A stretch of DNA of 64,000 bases from an uncultured Pirellulaceae bacterium (GTDB lineage: Bacteria > Planctomycetota > Planctomycetia > Pirellulales > Pirellulaceae): contig CALKCK010000016.1 in assembly GCA_938083195.1 (NCBI GenBank), positions 1-64,000 on the forward strand, read 5' to 3'. Position numbers and translations under genes: made by a program. Of the stretch, positions 1 to 64,000 are shown piece after piece. The notes under the pieces were generated by a model. It searched no databases. It was not told where the DNA came from and worked only from the letters and a program-made list of their open reading frames with translations. Position 1 is the stretch's first letter, and each line of letters opens with the position of its first letter.

Positions 1-1
1 G

Positions 2-2368
2 GAACTTCGCTATGCTCACAACGCGGGAATTGATTTCTTCGTCTATCACGGACCGGCGCGGAAGCTTTACGCTAACGGCTGGGAGCTCAGGAACAATTTC
101 GATTGCCACCTCTCCAGCAAGATACCAGAGGCCAAAAAAGTAAACTTCACTTGGGCTTTGTATGCGCACCGAGCCATTCGCTACACACGAAGCAAAGTGG
201 CCACCATGATGGATGAGACGATTGAGTACATCACGATGCCGAACTGGCAGACAGTGATGGACGGTCGCCCCTTGATCGTCGTCTACCATCCCGAAAGATT
301 CCGAGCGGCCCTGCAGGTCGCCCAGGGCAAAGAGCATATGACCGGCGCCGGATTCGTGGAGTATATCAGGGCGCGGGTGGACGCCGCAGGTTTGAAGAAC
401 CCTTACATCGTTGGTTGTATGGAGCCGAGAGATAGTTTCATGCATGCCGAAACACTGAAGGAAGAGGGCTACGATGCATTCATGGACTACGAGGGAGCCT
501 ATGGGGGAGCGGTTGCCAAAAGAGACGAAGCGCCAACCTATGCATCGGCCACCGAGGAGATCCTCAAGACCTGCGAGCAAGAGTATCTGAACCGTGGTCT
601 CCCGTTTCTTCCTCCCTGTCCCAGCATGCACTATCGGTGGCCCCACGCCTTCGATCGCAAGGGACAAGCCATAGAAGAATTGCATCACTTCCAGTGGCCG
701 AAGGAAGGCGACCTTGAGGCCCGAGTCGAAGCCGTTCTTGATTTCGTGGCAACCCACCCCGAGGACTGCGAGGCGCAGACTGTGATCATGTATTCATGGA
801 ATGAACACTCCGGGGGCGGCGGCATTTGCCCGACCATGGGCAAGTCGCCCGAGTACGAACCTGAGACGCAATGGCTCGATGAAGTGGCCGAGGCGCTGGC
901 GACGTGGAAGTATCCCCCAAAGGACAATCCAAAAGACGACGATAAAAAAGATGACGACAAAGAGCTTTCTTTCTATGAAAAAATGAAAGAACCGCCGCCT
1001 CCTGCGGATGCGGATAAGGTTCATGGGAAAGACCTACCCGCTCCCACACATGCCGTTGGCGCGAATACGTCGGCGCAGAAGCGTCCGAATATCATTTTCA
1101 TCCTGTCGGATGACGTATCGCCGAGGGATTATGCCCTGTATGGCGGCAAGACGGTCTCGCCAGTTTTGGAAAAACTGGCTACGGAGGGCCTTTACTTCAA
1201 AACGGCTTGGGCCACGCCGCGCTGCGTGCCTACTCGCGCTATGTTGCTGAGCGGCAAGTATCCCTTTCGCACGGGCGTGTATGAGAATCAAATCAATCCG
1301 CGGGGCGAAGACAATCGCATCAAGCCGATGGGGGAGCGGTTTCCCAATACGCTCGGTTCGTTGATGACTGCGAATGGATACAGAACGGCGATGGTGGGGA
1401 AACTCCAGACGGGGGACGTGAAGAGCTACGGCTTTCAACGTTGGTGCACGGTGAATCACGGCCGTATCTTCGACATGAAGCATTCCGATAACGACGAGGA
1501 CGGGAAGCAGGTCGTCCAGCCGAATGTGCACAGTACTGACGCCCTTTTCGATTACCTGCATCGCTTCACGGCGGAAGAAGCGGAAGATCCCTGGTTCGTC
1601 TACATGCCCCTCAATTTGCCGCACTCGGTGCGTAATCCGGACAACCCGGCTAAGTGGGGACCGCCGGTGGTGCCGGAGCTGGATGAAAACTGGCAGAAGA
1701 CCGGCAAGATGGTGCAGAATGATTTCGAGGCCAGTTTGCGGTACCTCGACTACAAGATCGGCGGTTTCGTCGCGCACCTGAAGGCGACGGGACAGCTCGA
1801 AAATACGATCATCATGTACGCGGGCGACAACGGGACGCACCGTTACGGCAAGTCGAATCCCGACTCTGAAAAAGGCCCGCGGGTTCCCTTTGTCGTTTAT
1901 GCTCCGGGAATCTTAGGGCCGATGGGCGCATGCGATGAACTCGTAGACTTTACGGATGTGATTCCTACATGCGTGGAGTTGGCAGGCGGTGCTTTGCCGA
2001 AAGGCGATTTCTTCGATGGTCGTAGTTTTGCGCCTTTGATTCGCGGAGAGTCTTTTGAGGGACGGGAATGGATCTTTTCCCAGTGGTTTGGCCTTCGTTT
2101 CTTGCGAACGAGGCATCACCTCATCGACGGCCGCGGTCGTTTTTATCATACGGGAGACAACCGCAATGAATGGGTCGAAGGAGCGTATCGGGATATAACG
2201 GAATCGCGCGACGAGCGAGTGATTGCGATGAGGAAGCGTTTGGAGCGCATCCTGGAAAAGATGCCGGCCCCTGATTACGGCGATCCCGAGCTCGCGGGCC
2301 AATGGAAGAAGCATTGGATCGATACTAGAAAATTTGTGGAACCGTATCGACCGCCGTATTTGAAATAG
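2..2368 (+). CDS. WbsX/GH99-like domain fused to a sulfatase (5' truncated by window edge)
   Basis: The frame is open from base 2 (ELRYAHNAGIDFFVYHGPARK...), upstream of the ORF-track start at 158. N-terminal half has GH99/WbsX-like text (MYSWNEHSGGGGICPT). After a D/K-rich linker comes a sulfatase domain (RPNIIFILSDDVS, formylglycine-type motif CVPTRAMLLSGKYP). Confidence 0.85.
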   Translation, partial: ELRYAHNAGIDFFVYHGPARKLYANGWELRNNFDCHLSSKIPEAKKVNFTWALYAHRAIRYTRSKVATMMDETIEYITMPNWQTVMDGRPLIVVYHPERFRAALQVAQGKEHMTGAGFVEYIRARVDAAGLKNPYIVGCMEPRDSFMHAETLKEEGYDAFMDYEGAYGGAVAKRDEAPTYASATEEILKTCEQEYLNRGLPFLPPCPSMHYRWPHAFDRKGQAIEELHHFQWPKEGDLEARVEAVLDFVATHPEDCEAQTVIMYSWNEHSGGGGICPTMGKSPEYEPETQWLDEVAEALATWKYPPKDNPKDDDKKDDDKELSFYEKMKEPPPPADADKVHGKDLPAPTHAVGANTSAQKRPNIIFILSDDVSPRDYALYGGKTVSPVLEKLATEGLYFKTAWATPRCVPTRAMLLSGKYPFRTGVYENQINPRGEDNRIKPMGERFPNTLGSLMTANGYRTAMVGKLQTGDVKSYGFQRWCTVNHGRIFDMKHSDNDEDGKQVVQPNVHSTDALFDYLHRFTAEEAEDPWFVYMPLNLPHSVRNPDNPAKWGPPVVPELDENWQKTGKMVQNDFEASLRYLDYKIGGFVAHLKATGQLENTIIMYAGDNGTHRYGKSNPDSEKGPRVPFVVYAPGILGPMGACDELVDFTDVIPTCVELAGGALPKGDFFDGRSFAPLIRGESFEGREWIFSQWFGLRFLRTRHHLIDGRGRFYHTGDNRNEWVEGAYRDITESRDERVIAMRKRLERILEKMPAPDYGDPELAGQWKKHWIDTRKFVEPYRPPYLK

Positions 2369-2408
2369 CTATCTGTGCGAGCTCGGGAAGTTTGATAGCG
2401 TCAACGAA

Positions 2409-2438
2409 TTCACAGGGCACATCTTCACAGGGCACATC
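2409..2438. repeat. 15-bp exact tandem duplication (ttcacagggcacatc x2)
   Basis: Direct reading. Confidence 0.95.
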
Positions 2439-2493
2439 GATCCACGCACCCATCAACAAGAGCGACCATCGCCACTGATGCGGACAAAGTGAC

Positions 2494-2583
2494 AAAAGAC
2501 GACGATAAAAAAAGATGACGACAAAGAGGTTTCTTTCTATGAAAAATGAAAAAAGCTAAATTGAAAAAAATGAAAGAACCGCC
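2494..2583 (+). repeat. Decayed duplicate of the sulfatase-fusion linker (source about 931-995)
   Basis: aaaagacgacgataaaaaaagatgacgacaaagaggtttctttctatgaaaaa...atgaaagaaccgcc nearly repeats aaaagacgacgataaaaaagatgacgacaaagagctttctttctatgaaaaaatgaaagaaccgcc, with indels. Confidence 0.85.
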
Positions 2584-2941
2584 CGTGGGGTGAAAAAACT
2601 CAGCCGACGCTCAAACACAGTAAAAAACAGGCATCCCAAGACTCGCCAGGCAAAAATCTCAGCCAGCGGGCAAATCGACGCGAACTTGAGAGAAGAAATT
2701 GAAAGAGATCGCGGGACTCACGGCGCAACCGAGTGCCGCGATTTTGAGCCTTTTGCCGAGTTGAGCCCCTCAGGAATTCTGCACAGTCGAGCAAGTGAGT
2801 CCCGTGGTTGAGCTCATTAACGAATTTTCGAAATAACAATATTCGCCTGTTATCCGCAGGAAAACAGCAAAGTCCGCCAGCTTTCGCTGACGGGCTTTTT
2901 GGAAACGTGGTCAGGTTGCGAGTCCTAACCAAAAACTGAAG

Positions 2942-3303
2942 TGGAGGCGGCGGGGATCGAACCCGCGTCCCGCGATGAATCCGCTATATCCTCTACGTGT
3001 GTAGTCGTCGATTTAAATTTCGTTCGAACCACCGGGCAACGACACCCTGAAATTCAAACTAGTCTGAAACTTAATTTAACAATCCGCGTGTCAAACATGA
3101 CTGATTGCGATCTGGAATTGGTGACCAGCAGTCTAGGCTCTCCAGCAAAACCTATCAGCCGGGGCAGCCTATTTCTAGGCAGCCATTGCGAAAGAGTTAT
3201 CTTCTGCAAATAAAAGTTTTGGTCAGATTTTTACGTAGCCCTCTGACCAGCTACGACACGCCAACACAACTTCAAGCAATCCGGTCGATTCCAATTCGCC
3301 CCC
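2942..3303 (-). ncRNA. ssrA: tmRNA
   Basis: On the minus strand the 5' end GGGGGCGAATTGGAATCGACCGGAT pairs with the 3' end ...GCGGGTTCGATCCCCGCCGCCTCCA (7-bp acceptor stem with one G-U). Tag frame GCAGAAGATAACTCTTTCGCAATGGCTGCCTAG = AEDNSFAMAA* at 3207-3175. CCA is not encoded. Confidence 0.95.
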
Positions 3304-3528
3304 TAAAAAACAAACATTATTTACGACTTTCCAAAGAAAGTATCTCCCCAATATTATTCGAACGACCGGATTTCAATCATCACAACAATTCGAATAATTC
3401 AGTGGGTTAACCCATTGCCGCAAAATTGGAATCCAGAGAATCCAACCAAACCCCATGAGTCAACCAATTCCTACCTTAACACTTACGGCCTGAATGACCA
3501 AACGGTTCGTTTCAACCGATAACCGAGG

Positions 3529-5250
3529 CTACTCGTCGGTTACGCAGCCCTCGGATGCTGACTTGACGTTCTTGATGTATTTGTAAAGCGTCCCTTTGGT
3601 GGCTTTCAGGGCCGGTGCCGACCACTGGGCTCGCCGCGCTTCCATTTCCTCATCGCTGATCGCAACATCAATGCTGTTTTGATCGGAGTCAATCGTAATC
3701 GAATCCCCGTTTTTGACGAGCGCTAACGGACCGCCGTCCTGAGCTTCCGGGGTGATATGGCCAACAATGAATCCGTGAGATCCTCCTGAAAACCGACCGT
3801 CGGTCAGCAGCGCCACATCGGCTCCCAAACCAGCACCCATAATTGCCGAGGTGGGAGTCAACATCTCAGGCATCCCCGGGCCACCCTTAGGACCTTCAAA
3901 ACGAATGATGACAACATCGCCTCGATTGATCTGTTTGGCCTCCAGTGCCGCGACCATCTCTTCTTCGGAATCAAAGACATTAGCGATGCCCTTAAATACA
4001 GATCCTTCTTTCCCGGTAATTTTTGCGACCGCTCCATCGGGAGCCAGGTTGCCTCGCAAAATCTGAATGTGCCCCGTAGCTTTAATGGGATCGCTCAAAG
4101 GCCGAATCACTTCTTGGCCTGACTCTAGATCAGGCAATTCAGCGACATTTTCAGCCAACGTTTTTCCAGTGACAGTTAGGCATTCTCCGCTGAGCATGCC
4201 TTCGCCCAGCAAGAATTTCATAACCGCAGGAGTGCCTCCCACGGCGTGCAAGTCTTCCTGCACAAAACGACCACTCGGTTTCAAATCTGCCAAAAATGGG
4301 ACTCGATCGCTAATCGTTTGAAAATCATCAAGCGTCAACGGAACGTCAACCGACCGCGCCATGGCGATCAAATGCAGAACGGCATTGGTCGATCCACCAA
4401 GAGCCATGATGACGACCATTGCATTTTCAAATGCTTCCCGCGTCATGATGTCCTTCGGTTTGATATCCTTTTCCAACAAATTTAAAATCGCCGCCCCGGC
4501 AGAATGGCACTCGCTAATTTTATCTGGATCTTCCGCAGGGATAGAAGCACTAAATGGCAATGACATCCCCAGTGCCTCAATCGCACTGGCCATCGTGTTT
4601 GCCGTATACATGCCGCCACAGGCGCCCGCTCCCGGGCATGATTTTTTTACAATTTCCTGACGAGTCTCATCGTCGATTTTTCCAGCAACAAACTCGCCAA
4701 AGCACTGAAACGCGGAGACGATATCGAGTTTTCGTTTCCCCATAATTCCCGCGCGGATGGTTCCTCCATAGACCATTAAAGAGGGACGGTTTAGCCGGCC
4801 CATGGCAATCAGACACCCGGGCATATTCTTGTCACACCCAGGGAGTGCGATACACGCGTCGTACCACTGCGCACTCATGATCGTTTCAATCGAATCGGCA
4901 ATGATATCGCGGGACTGCAGGGAATAACTCATCCCATCGGTTCCCATCGAAATGCCGTCACTCACGCCGATCGTATTGAAACGCATCCCTACCATGCCAC
5001 ATTCCACAACGCCTTGCTTCACCTCCGCCGCCAGTTTATCGAGATGCATGTTGCAAGTATTGCCCTCATACCAAACGCTCCCAATTCCGATCTGGGGCTT
5101 GTTCATATCTTCCGAGGTCATCCCGGTCCCATAGAGCATTGCCTGCGAGGCGCCTTGAACTTTGGGCTGAGTGATTCGACTACTGTATTTATTAAGTTGG
5201 CTCGACATAAATGATTTCAACGAAATTGGATTTGTTAAGGCTAACAGCAT
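3529..5250 (-). CDS. ilvD: Dihydroxy-acid dehydratase (start may be 5208, [11 protein letters not shown])
   Basis: IlvD/Edd family text: [59 protein letters not shown]. Confidence 0.95.
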
Positions 5251-5375
5251 CTCAAATGAGCGCGGGTTTTCAATCGAATAACAAGCTATTTTGGGATTTT
5301 AAAATTGGATTCCACCCAACGGCATAAACACACCGCTTAACCCGTCCCAATGGCGACGGGTCTCCCAATGCTCAT

Positions 5376-5408
5376 AAAAAAAAACCTCAAGCGATTAAAC
5401 CTGAGGTT
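5376..5408 (-). terminator. Rho-independent terminator of the 5438..6415 gene
   Basis: Minus strand AACCTCAGG-TTTAATCG-CTTGAGGTT followed by a U tract. Confidence 0.85.
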
Positions 5409-5437
5409 ATGGATTTTAAATTAAGCCGAATACCGTT

Positions 5438-6415
5438 TTAAGAGGTAGCAGCAGGGGCCGACGGAGCGGCTTCGTCTGAATCACCTGACTTGGAATCGGC
5501 TTCCGCTGCAGCATCCTCAGCCGCTTTGACTTCTGCCGCTTTGATTTCAGCAGGATGCTCACCGGCGACCAGCAAATCAATTTGCTTGGTGATGCTTCCA
5601 ACGATTGAATCTCGAGTACCCGCAGTAAATGTTCCTAAGTCTGTGGAGATAGACATCGGTACTTCAACGCCAGCTTCCGAAAGTGCCCGGCAAAGCTTTA
5701 CCGAGAAGGAATCGAGGCTGTCACCAGGTAACGCTGAGCGATCGGAATCTTTCAAAGCCGCCATGTCGGCACCTTCGGCAATGTCTGCCAAACGGACTTC
5801 CGATACGACATCCGACAACCCAGCTCCGACAAGATGCTCAACGGTGCCACCACCAGCGGCCCACTGAAATGCATCAACGCAAACGCCTACGTTTGGTTGA
5901 CCGACTGCTTTGACGAGCGTCAACAATTCTTCTGCCGTTTGAATAAATTTGAATTCGCCGTCAGGCACTTCCGAATCAGTGCCGCGAAGCCACAACCCGA
6001 TGTTCAATGAAGACTCGGTGCACTTCTCACTCAATTCCTGAAGTCGTTGCTGATATTTCTCAAAACATTCCTGGAATGAATATAGACCGTTACTCGACGC
6101 CACACTGACATAACAACCCTTGGCGTTAAGCGTCGTAGCCAAGTCAAGAATCGTGTCCAGTTTTTCCATCGCCGTGTTGTAATCGTCATCCGATGCACCA
6201 AGATCGACTGGCAACTCAAAGGTGCCCATATCAATTTTCGCACTCTGCAAGAACTGACAAGCAAATTGTTTACCCAGAGTGTCATGGCGTCCGACAAGGT
6301 CAACCATGTCGACTTCAACCCCGTGGAAACCGTGGGTCAAGGCTAATTCAATTAGCTCATTTTGTTTTCCAGCAACACCGAGACCACCACTGTTTAGAAT
6401 TTTATACACTTGCAA
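5438..6415 (-). CDS. Sugar phosphate isomerase/epimerase-like TIM barrel protein
   Basis: Xylose-isomerase-like TIM barrel layout (ELALTHGFHGVEVDMVDL, VGVCVDAFQWAAGG); Ala/Glu-rich C-terminal tail. Confidence 0.6.
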   Translation of the reverse strand: MQVYKILNSGGLGVAGKQNELIELALTHGFHGVEVDMVDLVGRHDTLGKQFACQFLQSAKIDMGTFELPVDLGASDDDYNTAMEKLDTILDLATTLNAKGCYVSVASSNGLYSFQECFEKYQQRLQELSEKCTESSLNIGLWLRGTDSEVPDGEFKFIQTAEELLTLVKAVGQPNVGVCVDAFQWAAGGGTVEHLVGAGLSDVVSEVRLADIAEGADMAALKDSDRSALPGDSLDSFSVKLCRALSEAGVEVPMSISTDLGTFTAGTRDSIVGSITKQIDLLVAGEHPAEIKAAEVKAAEDAAAEADSKSGDSDEAAPSAPAATS

Positions 6416-7164
6416 ATTTTCTCCCTAGGGACTTGGGCTGGCTGACAAAAATGAGCCAACGTAGTCATTAACTTTTGTTTTTCAGTATCTTTAAAACTCA
6501 ATGCAAGGCCACCACATCGAACACTCGATGTGTCGGAATCAACGAGAACCTCCCAAAGACAACAAAACGGTCGCCCTCCGAAGTCGGGAACCGCTCGTCC
6601 GTGGGGAATTGAGCTATATAAGTCAAATTTACGAAAGAGGCCAAATTAGACCGTCTCACGGGGCAGATTATGACAGATTCCCCTAATTTATCATAGGGCT
6701 ACGGGTTTCAGCTGATTTCCCACAAGAAACGAGTCCTTGCAGACTCCAAGCCGCGACAAAACGGCTCAACATTCGTTTTAACCACCCTTTGCCCAATGTA
6801 TTTCCAACAGACACCCATCCGAGTAGCTCAAACCAAGCTCGACTTTGTAAAGCCGCGAAAACATGGCTCTCTACCGAAACCATCAATCAACCACACCAAG
6901 AATGACCGCTCAATGGACGCTTCCTAACCAACCACCATCGGTTGTTGGCATCCAATTCCAATGATCATCACAGCACCTCCGGCTGAGATTGTTACCTACA
7001 GCCAAGCCGAATCTTGATTCGGAGGAAAGTCAAAGTTTAACGACTAGGTAGCTAATTCTTAGAGCCTCATTCAGATCCCGTTAAGCTGTAACAAATATGA
7101 GGATCAATCTGCCCGCACATTCGCAAAAAAACGTGTTATCTGCACAACGCGAGCAAGAGGCAGA

Positions 7165-8823
7165 ATGAGAATTGACGATGCTTTGGAGAGAAACACAGCG
7201 CTGAGTGCATTCGAATTGAGAGGTTCGGTCTACGACCCTCGCTATCACGATTCGCTCGAAACAAGAACTGTTCTCTTGAGGTTTGAAATGTCGCGTGAGC
7301 TAAAGAATTACATTGCCATAGGCATCGGCGTCGCCGTTGTGACGAGTTTCGCGATTCAGTCGTTTTCGCCAGAAATGAAGACAGCGGTTACGTTTCAGAC
7401 GGAAGCAGAAGATTTCAAATCGATCTCTTCATTTGAAAACTCGCGTCCACTCTTAAATCCTCCCCTGACCGCAAGCCCACTCGCGGAATTGAAAAAGACA
7501 ACTCAGACCTCTAGCAAACAACCGTCGGCGCTGGAAAAAGCAAAAACGGCCAGAGCAACCGCAGAAGCCAAGCCCAAGCGACCAACGACGACGAAGGTCC
7601 CGAGAGAAACTTTCTCGTCGCTGCCGAATGTAACTGCCATCCCTGCAGCCACGACGCCACCTTTGGTTGAGACTACCCAACCACTGAAGTCAACGATTAA
7701 AAACGTGGCCGGCATCGAACCAGTCGTTCAAGCAACCCTGAAAAAACAGGTCCAAAAGGCAACTGAAGCTAACACCCAACCCTCCCGTCAAAACAAGACC
7801 GCGTTTAATAAGTATGGCACCAACCAACGACAAACTATCGTTCGCCAAGCCAGCAATGAAGTTAGCGCACCGGCACCTCGAACGGCCGCACCGATTCGCC
7901 TCCCGCTTCCCGAGCAAATCGCTCACCAAGCCGTGCATCATATTGAATATGGAAAGGCACTCTCACGACGTGGATCTTTCTTTTCAGCCCAACAAGAATT
8001 TTATGCCGCACTTCGTATTATTGCGATTTCAAACGATTCACAAACCAGCACAAATCATTACAGTCAGGCCCTCGCCGAAGCCGCCGTGGCAATGAAAGAA
8101 GCTCAAGACTTTGTTAGAACCGAATTGGAATCAGAAGCATTCCTAAGTGTCGCCTCGACAGTTGAAACCCACCAAAGCAAAATCATCAATCAAGCTGAGT
8201 TGGACCAGACTTCACCGCGACAAGCCGTCCAACAGTATTTCCAGTTCGCCCAGAATCGTCTCGACCAAGCGGGAGGACGAAATGTAGTTTCAGCAGAAGC
8301 CTTCTGTTGTCTGGGGAAATTACATACCTCCATGAAGCAATCTGAAGCTTCACCCCGCGGTATGGACGTTGCAAAAGCGATCGCGTTTCACCGAGCAGCA
8401 CTGTTAAGTGACCCCAACAATTCAAGAAGCGCAAATGAACTGGGCGTCCTGATGGCTAAAATCGGACAACTTGATTCAGCGGTAACTCTTTTCCAACAAA
8501 GTTTGATGAAAAACCAGACGCCGCAAACATGGAAAAATTTAGCAAAAACGCACCAACAGAAGGGCGAATTCGAATTGGCAAAAGCCGCAGAAGACCAGTA
8601 CCTCGCACTCATGCAGGCTCCGCTCGGCAACAATCAATCGTCTATCCGCTGGGTTGACCAAGGTTGGTTTAACCAAAACCAAACCAACCAATTCAGCCAA
8701 GTTAACCCCACCAGAAATGCAACTGACCGCAACAACAAAAATCAGCCCGCCGCAGTTTCAGCTGACCAACGTGACTCCATTCCGGGCAAAACGTTGACTG
8801 ACCGAATTAAAGAGTTCTTTTAA
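7165..8823 (+). CDS. TPR-containing membrane-anchored protein (likely start 7288, MSRELKNYIAIGIGV)
   Basis: N-terminal TM, Thr/Lys/Pro-rich spacer, C-terminal TPR-like repeats (AKAIAFHRAALLSDPNNSRSANELGVLMAKIGQLDSAVTLFQQSL). Confidence 0.65.
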   Translation: MRIDDALERNTALSAFELRGSVYDPRYHDSLETRTVLLRFEMSRELKNYIAIGIGVAVVTSFAIQSFSPEMKTAVTFQTEAEDFKSISSFENSRPLLNPPLTASPLAELKKTTQTSSKQPSALEKAKTARATAEAKPKRPTTTKVPRETFSSLPNVTAIPAATTPPLVETTQPLKSTIKNVAGIEPVVQATLKKQVQKATEANTQPSRQNKTAFNKYGTNQRQTIVRQASNEVSAPAPRTAAPIRLPLPEQIAHQAVHHIEYGKALSRRGSFFSAQQEFYAALRIIAISNDSQTSTNHYSQALAEAAVAMKEAQDFVRTELESEAFLSVASTVETHQSKIINQAELDQTSPRQAVQQYFQFAQNRLDQAGGRNVVSAEAFCCLGKLHTSMKQSEASPRGMDVAKAIAFHRAALLSDPNNSRSANELGVLMAKIGQLDSAVTLFQQSLMKNQTPQTWKNLAKTHQQKGEFELAKAAEDQYLALMQAPLGNNQSSIRWVDQGWFNQNQTNQFSQVNPTRNATDRNNKNQPAAVSADQRDSIPGKTLTDRIKEFF

Positions 8824-8889
8824 TCAAGGGCTTCGACTGTTGCTTTATCCCGCTGGCGAAATTTCAAAACACACAGGAATCAGTGAATC

Positions 8890-10209
8890 ATGAGACTCAC
8901 GACATCAATCAAATCAAGCGTCCTGGGATGTTTAGTGGTTGCCGCTGCATGGTTGAGCTTCACCAACCAGGACACGCCCTCGGAATTGGAAATTAGCCAT
9001 TTCCAATTAACTCCCGCCGTCGCGGACACGAGCACTTTCGAAGACGGTCAAATCCAACTCTGCCAAGGTTATGACACCAATAACCCCGGACAGGTAGCTC
9101 GCCCGAGCATTGTCGCCGGCGTTAACAATGGCCAGTTCGGATTCGTTGCTCCCGCGACAACCCACACCATGCCAACCAGATCGCTTCAAGGCGTCGATCA
9201 ATTTACCCTCGGTCGCCAGGGCGCGGAGGCAAAATGGCAGGACAGCACCTGCGTACCGTGGGAGTCCATGGCGTATGGTGAATACATTGGCCCCTACCGT
9301 CGCCCAGCAATGGGAGAGTACCGTTTGCGTGTCAATGATGAATTAGAATTAGTATATTTACGCACCCGTCAAAAATCGCTAAGACCCTACCAACTATTTG
9401 TAGGAGACACGATCCGCATTTCATCAGCGATTGACCCGTCCTTAAACGCGGAAAGCCTGGTAATTCGCTCCGATGGTATGGTTTCACTTTCCCTAATTGG
9501 TCAAGTGATGGTAGCCGGCAAAACGGTTGAACAGCTTCAAAAAGAACTCGACCAACGGTATGAGGCCTGGGTCATTAATCCAGAAATGCTCGTACAACTC
9601 ATCAAAGGTGAAACTCCCTTAGAGGACATCATCAACTCAGTCGATGCGAGAGCGGGGCAGGGAGGAACGGGGCGTGCTGCAACGGTCTCTCCAGATGGTA
9701 CGATCCAGCTTCCAGGACTTGGAAGCATTCCAGCAATCGGATTGACCCTCGAGGAAATGGGAAGAGAAATCAACGCCCGCTACCAAGGGCGGCAAGGGGG
9801 AATCGAAGTCACGCCCATCCTTACCCAAAGGGCTCCCAGTTATATCTATGTCGCTGGTGAAGTCCCAACCTCCGGACGATTCGAAATGGTGGGACCAACC
9901 ACGGTTATGCAAGCAATCGCTCTCGCAGGCGGATTCAAGCCGGGCGGAAACGTTAGAGAAGTGGTTGTTTTCCGTCGCGATCAAGATTGGCGACTGACGG
10001 CAACCAAGCTAGATCTCAATGGCGCATTGCTGGGCAAACGCCCTCATCCGTCTGACGAAATTTGGCTTCGAGATTCAGATATTGTCCTGATTCCCAAAAA
10101 ACCAATCCAGCGAGTATCGGAATTTGTTGAGCTCTATCTCACCAACACGGTGTATAGCATCTATCCTCAGCAAGCCGTCTTCGACATTGACAATAATACG
10201 GGGTTCTAG
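8890..10209 (+). CDS. Polysaccharide biosynthesis/export (Wza-like, SLBB) protein
   Basis: Poly_export-type text (LFVGDTIRISSAIDPSLNAESLVIRSDGMVSLSLIGQVMVAGKTVEQLQKEL), a second related segment (VSPDGTIQLPGLGSIPAIGLTLEEM), and SLBB-like VYVAGEVPTSGRFEM-type region. Confidence 0.85.
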   Translation: MRLTTSIKSSVLGCLVVAAAWLSFTNQDTPSELEISHFQLTPAVADTSTFEDGQIQLCQGYDTNNPGQVARPSIVAGVNNGQFGFVAPATTHTMPTRSLQGVDQFTLGRQGAEAKWQDSTCVPWESMAYGEYIGPYRRPAMGEYRLRVNDELELVYLRTRQKSLRPYQLFVGDTIRISSAIDPSLNAESLVIRSDGMVSLSLIGQVMVAGKTVEQLQKELDQRYEAWVINPEMLVQLIKGETPLEDIINSVDARAGQGGTGRAATVSPDGTIQLPGLGSIPAIGLTLEEMGREINARYQGRQGGIEVTPILTQRAPSYIYVAGEVPTSGRFEMVGPTTVMQAIALAGGFKPGGNVREVVVFRRDQDWRLTATKLDLNGALLGKRPHPSDEIWLRDSDIVLIPKKPIQRVSEFVELYLTNTVYSIYPQQAVFDIDNNTGF

Positions 10210-10283
10210 AGCGTTTTGGACAAACCGAAGTTTTCCTTCGGCGAATAGTCAAAAATGATACCCTCACACAAAACGACGTCCTG

Positions 10284-10319
10284 AATCGCTTGCGTTTAAT
10301 CAACGTAGGCGATTTTTTT
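10284..10319 (+). terminator. Rho-independent terminator
   Basis: AATCGCTTGCG-tttaatcaa-CGTAGGCGATT (11-bp stem with G-U pairs) then T7. Confidence 0.85.
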
Positions 10320-10450
10320 ATGCGGCTTAGGTAATCTCCACAATTTGATCTCACCCCAATTAGCCTGATTCGATCACTCCCTCACTTAACTGGCTAAGCG
10401 ATGCCCAACGTAGGTGAGATCAAAAAATTAAAAATTGCGCTGCCATTAAT

Positions 10451-11455
10451 TTGCATCCCGCTGAAATCGTCCCCATAATGATTTTTTGGGTTATCGATTT
10501 AATGGCGACCGACATGGACTTAGGCCAACTCCGGTATTTTAATAAAATTGTCGAACACCGCAGTTTTACGCGCGCTGCCAAAGACTGCTCAGTATCCCAA
10601 CCCGCGCTTAGTCAACAAATTGCCAAACTTGAAAAAGAACTTGGGCAACCACTGTTTGAAAGACAGGGCCGTACCATTCGGATGACGCCGGCGGGCCAGG
10701 TCCTTCAAAATCACGCCCAAAAAATTCTCCAACTTGTTGAAGATGCCAAGCGACAAATAACCGACGACGGCCAATCTGGACAAATCTGCATTTCAGCCAC
10801 GCCAACCATCGCACCGTATTTTTTCCCAGAGCTTCTCAATGGGGTGACGTCTCAATTCCCCAAAGCAGATTTTTCGCTGGTTGAAACTAATTCCGATTCA
10901 TTAATTCAACTCTGTTTGAAAGGCGACTTGGATGTGGGGGTGCTCGCCATCTCTCCCCTGGTGAAACAATCTGCAAACTATCTCTCATTCGAAACACTCC
11001 TCGAGGAAGAACTTTTGCTGGCGATTCCCGCCCAACATCCCCTTTGTAGAAAATCAAGAATTCATTTGAAAGATTTAGCCCTAGACAACTTCCTCATGTT
11101 GCCGGCCAATCACAGCTTAACTTCGACGCTGGATAACTTTTTCCACCGCAAAAAATTCCACCCCGGATCCATCACCCGCGTCCAGCAACTCGCCACACTG
11201 CAATCCATGATCACCTCAGGTTACGGTGTTTCCCTGGTTCCAAAAATGGCTGCCAGGGATGATTCTAATAAAATCGTGTATCGTTCCCTTAGTGGCGATC
11301 AACCTCGTCGAGAAATAGCTTTGTGCTGGAATTCAAAACGCTACCAAAGTGAATTACTATCCAATTTCCTTAAGGCTCTCATCGAGTTTGCAGGAAATCA
11401 ATTCAGCTCTGCCGACACAGCGCCCGTTGAGCCGCTGGTGAATGCCAAAGTCTAG
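10451..11455 (+). CDS. LysR family transcriptional regulator (likely start near 10514)
   Basis: MDLGQLRYFNKIVEHRSFTRAAKDCSVSQPALSQQIAKLEKELGQPLFERQGRTIRMTPAG is a LysR wHTH domain, followed by a substrate-binding-type domain. Confidence 0.95.
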   Translation: MHPAEIVPIMIFWVIDLMATDMDLGQLRYFNKIVEHRSFTRAAKDCSVSQPALSQQIAKLEKELGQPLFERQGRTIRMTPAGQVLQNHAQKILQLVEDAKRQITDDGQSGQICISATPTIAPYFFPELLNGVTSQFPKADFSLVETNSDSLIQLCLKGDLDVGVLAISPLVKQSANYLSFETLLEEELLLAIPAQHPLCRKSRIHLKDLALDNFLMLPANHSLTSTLDNFFHRKKFHPGSITRVQQLATLQSMITSGYGVSLVPKMAARDDSNKIVYRSLSGDQPRREIALCWNSKRYQSELLSNFLKALIEFAGNQFSSADTAPVEPLVNAKV

Positions 11456-11514
11456 ACCACCACGATCTGATTCTTGATTCCCCAAACGACCCGAGTTCCA
11501 AAGACAACTCAGAA

Positions 11515-13194
11515 TTAGTCGTCGGAGATTAGAAAGTTAGCTTGCGTTTGAATTTGGGAAATTGGCACGTCGATATCCACAACAATGCCGCTTCGATCAA
11601 TCAACATCGCTCGCGGAAGTACATCTGTGGGGCATTGCTCCCAAACTCGATTTGCGCCCTTTTTCTGAATGTCCCCATTCCCAAAAATTACTCCAGAGGC
11701 CGCAGACAGGTCTGCCAGCAATTCGATGTCTAACTTTTCATCAACTGAAATTGCCAGCAATTTACCTCCACGTCGCCGCCACGATTTCGTATTTTCACAA
11801 GTTTGAAGTAGGCCCCTGATAGAATCCTTATCTTCTTGCGACCACAGTAACAGAATGACAACACGACCGGTCAAACTCGCAAGATCAACCGGATTTTGAT
11901 TGTAATGAACTTGATCCAAATCAATTTTTACATTGACCAAATTCAATCGAGTCAGCCCATCCTGACCCAAGCGGATGGGGTTCTTCGAAAACAGTTCGCC
12001 CTCCGCCCCGGTTAACCGTTGATTCACTTCAGACAGAGACCGATAGATTGCCGCTGCGGCTTCATAGTACGCCTGCTGCTCGAGCCAACGAGCAACTTGA
12101 TCGACATCTTCAATCACCCATGAGTTACATCGATCGTCCTGCAACAACTGCTGCGACAATCGAACGAGATTTCCATTTCCTTCAACACCATTAATCCAGC
12201 GATTATTGAAAGCCTCCTGATAACCTGAAACTGAGATCATCAAATTTCCTTGAAGGAGATTTAGCATTTTTCTGATCGATTTTGTATTGAGATCTCGCGT
12301 CTGTTCATCGAGGTGTCCGACAATTAAAACTGCGTCGTCAATTTCCTTTTCAATATAATAATTAAGAACTTGTTGAATCGTCGCAATCACGAAAGGGTCA
12401 TCGGGAAACTTGCGTATCAAATTCATCATGGTTTCACAAACGACTTCTACACTGCTCGATTGCCCAACCTTTAGCCTCTCGAAAGCAAGCTGTTTAAACT
12501 GTGCTAAACTGGCGACTCGCGCAATTCGCGGATTGGAATCAATTAGAAAAGTACTAGCGAAAACTTTTAGATCTTCAGTCGCATCCGGACCACTCAAATC
12601 TTTGGAAAACCCCAGGCCATAAATAACGGTCAACGCTCCGATCTTCGCCTCGATTGCAAACTCCCGATTTTTCTCGGTGAGTTTCCTTGTCAACAACTCA
12701 TCTGCCACCGCGATTTTTTGACGACATTTCTTTTCAATCTCAAATTTAGAAGGGGCTTGGATATCTGCCCGACCCAGTTCGACCAGCATCGCGCTCAGGT
12801 CTTCGATTGAACTCAATTCCACCACACGGCCAAATCGATCAGTTTTCAGAGGGGAGGCCGGGGCGGTAGGTGCGACAGAAGGTTTGGTCACCATCTCTTG
12901 CGTCCCCGAGGGGAACAATTGACTCAAAACCAACAAACCCAAAAGAATAGTGGTCACGACACCAAAAACAAAAGAGGGAAGGTAAACGCCTGCCTCAGCT
13001 ACGGTTTTTTCATCAGAAAAACCTGCATTGCTCTTCTTAGAGCGACCTTCTCGCGTGCCCCATTTCATTCTGATTCCCAAGCCATCTCGATATTGACCCT
13101 CAAGTCGAACCCAACAAACCCTCACACCGTCGGCGCGAGGTTGATCTTTAGCGACCTTTGCGTTCAGTATGCTTAAAACGCAGGGAACATTCAA
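11515..13194 (-). CDS. Membrane-anchored protein with C-terminal thioredoxin-like domain lacking CXXC (start may be 13071)
   Basis: TM segment YLPSFVFGVVTTILLGLLVLSQLF; C-terminal LASLTGRVVILLLWSQEDKDSIRGLLQTCENTKSWRRRGGKLLAISVDE resembles TlpA-like folds. Confidence 0.55.
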   Translation of the reverse strand: MNVPCVLSILNAKVAKDQPRADGVRVCWVRLEGQYRDGLGIRMKWGTREGRSKKSNAGFSDEKTVAEAGVYLPSFVFGVVTTILLGLLVLSQLFPSGTQEMVTKPSVAPTAPASPLKTDRFGRVVELSSIEDLSAMLVELGRADIQAPSKFEIEKKCRQKIAVADELLTRKLTEKNREFAIEAKIGALTVIYGLGFSKDLSGPDATEDLKVFASTFLIDSNPRIARVASLAQFKQLAFERLKVGQSSSVEVVCETMMNLIRKFPDDPFVIATIQQVLNYYIEKEIDDAVLIVGHLDEQTRDLNTKSIRKMLNLLQGNLMISVSGYQEAFNNRWINGVEGNGNLVRLSQQLLQDDRCNSWVIEDVDQVARWLEQQAYYEAAAAIYRSLSEVNQRLTGAEGELFSKNPIRLGQDGLTRLNLVNVKIDLDQVHYNQNPVDLASLTGRVVILLLWSQEDKDSIRGLLQTCENTKSWRRRGGKLLAISVDEKLDIELLADLSAASGVIFGNGDIQKKGANRVWEQCPTDVLPRAMLIDRSGIVVDIDVPISQIQTQANFLISDD

Positions 13195-13228
13195 TCAAAA
13201 TCGAAAGGCGGATTCAACGTCCATTCAC

Positions 13229-13267
13229 CGAAGACGACGCAAAAACACTTGTTTTGCGTTGTCTTCG
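13229..13267. terminator. Strong hairpin, possibly a terminator of the DUF1844 transcript
   Basis: CGAAGACGACGCAAAA-acacttg-TTTTGCGTTGTCTTCG: 16-bp stem with one G-U, in the gap between two minus-strand genes. Confidence 0.6.
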
Positions 13268-13306
13268 TCGCAAATGGATTTATTCCAATCAACAGAATCG
13301 ACTGGA

Positions 13307-13747
13307 TCAGGGCAATTCAATGGAAGATTTCGGAGCCGCTTCGCCATCGGTGCCCGCTGAGGCTTGTTCCGATGAAACGAAAATCATCCGCAATTGATGC
13401 AGGCCATCACGCAAATGATTCGCTTCTTCCTCAGTGAGATTGCCCTGCGTTTTTTCCTGAAGCATTCCCAAAAGATCAATGAAATGCTTCGCCATTGGAA
13501 GATTAACACTCGGTTGCCCGGTCATTGGATCCGGAATCAAGCCCATCGCCGCCATCGCTTGGGTTGCCAAGGTGGACATCAACACCATGAATGAAGCTGG
13601 AGGCAAGGCATGCTCTTCCGCTTCACCTTCAGATTCAGGCTCGCTACCAGAATCCTTCAATTCCTCTTTTTCTCGCTCAACTTGCGACTTCCAATCATCA
13701 TCGACAATGATTTTGGGCTCTTCACCCGAACCGGTTTCTTCCGACAT
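13307..13747 (-). CDS. DUF1844 domain-containing protein
   Basis: LPPASFMVLMSTLATQAMAAMGLIPDPMTGQPSVNLPMAKHFIDLLGMLQEKTQGNLTEEE matches the family as remembered. Confidence 0.85.
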   Translation of the reverse strand: MSEETGSGEEPKIIVDDDWKSQVEREKEELKDSGSEPESEGEAEEHALPPASFMVLMSTLATQAMAAMGLIPDPMTGQPSVNLPMAKHFIDLLGMLQEKTQGNLTEEEANHLRDGLHQLRMIFVSSEQASAGTDGEAAPKSSIELP

Positions 13748-13798
13748 CGATGGTTCCTTTGATTTAATTCAGAATTAATGTTTTGTTTAAAAACGCGT

Positions 13799-15562
<1,764 letters not shown>

Positions 15563-15567
15563 CTATC

Positions 15568-16320
15568 TTAGCAATTGGAATGCCGTCTGACAAACGACTG
15601 GTAATCCTCGAGCGTATCGATTCCCGCAATCGGATGATCTATTACCCCCACCAGTATTTTATGACCGTTCGACAAAATCCGCAGTTGTTCGAGTGACTCC
15701 GCCTTTTCGATCGACGTCGGTGATAATTTGGGAATCTTCTGCAAAAATCCCCGGCGATAACAATAAAGCCCCACATGCTGGAAAAACAAAGCCGGCTCCG
15801 AAGTTAAATAGCCATCGCTCCATTCCCTCGGATGCGGGATAACACTGCGGCTAAAGTAGATCGCATGCATTTGATGATCAAAAACGACTTTGACACAATT
15901 GGGATCCTCAAGCGTTTCCCGACTTCGAATGGGGGTCGCTAAGGTAGCCATTGGAATCTCAGGATTTCGATCTAGCAGTTGAATTGCTTGGTCGATTGCG
16001 GCAGCTGCAATCTCCGGCTCGTCTCCCTGAACATTGACAATCACGTCGAAATCAGGGAGTGATGCAGCCACCTCGGCTACGCGGTCGGTTCCGCAAACAT
16101 GACTGGGGTTGGTTAAAATCACCTCGCCGCCAAATTGATTCACCTCATCGACAATCTCAAGATCATCGGCAGCAACGATAACTCGTTCCGCCAAAGTGCT
16201 CTTGGCAGCCGATTCATAGGTGTGCTGCAAAACCGTTTTCCCGGTCTCCTTGAGCAATAATTTGCGTGATAATCGGGTAGAGGCCAATCTTGCCGGAATG
16301 ACAATTGCAGACTTCGCCAT
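15568..16320 (-). CDS. kdsB: 3-deoxy-manno-octulosonate cytidylyltransferase
   Basis: IVIPARLASTRLSRKLL, HVCGTDRVAEVA, VNVQGDEPEI, GLYCYRRGFL; AAGGAG just upstream of the ATG. Confidence 0.95.
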   Translation of the reverse strand: MAKSAIVIPARLASTRLSRKLLLKETGKTVLQHTYESAAKSTLAERVIVAADDLEIVDEVNQFGGEVILTNPSHVCGTDRVAEVAASLPDFDVIVNVQGDEPEIAAAAIDQAIQLLDRNPEIPMATLATPIRSRETLEDPNCVKVVFDHQMHAIYFSRSVIPHPREWSDGYLTSEPALFFQHVGLYCYRRGFLQKIPKLSPTSIEKAESLEQLRILSNGHKILVGVIDHPIAGIDTLEDYQSFVRRHSNC

Positions 16321-16815
16321 TAAATATCTCCTTGTCGGTGTGCCCCGATGTTAACTCTCTCAGATCAGATTACCACTCCCGACTGCCAAGCCGTTTTGAG
16401 CCGCAGCCAATCCCTTTGAACGAAAAAGCAACCTCAACCCTATTTTCGGGCTTGCGGTTTCGATTCGCCGAACCGGTGATCGAAAGCCTGCTCCACCTTA
16501 AAGGAATTCAGATTTTTACCTCGCAATTCGTTCAATTCGTAAGGTTTAGACCCAAAATCACTTCTGTTCCAGAGAGATATTTTGAGCGTTAACAATCCAG
16601 TTGCAAATCAGTTAAAATAGGGCGAGCAATTCATTGCAAACCACCTAGATTGGATATTTACTCAAAAACGTTCAATACCGTCATTTAGCCCGAGTCTATC
16701 TACAGATATACTTGGGGTTGAGTCGATCAAACTCGGAATCCTCGGATATTTGATCGAAAGCATAACCTTCAGCCAAGGCCATGAAAATCGCATCGGCCGC
16801 GCGTGAACCGAAAAC

Positions 16816-17550
16816 ATGAATCGTATTCAAACGCTGTATAAGAGTATTATCGGCAAGAAAGTCATCGCGGCCGTCACTGGCCTGATCCTTTTTGGCTTCT
16901 TGCTAGGACACGTCGCAGGAAATTTAAAGGTCTTTACCGGTAAAAATGCGGAAGGCATCCCCCATATTGATGAGTACGGACAATTCCTCAAAGTTGCCGG
17001 GGAACCCCTGTTGCCTGCTGGAGCTTTGCTTTGGGGTGCCCGCCTAGTCCTTTTGACCTCTGTGATTTTACACATTACGGTCGTCGTCCAACTTGCAATG
17101 CTCAGTGCCGAAGCTCGTCCGGTTTCTTATGTTAAAAGTAAAAAGAAGGCGGCGTCGCTCCCAGCATTGTGGATGATGTTTTCTGGTTCTCTGATCGCCG
17201 GTTTCATCGTGTTCCACATCCTGCATTTTACCACAGGAACCATTCAACTTGGGGCATTCGAACACGGCTACGTTTACAACAATCTAAGAAGTTCATTCTC
17301 CAATCCGTTTGTCGCCGGCGGCTACATTTTTGTAATGCTCGTCATTGGAGTTCACTTGAACCACGGTGTTTGGAGCATGTTCCAAACGCTTGGCATCGAC
17401 AATCCAGACCGCAACCAATTCCTTCGAACCGCGTCGACGGCCGTGACCATGGCAATCATCCTCGGCTTCATTGCGGTACCCGCTTCATTCTTGTTTGGAC
17501 TGATGCCGGAGGCAGCGAATTACGCCCACGAGTTGTTGACCGGCCACTAA
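16816..17550 (+). CDS. sdhC: Succinate dehydrogenase cytochrome b subunit
   Basis: Five-TM SdhC/FrdC b558-type protein (HLNHGVWSMFQTLGI), directly upstream of sdhA and sdhB. Confidence 0.9.
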   Translation: MNRIQTLYKSIIGKKVIAAVTGLILFGFLLGHVAGNLKVFTGKNAEGIPHIDEYGQFLKVAGEPLLPAGALLWGARLVLLTSVILHITVVVQLAMLSAEARPVSYVKSKKKAASLPALWMMFSGSLIAGFIVFHILHFTTGTIQLGAFEHGYVYNNLRSSFSNPFVAGGYIFVMLVIGVHLNHGVWSMFQTLGIDNPDRNQFLRTASTAVTMAIILGFIAVPASFLFGLMPEAANYAHELLTGH

Positions 17551-17625
17551 GTCCGCCATTCAAGTGTTTCGATACGCGTTCCCAAAACCGACACCGAATC
17601 AAACCGTTTTTAAAAGTTAAATAAT

Positions 17626-19548
17626 ATGCTGACGCTCGACTCAAAAATTCCGGTCGCCCCGATCGAAGATGCCTGGACTTTTCATAAAAACAACAACCTT
17701 AGATTGGTTGGTCCAAAGAACCGCCCCAAATACAAAGTCATCGTGGTTGGAAGCGGCCTCGCGGGTGCGTCTGCGGCGGCGTCGATGGGAGCCATGGGCT
17801 ACAATGTAGAATGTTTCTGTTTCCAGGATTCTCCTCGTCGCGCCCACAGTATCGCGGCCCAAGGTGGTATCAACGCATCGAAAAATTATCGCAACGACGG
17901 TGATTCGACTTGGCGTTTGTTTTACGACACGCAGAAAGGTGGCGACTACCGAGCCCGTGAGAAGAACGTCTACCGCTTGGCTGAGCTAAGCACCTCCATC
18001 ATTGACCAAGCAGTTTCTCAGGGCGTTCCCTTTGCACGGGAATACGGCGGAAAACTTGCCAACCGCTCCTTCGGTGGCGTGCTCGTAGAGCGAACCTTTT
18101 ATTGCCGAGGCGAAACGGGACAACAATTGCTGCTCGGTGCTTACTCGGCGTTGGAAGAGCAAATTGCGGCAAAAAAAGTAAAGATGCACACCCGCCATGA
18201 GATGCTCGACCTCGTCGTTGTCGACGGCCGCTCACGCGGGATCGTGGTTCGTAATTTGGAGACCGGCGAGATCACTTCTCATGCCGCCGATGCGGTTGTC
18301 CTCGCCACTGGTGGCTATGGAAACGTCTTCTATCTCTCCACCAATGCCAAAGGCTGCAACGTCACCGCGAACTTCCGGGCCTACCGCAAGGGTGCTGGCT
18401 TCGCCAACCCTTGCTTTACCCAAATCCATCCGACCTCCATCCCTGCCTCCGGCGACTATCAGTCAAAGCTCACCCTGATGAGCGAATCGCTTCGCAATGA
18501 CGGGCGAATCTGGGTACCGCGTGATGCCGACGAAAAACGGGATCCAAGAAATATCCCCGAAGAAGACAGATACTACTACTTGGAAGAACGCTACCCTCGC
18601 TTTGGAAATCTCGTTCCTCGCGACGTGGCTGCTCGAAACGCCAAAGATGTTTGCGACCAAGGACTAGGTGTCGGACCAACTGGTTACGGCGTCTATCTCG
18701 ATTTCGCAGCGGCGATTGAAGAAAAAGGCATCGATGCCGTCAAATCGAAATACGCCAACCTATTTGAGATGTATCAGCGAATTACCGATGATGACCCGGT
18801 CGAGACTCCAATGAGAATTTATCCGGCGGTACATTATACGATGGGAGGGCTCTGGGTCGATTACAATCTTATGACCAACGTTCCCGGTTTGTATGCGATC
18901 GGCGAATCGAATTTCGCAGACCACGGTGCCAATCGCTTGGGAGCCAGCTCGCTCATGCAGTGCCTCGCCGACGGCTACTTCATCATTCCCGTAACAATCG
19001 GTGACTTCCTCAGCCGTCACGAGTCCGGGGAAATCACGACAGACCACCCAGCATTCAAAGAGACAGAAGCGGCAGTCAAAGACCGCGTTAATAAGCTATT
19101 GGCAGTTAAAGGGACGCGGACCGCACAGTCCTTCCATAGAGAGCTTGGAAAGATCATGTGGGAACACTGTGGTATTTCGAGAAACAGAGAGTCACTTGAA
19201 GAAGGGCTCAGGAAGATCCCAGCACTCCGCGAGGAATTCTGGCGAGACTTGAAACTGCCAGGAAATCCAAAAGAACTCAACCAATCGCTCGAGCATGCCG
19301 GACGTGTTCTCGACTTCCTCGATTTTGGGGAATTAATGTGTCGCGATGCGTTGTTGCGAGATGAGTCATGTGGTTGCCATTTTCGGGAGGAACATCAAAC
19401 TCCCGAAGGTGAAGCCGAACGAAACGATGAAGACTACGCTTTCGTCTCTGTATTTGAATACAAAGGCGAGGGAACTGAACCCGAGTTGAACAAGGAAGCA
19501 CTGTCCTTCGACGCCTTGCCGTTGGCAGCCAGGAATTACAAAACATGA
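17626..19548 (+). CDS. sdhA: Succinate dehydrogenase flavoprotein subunit
   Basis: FAD-binding [55 protein letters not shown]. Confidence 0.97.
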
Positions 19549-20321
19549 GAATTAAACTACACGTTTGGCGCCAATCTTCTCGCTCCGACAAAGGGCATAT
19601 GGAAACATATGAACTCGACAATGTTGTCGCAGAGATGTCATTCCTTGAGATGATGGACACGCTCAATGAGAAATTAACCGTTGAAGGAAAAGAACCGGTC
19701 GCTTTTGATCACGATTGCCGTGAGGGCGTTTGCGGCATGTGTTCGATGGTGATCAATGGCGAGGCGCACGGCCCGAAATCGAAGACGACGACCTGCCAAC
19801 TTTACATGCGTCACTTTGACGACGGTGCTGAGATTTTCATCGAACCCTGGAGAGCCAGCGCGTTCCCAGTCGTACGAGATCTCGTCGTTGACCGTTCTGC
19901 ATTCGATCGCATCATTCAAGCGGGCGGTTACGTCAGTAATCACTCAGGCCCCAAGCCTGACCCTAACTCAATTCCAATCGAACCCAGCGTCGCTGAGACA
20001 GCGCTTGATGCGGCGACTTGCATTGGGTGTGGTGCTTGCGTTGCCGCCTGTCCCAACGGCTCTGCGATGCTCTTTACCTCCGCGAAAGCCTCTCACCTTG
20101 GGATGTTGCCACAGGGGCAACCCGAGCGATTCGATCGAGCCAAATCGATGGTTTCACAAATGGAATCAGAAGGTTTTGGTTCTTGTAGAAACTATGCTGA
20201 ATGCGAAGCCCAGTGCCCGAAGGGAATCAGTATCGCCTTCATTGGAAGACTCAATTCAGATTTCCTGAAAGCCTCGCTAGTCGAACCGATCGACCGTCGC
20301 GGCGACATGAAAGCTCAATAA
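19545..20321 (+). CDS. sdhB: Succinate dehydrogenase iron-sulfur subunit
   Basis: [48 protein letters not shown]; overlaps the sdhA stop by 4 nt. Confidence 0.97.
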
Positions 20322-20366
20322 GACAATTTGGAGATGCAGCTGTCATCCCAGAAAATCTAACCAAAC

Positions 20367-20394
20367 CCAACCGCTTAACCGGTTGGTTTTTTTT
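20367..20394 (+). terminator. Rho-independent terminator of sdhCAB
   Basis: CCAACCG-cttaac-CGGTTGG then T8. Confidence 0.9.
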
Positions 20395-20409
20395 ATGGAC
20401 TAGGCGAGT

Positions 20410-21279
20410 CTACCGCGTATAGCCCAGATGGGCCAAAACCCATTGAGTAAACTCGTAAAGCGATGTCACTTCCCGCTTTTTTGTGGCACCGAAATTAGTT
20501 TCCGAGCCAATCGGCATTCGACGGTTCAACCAAACTGCATCCCACCCTGCCAACCTGGGAGCAACGCAGTCATTTTGAAAATCGTCACCGACCATGAAAA
20601 TTGACAGGTCTTCCTTTGTTTGAGGGTTGATACATTCAATTGCCGACCGGACTTGCTGGAAAAACAAAGGACTTGGCTTTCGAAACCCGACTTGTGATGA
20701 ACAAAATAGATAATCCGCATTGGAAATCGGTACTAGTTCATCCACGATCGAATTCAAGCGAGAATCAAAATTAGAAGCGAGGCCAATTTCAATTCCATGC
20801 AACTGCAACTCCGACCAACAAGCCTCGACATCGGTAAACAAACGCCAGTGTTCTGGTTTTTCGAAATAGCCCCATAGCTCAGCAAACAGTGAATCCGGCG
20901 AATCGAGATCTTCAAAGACATCGAACACCAACTGTTTCCACAACTCGCGTTCGATTTCATCAGTCGATTCAAGCTCGGCAAGCAGCGGCGCTGAATTCTC
21001 TGAATCCGCAAATCGAGTCTGTGCAGATTCACCAACATTGAAAAAGTTTTGCCGCGCAAGAGTGATTCGTTCTTTCAATACCGAGCGATTTAACTTGCTA
21101 CCATGCTTAGCGCCGAGGCGATGATAAATATTTGCGATAGACTCGATCGGTTCAATCACCGTCCCTACTGCATCAAACAATACAATCGCGTGGCAAGGTT
21201 TCACATCAAACTCGCGAAAGTAAAGGGATTCTGGGAATGAAAAATTTCGAAGGATCGATGACCCATGTAGGCCTAACAC
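20410..21279 (-). CDS. HAD family hydrolase
   Basis: IVLFDAVGTVIEP (variant motif I), IGLASNFDSRL, GFRKPSPLFF, FMVGDDFQNDCVAPRLAGWDAVWLNR. Confidence 0.85.
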   Translation of the reverse strand: MLGLHGSSILRNFSFPESLYFREFDVKPCHAIVLFDAVGTVIEPIESIANIYHRLGAKHGSKLNRSVLKERITLARQNFFNVGESAQTRFADSENSAPLLAELESTDEIERELWKQLVFDVFEDLDSPDSLFAELWGYFEKPEHWRLFTDVEACWSELQLHGIEIGLASNFDSRLNSIVDELVPISNADYLFCSSQVGFRKPSPLFFQQVRSAIECINPQTKEDLSIFMVGDDFQNDCVAPRLAGWDAVWLNRRMPIGSETNFGATKKREVTSLYEFTQWVLAHLGYTR

Positions 21280-21289
21280 AAGATCGAAG

Positions 21290-21315
21290 ACTCGCGGCTA
21301 CAACTCGCGGCTACA
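21290..21315. repeat. 13-bp exact tandem duplication (actcgcggctaca x2)
   Basis: Direct reading. Confidence 0.95.
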
Positions 21316-22476
21316 CTAACGGCTCAACGTCTTTTCTGGAGAATACTGTCCGCTTGAATTGGTGCGACGGTTACTTTGGGCTTGGTCTGCCACTTCAATG
21401 GAGAGCGGATGCTCGATCTGCAGGGCATCTGGATGCACACCTCGAACGACCGTCGGAACACCAATACTGCGGATGCTCACCTGTGGAGCAATACGAATGG
21501 AACGATCCTCGGGGGTTACCGCTGTCATTCGCAAAATGCGTAATTCCGTTTGCTCTGGCTGAACCAATGTAGCGACTGAACTTGATCTTTGATCTTGCGT
21601 TACAGGATATTTCTGAAGTCGCTCGCGCCAACTCAGAGAACTTGCCGGCAACCCCTTGGTTGGTTCGACCGATGGAGCCTCTTGATTTTCTCCGACGAAA
21701 GGCAACGAACGAATCGACACGTCGTCGCCAACCTTAAGACTACGATCGCGAGGCCGGATTAAACTTAACGACGCCGGAGATTGCTGGTCAGGTTGTTGAA
21801 AGGCACGCACGTCGGGAATTGCCCGGAGAACAATCATCTCTGTTGAATCTTCGGCAAACGCGTCCAGCTCTAAGGCTGACATCGCATCAGCATCGGCAAG
21901 TAATGCATCAAGCCCTCGAGCAGCCGAGCCCTGATTGGTTGCATACAAACCCTCTAACTCAGCATCGATCGAGCGAAACTCATTCAGCTCTTCCTCGTTC
22001 GCTTGAACTGGTCGCATCCGAAAATTGCTGCCCTTAGACATCCGCGCCTTGCCAATTCGAAACCGCGACTTCAACGAGTTGGTGCGGGACCAATCGGAAA
22101 CCCCAAGTTCGGCCTTCTCTTTCTCGGTAAGCGGCACCATCGCGTCAGGACCGTGAAGGCCCAAGTTATGCTCAGAAAGGTTACGTTTCCATGGCAATTT
22201 CGGCAGGATCTCTTGCAGAGAAGGTCTCGTGCGTTCTGGCGAACCCACTACTGACGAACCATTGTCCTCCAGCTGCCCTTCCACCTTTGCCTGCTCGGTA
22301 ACCTCGGAGGTCTCGACCTGCGAGTCGAAGGCAAAACTGGGAACAAAACTCGAAAGCCCGGAAATCCGCGGGGACTCCCCCGATGTGCAACCGACGACGA
22401 CGGTCAACAACCATCCGAGTCCGACAACGACTACGTGTTGAAATCGCATCTCAGCCTCATCCCATGAAAAACACAA
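21316..22476 (-). CDS. Hypothetical lipoprotein (likely start 22446, MRFQHVVVVGLGWLLTVVVGC)
   Basis: Signal peptide with lipobox-like VVVGC; otherwise unrecognised. Confidence 0.6.
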   Translation of the reverse strand: MCFSWDEAEMRFQHVVVVGLGWLLTVVVGCTSGESPRISGLSSFVPSFAFDSQVETSEVTEQAKVEGQLEDNGSSVVGSPERTRPSLQEILPKLPWKRNLSEHNLGLHGPDAMVPLTEKEKAELGVSDWSRTNSLKSRFRIGKARMSKGSNFRMRPVQANEEELNEFRSIDAELEGLYATNQGSAARGLDALLADADAMSALELDAFAEDSTEMIVLRAIPDVRAFQQPDQQSPASLSLIRPRDRSLKVGDDVSIRSLPFVGENQEAPSVEPTKGLPASSLSWRERLQKYPVTQDQRSSSVATLVQPEQTELRILRMTAVTPEDRSIRIAPQVSIRSIGVPTVVRGVHPDALQIEHPLSIEVADQAQSNRRTNSSGQYSPEKTLSR

Positions 22477-22706
22477 CTCCGATCACCCCACCAACCCTTG
22501 TGGCGGTACTAACCGGCAGATCACTCTATTTCTTCATGAAGATATCGACAGTTACAACCCAAACGGTCGGTCTTTCTGATTACAGAGAAAGACCTTCCTC
22601 AATCCGATTGAGACCGAGGATTCGAACAATCCTTGTGGGCAGGTCGACCGGTACATTTCGTATAACCCACACTCCGTTTAGGCAATCTGGGCCAAGCCTG
22701 AGGGCA

Positions 22707-23057
22707 TTAAATCTCAAGTTGGTCAATTTTTGCCGCAAGGATGAAATCATTTTCGCTGAGACCACCGATTGCATGCGTCCAAATTTCAATGGATACATTT
22801 TTGTATCCGACCAGGTGAAGGTCGGGATGATGTGCCTCCGCCTCAGCGATCACACCGACGCGTTCAAAAAACGCCAGCCCAGAAACAAAATCTTTTACCT
22901 CCCAATCCTTGCAGATCCGCTGGTTCTCATGAGTCAAATACCAACCGGGAAGTTTTTCCAATTGCTCCGTCACAAAGGGTAGGGGACAAGGGTCGACTCC
23001 CCCCTCACAGGGGACGCACTTCCGTACCGTTAGTTGCTCGGAATCTTGAATTTCCAT
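22707..23057 (-). CDS. phhB: 4a-hydroxytetrahydrobiopterin dehydratase (pterin-4a-carbinolamine dehydratase)
   Basis: FVSGLAFFERVGVIAEAEAHHPDLHLVGYKNVSIEIWTHAIGGLSENDFILAAKID. Confidence 0.93.
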   Translation of the reverse strand: MEIQDSEQLTVRKCVPCEGGVDPCPLPFVTEQLEKLPGWYLTHENQRICKDWEVKDFVSGLAFFERVGVIAEAEAHHPDLHLVGYKNVSIEIWTHAIGGLSENDFILAAKIDQLEI

Positions 23058-23082
23058 TGATATGCCTTTGAGAAATAGTGGG

Positions 23083-23112
23083 AATGAAGATAGTGAGAAT
23101 AAAGATAATGAG
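23083..23112. repeat. 15-bp imperfect tandem duplication (aatgaagatagtgag / aataaagataatgag)
   Basis: 13 of 15 identical. Confidence 0.8.
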
Positions 23113-23191
23113 ACTACGAGTTGAGAACCGTGATGAAATGCTGAAAATTCACTGCCAGCGGAGGCAAACCAAAACGAACGTCGCGGTCATT

Positions 23192-23776
23192 TCACGCACC
23201 AGCAGGGGCTAATTTCAGCAACGCAGCATGCTCCGACAGTGCGTCGATCACAAATTGAATATGCTCATTTAGTTCGACGCCGATCGCCTCTGCTCCTGAA
23301 GTGATATCTTCTCGAATCACCTTCTCAGCAAAGCTTTTCTGTTTCATTTTCTTTCGAACACTCTTGGCTTTCATGCCCTCGATCCCAGTCGGTCGCACAA
23401 GGGCGACGGCGGTAATGAATCCAGAAAGCTCATCACAGGCAAAGAGTGTTTTGTCGAGAACCGATAAACGAGGGCAATCAGGAATGTCATCAACATGTGA
23501 TTTGATCGCATAAATTACGTCTGGCGGATACCCCTTCTCGGTCAGAATCGCAGCGCCTTGTAATGGATGATCAGGCACTGTTGGCCAACGTTCATAATCA
23601 AAATCGTGCAACAAACCCACGATCCCCCATTTCTCAACCTCATCGCTGAGCCCAAGTTTCACCGCATAGGCTCGCATTGCGATCTCTACACTTAGCATGT
23701 GCCGCCGCAAACCATCCTGCTGCGTGTATTCACACATTAACGCATAGGCGGCGGCGCGATCGAAAAGCCAAGTCAA
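23192..23776 (-). CDS. HD domain hydrolase
   Basis: HMLSVEIAMRAYAVKLG...WGIVGLLHDFDYERWP; IKSHVDDIPDCPRLSVLDKTLFACDELSGFI. Confidence 0.85.
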   Translation of the reverse strand: MTWLFDRAAAYALMCEYTQQDGLRRHMLSVEIAMRAYAVKLGLSDEVEKWGIVGLLHDFDYERWPTVPDHPLQGAAILTEKGYPPDVIYAIKSHVDDIPDCPRLSVLDKTLFACDELSGFITAVALVRPTGIEGMKAKSVRKKMKQKSFAEKVIREDITSGAEAIGVELNEHIQFVIDALSEHAALLKLAPAGA

Positions 23777-25660
23777 TTAAAGACCACCTTTCTTGTCTTC
23801 ATCTTTGTCTTCATCTTTGTCTTCATCTTTTGAATCGGACTCGGCTTTGCTATCTTCTTTTTCCTTCTCTACGTTTTGAAGTTCGCGCCAAGGTTTTTTC
23901 TGTTTGTAACTTTCGAATTCTTTTCCTAAACTCTCTCGCTGAGAGTCAGTCCGCGTTTTATCGACCGCTTCTTCGCCAGCCACTTTATTGAGTTCAATGG
24001 CATCTTGGATGTACTTGATGGCGTTCTCAAAATCTCCAACCTCTGCGTACCCTGAGGCAAGGGTACTGAGAATGTGTGCTTCTTTGAATTCCGTCAGCTC
24101 CGCAGCTTGAGTTGCATATTCGACCGCAAGCTTGCCATCTCTGACGTTATCATCAGGGGAAGTTGCTAGAACCCAAGCCAAATTATTCAGGACTCCATCG
24201 TCCAAGCGACTTGGTTCTTCGACATCTCCCTCCACTTCTAAACCTTGAATTTTGACACCCAGTTCCAACGCCTCTTGGAAATCTTTCACGGCCTTGCCGT
24301 GCTCCCCGGTAGAAAGATGAGCATCTCCGAGTCCACGCAGCGAAGCTGCACGTCGCTGCATAATTCCAATTTTTTCTGCGCCCCCTTTGTTGTCCCAAGA
24401 ACCTTTAGGATCTTGCTTCAAGAGTCTTTCATAAATTTTGATTGCTTTTGAAGGTTCGTCATTGGCATTGAAAAGAATGGCTATTTGCCGAAGGAACATC
24501 GAATTCTCAGGATCACTGTTAAGCAACAGGGCAATGTCTGCGATCGCTTTTTCAAAATCCTGCTGCTGCGAATAGATCATACTTCGCAACTGAAATGCAC
24601 CAAAAGTTGGCGAGATTCCGATTGCTTTGTTGATGTCAGAAAGCGCATCGGAATACCTTTCCAGCTCGGATAACGTTGAGCCTCTTAATAACAAAGCCTC
24701 AATATTTTTTGGATCCAGTTCGATGGCCCGACTGGTGTCTTTCACTGCTTCTTCAAGATTTTCACCCATCAAGTTGACGCGTGCACGCATCACCATTGTC
24801 GCTGGATTTTTGGAATCAATTTCAATAGCTTTATCAAGGATTTGAATCGCTTCTTGCTGCATCACGTCGTCAAATTTTTCGCCCGTCATCATTAACTGCT
24901 GGGCGACCAGATTATAATTATCTGCATTGGGCTCATCTGATTCGAGCCATTTACCTAAATCCTTCAACGCCTTCTGAGGCTCTTGCTTTCGAATGTAATA
25001 GAGTCCTCGGACTCGAACGGCATCCATGTTTTCTGGATTGATCTTGATAGCTTGATTCAAGTCCGACAATTGGGCTTCGTCATCTTCAGCAATCGTAGCT
25101 CGATAAAACAACGCGGCCGACAATGCTTCTCGATCGTCCCCAGCTAACTCGACCGCTTTCTCGATAGCTACTTTTGATTGTTTCTTATCGCCACCGGGCA
25201 GAGCATTGAGTTTCGCGATCAACAGGAACGCGTCGCCCATTTTTGGAGAGTATTTAACGGCCTTCTGCAATTTGCCTAACGCCTGCGAACGATAAATACG
25301 CCATCGAGGATCTTGAGCACCGGTTGCAAAGATCTTTTTCCCCAACTGATCGGCCTGCTGGAAGAGAACAGACGATGCGAGCTGCTGTGCCTGCACTAGA
25401 TTCCCTTCGTCCAGTCCCTTTTTTATTGCAGCTTCACAGAGCTTGACAACTTTGTCCAAGTCACGCGAGGACGTGGCGTCAATTTTCTGTTGAAAAGCCT
25501 GTTCGAGCTCAGCACTTCCATCTGTTTCCTGAGCGGACACGGAACTGCCGTTTAGCAGCATCGAAACAGCGGGCAGAATAACGATTAACAACAAGACGCG
25601 TTGGACAGAGATCCGACTATTAGCTCGCATTGCAGGCTCCCATAACAAATTGGGTAACAT
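23777..25660 (-). CDS. Secreted TPR-repeat protein (start may be internal, MRANSRISVQR)
   Basis: Multiple TPRs (AIEIDSKNPATMVMRARVNLMGENLEEAVKDTSRAIELDPKNIEALLLRGSTLSELERY); signal peptide; C-terminal DEDK repeats. Confidence 0.85.
   Translation of the reverse strand: MLPNLLWEPAMRANSRISVQRVLLLIVILPAVSMLLNGSSVSAQETDGSAELEQAFQQKIDATSSRDLDKVVKLCEAAIKKGLDEGNLVQAQQLASSVLFQQADQLGKKIFATGAQDPRWRIYRSQALGKLQKAVKYSPKMGDAFLLIAKLNALPGGDKKQSKVAIEKAVELAGDDREALSAALFYRATIAEDDEAQLSDLNQAIKINPENMDAVRVRGLYYIRKQEPQKALKDLGKWLESDEPNADNYNLVAQQLMMTGEKFDDVMQQEAIQILDKAIEIDSKNPATMVMRARVNLMGENLEEAVKDTSRAIELDPKNIEALLLRGSTLSELERYSDALSDINKAIGISPTFGAFQLRSMIYSQQQDFEKAIADIALLLNSDPENSMFLRQIAILFNANDEPSKAIKIYERLLKQDPKGSWDNKGGAEKIGIMQRRAASLRGLGDAHLSTGEHGKAVKDFQEALELGVKIQGLEVEGDVEEPSRLDDGVLNNLAWVLATSPDDNVRDGKLAVEYATQAAELTEFKEAHILSTLASGYAEVGDFENAIKYIQDAIELNKVAGEEAVDKTRTDSQRESLGKEFESYKQKKPWRELQNVEKEKEDSKAESDSKDEDKDEDKDEDKKGGL
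23795..23830. repeat. 12-bp x3 exact coding repeat (DEDK x3)
   Basis: gtcttcatcttt repeated three times. Confidence 0.95.
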
Positions 25661-25670
25661 AAAAACCCCA

Positions 25671-25696
25671 GGTAAAAACAGCTGGTAAAAACAGCA
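25671..25696. repeat. 13-bp tandem duplication, one mismatch (ggtaaaaacagct / ggtaaaaacagca)
   Basis: Direct reading. Confidence 0.9.
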
Positions 25697-25864
25697 GAGT
25701 GACAGACCACAAAAACAGTCCGCAGTATCGTGAACAGTGTTCCGTGGATTCTAGGGGATTTTGCTCTACGGGTGAACAAGCAAACGTGCCTAAGGTCCAT
25801 CCCTTGACCACTTTTCAAACTTTTTTCTAAGCCCAACCGGAGCTCGGTATCAGAAGACACGTAT

Positions 25865-25887
25865 TCCCAGCGCAGGCCACGCTGGGA
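25865..25887. other. Intergenic hairpin TCCCAGCG-caggcca-CGCTGGGA
   Basis: 8-bp perfect stem; weak T-rich sequence follows on the plus strand. Confidence 0.6.
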
Positions 25888-26176
25888 GCTTTCTTTACCT
25901 TGATCATTTCGAGGTTACGAAGCGACCAATTTTCGTCAATCTTTAACGTTCAATCCCCAACCACGAAGCAGTAAATTGGGTGGCTTCGATCCTTGGCGAA
26001 GAATGGGGACAAATACCAGTAATTCTGATCCTAATGATTAGTCCGAGTTTATCGAAACTTCTTGTCTTTTAATTACGTTAGAGGACTTTTCGAGATCACC
26101 TCTTCCAAGTTTAATAGGGCTAAACGTGCTAAGCCCAAATAGTTCACCCCTAACAACACCATAAAGGCGATTTAGA

Positions 26177-28621
26177 ATGTCAAAAATACTCCGCTGGAGT
26201 ACCATTCCCGTGCTTATTTTGTCGATTTTTGCCCTCTCGAGCATAATTTTTGTCGACTCGGCTAATTCGACGGAACCCACTGGTACTTTAAGTTCAGTAT
26301 CCCCTCCAACTGACATCGGTTCTTCGAGCGTCAGTGAATCCCAAGCCACAAACGGGGTAAAGAGCCGTAGTAAATTCCAACTCATCACCTATATCGTGCC
26401 AGCCTTGGGAGTCTTGGGGCTGTTGTTCACGCTGTGGAAATCTCGTTGGGTCGCCAGGCAGGACGTTGGCACGGAGCGAATGGCTCGAATTGCCGACAAT
26501 ATCACCGATGGTGCAATGTCCTTCTTGAAAGCCGAATACAGCATTCTGTTCATCTTCGTACTCGCGGTCGCCGCGATACTAGGCTTTGCAGGAAGCCAAC
26601 AAGGAGAATTGTCCTCGCCGTTAATCGCGTTGTCATTTGTTCTTGGCGCTTTTTGTTCGGCACTGGCCGGATTTATTGGCATGCGAGTCGCGACCAAAGC
26701 TAACGTTCGGACAACCCAAGCCGCCCGTGGAAGCCTCGGCAAAGCACTCGAAGTCGCATTTGCTGGTGGAAGCGTCATGGGAATGGGCGTGGTTGGCCTG
26801 GGAGTTCTCGGACTTAGCGTGCTGTTCCTAATTTACAGCCAACTCTTTGGAATCGAGACAGCCGAAAATCTGACCCGGGTTATTACCGTCCTCACAGGAT
26901 TCTCGTTCGGAGCATCTTCGATCGCATTATTCGCTCGCGTCGGTGGCGGCATCTACACCAAAGCGGCTGACGTTGGAGCCGACCTCGTCGGTAAGGTCGA
27001 AGCGGGAATTCCCGAAGACCACCCTCTCAACCCGGCAACGATTGCCGATAACGTGGGCGACAATGTCGGTGATGTTGCCGGAATGGGCGCCGATCTTTTT
27101 GAATCCTATGTGGGCTCAATCATCGGCACGATGGTACTTGGAGCCGCGTTCTTCAGCCTACCGGAATTCACCGGTAATCAAGGCGATGGACTTCTCGGCT
27201 TGTCAGCCGTCCTCTTACCTCTTGCGCTCGCCGGAGTAGGAATCGTCACTTCCATCGTGGGAACGTTTTTTGTGAAAGTCAAAGAGGGAGGCAACCCCCA
27301 TCACGCACTGAATTTGGGTGAATTCGGTTCAGCCGGAATCTTGCTCGTTCTTACTTATCTCGTTATCCAATGGATGCTTCCTGCACAATGGGTAGCCGTT
27401 TCCAATGGAATAACAACCGAGTACTCCAGCTTTGGTGTTTTCGCAGCGATTTTGATTGGACTGTCAGCTGGTTTAGCAATCGGAAAGATCACCGAATATT
27501 ACACAGGTACCGGGACAGGACCAGTCAAATCGATCGTTAAGCAATCGGTCACAGGATCTGCAACCAACATCATCGCCGGACTCGGTGTCGGAATGATGTC
27601 GACCGCAATTCCAATTATCATTATTGCCTTTGCAATCATTTTCGCGTTCCAATTTGCTGGCCTTTACGGGATCGCGATTGCGGCAGTTGGAATGTTATCC
27701 AATACCGGCATCCAACTTGCTGTCGATGCCTACGGACCGATTTCAGACAATGCCGGTGGCATCGCTCAGATGGCGGAACTACCCGAGGAAGTTCGGGAAC
27801 GGACGGATAAACTTGACGCCGTTGGAAACACGACGGCTGCGATCGGGAAAGGATTTGCAATCGGCTCAGCTGCGTTGACAGCACTTGCCTTGTTCGCTGC
27901 CTTTATGACTTCCTACAACCTGACGCACACCGATACGCCACTCGTCGGAATCGACATTACCAATCCGTTTGTAATGGCATCCCTATTCATTGGAGCAATG
28001 TTACCCTTCCTGTTCTCGGCAATGTCGATGAATGCAGTGGGCCGAGCCGCCAATGCAATGATCGAAGAAGTGCGTCGCCAGTTCCGGGATATTCCTGAAC
28101 TCGGTGCAGCCTTAAAGGTCATGAACAACAACGAAGGCAAGAGCTATGCCGACTGGTCAAAAGAAGATCAAGTCACGTTTGATGCGGCCGACGGAAAAGC
28201 AGAGTACGGCAAGTGTGTTGCCATCTCAACGAAAGCATCGATTCGAGAAATGATCGTACCTGGATTAGTCGCTGTGCTCGTCCCTGTTGGCTTTGGATTC
28301 CTACCCTTGCTGTACTTCGGTGAGGGCAGCAACACCAATGCCATGATGCTTGGCGGGCTTCTTGCCGGTGTCACCGTTAGTGGTGTTCTCATGGCCTTGT
28401 TCCAGTCGAACGCAGGTGGTGCTTGGGACAACGCTAAGAAGATGATCGAAGAAGGTTTCGAATTCGACGGCATCAAACTTGCCAAAGGTAGCGAAGCTCA
28501 CAAGGCATCGGTTGTGGGAGACACCGTTGGCGACCCCTTTAAAGATACATCGGGGCCATCGCTGAATATTTTACTCAAATTAATGAGCGTGGTCGCATTG
28601 GTGATCGCCACCTTGATTTAG
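26177..28621 (+). CDS. hppA: Membrane-bound (K+-dependent type) pyrophosphatase
   Basis: [95 protein letters not shown]. Confidence 0.97.
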
Positions 28622-28650
28622 TAAGTCCAATTATTTGAGCTAACTCAAAT

Positions 28651-28688
28651 GCGTTCCGCAGCCATCTGCTGCGGAACGCTTTTTTTTA
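28651..28688 (+). terminator. Rho-independent terminator of hppA
   Basis: GCGTTCCGCAG-ccatctg-CTGCGGAACGC then T8. Confidence 0.95.
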
Positions 28689-29229
28689 TGGCTTCGATGT
28701 AGATCATTGCGCCAGCAGACAAGTCGATCCAGCTGTTCTGGAGAAGGCCGTTAAAGACAGATAGAACCAGCCATGAACCAAATTGGAAACGGTTCAGTTA
28801 TCCCACATGTAAACTTGATTGGATCATGTCGATTATCGGGGCGGTATTTTCGGTCTGTTCGTTGCTGCCCTCTACGACCGTTTGAACCGAACCATCGGTG
28901 CGACCCCGACCAACCTCTCCAATTAGACACCGACCGAGGAAACTGCTCTCGGCGTCCCATCTGACCGATATGTCAAAAGAATAAGTGATACCAATGGAAT
29001 GATTCGATTTCAGCCTAACACCAAGCGATTAATCGTTTGAAAGCAGGCTTTTTATAATCGGAAACCGTTTAAAAACTGGGAAATTACTTGGATTTTGGTA
29101 AATCAACGACTATCCTTGAACAGTCGGCCCGCGGAACGCAACTGTTAGTATCCACGCAACCGATGTACCTTATTGGTAGTACTGACCGATGCGGGCAAGC
29201 TTCGGTTCTAAATAACGAGGAGTTCTTTA

Positions 29230-30219
29230 ATGAGAACAATGATGAGTAACTGGATCAAATTTTCGATAGCTGTCGTTACAGCTGTTTCGCTTGCAAGCTC
29301 TTCTTTTGCACAGGATCAAACTGATCAACCTGTGAAAGAAGAATCGCCACGGCAAAAACTAGTCACCAAAAAGCGATTGAACACAATTGCCAAGACTCAA
29401 TCACCGGTCGAGGGATTCTCATCGGTTGATTTATTCCAGGCCATGGATCACGGTGAGATCGAAGTGATCATACGCAACAAAGACGCAGCCAATGCGAATT
29501 TGATTGTCGAAAACAAATCTGACAAACCACTGGCAATCCGAATGCCACCTGCCTTCTCTTGTGTTCCTGTCATGCGTCAAGGCGGCGCTGGAGCACCTGG
29601 AATGGGCGGCGGCGGAATGGGCGGCGGCGGATTTGGCGGCGGCGGTCAAGGCGGTGGTGGATTCGGCGGCGGCGGTGGAAACCAAGGCGTTGGCGGTGGA
29701 TTCGGTGGCGGTCAAGGCGGCGGTGGATTCGGCGGCGGCGGCGGTGGATTCGGTGGCGGTGGACAGCAAGGTGGCGGTGGCGGTGGATTCTTTAACATCC
29801 CTCCCGGACGCGTCGGCAAGACTTCGCTCAAAACGTTCTGCCTCGAAGAAGGAAAACCTGATCCGCGTTCGCGAATTGAATACCGAATTCAACCTCTTAC
29901 TGATTTGAATTCAAATCCTAAGATTTTCGAAATGTGCCGCATGCTCGCTAACGACGAGATTGCACAACCAGTTGCCCAAGCCGCAGCTTGGAATGTTGCT
30001 AACGGGTTAAGCTGGCGTGAGCTTCTTGTCAAGAATCGCATCGAGCGAATGGACGGTTCATACGAACGATACTTCCATCCGCAACACTTGGTAATCGCTC
30101 AACGCGTTACTGTCGCTTCGGCACAACGTGCGGAAGCACGAGCCAAATGGCTTAAGGAACAGCAGAAGTACGAGTCGAACGCACGTTACCAAACTGGTAG
30201 CGAAGCCTCTAACGAGTAG
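29230..30219 (+). CDS. Secreted glycine-rich protein of unknown function
   Basis: Signal peptide (FSIAVVTAVSLASSSFAQ), SD GAGGAG upstream, (G)nF/(G)nQ block between two conserved-looking flanks. Confidence 0.75.
   Translation: MRTMMSNWIKFSIAVVTAVSLASSSFAQDQTDQPVKEESPRQKLVTKKRLNTIAKTQSPVEGFSSVDLFQAMDHGEIEVIIRNKDAANANLIVENKSDKPLAIRMPPAFSCVPVMRQGGAGAPGMGGGGMGGGGFGGGGQGGGGFGGGGGNQGVGGGFGGGQGGGGFGGGGGGFGGGGQQGGGGGGFFNIPPGRVGKTSLKTFCLEEGKPDPRSRIEYRIQPLTDLNSNPKIFEMCRMLANDEIAQPVAQAAAWNVANGLSWRELLVKNRIERMDGSYERYFHPQHLVIAQRVTVASAQRAEARAKWLKEQQKYESNARYQTGSEASNE
29581..29800. repeat. Low-complexity Gly-codon repeat (ggcggcggtggattc-like units)
   Basis: Encodes GMGGGGMGGGGFGGGGQGGGGFGGGGG... Confidence 0.9.
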
Positions 30220-30243
30220 AATTTGCCGAGACGAAAAAACATT

Positions 30244-30275
30244 AAAAGCCGAGCTACCTAGCTCGGCTTTTTTTA
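30244..30275 (+). terminator. Rho-independent terminator
   Basis: AAAGCCGAGCTA-cc-TAGCTCGGCTTT followed by a T tract. Confidence 0.92.
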
Positions 30276-30329
30276 TGCGCGGGGCGAGGAACCCGCATCT
30301 GATAGTTGCCCGCGATTCTGTCAAATACA

Positions 30330-30370
30330 GTCTTTGCAATCAGCCGTCTTTGCAATCAGCCGTCTTCGCC
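30330..30370. repeat. 16-bp exact tandem duplication (gtctttgcaatcagcc x2) plus a partial third unit
   Basis: Direct reading. Confidence 0.95.
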
Positions 30371-30402
30371 AATGGATTCATTGAATTTCGACTCAATTAC
30401 GA

Positions 30403-31386
30403 TCATGCCCGGCCTATGGGAAAAGCAATCACGTCTTTGATTTCCTTTAATCCGAGGGCGAGCATGACAAGCCGATCGACTCCGACTGCCACGCCTGCAC
30501 AGGCAGGCAAACCCGATCGCATCGCTTGAAGTAACCGACTCTCCTCTGGCAACAACGGCTGGCCATCCTTCACTCTCTCCTGATTGACGACTGAGTTTCT
30601 TCGAGCAAGTTCATCGGCAGACAATAGTTCATGATAGCCATTGGCCAACTCAACACCATTGACGTATATCTCAAACCGTTCGGCGACCGGCACCTCTTCC
30701 TGGCGAATCACGGCCAGCGCGGCTTGACTGGCGGGCCAATCATAAATAATCACTCCACCGTCATCACCAAGTTTTGGCTCTATTAACCGAGACAGAATTA
30801 AATTTAACCACTCATCGCGGGCCGATGCCTCACATGGCATTTCAATCTCAATTCCATGCTCGAGAGCAACGGACTTAAGATCATTAACAGCACAAGTAAA
30901 TGGATCAACGCCGACGTGCTGTAAAAAGACTTGACGATAGGTGACACGTTCTGTTTTCGGTTGCCTCAAGATTTCCTCGACCAACTCCGCCAATAGGTCC
31001 ATTCCTGTTTCGAGGTTGTCACCAACGCGATACCATTCGAGCATCGTGAATTCAGGATTATGCATCTCACCCGTCTCGCTTTGCCGAAACGCCTTGCCAA
31101 TTTGGTAAATCGCAGTCGCCCCACTTGCTACCAAACGCTTCATCCCAAATTCAGGAGAAGTCTGAAGCCAGAGCATCTCATTTGAATTAGAATCAATACC
31201 AGTGATCTGGTTTTTTGGAATTCCCACAGGATGAAGATGTCGATCAACCACGATATCATGGGAGATCAACGGGGTTTCAACCTCAAAGAACCCTCGATCA
31301 TCGAAAAAACGACGTAGCTTTCGCAAAACATCAGCCCGCTGCTGCAGTACATCGATCTGTGCCGACGGCAGGAAATCGTCATTCAT
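30403..31386 (-). CDS. epmA: EF-P lysine ligase EpmA-like (lysyl-tRNA synthetase class II paralog, GenX/PoxA)
   Basis: FFDDRGFFEVETPLISHDIVVDRHLHPVG; LQTSPEFGMKRLVASGATAIYQIGKAFRQSETGEMHNPEFTMLEWYR; lacks the N-terminal OB-fold. Confidence 0.9.
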   Translation of the reverse strand: MNDDFLPSAQIDVLQQRADVLRKLRRFFDDRGFFEVETPLISHDIVVDRHLHPVGIPKNQITGIDSNSNEMLWLQTSPEFGMKRLVASGATAIYQIGKAFRQSETGEMHNPEFTMLEWYRVGDNLETGMDLLAELVEEILRQPKTERVTYRQVFLQHVGVDPFTCAVNDLKSVALEHGIEIEMPCEASARDEWLNLILSRLIEPKLGDDGGVIIYDWPASQAALAVIRQEEVPVAERFEIYVNGVELANGYHELLSADELARRNSVVNQERVKDGQPLLPEESRLLQAMRSGLPACAGVAVGVDRLVMLALGLKEIKDVIAFPIGRA

Positions 31387-31428
31387 AGCGATTGCTAACT
31401 TTCCATATCTAAAAACAAATGAAACGCA

Positions 31429-31797
31429 ATGAAATTACAGTTTCTTGAGACCACCTATTCTGTTTGCCAGCTCGCTGCCAACACGAGCATCCCAGATTGG
31501 GCCAATTCGTATATGGCGGTCATTCGCACCGACGATGAAACAACGATCATTACCGCAACCGATGCGGTTCCTAAAACGGTCAAGGCAGAGCATGATTTTG
31601 CCTGCTTTCGCGTCACGGGAAAACTCGAATTCGACGTGATTGGCGTTATTGCTGCGATAAGCCAGGTTCTCGCAGAATCAGAGATCCCTATCCTATCAGT
31701 TTCCACCTACAATACCGACTACTTCTTGATCGCAAATGCAAATCTTGATTTAGCACGTTTATCACTCCGCCGTGCAGGATACGAAATACTAAACTGA
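31429..31797 (+). CDS. ACT domain-containing protein
   Basis: FRVTGKLEFDVIGVIAAISQVLAESEIPILSVSTYNTDYFLIANANLDLARLSLRRAGYEI. Confidence 0.85.
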   Translation: MKLQFLETTYSVCQLAANTSIPDWANSYMAVIRTDDETTIITATDAVPKTVKAEHDFACFRVTGKLEFDVIGVIAAISQVLAESEIPILSVSTYNTDYFLIANANLDLARLSLRRAGYEILN

Positions 31798-31798
31798 T

Positions 31799-32500
31799 AT
31801 GTGTGGACGCCTAACACTTAGAACCCCAACCTCAGCACTGACGGCCCTCTTTAGTGGCTTGCAGTTCTCTCAACGGGCGTTTCGTTTCAACATCTGCCCC
31901 ACCCACCCCTTACTCTGCGTTCGCCAAGGGAATTCTCTACAATTGGAATCCGTGGATCTCCGCTGGGGCTTGATCCCAGCGTGGACGAAAGAACCCAAGA
32001 TCGGGACAGGCTTAATAAATGCCAGATCGGAAACGGCCGCGAGCAAACCTTCGTTTCGAGATGCATTTCAACACCGGCGTTGCTTAATAATTGCAGATGG
32101 TTTTTTTGAATGGAAAAAAACGGGAGCCACCAAACAGCCATTTTATATTTGCAGGAAAGACCAGCAGCCATTTTGCCTCGCCGGACTATGGGAATCGTGG
32201 CAGGATGAAAACCACCCCACTCAAGCTCCTACTCAAACCTGCACGGTTCTAACTACTTCGGCAAATGACTTTATGGCTCCCATGCATGACCGCATGCCAG
32301 TGTTCCTTGAACCAGATCAATTTGAACGCTGGCTCGACAAGTCAAACCCTCTCGCAGAACCCACCCAACCAATGATGTCTCCACTCCGCACCGACTCACT
32401 GCAGGCCTACCCAGTCTCCACATTAGTCAATCGCCCCAACAATGACTCCAAAGAGTGCATCGCTCGCTCGAATGAGCCAATCCAGCAGAACCTGTTTTAG
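31799..32500 (+). CDS. SOS response-associated peptidase (SRAP/HMCES/YedK family)
   Basis: MCGRLTL (catalytic Cys2), WGLIPAW, INARSETAASKPSFRDAFQHRRCLIIADGFFEWKK, APMHDRMPVFL. Confidence 0.95.
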   Translation: MCGRLTLRTPTSALTALFSGLQFSQRAFRFNICPTHPLLCVRQGNSLQLESVDLRWGLIPAWTKEPKIGTGLINARSETAASKPSFRDAFQHRRCLIIADGFFEWKKTGATKQPFYICRKDQQPFCLAGLWESWQDENHPTQAPTQTCTVLTTSANDFMAPMHDRMPVFLEPDQFERWLDKSNPLAEPTQPMMSPLRTDSLQAYPVSTLVNRPNNDSKECIARSNEPIQQNLF

Positions 32501-32525
32501 CCGCTTGTCATCAAGCCGCTAGAAC

Positions 32526-33995
32526 TCACTTGCCCAAGGGGTCACCACTTTTTGACATCCATTGTTGGAGCGATCCGAACATTTGATCAATCCGGTCAGT
32601 GTATTTTGGGTTGCCGATCAAATCGTTAGTTTCCCATGGGTCGTTTTTCAGATTAAATAATTGTTTGCGGCCACTATGGGTGTAATACAACAATTTCCAC
32701 TCACCTTCTCGTACAGCCCGAACACCCTTAGGGACCTTCACATTGGGCATGTACGCACCAAACACGCGATCCAATCCCTGACTGTCACCGCGAATCACAC
32801 TCGCAAATTCAAATGGCTGGGTGTACTTCGGAGCATTAAGCCCTGCGAACGATGCGAGGGTGGGATACAGCCCATGAAGATAGGCAAGCCCAGCCCTCGT
32901 TTCTCCCTCGGGGACTCCAGGACCCGCCAGAATCATTGGCACCCGCCATGATCCGTCATACAAATTTTGTTTTCCCATCAGCCCATGCTCACCAACGGCT
33001 AACCCATGATCTGCAGTGAAAAGAATTAGCGTATTGTCTAACTCACCCATCGCTTTCAATTTTTCAATCAACTGCCCAATGCGATCGTCAATCTGTGCGC
33101 ACATGGCAAGGTAAATTGCTCGCTCTCGGCGAACCGTTTCGGGACGGTGCGGAGGCTTGTACACCATCTCATCCCTGACCTTCATATCACCGTTATCGAA
33201 CGGATGAATTCGCAAATAATTCGGTGGCTCTTTCACGTCGGTAAAACGACTTAGAATTTCATCAGGGACATGCCTTGGATCATGGGGAGCATTGGTTGAA
33301 ATGTACATCATGAACGGCTTTTTTCGATCCCATGTCTGATCCAGAAACGACTCGGCCGCATCGTAAAAAACATCCGTACTCCATCCCTTTGACTGATGCT
33401 TTTCAATCTTTCCTTCCCTATTAATCCGAACACCACTCGGATCCATCATTCCAATTTCAATCGCGTTATCTCTGGCCCCCCCTCGATCCCGAAGATTAAA
33501 GGGCAGCATTCCACCGGTCACCGCTTCCGCGTGATCAAAGCCTCGCAGCAATGCCGCGTTGCCGTTATGCCATTTACCAGTGGCAAATGTATCCCAGCCT
33601 TCGTTTCGAAATTGCTCTGGCAGTAGCGTGTCGGGCGTATTCAATTGTGCGGGCCCCTGGTAGCTCAACTCGCTTGGCGTAACCGACCAGAGTGCCCGGC
33701 CCGTTAATAGCATCGCTCGACTACAAGTACAAATCGCACCACTAAAACCACCTTGATGCACCGTATTGCTCATGACAGTGCCACGTTTCGCCAAGGCATC
33801 AATATTAGGTGTCAGCGATTGCTGTCCCCCCGTGGCAGTTACGCAATGACGACTAAAATCATCGGTCATGAGCACCAACACATTGACCGGTTTCTCCCGA
33901 TCGGGACGACCGTCTTCGGCGACTAAGCTAGCGCCTCCCACTCCCAAACAGACCAACTCGGACACTACAAAAATCAGTGCAAATTTTAGTTTCAT
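32526..33995 (-). CDS. Sulfatase with atypical C-x-C-S-R active-site motif
   Basis: VLVLMTDDFSRHCV, GAICTCSRAMLLTGR, FMMYISTNAPHDPRHVP, LILFTADHGLAVGEHGLMGKQNLYDGSWRVPMILAGPG. Confidence 0.92.
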   Translation of the reverse strand: MKLKFALIFVVSELVCLGVGGASLVAEDGRPDREKPVNVLVLMTDDFSRHCVTATGGQQSLTPNIDALAKRGTVMSNTVHQGGFSGAICTCSRAMLLTGRALWSVTPSELSYQGPAQLNTPDTLLPEQFRNEGWDTFATGKWHNGNAALLRGFDHAEAVTGGMLPFNLRDRGGARDNAIEIGMMDPSGVRINREGKIEKHQSKGWSTDVFYDAAESFLDQTWDRKKPFMMYISTNAPHDPRHVPDEILSRFTDVKEPPNYLRIHPFDNGDMKVRDEMVYKPPHRPETVRRERAIYLAMCAQIDDRIGQLIEKLKAMGELDNTLILFTADHGLAVGEHGLMGKQNLYDGSWRVPMILAGPGVPEGETRAGLAYLHGLYPTLASFAGLNAPKYTQPFEFASVIRGDSQGLDRVFGAYMPNVKVPKGVRAVREGEWKLLYYTHSGRKQLFNLKNDPWETNDLIGNPKYTDRIDQMFGSLQQWMSKSGDPLGK

Positions 33996-34267
33996 AATTA
34001 ATCAAACATGTTATTTGTTTTACAAAAAAACCGCTTCCTCATTGTAGGGTGGAACGCAATGAAAGCCAATTTTAAATTCTTGCTTCGCCAATTTTACCTT
34101 GTCCATTCAGCAAATACTTAGAATGCATCGATCGCCATGTTCCAACCACCAGAGAAGCTGACCTGCAAGTTCTACTAAATTTTCAGTTTTAGCCGATAAC
34201 TTTTCCCGCCTCTTACAAAACTGCTAAACTAATCGTCGACAATTCAAACCACCCATGGAGTGAACAA

Positions 34268-35587
34268 ATGCTGAAAAAAATTGATCGACGCCAGGCATTA
34301 AAAACGGGTCTCGCTATTTCCAGCCTCGGTTTCGCGACAGGGCGTGTCCAAGGCTGTGGACTTAATGAGAAATTACGAACAGCGCACATTGGAGTCGGCG
34401 GGATGGGCGGGGCGGACTTGGGTTCGATTGCCTCCCATTCCCAAGTTGAAGTCGCTGCACTTGTAGACGTCGATGCAAACACACTCAAAGGTGCTTCACA
34501 AAAACATCCTGGCGCAGAAACGTTTGCTGACTATCGTGAGATGCTTAGTAAACTGGGTGACAAAATTGATGCCGTTGTGATCTCTACACCGGATCACACC
34601 CATGCCCCCGCAGCGATGTCGGCTTTGAACCTTAGCAAACCCGTCTATTGCCAAAAACCACTCACTCACGAGGTTTTTGAAGCAAGGAAATTACGAGAAG
34701 TCGCAGAACAGAAAAATCTCGTTACGCAAATGGGAATTCAGGTCCATTCCAGTGCGCCCTACAGAAGGGCCGTTGAGATGATTCAAAGCGGTGTGATTGG
34801 AAAAGTCAGCGAAGTTCATGCCTGGTCAAATAAAAACTGGGGTTATGACGGCGGTCCCATTGAAAAACGAGCTGGTGGACCACCTGCTCAACTAAATTGG
34901 GATTTGTGGCTGGGCGTCACGGCCAAACGCCCCTATTGCGACAACATTTATCATCCAGGCAGCTGGAGGAAAATGATTGACTTCGGAACTGGAACACTTG
35001 GTGACATGGGCGTTCATATTTTTGACACCCCTTACGCTGCCTTAAAATTAACTGCACCCAAATGGGCAAAAACTACCTGCAGAAAACCCACCGGAGTTGG
35101 GCACCCAGAAAAAAACATTGTCGAATATGAGTTTCCTGGGACAGAATTTACGACGGATTCCATGACCTGGAAATGGTACGACGGCGGCTATGCCCCTCCC
35201 AAAGATCTTGATTTACCCCAGGGACTAAAGCTACCCGGCCAGGGGGCACTCTTCCTCGGAGAAAATGGACAGATGCTACTGCCACACGTTGGCGAAGCAC
35301 AACTATTTCCCCTGCAACAATTCAAAGACTACCAGCGACCGGATATCGGAAATAATAATCATTATCACCAATGGGTTGATGCCTGCCTTGGAAACGGCAC
35401 GACCAGTGCTGATTTTGGCTATGCAGGCCCGCTTACCGAGGCGTTGCTTCTAGGTGTCGTCGCGAATCGATTCCCCGGACAAACACTAAACTGGGATGCC
35501 GAAAATTTGAAAGTTACCAACCTTGATGAAGCGAACCATTTAATCAAACGCAACTACCGCGCAGGCTTTGAAGTCTCAGGGCTTTGA
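34268..35587 (+). CDS. Gfo/Idh/MocA family oxidoreductase with Tat-type N-terminus
   Basis: DRRQALKTGLAISSL Tat-like motif; AHIGVGGMGGADLGSIASHSQVEVAALVDVD; DAVVISTPDHTHAPAAMSALNLSKPVYCQKPLTHEVFEAR. Confidence 0.93.
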   Translation: MLKKIDRRQALKTGLAISSLGFATGRVQGCGLNEKLRTAHIGVGGMGGADLGSIASHSQVEVAALVDVDANTLKGASQKHPGAETFADYREMLSKLGDKIDAVVISTPDHTHAPAAMSALNLSKPVYCQKPLTHEVFEARKLREVAEQKNLVTQMGIQVHSSAPYRRAVEMIQSGVIGKVSEVHAWSNKNWGYDGGPIEKRAGGPPAQLNWDLWLGVTAKRPYCDNIYHPGSWRKMIDFGTGTLGDMGVHIFDTPYAALKLTAPKWAKTTCRKPTGVGHPEKNIVEYEFPGTEFTTDSMTWKWYDGGYAPPKDLDLPQGLKLPGQGALFLGENGQMLLPHVGEAQLFPLQQFKDYQRPDIGNNNHYHQWVDACLGNGTTSADFGYAGPLTEALLLGVVANRFPGQTLNWDAENLKVTNLDEANHLIKRNYRAGFEVSGL

Positions 35588-35676
35588 TTGGTAACCAATG
35601 AATTTCGAATTGGAGTGCTGAGGTTCCATTCACGAAACCTCAAGCACACCATTACCCCCAATTTCAAAACAATATT

Positions 35677-38166
35677 ATGATTCAACGTCATTGCATCACT
35701 GTCCGCATTCTCGCATTCGCAATCACCCTAACAGTGCTTTTCGGCCAGTCGCGAGGCCAAGATCTTCACTGGTCCGCCGATGGGAAACAGGGTTGGTTCC
35801 AACAACCGGACGACTCGGGAAACATGCAATTCCACGTCCTCGATGCCGAAAAAAAATCTTCGCAGATTGTGATGGATCAATCTTGGTTCAAGCAACAGAG
35901 TGGAAAAAAAACAGTCACCGACATTTACCCCACTGAACAACCAAGCATTTTCTTAATTCAGTCCGGTCGAACTCTCTACCGAATCGATGGTCAAAATAAA
36001 ACAAGTGAGTTACTTGACCCCGCATTAATTCGGCAGCATCGCCCTCGATTGTTCCTTCCACCCAAATCCGGTCCACGGGGAACATCGACCCACATCACGA
36101 TGGATAACCAAACGGATTACAAAGTCGAAACTTTTTGGGTTTCCGAAACTGGCAAAGAACGGGCGTACGAAGTTCTAGCACCGGGCCAGCAAATCAAACA
36201 ACAGACGTATGTTGGACATGTCTGGTATTTAAAACGAAATGGCAAACCAATTGGGTGCTTTACTGTTCGGCCGGATGACTATGTCGTCTTCGACAAAGAG
36301 TTTCTCGATGACATCCAATTCAACTCTCGCCCGCGCACCCAAAACTCTCGTCAACTGGCAAGTCCTTTTATGCGCCGCGAGCCTCGATCACCTGATCAAA
36401 AATGGGAGGTACTGGTTCGAGATCATAATCTTTGGATTCAACCCAAGGGAGACGAATCATCAAAATCTCAATTAACACAAACTGGAACAGAAAAAAATAC
36501 GTTCCGTGACATTGGCTCAGGGACGCGATGGTTAACAACTTCCTCTCGAAACCCTGATCAATGTGACATCCGCTGGTCTCCCGACTCCAAACGATTTGTT
36601 GGATTCCAAACACCCGTCGCGCCGGAAAATCGCGTGTACTACGTCGAATCGAAACCTAAAAACCAACTCCAGCCTCTGCTAAGGTCTTATCGATACCCTA
36701 AACCAGGAGACACCCTTTTATCGCCTCGGTTAAGACTGTTTTCAATCGAATCTAAAACAGAAATTCCAGTTTCAAACCAACTCTTTGACAACCCGTTTTG
36801 GATTCGATTTCTAGGTTGGTCTAACTCTGGCGATCGATTCCGGATTCTCTACAACGCTCGAGGGCACCAAAAATTAAAATTGCTGGAAATCAATGCTAAC
36901 GATGGCTCAGTCAAGACGCTTATCGAGGAAACAAGCCAAACCTTTATTCACTACTCAGACTCGGGAAAGTCAACCTTTCGAGATTTACCGAATAACAAAA
37001 TCCTCTGGGCTAGCGAGCGCAGCGGCTGGAATCACCTTTACCGATACGACCGTGACGATGGCACATTAATCAATGCCGTCACCTCAGGTGATTGGAATGT
37101 TAAAAGAATTCATAAAATTGATATGGAGCGAGAAACAATTTGGTTTTATGCAGTCGGCATCTACCCTGACCAAGATCCTTATCACGAACATTTCTGTTGT
37201 GTTAAATTCGATGGCAGTGATTTAACCATTTTAACCGCTGGCGACGGCACGCATGAAATCCAGTTCCAGCCAAATCAAGACACTTTTATCGACACCTATT
37301 CCCGTGTCGACATGGCGCCCGTCAAGGAATTGAGAGACAGCCAAACTGGCAAGCTCATCGCACAACTGGGTCGGCAAAACACAGAAAAACAGTTTGGTAA
37401 AAGAAAGCTTACCGAACGGTTTGTTGCCAAAGGGCGAGATGGCAAAACCGACATTTGGGGAATCATCCACTGGCCAATTAATTTTGATCCATCAAAAAAA
37501 TACCCCGTTGTCGAGAACATCTATGCGGGGCCGCATGACCACCACGTCCCAAAATCATTTCGTACTGGCTATGGCCAGCGCCACAGGATCGCGGATGCAG
37601 GAATGATTGTCGTTCAGATTGATGGAATGGGAACGGCTTGGCGATCCAAAGCGTTCCATGATGTTTGCTTTAAAAATCTTCGCGATGCCGGATTCCCGGA
37701 TCGCATTGCCTGGCTAAAAGCGGCTTCCCAAAAATTTCCTCAGATGGACTTATCGCGTGTTGGGATTTATGGTGGTTCGGCTGGCGGACAAAATGCGATG
37801 GCAGCCTTACTATGGCATAACGATTTTTATAAAGTCGCGGTTGCCGATTGTGGATGTCACGACAACCGGATGGATAAAATTTGGTGGAACGAGCAGTGGA
37901 TGGGGTGGCCCGTCGACGCCAGTTATCAACAAAACTCCAACATGGAGAACGCTCACCTTCTAAAAGGCAAGCTCATGCTCACCCTTGGAGAACTCGACCA
38001 AAATGTTGATCCGGCCAGCACAACCCAGGTGGTTGGTAAATTAATCGAACATGACAAAGATTTTGAGTTCGTGTTGATTCCCGGCAAGGGCCATGGTGCG
38101 GGTGAATCACCATGGGCCGCTAAAAAACGGCTAAGGTTTTTGAAGCAGCATCTTGGGGCAGAATAA
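35677..38166 (+). CDS. S9 family (prolyl oligopeptidase/DPP4-type) peptidase with VHL-beta-like insert
   Basis: Catalytic GGSAGG serine motif, LGELDQNVDP aspartate, GKGHGAGES histidine; signal peptide; VHL-like segment THITMDNQTDYKVETFWVSETGKERAYEVLAPGQQIKQQTYVGHVWYLKRNGKPIGCFTVRPDDYVVF. Confidence 0.88.
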   Translation: MIQRHCITVRILAFAITLTVLFGQSRGQDLHWSADGKQGWFQQPDDSGNMQFHVLDAEKKSSQIVMDQSWFKQQSGKKTVTDIYPTEQPSIFLIQSGRTLYRIDGQNKTSELLDPALIRQHRPRLFLPPKSGPRGTSTHITMDNQTDYKVETFWVSETGKERAYEVLAPGQQIKQQTYVGHVWYLKRNGKPIGCFTVRPDDYVVFDKEFLDDIQFNSRPRTQNSRQLASPFMRREPRSPDQKWEVLVRDHNLWIQPKGDESSKSQLTQTGTEKNTFRDIGSGTRWLTTSSRNPDQCDIRWSPDSKRFVGFQTPVAPENRVYYVESKPKNQLQPLLRSYRYPKPGDTLLSPRLRLFSIESKTEIPVSNQLFDNPFWIRFLGWSNSGDRFRILYNARGHQKLKLLEINANDGSVKTLIEETSQTFIHYSDSGKSTFRDLPNNKILWASERSGWNHLYRYDRDDGTLINAVTSGDWNVKRIHKIDMERETIWFYAVGIYPDQDPYHEHFCCVKFDGSDLTILTAGDGTHEIQFQPNQDTFIDTYSRVDMAPVKELRDSQTGKLIAQLGRQNTEKQFGKRKLTERFVAKGRDGKTDIWGIIHWPINFDPSKKYPVVENIYAGPHDHHVPKSFRTGYGQRHRIADAGMIVVQIDGMGTAWRSKAFHDVCFKNLRDAGFPDRIAWLKAASQKFPQMDLSRVGIYGGSAGGQNAMAALLWHNDFYKVAVADCGCHDNRMDKIWWNEQWMGWPVDASYQQNSNMENAHLLKGKLMLTLGELDQNVDPASTTQVVGKLIEHDKDFEFVLIPGKGHGAGESPWAAKKRLRFLKQHLGAE

Positions 38167-38201
38167 CACAACGCCCGATCCGCTTCACCTAAAAATCTTG
38201 A

Positions 38202-39356
38202 TTACTTTTCCGGCTCGGCAGGCGTTTCAATGTTGGCGGGGTTTTGAACCTCGGCAGGTTTTTCAGAACGGACAGATTGGTAAAGTTTCGCCAACTTTAG
38301 CAAGACAGGCTCGATCGACTGATAGTAACTTGCCTCGCCTAGTGCATCTTTTTTCTGACGTAACAATTCCAACTCTCGTTCTAGTTGTTCACGATTTTCT
38401 CGCTGTTCAATGGTTAATTCCGCCTCTGTGCCGCGGCGGATTAAGAACACCTGATTCGAGACGAAACCATCTGGCTCGTTCGCCTTGGATTTTTTTACCG
38501 TCCGAGTCCCCTGAAACCAATCCGAAGGCGTCCCCTTCCCGTCACCATTATCATCAATCATCGCCAACTCTGTGGCCAGACGAGTCTCTTGTAAGTAAAA
38601 CTCCTGCGTCTGAGAGGAAGCCGCCACAACCGCTTCCAACAAAGACGTTTGCAAATCTTTATCGAGATCGTACGCTGGGTCATCAATTGCCTTCGACAGG
38701 TATTCCCCAAATCTTGCAAAATTTCGCTGAGCACTCGACTTGGTCGCCGTAATGACCACACGATTAGGATCCTTGAGTTTTCCAACAAACCCACCACTCG
38801 AAGATGCACAGTTTACAACAATCGTGCGTGCCTTTTTATCAGTCAACCATTCGTGCAATTGCACCGCAGAGAGATCCGGTCCTCGCAGATTAAATTTAGA
38901 GACCTTTCCATCGTCAGTTCCATGCCCAATTAAGACCACCCATAACTCAGCGGTCGCGTCTCCTAAATTTGAAAGTTCTTGCTCCAATCGCTGCAGATCA
39001 TTTTGCCCCGCTGGATTATCCCCTGTACCAATGCACACGAAATCAGGGCCCGTATTGCCAGCCGAAGTAATCGCTGACTTCCAATTGTCTGCCCAACTTT
39101 CGAACTGTAGTTGGTAATCGTCACTCCCCCCCGTGCCTACTACGACAATTACCTTTTGCTCCTTTTGCTTTTGCTCCTGACCAAATAGATCCCCGCAACA
39201 TAAAAACAGGCCTGCCACCAAACACAGCGTCCCTGCCTTTTGGCAGAGAACCTTCCAACTCTTCGCTGCAGAAATCAATGGCCTAATCATTGCGATCCAT
39301 TCTCTATTTTGTTTTAGTGATCTCACGCCAACCCCTTCCAGCGTCGCAGTCCCCAT
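38202..39356 (-). CDS. Secreted/anchored caspase-fold (C13 legumain-like) protein (start may be 39290)
   Basis: LWVVLIGHGTDDG (His) and KARTIVVNCASSSGGFVGKL (Cys) in caspase-fold order, then VVITATKSSAQ; signal-like N-terminus. Confidence 0.6.
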   Translation of the reverse strand: MGTATLEGVGVRSLKQNREWIAMIRPLISAAKSWKVLCQKAGTLCLVAGLFLCCGDLFGQEQKQKEQKVIVVVGTGGSDDYQLQFESWADNWKSAITSAGNTGPDFVCIGTGDNPAGQNDLQRLEQELSNLGDATAELWVVLIGHGTDDGKVSKFNLRGPDLSAVQLHEWLTDKKARTIVVNCASSSGGFVGKLKDPNRVVITATKSSAQRNFARFGEYLSKAIDDPAYDLDKDLQTSLLEAVVAASSQTQEFYLQETRLATELAMIDDNGDGKGTPSDWFQGTRTVKKSKANEPDGFVSNQVFLIRRGTEAELTIEQRENREQLERELELLRQKKDALGEASYYQSIEPVLLKLAKLYQSVRSEKPAEVQNPANIETPAEPEK

Positions 39357-41682
39357 TCACCAATCAGCAATCCGATCGCTAATGAGAACACAGTCCATCG
39401 GTGCCACCAGGGATTCGAGACGGTCTCCATGACCGGCACTTCTCGATACTCCAATCCAGATACAAACTGCTCTAAAGAATCAATATCAATGACCTGACCA
39501 CCGGTTTGATCAGCAATCTCTTTCATCAACTGGGGATTAGGTTCAAGTGATTGAAATTCTTCACTGTCAGGTTCAGAAACCCACCCAGATTCTCGCGTTT
39601 CAATTTCGCTACCATCAGGTGCCTTCACAGCCACTGATGCTCGATAGACCCCAGTTTCCCCGGAAACAAAATTCGCGACGTAAACACCCGGCACGGAATC
39701 GGTGGGCTCACCTGCCAACTCAATCGTTTTACCCTCAGGCGTTTGTACTTGAATAGCTACGGTGGCATTATCGAAAGGCTTATAAGCTTCATCGTTAACG
39801 GAAACCTTAATCTCAGATGATCGGTTCGCATCATTAAGTCGATTTATCTCCACTTCTACACGTCGGGGGACATCAGCAATTGCCCATCGCAATGTCTGTC
39901 GCCAAGCCTTGAGCAAGTCCTCATTGTCCTCCTCACTCTTTAGTTGCCAACGCCAAAAATCTCCAATCAGCAATGCCCCGGAACGCCCGCGTCCGTAGGG
40001 TTGAACCACAAGTGCTGGATGCATTTCCTCGGCATCCGAAGTTACCGTTGCCAATACAGTCGCCCCTGGCTTGATGGAATTTGCGAGATTCACAGTCTTA
40101 AATTTCGGCATCGCCGCTAAGCGTTGCCTTTCTTTTTCTTCCGTCGACTCAATCCTAACCCAGGGCTGCAGCCAACCCTCACGCGTGAGATCGAGCTCGT
40201 ATTTTTCATCTGACGGAGACGCCAAACGGTCTAAGTAGACGGGCAACATTTCGCCAATTTGAGTTTTTGCGTAATCGCCCGCAACAAACGATTCTTGCCC
40301 ACCCAACATCAATAGCCCACCACCACGCAAACTAACGAATTGCTGCAGCAACGACTTTTGATCTTCCGTAAAGAAATCGGCTTCCAAGTCATCAATGACA
40401 ATGGCGTCATATTCAAAAAGCGTTTCAGCGTCTTTCGGAAATCCACCCCGCAATTCCTCTTTATCCCTCGTACCCAAGCGAATAAACACGGGCTCGTCAT
40501 GTTGCTCTGTTGTATCATCGTCCTGAGAATCGAATCCACGAAAAAGCGAATTAGATTGCTGACCGTCGCGCCCTCGAAAAGTAAACTTAGCCTCTCGCTT
40601 AGCTATTCTCACTAAGGCGACGAGATCTAACTCATCATCACCTTGCAATGACCTGCGCAAAAATTTAAGCTCCCAGTTTGGTCGTCCCGTCACGTATAAC
40701 AACCGAAAAGGGCCTCGACCACGATCCACGAGCACCAACCGCTCGTTATTAATAACCGTTGCTTCAGCCTGAGAATCAACTACCGACATCTCTCCTGCAG
40801 CTCCTGAAGCATAAGCCTTCACCTTGAACACGTTGATGCCACGACGCTCAGGCCGTGTTTGGAAACGCACGACAAATGGCCTACCGTCTTCGACATCCAT
40901 CACTTCTTTCTTAGAAACTTCCTCTCCCGCTTCATCGAGCAGGGCAACTACAATTTTCTCGCCCTCATAACCACTGGCCATCAATTCAGCCGTGATTGTT
41001 ACGGGAGCCGATTCAAAATTCGTCTGAGTGCTGCTGACTCTCGTAATGCCAAGATCTCTTGCTGGCAGCTGATTACCCAGCAAAACGGGGAACACTGGCG
41101 GCATAGAACCCCAAGGCATCGCAGCGAACGCTTCTTTATTCCAATCAGTTGCGTTCCCGTCGGTCATCAAAATAATTCCCGCTGCCGGGCGACCGGCAAA
41201 TCGATTTGTAGCCAAACTTAAATTCGAAAGAATATCACTCCCACGCTGGTCGGCACGAAATTCTTCAAAATTGGAAACCGGCCGCAAACGTCGGTCAAAT
41301 TGATATTTTCGAACATCAAAATCTTCAGCCAACTGACTCAACCAATTGGCCTCACCATTAAGCTTCTGGAACAGTTCCGCCTCTCGCGTCGTGCTCTCAC
41401 CTCGGTCTTTTATCTGCAGGCTTTGACTATCATCCGCCATAATCACCATCAAATTCGCCCCCTTTTCAGGGCGAGCGTAGCGATACATGGGCTCTAGCAA
41501 ACAAACCGCCAGTAACAACACAGCCGAAATCTTCATGAATGCCATGAGCGATTTAGAACCACCCGCCGCACGGGCATTGAAGTAAGACCAGATGACAATT
41601 ACTGCGGTAATCGCCATCAGAATAGCCACTGCCATTCCCCAGTCGGACGCTCCCCAGGCATTTGGGATCCAGGAACTATCCA

Positions 41683-41683
<1 letters not shown>
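39323..41683 (-). CDS. Membrane vWA-like/GATase-like protein of the MoxR operon
   Basis: Two N-terminal TMs, degenerate vWA (VIMADDSQSL, IILMTDGNATDWN), GATase-like DAIVIDDLEADFFTEDQKSLLQQFVSLRGGGLLMLGGQESF, C-terminal TM. Confidence 0.75.
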
Positions 41684-45410
<3,727 letters not shown>

Positions 45411-45411
<1 letters not shown>

Positions 45412-47600
45412 TAAACCAAATCTCCTCCAGTTTTAACTGTCACTGTTTCGCCGTTCGACAATTTCGACCTAGACGAAGTTCGCGCGGCAAGCCATGTCTC
45501 AAAGAGTAATAATAAAATAGCCGCGACAATTAACCACTTCCATATTTTCTGACGATCCTCGATATCTCGATCCAGCATCGAACGCATCTGCGCTCGTTCG
45601 GAGGCTGCTGTTTCCTGTTCGCCAACGTTAACTGAAAACATCTCGATCTGCTCCAGTGGAATCGCCGTCGTCGCACTTTCGGATCGATTTACATTCACAG
45701 CAAATAACATCTCCTCTTTTCCACGCGGCTCTGCGTTAACCTCGGACTCACTACCCGCGGAGTCTTTGTCGTTGTCAATCAATCGATAGATCCCCGGTTG
45801 ATCCGTTTGCGAAAAACTCGCTGAATCGGCAGAAATCACCTCTCGTGCGCCATCTGGTTTAACTATTTCACGATCCTTCAAGCCGTTTTCTGCGACGGGG
45901 ATAGAGATCGTTTCCCCGACCGTATAAGACTGATCGAGTTCAGGCAGATTGGCTGCAATTTCAACCAAACCATTAATCAATGGGACAAACTTCGTGGACA
46001 GTGCTAATTGGCTTTGACGTGGATTCCAGCCACTTGCCATCACATAAACGCATCCGCGATCTGGATTTTCTAATTTCCAAATAGCCGGATCGTCATTTTC
46101 AAATCGAGCCAGCACAACCGCCAGTGGATCGACAATTTCGACCGCTTGATGATTCCAGAATCGGATATTTGTAAAATCGTTATATCTAGGATTGGCGAAC
46201 AACTGAAACAACCGACTGGAGAAATCAATCTCAGCCAACATTTGATAATCGTCTTTCGAGCGGCGCGGCGCTTTCGATTTCGCTTTCAAGCGGCCACCAA
46301 TCCAATCCTGCGTGAAATTGACAGTTTCAGCATCCGACAGAATCACGAAAAGCGTCCCGCCCGCTTTCAAATAGTCATCAATTTCGTCCCGGCGAACTTC
46401 GCCAACCGGTGATGTCAACACCGTCAAAGCCGCCGGCCCCATGCCAGAACCTCGAAGCGAATCATCCGCTTTCAATTGCCGCGTGACCACTTTACGCGAG
46501 GGAGTCTCAATTAAACTTCGCCGCAAGTAATATTGCAATTCTTCTGGGTTATCTGGCGTATCGGTACCGAGATAATCCACTCTCAACATTTGCTGCTCGA
46601 CCGGAGCCACAAAATACGCGTTGTCAAAAATCTCAGAATCACCTGAGAGTTCGAAAACTTGATTGTTTAGATTTTGCTCCGGAGCAATTTGCATCACACG
46701 GCTCGTTCCAGCGGGAACAAAAAATGGCAACGATTCAGAAATCGTTCCATTTTTCCAGTTTACAAAAAACTGATCCACAACCGACTCTTCAGAATTTCGA
46801 ACTCTAATTCGCAGGCCAGAGTCAGATTCATCACTCGTCGCCGCCAACAATTGAAGCGTTGCGTTGGTGGGGTCTTTAGCGACGACCGAATAAAACTCGA
46901 CAAAAACAGTGGCTGGCCACTGGTAAGCTTGAAGAGAATCCAAATTCGATCCTTTCTGCAAGTCACTCACCACCGCCATTTGGAGTTTCGCGACCGTCGT
47001 TTTCTCGCCATCCACCCTCTGTGAATCTCGCCAAACATCCAGATTATCTGCAACCGTCACCATCGCATTTCCGAGGTCAGATCGATGCCACCCTGGCTCC
47101 AACGTTTTAAATCCCTTTCGGATCGAATCGGCACGAGCACTCAGGCTATCATTCAGCTGATCGTTAAAATCAACGACCGTTCGGACATTTTCGTCGAATG
47201 CCATCAGCGATACATCATCGCCTTTTTCCAAACCTGCTAATACGTTTTCCATTTGACGTTCAGCCTGATCCCAAAGACCAGACCGACGCATACTTGCGCT
47301 TGTGTCGATCAAAATTGCGACACGGCGGTTAGCAACTTCGTACTCGGTAAGCGAATTTTGCCCCCGAAAAAATGGTCTCATGAATGCAATTGCAATTAAG
47401 CCAATCGCCAGTGCCCGCAGCAAAAGTAATAATATATTCTCCAGACGACTTCGACGTGTTAGGGAGGGAGGCGAGGGCTTAAGGAATATTAGTGAACTAA
47501 ACTCCGTCTGCCCCTTCGGCGTCTGCCTTATCAAGTGAAGTAAAAATGGAAAGGCGATTGCCAAGGCCCCGAGACCAAACAACCAGGCGAGTGCACTCAT
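45411..47600 (-). CDS. BatA-type N-terminal TM + vWA domain protein
   Basis: MSALAWLFGLGALAIAFPFLLHLIRQTPKGQTEFSSLIFL; MIDAS RRVAILIDTSASMRRSGLWDQAERQMENVLAGLEKGDDVSLMAFDE. Confidence 0.9.
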
Positions 47601-48565
47601 TGGGCCCCCCTGACTTGCGTTGCGCGTTTTACGGATCTACCGTTGGACGCCCGGGATTGGAGCAACTCAAGCAAAGCGACTTCGAGCGGTTGATCCGTTG
47701 GAATGGTGAAATAATCGACGCCGATTTGATCACAGGTCTCTTTAATAGAAGATTCGTGCTCCAGAAACCTCTTCCGATACTCTGCCACTGCAGAATGCGG
47801 ATCGACATAGATTTCTCGCCCAGTCTCCAAATCCCGAAACAAACTCGCTTTATCAAACTCAAACTCAATTTCGGTTGGGTCAAGAGTTCTCAAAATGACA
47901 ACTTCATGCCCGCGTGTTCGAAGGTAATTAAGTTTTTTTATGAAACTCTCAACGGGAGCGAGCAAATCTGAAATCAAGACAACAAGCCCACGCTTTGAAA
48001 CCGTTTGCGCAATCTGCTCAAGGGGAGCCGACAAATCAGTTGACTTGCCAGAAGTAGAATTTTCGAGCGTTAGCATCAACCGTCGCAAGTGTCCTGCCCG
48101 ATAGCGGGGAGGAATCATGTCCACGATTTGATCACCAAAAGTAACCAACCCAACCGCGTCTCGCTGGCGATTCAAGAACCATGCAAGGGATGCCGCCATC
48201 GTTTTGGCGTATTCTAATTTGGAATATTCACCCGAACCAAAACCCATGGAATGACTCATGTCGACCAAGAGATAACAACGGAGATTCGTTTCATCTTCAA
48301 ACCGCTTAATGTAATAACGATCTTGCTTGGCATAGAGTTTCCAGTCGAGGTAACGAAGATCATCTCCAACGGAATACTGTCGGTAATCGGTAAACTCAAC
48401 TGAGAAACCATGATAGGGACTGCGATGAAGCCCCGACATAAAACCCTCAACTACAATTTTTGCGCGCAATTCGAGATTCTTAATCTGCATAATTGCAGTG
48501 GGTGACACCCCGGAAGAAGGGCGGACCGCTGATGTTGATTCGTGAGTGGGTGAAAGATCGGCCAA
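47597..48565 (-). CDS. DUF58 domain-containing protein
   Basis: FMSGLHRSPYHGFSVEFTDYRQYSVGDDLRYLDWKLYAKQDRYYIKRFEDETNLRCYLLVDMSHSMGFG. Confidence 0.96.
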   Translation of the reverse strand: MADLSPTHESTSAVRPSSGVSPTAIMQIKNLELRAKIVVEGFMSGLHRSPYHGFSVEFTDYRQYSVGDDLRYLDWKLYAKQDRYYIKRFEDETNLRCYLLVDMSHSMGFGSGEYSKLEYAKTMAASLAWFLNRQRDAVGLVTFGDQIVDMIPPRYRAGHLRRLMLTLENSTSGKSTDLSAPLEQIAQTVSKRGLVVLISDLLAPVESFIKKLNYLRTRGHEVVILRTLDPTEIEFEFDKASLFRDLETGREIYVDPHSAVAEYRKRFLEHESSIKETCDQIGVDYFTIPTDQPLEVALLELLQSRASNGRSVKRATQVRGAQ

Positions 48566-48622
48566 ACATGCCTCTACAAGCTAAGAATTAAAATGACAAC
48601 TACTTTAGAACGATTCCCGCAA

Positions 48623-49639
48623 TCATTTGTTTCCTACCTGTGGCACAGACACATGTTCTAACAATTGGTCTATGATCTTCTCGACGGTAACCCCTTCCGC
48701 TTCAGCACGATAACTTGGCAGAATCCTGTGCCGCAAAACAGGATGCGCCAATGACTTTACGTCATCGAGATTCACATGCGATCTCCCACAAAAAAGAGCC
48801 CTCGCTTTAGAACCAAGAATCAAATTCTGAGCAGCCCTCAAACCAGCTCCCCAGTTGACATATTGATTCACAAACTCCGGCGCGCCCGCCCGGCCTGGCC
48901 GACTCGCATCAGCAATCCGAACGGCATAACGCACCAAGTCTTCCGCAACAGGGACGTTTTTAACCGTCCCGTGAAAACGCCGAACGTCTTCCGCTGAAAA
49001 AAGTTTATCAATCGTCTGTTTAAATTCAGAGGTGGTCTGTTGAACCACTTTAACTTCTTCGTCTTGACTTAAATAATCAATTTTTACGTTGAACATAAAT
49101 CGATCGAGCTGTGCTTCAGGAAGCGGGTAAGTCCCCTCCATTTCGATCGGATTTTGCGTCGCCAACACAAAAAACGGTTCTTCGAGTTGATAACTGACGC
49201 CCGCCGCAGTTACTTGATGCTCTTGCATCGCCTCAAGAAGGGCTGCCTGTGTTTTCGGTGGAGTTCGATTTATCTCATCTGCCAAAACAACATTAGCGAA
49301 AATTGGCCCCTTCACAAATTGCATGGACCTCGAACCACCGTCGTTCTCTTGGAGAATTTCAGTTCCCGTAATGTCGGCCGGCATCAAATCGGGAGTAAAC
49401 TGAATTCGACGGAAATTCAAATCGAAAACCTCCGCAATACTTCTCACCAGCAACGTCTTCGCCAATCCAGGGGCGCCGGTAATAAGACAATTCCCACCCG
49501 CAAACAGACTGATCAACAACTGCTCGATTACCAACTCCTGCCCAACGATCAACTTGGATAATTGATCATAGATTTTTTGCCGACCATCTCTGATCTGCTG
49601 CACGGCATGCTGTTCTTCTTCGTAGGTATTGAGTGTCAC
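48623..49639 (-). CDS. MoxR family AAA+ ATPase
   Basis: GAPGLAKTLLVRSIAEVFDLNFRRIQFTPDLMPADITGTEI; VLADEINRTPPKTQAALLEAMQEHQVT; VLATQNPIEMEGTYPLPEAQLDRFMF. Confidence 0.97.
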   Translation of the reverse strand: MTLNTYEEEQHAVQQIRDGRQKIYDQLSKLIVGQELVIEQLLISLFAGGNCLITGAPGLAKTLLVRSIAEVFDLNFRRIQFTPDLMPADITGTEILQENDGGSRSMQFVKGPIFANVVLADEINRTPPKTQAALLEAMQEHQVTAAGVSYQLEEPFFVLATQNPIEMEGTYPLPEAQLDRFMFNVKIDYLSQDEEVKVVQQTTSEFKQTIDKLFSAEDVRRFHGTVKNVPVAEDLVRYAVRIADASRPGRAGAPEFVNQYVNWGAGLRAAQNLILGSKARALFCGRSHVNLDDVKSLAHPVLRHRILPSYRAEAEGVTVEKIIDQLLEHVSVPQVGNK

Positions 49640-49683
49640 TTCGTCAGCTCCAGTTATTTAATTTCATTTTCATCGATTTCAAA

Positions 49684-50538
49684 TCAATGAGTCATTGCAT
49701 AGGTCACGATATTAATTCCGAGAGGGTACGCATAAGGTTCCGAATAAGTCTCGAAATACCCCCGATCAACGCCCTCTCGCTCCCAGCCATCGCCAAGGTC
49801 TGTATTGTGACAAATGAAGGCCATCATTCGTCCATCGTCGTCAAAGATGCCGCGATAATTAGCCGACTCTGCGTCTGCCCGTTCCGTTTTCCGGCCGTAC
49901 ATAAAATGCTGAATACTGGGAATTTGAGGCTTCTTATCGAGATCATAGACGATGTGAAAAATCTCATGATCAAGCGGGATGTCCTCGGGTTCTCGGTCGG
50001 GAAAAACCCGTTTCATTTCCCGATAAAAATTCGCCCACTCGTCTTCACCCCAAAAATCATCCACCATTAAAAAACCGCCCTTGTTTAGATAACGACGCAG
50101 CGCAAGCACCTCTTCCTCGCTAAACAACAGATGACCCGGTTCGATAATATAAATAAATGGGTAGTCAAAGAGCGATTCATCCGTGAGCCGAATGATCACT
50201 CCCTCGGGGGCAACCTCCAGAGAGGTAAGCTCTTTCAATCGGTAGGAAAGATTTAAATCCGCGTCGGGAAAATCAGTTCGCCACTTACCACGACTGCCGC
50301 CTCGCCCGCCACGCCATCCGTAATTTCCATAATGGGAATCGTATTGAATTCGAGCGAAGGTAAACACATCGTCTTTGAATCCCTTACTCTCCTCCCACAG
50401 GGGGACACCATTGCGTTGATTTTCATCCATTCCCCGGCGGCCACCAAATTGACGCTGATAATCCTGAGCGACCACCCAACCGGCGATCAATAACCCAAAA
50501 ACCAGCAGGCAGATTTTGTTTCCAAAAATAGAATTCAT
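49684..50538 (-). CDS. DUF4159 domain-containing protein
   Basis: FTFARIQYDSHYGNYGWRGG...LFSEEEVLALRRYLNKGGFLMVDDFWGEDEW; overlaps the upstream gene by 4 nt. Confidence 0.88.
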   Translation of the reverse strand: MNSIFGNKICLLVFGLLIAGWVVAQDYQRQFGGRRGMDENQRNGVPLWEESKGFKDDVFTFARIQYDSHYGNYGWRGGRGGSRGKWRTDFPDADLNLSYRLKELTSLEVAPEGVIIRLTDESLFDYPFIYIIEPGHLLFSEEEVLALRRYLNKGGFLMVDDFWGEDEWANFYREMKRVFPDREPEDIPLDHEIFHIVYDLDKKPQIPSIQHFMYGRKTERADAESANYRGIFDDDGRMMAFICHNTDLGDGWEREGVDRGYFETYSEPYAYPLGINIVTYAMTH

Positions 50539-53069
50539 GGAGACTCCTTTTTGGTCTCAACCGCATCAGCCTTGATGGCTTCCGGCGTAAACTTCACTGG
50601 CGGGGAAATCTCAGCTTGAGCATCGACAATCTCAAGCAACAAATCATAAGCCGCTCGGTAACGAGGGGCACGCTCTAACGATCGGACTACCTGGTCTTTC
50701 GCCTCCCCCAGTTGTTGCTGTCGAAACAAAGCCGATGCCAGGCGGTAGTGGACATCAGCAGCGTCCAGCGGATCCATTCTCGCAAGAGCAGTCAACGATT
50801 CAACCGTTGCCTGATCATCTTGCGTCTGCTCAGCGGCAACCGCAAGGAATCGGTAGGGCGATGGCAGCAAAGGGTTCAGAGCGAGCATTTTACGGGCTAC
50901 CGACTTTACTTCCGCCCAATCAGAATTAGCAGAATAAATCTCAAGCAGCCGCATTAACAACTCAACACTATTGGCCTCCATCGCCACATACTGTTCGAGC
51001 ATTTTCAATTCTTCATCAGGATCATCCAATTTGCGATGGCACTGAGCGAGAAGAGGGTACGTAGATTTCATTTCAGGACAAATTTCTAAAATCTTCAAAA
51101 GTGCATCTCTCGCCGATTCCCACCGCTCCTCCTCAATAGCCTGACGGGCTTCTTGATTTAACCCAGCAAGATTATTGGGATGCTCTTGATTCCATTGCTT
51201 CCAATCAGCCGCCGTTGCGTCGGGAATTAATTTCACTTTATCCCAATTCGCCGTTGGCGCGAAAGCTTCAGCCTTCTGCAAAGCAAACTTCGCAAACGAC
51301 TTGTCGATAAATTCAATGGGGGCACAATGACGCCGCAGCGCGTCGTTTATCGGAGTCCCAAATGCCAATTCCTGAAGTACATTTTTCAATCCGTCCAGGC
51401 CGAATTCCTGAATTAAATATTCTACGACCAATGATGATTCATAATAGGCAAACTGTAAATGAACGGGGGAGGGCGGTCGCAGAAACGCACCACTTAACTC
51501 GCTTACGGGCGTTAAGCTCTCCGAGAGTACCATTTCACGGAACACCGTTCCCATCGTCTCTCCCCAAGCCGAATCCGCAAGCTTTTCCTCGTGCACAGAA
51601 ATCCCCTCACTCAGCCAGCGGGGCATCTTATTTTTTGTTTTCTGAAGCGTGACAACATGGCAGAACTCATGCCACAAAACCGACTCCCAGCTCGTCAAAT
51701 TCACTCCCTGAGCGGCAGGACTATTCATCGTGATGACACGCCCAAAACAGACACCCAAAAAACCGGACCCACCCGGCAATCCAAATGTACGAATCGCAAA
51801 ATCCTGTTGACGCGGGAAGATCTCTACAAAAACTGGCGTTTCCAATTCTGAATCATACTTGGTGCACAAATCTGCTTTCGCTCGAACAAGCAATTCTAAA
51901 ACTCGATCACCATATATCGCAGCTTCGTCGGCTCCCATCCGAACAACAAATCCATCTCGTTCAAGCGTCTTAAATTTAGCGATCTCATCCCGCAGCGTAA
52001 CGAGGTTGTAGGCCACGACACTGTATTGATCTTCGTCAAAAACTTCATCCGCCAATTTCCAGCCTTCCAACTCTTGCCCCAACCGCAAAAGGTCATGTGC
52101 TAATTGAATCTTTGCCGGCAGAAAATTCTCGTCGTAAACCAATGCGCGTCTCTGGTATTCTTCCCCTTCGGAAAATCGATATTTTTCCGACAACTCCCGA
52201 CCAATTAAATGATCCACCTCTGGATTGCCCAGCCAACCCGCAAATGCCCGCTCTCGAAATTCACCTTCTTGCTGGGGCTGATTTTGCAAATGAGCAATCA
52301 CCGACCGGTAAGCCCATGCCCTGGGAAGCTGCGGATGGACTTTCTGAATTTTCTCCAAAGTTTCAATCGCTTTGTCGTAGTCCTCTGAACTTATCTGCTG
52401 ATCCGCAAGCAACAGCAAGATCTCGACGTTAGATGGGTTAATCGCGAGAACACGGTTCACCAACTCATTTACCTTTTCGGAATCGCTCGGCAGAAACGAC
52501 TTCGCAAGCCCGACCATTGCATCGACATCCGCAGGAAGTAATTGAAGCACCTCCGAATAATTCTCCGCTGCCAACGCATAATCCTGTTTCGAAAAAGCCA
52601 AATCCGCAATCGCCCGAAACACTTCGGGATTGGTTGGATACCGCTTTCGGACAGGGTAATAAAAAAGATCAAGCACTTCTTTTGCATCCGCGTTTCGACT
52701 AAGAAAATATCTGCCAAGAGCAAGCTGGTTAGCAAGGTCTTTGTATCGCCATGAATTCCTCGAAGCGAGGGTTTCTATTTCCGACAGCAATTTGGCCGAA
52801 CCGTCATCGTCTCCACTGAATCGACGCACCTCGCTTCCAATCCTCCGCAGCCGAATGCTATTCTTAAATCGAATCAACGAGGCATCCAAACTCTCAACGG
52901 CAGCCTCATAATCTCCAGTCTTTAACTGACACTCAATTGTGCGAATTGCCCATTTCTCCTCAACGCTGTAACGCCCCAATTTTTCATCGATTGCTCCCGC
53001 AAGCTTAATTACTTCAGAATACCGCCCTTCATTGTAAAGGCGTTCGGCCTGCTCAGATTCCGACTCCAC
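50535..53069 (-). CDS. TPR protein with embedded gluzincin (peptidase MA-like, HEFCH) domain
   Basis: Multiple TPRs; SVLWHEFCHVVTLQKTKNKMPRWLSEGISVHEE fits HExxH plus a downstream Glu. Confidence 0.85.
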   Translation of the reverse strand: MESESEQAERLYNEGRYSEVIKLAGAIDEKLGRYSVEEKWAIRTIECQLKTGDYEAAVESLDASLIRFKNSIRLRRIGSEVRRFSGDDDGSAKLLSEIETLASRNSWRYKDLANQLALGRYFLSRNADAKEVLDLFYYPVRKRYPTNPEVFRAIADLAFSKQDYALAAENYSEVLQLLPADVDAMVGLAKSFLPSDSEKVNELVNRVLAINPSNVEILLLLADQQISSEDYDKAIETLEKIQKVHPQLPRAWAYRSVIAHLQNQPQQEGEFRERAFAGWLGNPEVDHLIGRELSEKYRFSEGEEYQRRALVYDENFLPAKIQLAHDLLRLGQELEGWKLADEVFDEDQYSVVAYNLVTLRDEIAKFKTLERDGFVVRMGADEAAIYGDRVLELLVRAKADLCTKYDSELETPVFVEIFPRQQDFAIRTFGLPGGSGFLGVCFGRVITMNSPAAQGVNLTSWESVLWHEFCHVVTLQKTKNKMPRWLSEGISVHEEKLADSAWGETMGTVFREMVLSESLTPVSELSGAFLRPPSPVHLQFAYYESSLVVEYLIQEFGLDGLKNVLQELAFGTPINDALRRHCAPIEFIDKSFAKFALQKAEAFAPTANWDKVKLIPDATAADWKQWNQEHPNNLAGLNQEARQAIEEERWESARDALLKILEICPEMKSTYPLLAQCHRKLDDPDEELKMLEQYVAMEANSVELLMRLLEIYSANSDWAEVKSVARKMLALNPLLPSPYRFLAVAAEQTQDDQATVESLTALARMDPLDAADVHYRLASALFRQQQLGEAKDQVVRSLERAPRYRAAYDLLLEIVDAQAEISPPVKFTPEAIKADAVETKKESP

Positions 53070-53405
53070 AGGAGTCGCCGAGAGAGAATCAACAATACTT
53101 TGGCCAGTCGAGATGGTCGGAGTGAATGCAAAGAGTGCACAAGCAACGCACCAAGCTCCAAACCAAATTAGAAATTCACGAGCAAGCTTAGGGGCAGGGC
53201 AGGTAATCGGTTCAGCCTCGGCAATATTTAGGCAACTTAAACGAGGAAGCCGAAATCGGCTGTCTTTATTGTATTAAATGCAACTGGGCGTGCAAAGTTG
53301 CGGACAAAGTCACATTTGTCACAAATTACCAGCAACGGTCATTTACTGAAACCAAAAGCCCGCGGTTGATCTTGCCACGCACATCCACTATTTTTTCGGT
53401 TATGG

Positions 53406-54263
53406 ATGGGCCACGCAGCAGAGTACGCCATGTGCTTCAAGCGAATTGGCAATACAAAAACCGCCACTTATCGGAGCAATTATCCATTTTGCTCCGGACG
53501 GGAACAGCAACGGATGTGGGGCACTTCACAAGGCGACCGAACACTGACTGGAGCGGAAGCTGCCTTGGTGCGAAAATCAGTCGGACACCTTCGAGACATG
53601 ATCACCGCGGGGCTCGATCTGGACGAACCTCACCGGTCCGAAGTGGACGTTTTCGACCGCCTCCAACCGACGCAACAACTATCCGTCCTTCATGAGGTCG
53701 CCCATGGGTTGCTCGACCCCCAGACCTCCATCATGGAACTTACCGCCGTACGAGAGGGAACCGTTCACACGATTTATCGTGAAATTTTTAGCCTCGTCGA
53801 GATCGAGATCGATCTCTCCCAGCATCGTGAAATTGATTTCGATTTTCAGGAATCGCCAGATGGACGCGAGCCTGCTTTTAACACCACGACAAAACTCGCC
53901 CATCAAATTCGTGCAACGATAGTCTCTGCGTGGCATGAACTTACTCAGCCAATAACTGAATGGAATCCAAGCGGCTTAATTCCGGAAGAACGACATCCCC
54001 ATAGCGTTCCCGAAATTGATTCCACCAACCTCGAATTGTGGTCATCAACCATTGAGTTCCTTGCCAACCAAGTGCTTTGGGATCGAGATTTCGAAATGGA
54101 ACCTTTTTTTGCCGATCTTGACCCTGCTAAAGTCGCCGATATCAAGTTGTATATGGGCATCCAGGAGAATTACTTTTCTTCACCGGCACCCGATGCCAAC
54201 TCCGCCGATTACCAGCGACTTGATCGGGAGCTCGTGGCACTGACCCGAAATCTCAAAGTCTAA
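53406..54263 (+). CDS. Conserved-looking hypothetical protein (likely start near 53514)
   Basis: Long ORF with coherent composition (GDRTLTGAEAALVRKSVGHLRDMI...); no family recognised. Confidence 0.6.
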   Translation: MGHAAEYAMCFKRIGNTKTATYRSNYPFCSGREQQRMWGTSQGDRTLTGAEAALVRKSVGHLRDMITAGLDLDEPHRSEVDVFDRLQPTQQLSVLHEVAHGLLDPQTSIMELTAVREGTVHTIYREIFSLVEIEIDLSQHREIDFDFQESPDGREPAFNTTTKLAHQIRATIVSAWHELTQPITEWNPSGLIPEERHPHSVPEIDSTNLELWSSTIEFLANQVLWDRDFEMEPFFADLDPAKVADIKLYMGIQENYFSSPAPDANSADYQRLDRELVALTRNLKV

Positions 54264-54310
54264 CTTTATTTTAAGTTAACTTTAAAGAGATAACGCCGTA
54301 CCAAACGAAT

Positions 54311-56776
54311 TTAAATTTCGTCACCCTCGCCTGTCTTAGGCACAATGGGCTGATCATCGTCCGATCCGCCGGCAGGCTGTACCTGAGCCAGCTTCATTGG
54401 ACTGGCCAACGTCAGTCTCCAAAATTTCTCAATTTCGTTATGAGCTTTCGCTAACAAAGAACCAACTGGATAAACTCCTTGATCGTCAACTTGCCCCGCA
54501 GTTTGACCAGTCATCAATTCAATTGCATCATAAATATTATCAACTGCAAATACGTGAAACTTACCTTGACGGCAAGCTTCAACAACTCGTTCACTAAGCA
54601 TTAGGTCGCCAGCATTCGATTTTGGCACCACCACACCTTGATTTCCATTGAGACCAAAATAGTCACAAGCATCGAAGAACCCCTCCACTTTTTCGTTGAC
54701 TCCACCGATTGCCTCGAGGTGACCGTGCTGGTCAATTGCGCCAGTCATGGCCATCGACTGCTTGATCGGAATCCCAGTCAATGCACTCAGCAAACAGACA
54801 ATTTCAGCTCCCGACGCAGAGTCTCCATCAATGCCGCCGTAACTTTGCTCGAACGCCAAAGACGCACTAAAGGCCATCGGATGTTCCGTCCTTAGTAAGT
54901 GCCGCAGTAACCCACCCAGGATATGAAAGCCCTTGGTATGAATTGCACCGGACATTTGAGCACGGCCCTCGATATTAATTAAACCAGCACTACCGGGACC
55001 AATCGTGGCTGTGATTCGAGCGGGAAACCCATAGGTCAAGGGACCGGAATGCATCACTGCGAGGCCATTAATCTGCCCGACAACGTCGCCATCGGTTTGC
55101 ACCATCAACGTCTGACTTTCAACCATTTCACGAAATTTTCTTGACGGTAAACTGGCTCGATCTCGCGTCCGTTGAACCGCTTGCAGCACGTGGGCTTCCG
55201 TCACTATCTCTTCCGCGGAGAGAAACGCTGCTTCCCTCGCAATATCAGCGATCCGACCAAACCGGGCCGACAAGCGATTATTCCTCGCAACGATTCTCGC
55301 ACCATGCTCAGCCAAGGCGGCAACCGCAGATCGATGAAACGGTGGCAAGCCCTCTGACCGACTTAAACCAGCGACAACGCTGGCGTACTGACAAACCGCT
55401 TCATCACTTCGCGGCAACTCACTGTCGAAATCAGCGAGCACTTTGAATAGTTCCCGAAAATCAGGATCTGCATGATCGAGTTGATAATACGTTTTTGCAT
55501 CTCCAATTAAAATGACTCGCACCCGAATTTCGATCGGCTCAGGTTGCGTAATAACTGTCTGCCGCATCCACCCTGCTTCGGGCGGTACAATTTCCAAACG
55601 GCCTGTTCGCAGTGTCCGCATCAATGCTCGCCATGCCCCAGGTTCCGAAACAACATCGTTAACATCCAAGATCAGATAGCCTTGGTCTGCCTGCAACAAG
55701 GCACCCGCACGAACCCCACGATAATCGGAAACCGCCATTCCGCCCGGGCCAATATCTGATTCCACCGTTCCCAATAAATTAATTAAACTGGGGGTGTTTT
55801 CTTCGATGACCGGGCGAGATTCGTCAGGATCATGGGAAAGGACAATATTAACGCCATATAATTCCTTAAAATTCGGACCATCTTCGCCACCGGCATGGAG
55901 ATGATTCTCAATTACATCTTCCAGAACCTCGTCGAGAAAATCCCGAACCGCCGCGTCTTGAAATTTCTCTTGAATCGGATCTGTATAATTCTTAAGCAAT
56001 TCCGTCGCATATTTCTCCGTTAGATTGATGACTTTTTGGGAAGCCGAGCGAATGATCAAATTCACCTCCCGACTCGTTTCAACAAGTCTCTTCTGATAGC
56101 CGGGAAGGGCATCTTCGAATTGCTTCAACTGTTCTTCACTGGCCTCTTTCTTGGCGACCTTAGCCCGCAGTGCTTCGTGAGGCACCGGTTCACCGTCGAC
56201 AATCGGCATAATCATTGTCTGAGTGGCTGGCCCTTGTTGAACAGAAACCAGCGCCATGCCATTGCTCTCAATCTCTTTTTCCAATGGCTCGGTCACCAAT
56301 TTAATCGACGCCTGAACCTCGTCTTGGACCCTTTGGCGATGGGAAGCATGCGGTTCCGACTCGATCGCTTTAGGCAAGCCATCTTCGACGAACTCCGCCA
56401 ACTTCTCCATCGACTTGCGAAACGCACCAGCCTGTCCGGGTGGCAAAGTGATCAACCGAGGACGTTCTAACCTTCGAAAATTGTGGACATAGCAAAAATC
56501 TCGCTTCGCTGGCGTGACAGGTGCAAAATCTTTAAGCATCTGTCGAACCATCGTAATCCGCCCGGTTCCCCTCGCACCCCGCACGTAAACATTTTGGCCC
56601 TGAGCAAGGCATTGAATTCCAAATTTCAATGCTTCATACGCCGTAGGCTGCCCAACGACACCTTGAACCGGATCGATTTCAGCAGTCGTCTCAAATGGCA
56701 AAACATCTAAATTGCATTTCCAACGGAGCAACGCTGGTGGAACTTCTTTTTCGAAAGCAGACATGGAATTGGGCAT
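54311..56776 (-). CDS. LonB-like/AAA_32 ATP-dependent protease (Lon-related, COG1067-type)
   Basis: Lon protease domain FEQSYGGIDGDSASGAEIVCLLSALTGIPIKQSMAMTGAIDQHGHLEAIGGVNEKVEGFF (Ser/Lys dyad); N-terminal AAA-like GARGTGRITMVRQML. Confidence 0.93.
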   Translation of the reverse strand: MPNSMSAFEKEVPPALLRWKCNLDVLPFETTAEIDPVQGVVGQPTAYEALKFGIQCLAQGQNVYVRGARGTGRITMVRQMLKDFAPVTPAKRDFCYVHNFRRLERPRLITLPPGQAGAFRKSMEKLAEFVEDGLPKAIESEPHASHRQRVQDEVQASIKLVTEPLEKEIESNGMALVSVQQGPATQTMIMPIVDGEPVPHEALRAKVAKKEASEEQLKQFEDALPGYQKRLVETSREVNLIIRSASQKVINLTEKYATELLKNYTDPIQEKFQDAAVRDFLDEVLEDVIENHLHAGGEDGPNFKELYGVNIVLSHDPDESRPVIEENTPSLINLLGTVESDIGPGGMAVSDYRGVRAGALLQADQGYLILDVNDVVSEPGAWRALMRTLRTGRLEIVPPEAGWMRQTVITQPEPIEIRVRVILIGDAKTYYQLDHADPDFRELFKVLADFDSELPRSDEAVCQYASVVAGLSRSEGLPPFHRSAVAALAEHGARIVARNNRLSARFGRIADIAREAAFLSAEEIVTEAHVLQAVQRTRDRASLPSRKFREMVESQTLMVQTDGDVVGQINGLAVMHSGPLTYGFPARITATIGPGSAGLINIEGRAQMSGAIHTKGFHILGGLLRHLLRTEHPMAFSASLAFEQSYGGIDGDSASGAEIVCLLSALTGIPIKQSMAMTGAIDQHGHLEAIGGVNEKVEGFFDACDYFGLNGNQGVVVPKSNAGDLMLSERVVEACRQGKFHVFAVDNIYDAIELMTGQTAGQVDDQGVYPVGSLLAKAHNEIEKFWRLTLASPMKLAQVQPAGGSDDDQPIVPKTGEGDEI

Positions 56777-56929
56777 TTAATAAAAGACAGGAATGAATCG
56801 ATCAGAGATTCATTCTAAGTCCCGACGGCTCTTTACAACACCTAGGAAGACGCACAATCCTGGCTCGGGTAAGAGACCTCGTTCGATGGGAATGCCTAAA
56901 ACTAATTAAAACAAGAGTCAATCAGATTT

Positions 56930-58435
56930 TCATTCCGTCAAAATCGTGGGCAGGTTGTTTGCAATTTCCGCAAATATATTTACCAATTCCGAACCATCAT
57001 CGGCATGATAGTGACGCCCTTTGCCAGCACCAGCAACCTCCTGCATCGCCTCCTGATCGGCTCCCGGTGTAAAAGTGACGGTATGAATCGTGACGTCATT
57101 GGATTCAAGAATCGTCCGCGCCGCCTCGAGTGGACGGACTCCGCTGTTGTTCTCACCGTCGGTTAAAACGACAATCGTTTTCACAGCAAACAACCGAGCA
57201 TTCTCTCCACTGACAATGGGCTCGACACTCCTCAGCATTCCATCGCCAATCCCAGTACCGCCATTGGGGCGGATGGTTAAGACCTTTTCCAAAACCGGAG
57301 CGTAATTACTTGTCAGCAAATAATCTAAAGTCGGAGAATTACTGAAGGTCACCAATGACAAATGCTCTTCCTGATCGGTTTCTTTGAGGACATCGATAAA
57401 CGCTTTTACACCTTGTGATAGATAATCCCATCGACTGTTTCTGGGCGCGTCCGGAGAATTTTGCCAATCGTGACAATATTGTGCCATTGCACACGTCAAC
57501 TTATCTCCCTCCGAACTCGAATAAGATTCCCCAAGGCTGTGCTCAGAATTCCAAGACCTCTCAAGCTGATAAATCAAGTTACCGCTAAACTTCTGCGAGT
57601 ACAAACTTGCTTTTGCATTATTCAATTCCGTACTAGAAATCAGCCTCCTCTCATAACTCGAAGCGGGAACCGTATGGGTATCCAGCAAATCTCGAACCTG
57701 CCATGTTGAATCGGCCTCTTCGGAGCGGTGATAGCCTTTATCTTTCCAGGATCCTTTTTTACTCTTTCCTCGCTTTTGCAGTTCCCAGTAGTGGTACTTG
57801 GTATAGCCAGAAACTTCAATCGTCTCCGTGGTCTGATACAACAGATCGAACATCGCGTGAAGCTGGACTTGATCTCGAAAATAAAGCATCGATCCAGAAC
57901 GGTCCAACACAAGTGCGATATCTCGATCGACCTGAGTTGCTATCGATCGTCGAATTGGTGAAAAACTACTCGCAGCGGATCCGCCAAAAATCATCGAGAT
58001 ATTGACTTTACCAACTACCCCAAGGCTCGATGCTCGCTCCTGACCACTATCAACAATGGATTTATCAAGCGGTGAAAATCGGTAAGCCCCTTTGCCGCCA
58101 TTATCTCGAATCGATTTTCCAAAAACTACATTGACGTTCTCGCTACCCTCAAGAACCGACAAATATTTACCGTCAACCTGATTGGCACGAATTGTTTTTT
58201 CAACCTGGGCAATCGCTAAGTCGGTTGACTGGTGAATACTCAACGCGCGACCGCCCGCATGTGAGGCAGCATCGGTTGCAATTTTCAATTGCGTTGTGAC
58301 TAACTGCATGTGTGCCAGGTTAACCGCAAACCCAATCAGGATAATAATTAACGTTAAGAGGATGGCAAAAAATGGCATCACTGCACCAGACCTAGAACCA
58401 GCCAATTTAACCCTTCGCGAGGAATGTGTTGTCAC
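56930..58435 (-). CDS. TadG-like vWA-containing pilus/secretion protein
   Basis: RSGAVMPFFAILLTLIIILIGFAVNLAHMQLVTTQLKIATDAASHAGGRAL; vWA MIDAS DIALVLDRSGSM; KTIVVLTDGENNSG. Confidence 0.88.
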   Translation of the reverse strand: MTTHSSRRVKLAGSRSGAVMPFFAILLTLIIILIGFAVNLAHMQLVTTQLKIATDAASHAGGRALSIHQSTDLAIAQVEKTIRANQVDGKYLSVLEGSENVNVVFGKSIRDNGGKGAYRFSPLDKSIVDSGQERASSLGVVGKVNISMIFGGSAASSFSPIRRSIATQVDRDIALVLDRSGSMLYFRDQVQLHAMFDLLYQTTETIEVSGYTKYHYWELQKRGKSKKGSWKDKGYHRSEEADSTWQVRDLLDTHTVPASSYERRLISSTELNNAKASLYSQKFSGNLIYQLERSWNSEHSLGESYSSSEGDKLTCAMAQYCHDWQNSPDAPRNSRWDYLSQGVKAFIDVLKETDQEEHLSLVTFSNSPTLDYLLTSNYAPVLEKVLTIRPNGGTGIGDGMLRSVEPIVSGENARLFAVKTIVVLTDGENNSGVRPLEAARTILESNDVTIHTVTFTPGADQEAMQEVAGAGKGRHYHADDGSELVNIFAEIANNLPTILTE

Positions 58436-58477
58436 GATTTAAAATTCTCCAGTGCCTGAAATCTCACTCATGAGATT

Positions 58478-58507
58478 TACTCTTTCAGCAACTACTCTTT
58501 CAGCAAC
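58478..58507. repeat. 15-bp exact tandem duplication (tactctttcagcaac x2)
   Basis: Direct reading. Confidence 0.97.
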
Positions 58508-58511
58508 TTAA

Positions 58512-58543
58512 CTAATCAATCTCTGAGCTAATCAATCTCTGAG
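58512..58543. repeat. 16-bp exact tandem duplication (ctaatcaatctctgag x2) spanning the stop codon of the TadE-like gene
   Basis: Direct reading; encodes SEID* then repeats it in the 3' flank. Confidence 0.97.
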
Positions 58544-59025
58544 CCATTAAAGTAGCCTCGGTACCGCTCTGTGCGAACCGAAATTTCTGAACAAATTTGC
58601 TGATCGCCCCATACCCAGCAGGGAAGAAAAAGCGCATTATCTCGCAGGCTGATTTCAATTCGCGCCCTGACACTTGGGGTGTCAAATTGAAGCTCATTAA
58701 TGATCTTCCCATCACTACCTCGAGAACCGTCAGATCCGTTGATCGTGATTTTGGCGTTCACGTTGCCAACTCTCGAGAGAATCGAATTGGCACGATCGAT
58801 GCCATCCTGGACCGTTGCCCCTTCCGCGATCACATGTCTCGCAGCTTCATAACAAGCATTTTGTGAGATGTTTCGAAGAAGACACATCCGAGAAAATTCG
58901 ACGCAACTGATAATTAAACATATAAAAACTGGAGCGACGATCGCGAACTCAAGCGAAGAAACACCTCGGCGATTCCCACGGAAACGAACGCGCTTTAAAA
59001 ATGGACTTAGCAATCGCATAAACAC
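58528..59025 (-). CDS. TadE-like pilus assembly protein
   Basis: RFRGNRRGVSSLEFAIVAPVFICLIISCVEFSRMCLLRNISQNACYEAARHVI. Confidence 0.88.
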   Translation of the reverse strand: MFMRLLSPFLKRVRFRGNRRGVSSLEFAIVAPVFICLIISCVEFSRMCLLRNISQNACYEAARHVIAEGATVQDGIDRANSILSRVGNVNAKITINGSDGSRGSDGKIINELQFDTPSVRARIEISLRDNALFLPCWVWGDQQICSEISVRTERYRGYFNGSEID

Positions 59026-59030
59026 CCTTG

Positions 59031-59456
59031 TTACTCATCAAATTCACGAACCATCGTTACCGAGGCTGTGATGTTTCGATTGAAAAGCGTGTCAAAAACA
59101 AATATCGAATTGCCCGCAGTCGGCGCAATAATTTCAATCGTAATAGGATCTAACGCGCTCAGGTTACTGAAATCCGGCGGAAGCACTCGCACCCCAAATC
59201 CACCCTCATTCGGAATCACAACCTTCCGGTCATCTAAAGCTTCCTGCACACGGGCAGTCACATCGTCTGCTGTCGCATAGCGGCGAATCCCAACCCGAGC
59301 ACCTTCAAAAGCGCAAACTGTAATCGACTCTTTCAGATAAATTGCAGAGCAAATCTCGAGAGTTCCCATCATCGCGATCAGCAGAATCGGAATGCACAGA
59401 GCGGTCTCAACGGCTGCAACACCCTTGATTCGATGATAGGTTGGTCGGTTTTTCAT
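59031..59456 (-). CDS. TadE-like pilus assembly protein (second copy)
   Basis: IKGVAAVETALCIPILLIAMMGTLEICSAIYLKESITVCAFEGARVGIRRYA. Confidence 0.88.
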   Translation of the reverse strand: MKNRPTYHRIKGVAAVETALCIPILLIAMMGTLEICSAIYLKESITVCAFEGARVGIRRYATADDVTARVQEALDDRKVVIPNEGGFGVRVLPPDFSNLSALDPITIEIIAPTAGNSIFVFDTLFNRNITASVTMVREFDE

Positions 59457-59709
59457 TAGCGGTGGGCGGGTTTCGATCGCCTGTTTCGATCTTCAGTAGG
59501 TCAAAAAAACATAGTTCTTAATGCCCTAACAAATGAACACCAACCAACCCATATTGGGGATTTCTAGTTCTTTCCAACCACGAGACTATCTAATTCAGCA
59601 CAACCTCTAATACCCACCCCACAGCCTTCCCCAGTGGCTATTCCATCAACTACTGCCTTCCCTAGCAAAACATCATTTTTTCGACTGTTTCTGCTAGCAG
59701 ACACGAATA

Positions 59710-59730
59710 GTCTGGGTGGTTTACCCAGAC
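59710..59730. other. Intergenic hairpin GTCTGGGT-ggttt-ACCCAGAC
   Basis: 8-bp perfect stem between the divergent Tad-like and TolC genes. Confidence 0.65.
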
Positions 59731-59821
59731 AATTATCGCGAGGAATCAGGAGATCGAGGGTCCTTCTTAAACCGCCGATAATTAGTCAGAGATGACCCAA
59801 TGTGCTTAGATTTAGGTAAAC

Positions 59822-61438
59822 ATGCTTTCTCTCAAACCTCCCTGCCAGCTTAGGTACGGGATATTGATAGGCTGCTTAGCTTTTGCAAGTATCGCTTGCG
59901 AATGGCACCTTCTTGCGCAGACAGACCAGACGGCAGACGCAAAATTGCCGGTTTCACGTTTAAGTGCATTTGAACAACGCATCCGCCGAGAAATCCTAGA
60001 GCAACAAAAAAGTCGACAGCGAATTCAAGCAGTTAGGAATTCAGCCAAACCTTTACTCCCGCTGATGATTGCATCAACGCCTGATCATCTCCCTCCGGGG
60101 GATAAGACATTCAACTCGGATAAGACTTCCCTCCAAATTCGAGCCCCGCTGCCTACCTCTGCCGGATCCCTGAAAAAACCATCAACAACTCCCAAGGCAA
60201 CCAATTTCATCACCGAGGGTTTTGCCCAGGACTCACCTAGCTCACTAACTCTTGATTCCCCAATCAAGAAACCAGGCGACATCCAAGACGTGGATTCGTT
60301 TGTCAATTACGCACTCGCCAATCATCCTGCCCTCGCTGCCTCGACTGCAAAAATACAGGCAACTCAATACGAAGCGTTGCAAGCCGGACTCGCCCCTAAC
60401 CCAAAACTCGGCCTCTATATTGATGAACTAGGCAATGAAAATGACCCTGGCTTATGGGGAGCCTACATTCAGAGAAATGTAATTCGCGGTAACAAGCGAG
60501 CGATTGCCCGAGAAGTCAAGAACCGCGAAGTCAACGTTCGTGAGATCAAAAATGAGGCGCTCATACTAAGCATTACGACTGAAGTTAAACGAGCATTCTA
60601 TCGAGTTCTGATCGCTCAGGAAAAACTTGATTTAGCGACTCAGCTATACACTGCTCAACAACAGGCGGTTAGCCAATCACGGCAACTCTTCGATTCAGGC
60701 GAAACTCCCAAAACAGATCTTCTCCAAACAGAACTCCAAGCCCAACGCGCCAGAGTCATGGTAGGCGAAGCCGATGTAATTCATAAAAACAGCTGGCGCA
60801 AACTGTCAGCTTCCATTGGTTCACCCGCTCTTAAACAGCGATCTGTCACAGGCTCCTTTGAACCGATCGCCCAACCACTTTCGTTCGAGTTTTGGCAACA
60901 AAAAATCCTAGAGTTCAGTCCTGAGTTATTGGCAGCTGAGGCCGACGTCGAACGAGTGAGAACAACAATCGATCGAGAAATTGCTCAATCTATTCCGGAT
61001 TACCAAACTCAGTTTTCTTTGGGCCGCGACTCAAACTCAAACCACTTTTTCACAGGTTTCCAACTGCAGGTTCCTTTGCAGATCTGCGATCGAAACCAAG
61101 GTAACATTGCCGCAGCCAAGTCGAACTTAGTTGCCGCGCAAAACAGAGTCAGGCAAATCGAGCTTCGATTGACAAAACAATTGGCAATCGAGTTCCAGCA
61201 ATACGAGTTGTCACTTGTTAAAATCAATCTCTATCAATCTGAACTGCTACCCAACGCAGAGAAAACATTGGACCTAATAAAACTAGGGTACCCAGAGGAA
61301 GTCAGCTTTTTAAAACTCATTACCGCTCAACAAACTCTCATTGACTTGACAATTGACTATCTCAATTCCATTGAAGAACTATGGAAGAGCCGCTTAAAAA
61401 TAGAAGGCTTACTTCAAGACAACAGTCTTAATTCCTAA
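59822..61438 (+). CDS. TolC family outer membrane efflux protein
   Basis: SFVNYALANHPALAASTAKIQATQYEALQAGLAPNPKLG; GETPKTDLLQTELQAQRARV; followed by HlyD and RND genes. Confidence 0.92.
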   Translation: MLSLKPPCQLRYGILIGCLAFASIACEWHLLAQTDQTADAKLPVSRLSAFEQRIRREILEQQKSRQRIQAVRNSAKPLLPLMIASTPDHLPPGDKTFNSDKTSLQIRAPLPTSAGSLKKPSTTPKATNFITEGFAQDSPSSLTLDSPIKKPGDIQDVDSFVNYALANHPALAASTAKIQATQYEALQAGLAPNPKLGLYIDELGNENDPGLWGAYIQRNVIRGNKRAIAREVKNREVNVREIKNEALILSITTEVKRAFYRVLIAQEKLDLATQLYTAQQQAVSQSRQLFDSGETPKTDLLQTELQAQRARVMVGEADVIHKNSWRKLSASIGSPALKQRSVTGSFEPIAQPLSFEFWQQKILEFSPELLAAEADVERVRTTIDREIAQSIPDYQTQFSLGRDSNSNHFFTGFQLQVPLQICDRNQGNIAAAKSNLVAAQNRVRQIELRLTKQLAIEFQQYELSLVKINLYQSELLPNAEKTLDLIKLGYPEEVSFLKLITAQQTLIDLTIDYLNSIEELWKSRLKIEGLLQDNSLNS

Positions 61439-61635
61439 AAAATCCAATGGAAATCGCTGAACGTTTCTGTAACGGCAATCACACCCTCACCGCCCCGCTT
61501 ATTAAAGTTGAACTGAATCCTCATCAAGACTCAGTTCCACGTTATAATTAACAGACCGATGCTTAACTTCAGCAACCGAATCTCAATCGAGAAACAATCG
61601 CATCGAATCCGCTCGATTTTCCGCAGACTCTAATC

Positions 61636-63030
61636 ATGACTTCGCAAAGAACCAACATCTGGCCGACCCTCGCCTTGTGCACCATCCTTCTTGGGATCGG
61701 ATGTACAACTGGATTTTTGCTTCGCCCTGTCATTCTCCCGCCTAGCTCGCCAGAGTCTCCTGAAGATGCCGTCGCCGACGCCCCAACTCATGGCAGCACA
61801 TCGATTGTGGAGATTCTTGAATCTACCATGGAAAACATGGATCTTAAGACCGGCAAGTTTGAAGTTCGCGACTACGCTCAAAAGATTCGGATACCCGCAA
61901 AAATTGTGGAACGAATCCCTCAAAACCGGCGACGCGTCACGTCGCCCATTGGAGGCCACGTCACAAAAGTTTTAATCGCTGAGGGACAGGCAATAAAACC
62001 GGGCGACAAATTATTCAAGTTCCGAATCACTGATGAATCTTTGGCCAAGGCTCAAATTGAACTATTGGAACTGCTAAAACAAATCGACGTAGGTCAGCAG
62101 AAAATCGATCGACTGAAACCGCTCGTCGAATCTGGAGTCGTCGCTCGAAAACGGTTACTCGATCTCGAGCTTGAACAGAGTACTCTCGAACAACAACTGG
62201 ACACAAACAAACAGGAACTCATTCAACTCGGCATGGACCGCGACGGCATCAAAAACCTGATTGGTCAAAAACAATTAATGCAAACGATTGATATTTTTGC
62301 ACCCGATCTCCCAGAAGGTTCTGGCGATTCAACTCAACCCGAAGATCAGAAGTATTACACGGTAGAATCCATACAGGCACTGGAAGGCACTAATCAAGCC
62401 TTCGGATCAAGCCTCTGCGAACTGACCTATCATGACGACTTACTGATTGAAGGGCTTGCTTACGAATCAGACATCGACAAAATCTCAAGCGCGAATGAAA
62501 CTGGCTTGAATTTCACGGCTCAGTTTGGCGAAGGCAAGACCATGGAATCCCGCGACAAACTCAAGCTCTTTAAAATTGAAAATCACGTCGATAGTCAATC
62601 GCAGACCTATCCAATTTTCGTTGAAATTAAAAATGAAATTGTCGGCAAAACAACCGACGAAAACAATCGCAACTACGTCAATTGGAAATTCAAACCTGGG
62701 CAACGAGCCCATCTGGAATTCCCAATTGAAACTTGGAAAGACCAAGTCGTAGTTCCTCTCGGCGCTATTGCTCGTGAAGGCCCCGAGACGTTTGTATTTT
62801 TAAAAATCAGCCACACACACGAAGGCCCCGAAGGGACAACCCATGAATTCCAAAAGGTTCCCGTCAAAGTCTTGCACACAGATAAGTATTATGCGGTACT
62901 CGCACGAAGTATTAAGCTCGATCCGCTAGAAAACTACGCACTTGACCAAGCCTACAAATTGAATCTAGCCCTAAAACAGGCGGCTGGTGGAAGCGGGGGA
63001 GCTCACGCTGGACACGATCATCCCCATTAA
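61636..63030 (+). CDS. HlyD/CusB-type RND periplasmic adaptor with His-rich C-terminus
   Basis: RRVTSPIGGHVTKVLIAEGQAIKPGDKLFKF; VVPLGAIAREGPETFVFLK; tail GGAHAGHDHPH. Confidence 0.9.
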   Translation: MTSQRTNIWPTLALCTILLGIGCTTGFLLRPVILPPSSPESPEDAVADAPTHGSTSIVEILESTMENMDLKTGKFEVRDYAQKIRIPAKIVERIPQNRRRVTSPIGGHVTKVLIAEGQAIKPGDKLFKFRITDESLAKAQIELLELLKQIDVGQQKIDRLKPLVESGVVARKRLLDLELEQSTLEQQLDTNKQELIQLGMDRDGIKNLIGQKQLMQTIDIFAPDLPEGSGDSTQPEDQKYYTVESIQALEGTNQAFGSSLCELTYHDDLLIEGLAYESDIDKISSANETGLNFTAQFGEGKTMESRDKLKLFKIENHVDSQSQTYPIFVEIKNEIVGKTTDENNRNYVNWKFKPGQRAHLEFPIETWKDQVVVPLGAIAREGPETFVFLKISHTHEGPEGTTHEFQKVPVKVLHTDKYYAVLARSIKLDPLENYALDQAYKLNLALKQAAGGSGGAHAGHDHPH

Positions 63031-63170
63031 TCAACGGGACTATACCATCAAGACAATTCCCATTGCCTGTTGAGCAATTTCGATTATCCATCCGATTCAA
63101 GCTTCTTCAAAATCCTGCAGTTTATTTTGTGCCGCGGATTTGATTCTCCGCAACAGAAACGATTAACTCT

Positions 63171-64000
63171 TTGTTAAATGCCATCATCCAACTTGCACTG
63201 CGTCGGCGGGCCCTTGTTTTGTGCCTTGCCATGGCTGCAATTATCACCGGATTGATGGCGATTGAAAAACTTCCTATCGACGTCCTGCCTGATCTCACGC
63301 GCCCCCGGGTGACCATCATCACAGAATGTCCCGGCATGGCTCCAGAAGAAGTAGAGCGCCAGGTCACTATTCCACTTGAATCAACCGTCAGTGGAGCCGC
63401 AGGCATTATTGCCGTGCGAAGCAAATCGGATGTTGGGCTGTCCGTGATCAACGTTGAATTCGACTGGGGAACCGACATTTATCGATCCCGGCAGATTGTC
63501 ACCGAAAGAATCTCGCTGGCCGAGGTCGACTTACCACCCGGTGTTCAACCGCGACTTGGACCGCTCTCCTCGCTGCTCGGCCAAATCATGTTGATCGGTA
63601 TGTGGAGCGACACCAACTCCACAGAGCCAATGGAAATTCGCACCCTCGCGGATTGGATCGTTAAAAAACGCCTGCAACAAATTAATGGCATCTCCGAAGT
63701 GATTACGATGGGGGGAGGTCGAAAACAGTACCACGTTCTAGTCGAACTCCACGAACTTCATAAATATGAAGTCACGCTTGCTGACATACAAACAGCATTG
63801 GAATCCAGCAACCTCAATGTTAACGGCGGTTACGTCGACCGGAACGCTCAAGAGTTTCTAGTGCGAGGAATTGGCAGAGTCGATTCAGTTGAACAATTAA
63901 AAAAAATCGTCGTTCGGGCTGATAGCAAGCGAGCAGTTTTACTTGAAAACGTAGCCAAAATTGAACCCGTTGCTCAAGCCAAACGCGGTGATTCTTCGAT
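63171..64000 (+). CDS. Heavy-metal-type RND efflux transporter (CusA/CzcA-like), 3' truncated by window edge, TTG start proposed
   Basis: My translation of the frame: (M)LNAIIQLALRRRALVLCLAMAAIITGLMAIEKLPIDVLPDLTRPRVTIITECPGMAPEEVERQVTIPLESTVSGAAGIIAVRSKSDVGLSVINVEFDWGTDIYRSRQIVTERI. Not in the ORF track because it runs off the end. Confidence 0.93.
   Translation, partial: MLNAIIQLALRRRALVLCLAMAAIITGLMAIEKLPIDVLPDLTRPRVTIITECPGMAPEEVERQVTIPLESTVSGAAGIIAVRSKSDVGLSVINVEFDWGTDIYRSRQIVTERISLAEVDLPPGVQPRLGPLSSLLGQIMLIGMWSDTNSTEPMEIRTLADWIVKKRLQQINGISEVITMGGGRKQYHVLVELHELHKYEVTLADIQTALESSNLNVNGGYVDRNAQEFLVRGIGRVDSVEQLKKIVVRADSKRAVLLENVAKIEPVAQAKRGDSS

What the first reader, a model, noticed from the sequence alone, without database searches (positions are those of the whole stretch)
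38202..53069. Eight-gene MoxR/DUF58/vWA operon bracketed by two putative proteases
Seen: eight consecutive minus-strand genes with 1-34 nt overlaps or short gaps: TPR-HEFCH gluzincin, DUF4159, MoxR AAA+, DUF58, BatA-like vWA, DUF4175-like coiled-coil protein, vWA/GATase-like protein, caspase-fold (GHG...NCASSSGG) protein. Known: MoxR-DUF58-vWA-DUF4159-type clusters recur in planctomycetes, function largely unknown. Inference: a chaperone/vWA envelope machine coupled to a regulated gluzincin at one end and a caspase-like protease at the other, possibly a proteolytic or cell-envelope stress module.
Basis: partly seen in the sequence, partly recalled or inferred. Interest (0 to 1): 0.75.

Follow-up and report, generated by a model that had tools for sequence, protein, structure and literature searches.

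The report
Conserved eight-gene MoxR envelope module
Eight neighbouring genes in a Pirellulaceae-like bacterium are gained, kept and lost together across Planctomycetota and Verrucomicrobiota, and look like a membrane-spanning, ATP-driven protein-handling machine with one intact-looking protease at one end and a caspase-shaped, calcium-loop protein, probably not an active protease, at the other.

Summary
In detail: eight minus-strand genes (38202-53069), junctions from -34 to +57 nt. They are TPR-gluzincin, DUF4159, MoxR, DUF58, BatA-vWA, DUF4175-like coiled coil, vWA/GATase-like and caspase-fold protein.

Of 199 genomes of the class, the gluzincin, DUF4159 and caspase-fold genes occur together in 88, about 107 have none, and few are mixed. 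All 20 syntenic loci fetched have the eight genes in the same order. The two end genes also occur with the core in Verrucomicrobiota and Sedimentisphaerales. Genes outside the eight are kept only in the six nearest relatives. Genomes lacking the module also lack its own MoxR and vWA/GATase orthologues.

The gluzincin motif is intact and invariant. The caspase fold is real (AlphaFold pLDDT 86; best solved-structure matches MALT1 and caspases), but no cysteine is conserved at the nucleophile: the cited Cys183 is lost at least nine times on the tree while His145 is kept. Two EF-hand-like loops are almost invariant. I read it as a calcium-binding, probably non-proteolytic subunit.

Best reading: MoxR/DUF58 in the cytosol driving a periplasm-facing vWA machine with a partner metalloprotease. 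Function is inferred; nothing was measured.

The parts
50535..53225 (-). Exported TPR protein with gluzincin (Peptidase MA) domain; ORF from GTG 53069, signal peptide in frame upstream to about 53225 with a non-ATG/GTG/TTG start
   Evidence: Peptidase_MA_2 in 15 of 15 orthologues; H502-E503-x-x-H506 ... W520-x-S522-E523-G524 invariant in A3 numbering; upstream signal peptide
49684..50538 (-). DUF4159 protein with N-terminal signal peptide
   Evidence: PF13709 2.9e-54; 69 of 284 positions invariant in 26 sequences
48623..49639 (-). MoxR AAA+ ATPase, cytosolic
   Evidence: AAA_3 4.4e-63; Walker A GAPGLAKT and the LADEINR segment invariant in 23
47597..48565 (-). DUF58 vWA protein, cytosolic
   Evidence: PF01882 1e-50; DxSxS MIDAS residues kept; no TM helix
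45411..47600 (-). BatA-like membrane protein with vWA domain predicted to face the periplasm
   Evidence: BatA 1e-11, VWA_2 3.2e-9; TMs 3-21, 56-74, 686-704 with positive loop between the first two; DTSAS MIDAS
41683..45411 (-). DUF4175-like membrane-anchored coiled-coil protein, most of it predicted in the periplasm
   Evidence: PF13779 1.2e-4, below cut-off; three N-terminal TMs
39323..41683 (-). Membrane vWA protein with GATase-like domain (no Cys at the presumed nucleophile elbow) and Ig-like part
   Evidence: PF07090 3.2e-10; TM pair and DxSxS
38202..39356 (-). Exported caspase-fold protein with two EF-hand-like loops (residues 230-241 and 268-279); probable pseudoprotease
   Evidence: AF2 model pLDDT 86 / pTM 0.80; Foldseek to MALT1 E 1.5e-6, probability 1.00; residue conservation

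Best explanation
The eight genes encode one ATP-driven, membrane-spanning protein-handling machine. Shown: gene content, order, co-inheritance, the caspase fold, and intact motifs of MoxR, of the three vWA MIDAS sites and of the gluzincin. Inferred: a MoxR ring with its DUF58 vWA partner works in the cytosol on the membrane subunits (BatA-vWA, vWA/GATase, DUF4175-like coiled coil), whose large domains hang in the periplasm and, with DUF4159, hold and remodel a client envelope complex. The TPR-gluzincin is the periplasmic metalloprotease that trims or clears those clients. The caspase-fold protein is a calcium-binding, mostly non-proteolytic subunit that senses or scaffolds; in distant sister operons it may still be a working clan CD peptidase.
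For: All-or-none distribution of end genes and core: 88 of 199 genomes with all three markers, about 107 with none. The 22 negative genomes tested lack the MoxR orthologue (best paralogue 421 bits or less, against 477-551 for orthologues) and the vWA/GATase orthologue (99 or less, against 588-881). Eight-gene order in 20 of 20 loci. Gluzincin next to DUF4159 in Verrucomicrobiota and Sedimentisphaerales, with batA-cc-gat-casp order in those loci. Parts kept even where scattered over the chromosome (G024, G137, G178, G206). Flanking genes not conserved beyond the six nearest relatives. Topology. HExxH...E invariant. Caspase fold. Changes at Cys183 while EF-hand residues D230/D232/D234/S238/E241 and D269/D272 are kept in 100-102 of 102. 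Borrelia BB0173, a MoxR-linked vWA protein, has its vWA domain towards the periplasm (PMC5700661).
Against: No client is known and no biochemistry or expression data exist for this operon. Complex formation was not modelled. Phyletic tests are not corrected for phylogeny. The Leptospira bat deletion had no growth, morphology or stress phenotype (PMC3557215).
Confidence: 0.6

Rival explanations
1. Two-protease module: both end genes are active proteases switched on by the MoxR/vWA machine; the caspase-fold protein uses Cys183 (or Ser185) with His145.
For: His145 is invariant in 102 of 102 and Cys183 is present in 85 of 102; the in-operon homologue L091 passes the Pfam C13 and C14 cut-offs; caspase fold.
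Against: At least nine changes at position 183, to T, S, A or M, with the rest of the protein and the operon kept; positions 184 and 185 are never Cys in these orthologues, and 185 is Ala in 4.
Confidence: 0.2
2. A chaperone for cofactor or metal insertion into one envelope enzyme complex (classical MoxR role); the end proteins are accessory folding factors and the gluzincin only processes the precursor.
For: MoxR proteins mature specific complexes such as methanol dehydrogenase and NO reductase (PMC3893208); the module is a stand-alone unit kept or lost whole.
Against: No enzyme complex is linked to the operon: flanking genes differ between genomes.
Confidence: 0.15
3. A biological-conflict or defence system of the MoxR-vWA ternary kind with a caspase effector.
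For: MoxR, vWA and a caspase fold co-occur in such systems (PMC7159879); MoxR matches bpMoxR at 44 bits and DolB at 8.3e-8.
Against: The MoxR fits the ordinary AAA_3 model far better (211 bits); no VMAP, STAND or beta-propeller part appears among the Pfam matches; the caspase-fold protein is predicted to be exported; PADLOC finds nothing in the seven other proteins; constant gene content instead of effector swapping.
Confidence: 0.05

Closest known systems
Rhizobium leguminosarum RL3499-RL3502 operon (Vanderlinde et al. 2011, J Bacteriol 193:2684; seen here only through citing papers)
   Same: MoxR-type ATPase in a broadly conserved operon; mutants have envelope-integrity and morphology defects (PMC3893208, PMC5118466, PMC5700661). 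DUF4159 also matches in Caulobacter.
   Different: A four-gene range; gluzincin and caspase-fold genes are not mentioned in the passages read. Sequences were not compared directly here.
Bat (Bacteroides aerotolerance) operons of Bacteroides, Leptospira and Borrelia
   Same: MoxR, DUF58, BatA-type inner-membrane vWA protein facing the periplasm, TPR protein (PMC5700661).
   Different: No BatD among the eight products; adds DUF4159, the DUF4175-like coiled coil, vWA/GATase, gluzincin and caspase-fold protein.
MoxR-vWA ternary conflict systems (eLife 2020, PMC7159879)
   Same: MoxR/vWA pair with a caspase-fold protein.
   Different: No third core component, no effector diversity, exported end proteins.
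Pseudo-orthocaspases (PMC6426788)
   Same: Bacterial caspase-fold proteins without an intact dyad; EF-hand fusions are noted there for archaeal orthocaspases.
   Different: Those replace the catalytic His by Tyr and Cys by Ser; here His is invariant and the protein belongs to a MoxR operon, with a weak C13 rather than p20 (C14) match.

Membership tests
MoxR-DUF58-BatA vWA operons (broad kind) | MoxR ATPase with intact Walker motifs | tested here: met
   AAA_3 4.4e-63; GAPGLAKT invariant
MoxR-DUF58-BatA vWA operons (broad kind) | DUF58 and membrane BatA-type vWA protein next to MoxR, MIDAS kept | tested here: met
Bat operon (Bacteroides type) | BatD protein in the operon | tested here: not met
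   No BatD match among the eight products
RL3499-RL3502-type operon | Direct orthology of the shared proteins | not tested
   Rhizobium sequences were not fetched; only citing papers read
Gluzincin / Peptidase MA | HExxH plus downstream Glu | tested here: met
   Invariant in 15; Pfam above cut-off
Clan CD cysteine peptidase (C13/C14) | Caspase fold | tested here: met
   AF2 plus Foldseek
Clan CD cysteine peptidase (C13/C14) | Catalytic His | tested here: met
   H145 102 of 102; part of the set was fetched with a GHGT-bearing pattern
Clan CD cysteine peptidase (C13/C14) | Conserved catalytic Cys | tested here: not met
   No invariant Cys at 183, 184 or 185; at least 9 changes at 183
Clan CD cysteine peptidase (C13/C14) | Pfam C13 above curated cut-off | tested here: not met
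   16.2 against 22.8 bits
EF-hand protein | Two DxDxDG-type loops 36-40 residues apart | tested here: met
   Loops 230-241 and 268-279, 38 apart, almost invariant; Pfam EF-hand only marginal, 2 of 25
EF-hand protein | Calcium binding | not testable with these tools
   needs calorimetry or a structure
MoxR-vWA ternary conflict system | VMAP, iSTAND, FtsH or beta-propeller third component | tested here: not met
   none of the eight products shows one in Pfam

The most novel reading that the evidence does not exclude
A calcium-sensing envelope quality-control machine found in Planctomycetota and Verrucomicrobiota, in which a caspase-fold protein that has lost protease activity acts as the calcium-gated regulator of a MoxR/vWA complex and its partner metalloprotease.
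Probability: 0.25. Interest if true: 0.85.

Novelty: new variant of a known kind. Interest (0 to 1): 0.6.

Why it matters
MoxR/vWA operons are widespread and their envelope role is poorly understood. Here an eight-gene unit with fixed content and order is kept or lost whole across two phyla with unusual cell envelopes, so its parts list is defined and it can be tested by gene removal. It also ties a caspase-fold protein with calcium-type loops and a decayed active site to an AAA+ envelope machine; I found no description of this in the literature searched (no paper mentions DUF4159; none holds MoxR, DUF58 and DUF4159 together).

Tried and rejected
Sequence searches of solved structures with the caspase-fold protein or its profiles found no relevant match; only structure comparison did. 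BFVD gave giant-virus caspases, taken as fold matches only. Plasmid search for DUF4159 gave two distant hits of no help. The first register I tried put Ser185 at the nucleophile; hhalign gave conflicting registers for two homologues, so the conclusion was restated as 'no candidate position holds a conserved Cys'. Promoter and terminator scans found no more than shuffles. The first DUF4159 alignment failed on frame and was not needed. The conflict-system reading was considered and set aside.

Full report
What is there. Eight minus-strand genes occupy 38202-53069. The junctions, in order of transcription, are -4, +44, +57, -4, -1, -1 and -34 nt, which fits one transcript (inferred; not measured). 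Pfam assigns gluzincin plus TPR, DUF4159, MoxR AAA_3, DUF58, BatA plus VWA, a weak DUF4175, GATase1_like, and a sub-threshold Peptidase C13 for the last gene. The nearest relatives of the last gene are Mariniblastus / Pirellulaceae metagenome assemblies at 77-82% identity, so the window is from a Pirellulaceae-like planctomycete.

Is it a unit? In 199 genomes of the class the caspase-fold gene is found in 91 (a further weak paralogue hit in G281 was set aside), DUF4159 in 90, the gluzincin in 90, all three in 88; about 107 have none. Fisher tests give about 1e-51 or smaller, but they ignore phylogeny and should be read as descriptive. Absences occur inside families that otherwise carry the module (two in the window's own family; mixed families f78 and f80), so several events are involved. 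Twenty loci fetched from diverse genera all carry the eight genes in the same order on one strand, and 53 genomes have the three markers at the same spacing. In several genomes (G024, G137, G178, G198, G206, G270, G318) the parts lie apart, yet all are retained; where the assembly is one contig (G024, G206) this is true scattering and argues for function rather than mere linkage. The 22 genomes without the module that were tested do have 3-11 other MoxR genes but not this MoxR (421 bits or less, against 477-551) nor this vWA/GATase protein (99 or less, against 588-881). As a boundary control, the genes just downstream of the operon (S9 peptidase and the next two) are strongly conserved only in the six closest relatives, and the two upstream neighbours were found in none of the loci fetched (the loci reach only a short way upstream).

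Range. A scan of species-level genomes gave 486 relatives of the caspase-fold protein; the best 80 include Verrucomicrobiota, Sedimentisphaerales and Phycisphaerales assemblies, most with batA-cc-gat-casp order where enough DNA is held. Twelve such genomes were searched for the other end: all have the gluzincin and eleven have DUF4159, next to it on the contig in each. By the contig coordinates the gluzincin lies about 11-16 kb from the caspase-fold gene in ten of the twelve, and elsewhere in the Phycisphaerales (L172) and one Verrucomicrobiales (L173) genome. More distant planctomycetes have moxR-DUF58-batA-cc-GAT-(DUF4159)-casp, in whole or in part, without the gluzincin next to it (L086, L087, L089-L091), so the GATase-caspase neighbourhood looks older than the gluzincin's attachment.

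The gluzincin. Peptidase_MA_2 is found in 15 of 15 orthologues, and HExxH with the downstream WLSEG glutamate is invariant. It looks catalytically able. Its signal peptide lies in frame upstream of the listed GTG start and has no usual start codon; orthologues also have hydrophobic N-termini.

The caspase-fold protein. AlphaFold2 with 57 sequences gives pLDDT 86.3, pTM 0.80, with most of residues 67-365 above 90. The best solved-structure matches are the MALT1 paracaspase and caspases (E 1.5e-6, probability 1.00); TM-scores are modest (about 0.36 by query length, up to 0.61 by target). Among 102 orthologues His145 is invariant (part of the set was fetched with a GHGT-bearing pattern, so that count is slightly favoured; in the 25 chosen without it, His145 is also invariant). 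Positions 184 and 185 are never Cys; 185 is Ser in 98 and Ala in 4. Which of 183-185 sits at the nucleophile could not be settled, but none carries a conserved Cys. Two EF-hand-like loops, 230-241 and 268-279, are almost invariant; in the model the first lies between helices 216-223 and 239-257. In the distant homologue L091 (same neighbourhood type) a Cys falls at column 185 and Pfam C13 and C14 pass their cut-offs, so the family probably descends from working peptidases.

Topology. Hydropathy and charge place MoxR and DUF58 in the cytosol, anchor BatA, the coiled coil and vWA/GATase in the inner membrane with their large parts outside, and give DUF4159, gluzincin and caspase-fold protein an export signal or N-terminal anchor (simple scale, inference). 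The experimentally placed homologous arrangement in Borrelia (BB0173) has its vWA domain towards the periplasm (PMC5700661).

How it may work. MoxR proteins are described as chaperone-like ATPases acting with vWA partners on specific complexes (PMC3893208, PMC7159879). I propose that this module remodels or polices an envelope complex, with the gluzincin as its protease and the caspase-fold protein as a calcium-binding subunit. The first half rests on family knowledge and topology; the roles of the end proteins are inference. Rivals and refuting results are listed separately.

Verdict. New variant of a known kind.

Noticed in passing
53069-53225 (minus strand): The gluzincin's signal peptide is in frame upstream of the first ATG/GTG/TTG; the true start may be ATT (53225 or 53207) or the assembly may hold an error.
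   Followed up: partly
G000:C7:89823-90599 (locus L097): A second DUF4159 gene, 55% identical to the operon copy, stands apart from the operon; none of the other seven operon genes was found in the 20 kb fetched around it.
   Followed up: partly
G342:C14:196939-200661: In a Pedosphaera-like Verrucomicrobiota genome four tandem DUF4159 genes sit next to the gluzincin.
   Followed up: no
54311-56776 (minus strand): A Lon-like protease with LonC helical and LonB AAA/LID domains lies upstream of the operon; not found in any of the other loci fetched, which reach only a short way upstream.
   Followed up: partly
L084 / L150 (G176 and Blastopirellula marina), beside the caspase-fold gene: A second, paralogous MoxR-DUF58-vWA/GATase cluster lies within a few kb of the module.
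   Followed up: no
L093 (G135:C7, 5,965 bases): A genome from another class has cc-gat-casp (42% identity in the caspase-fold gene) on one short contig, but no DUF4159 match and only a distant gluzincin match elsewhere; transfer or contamination.
   Followed up: partly
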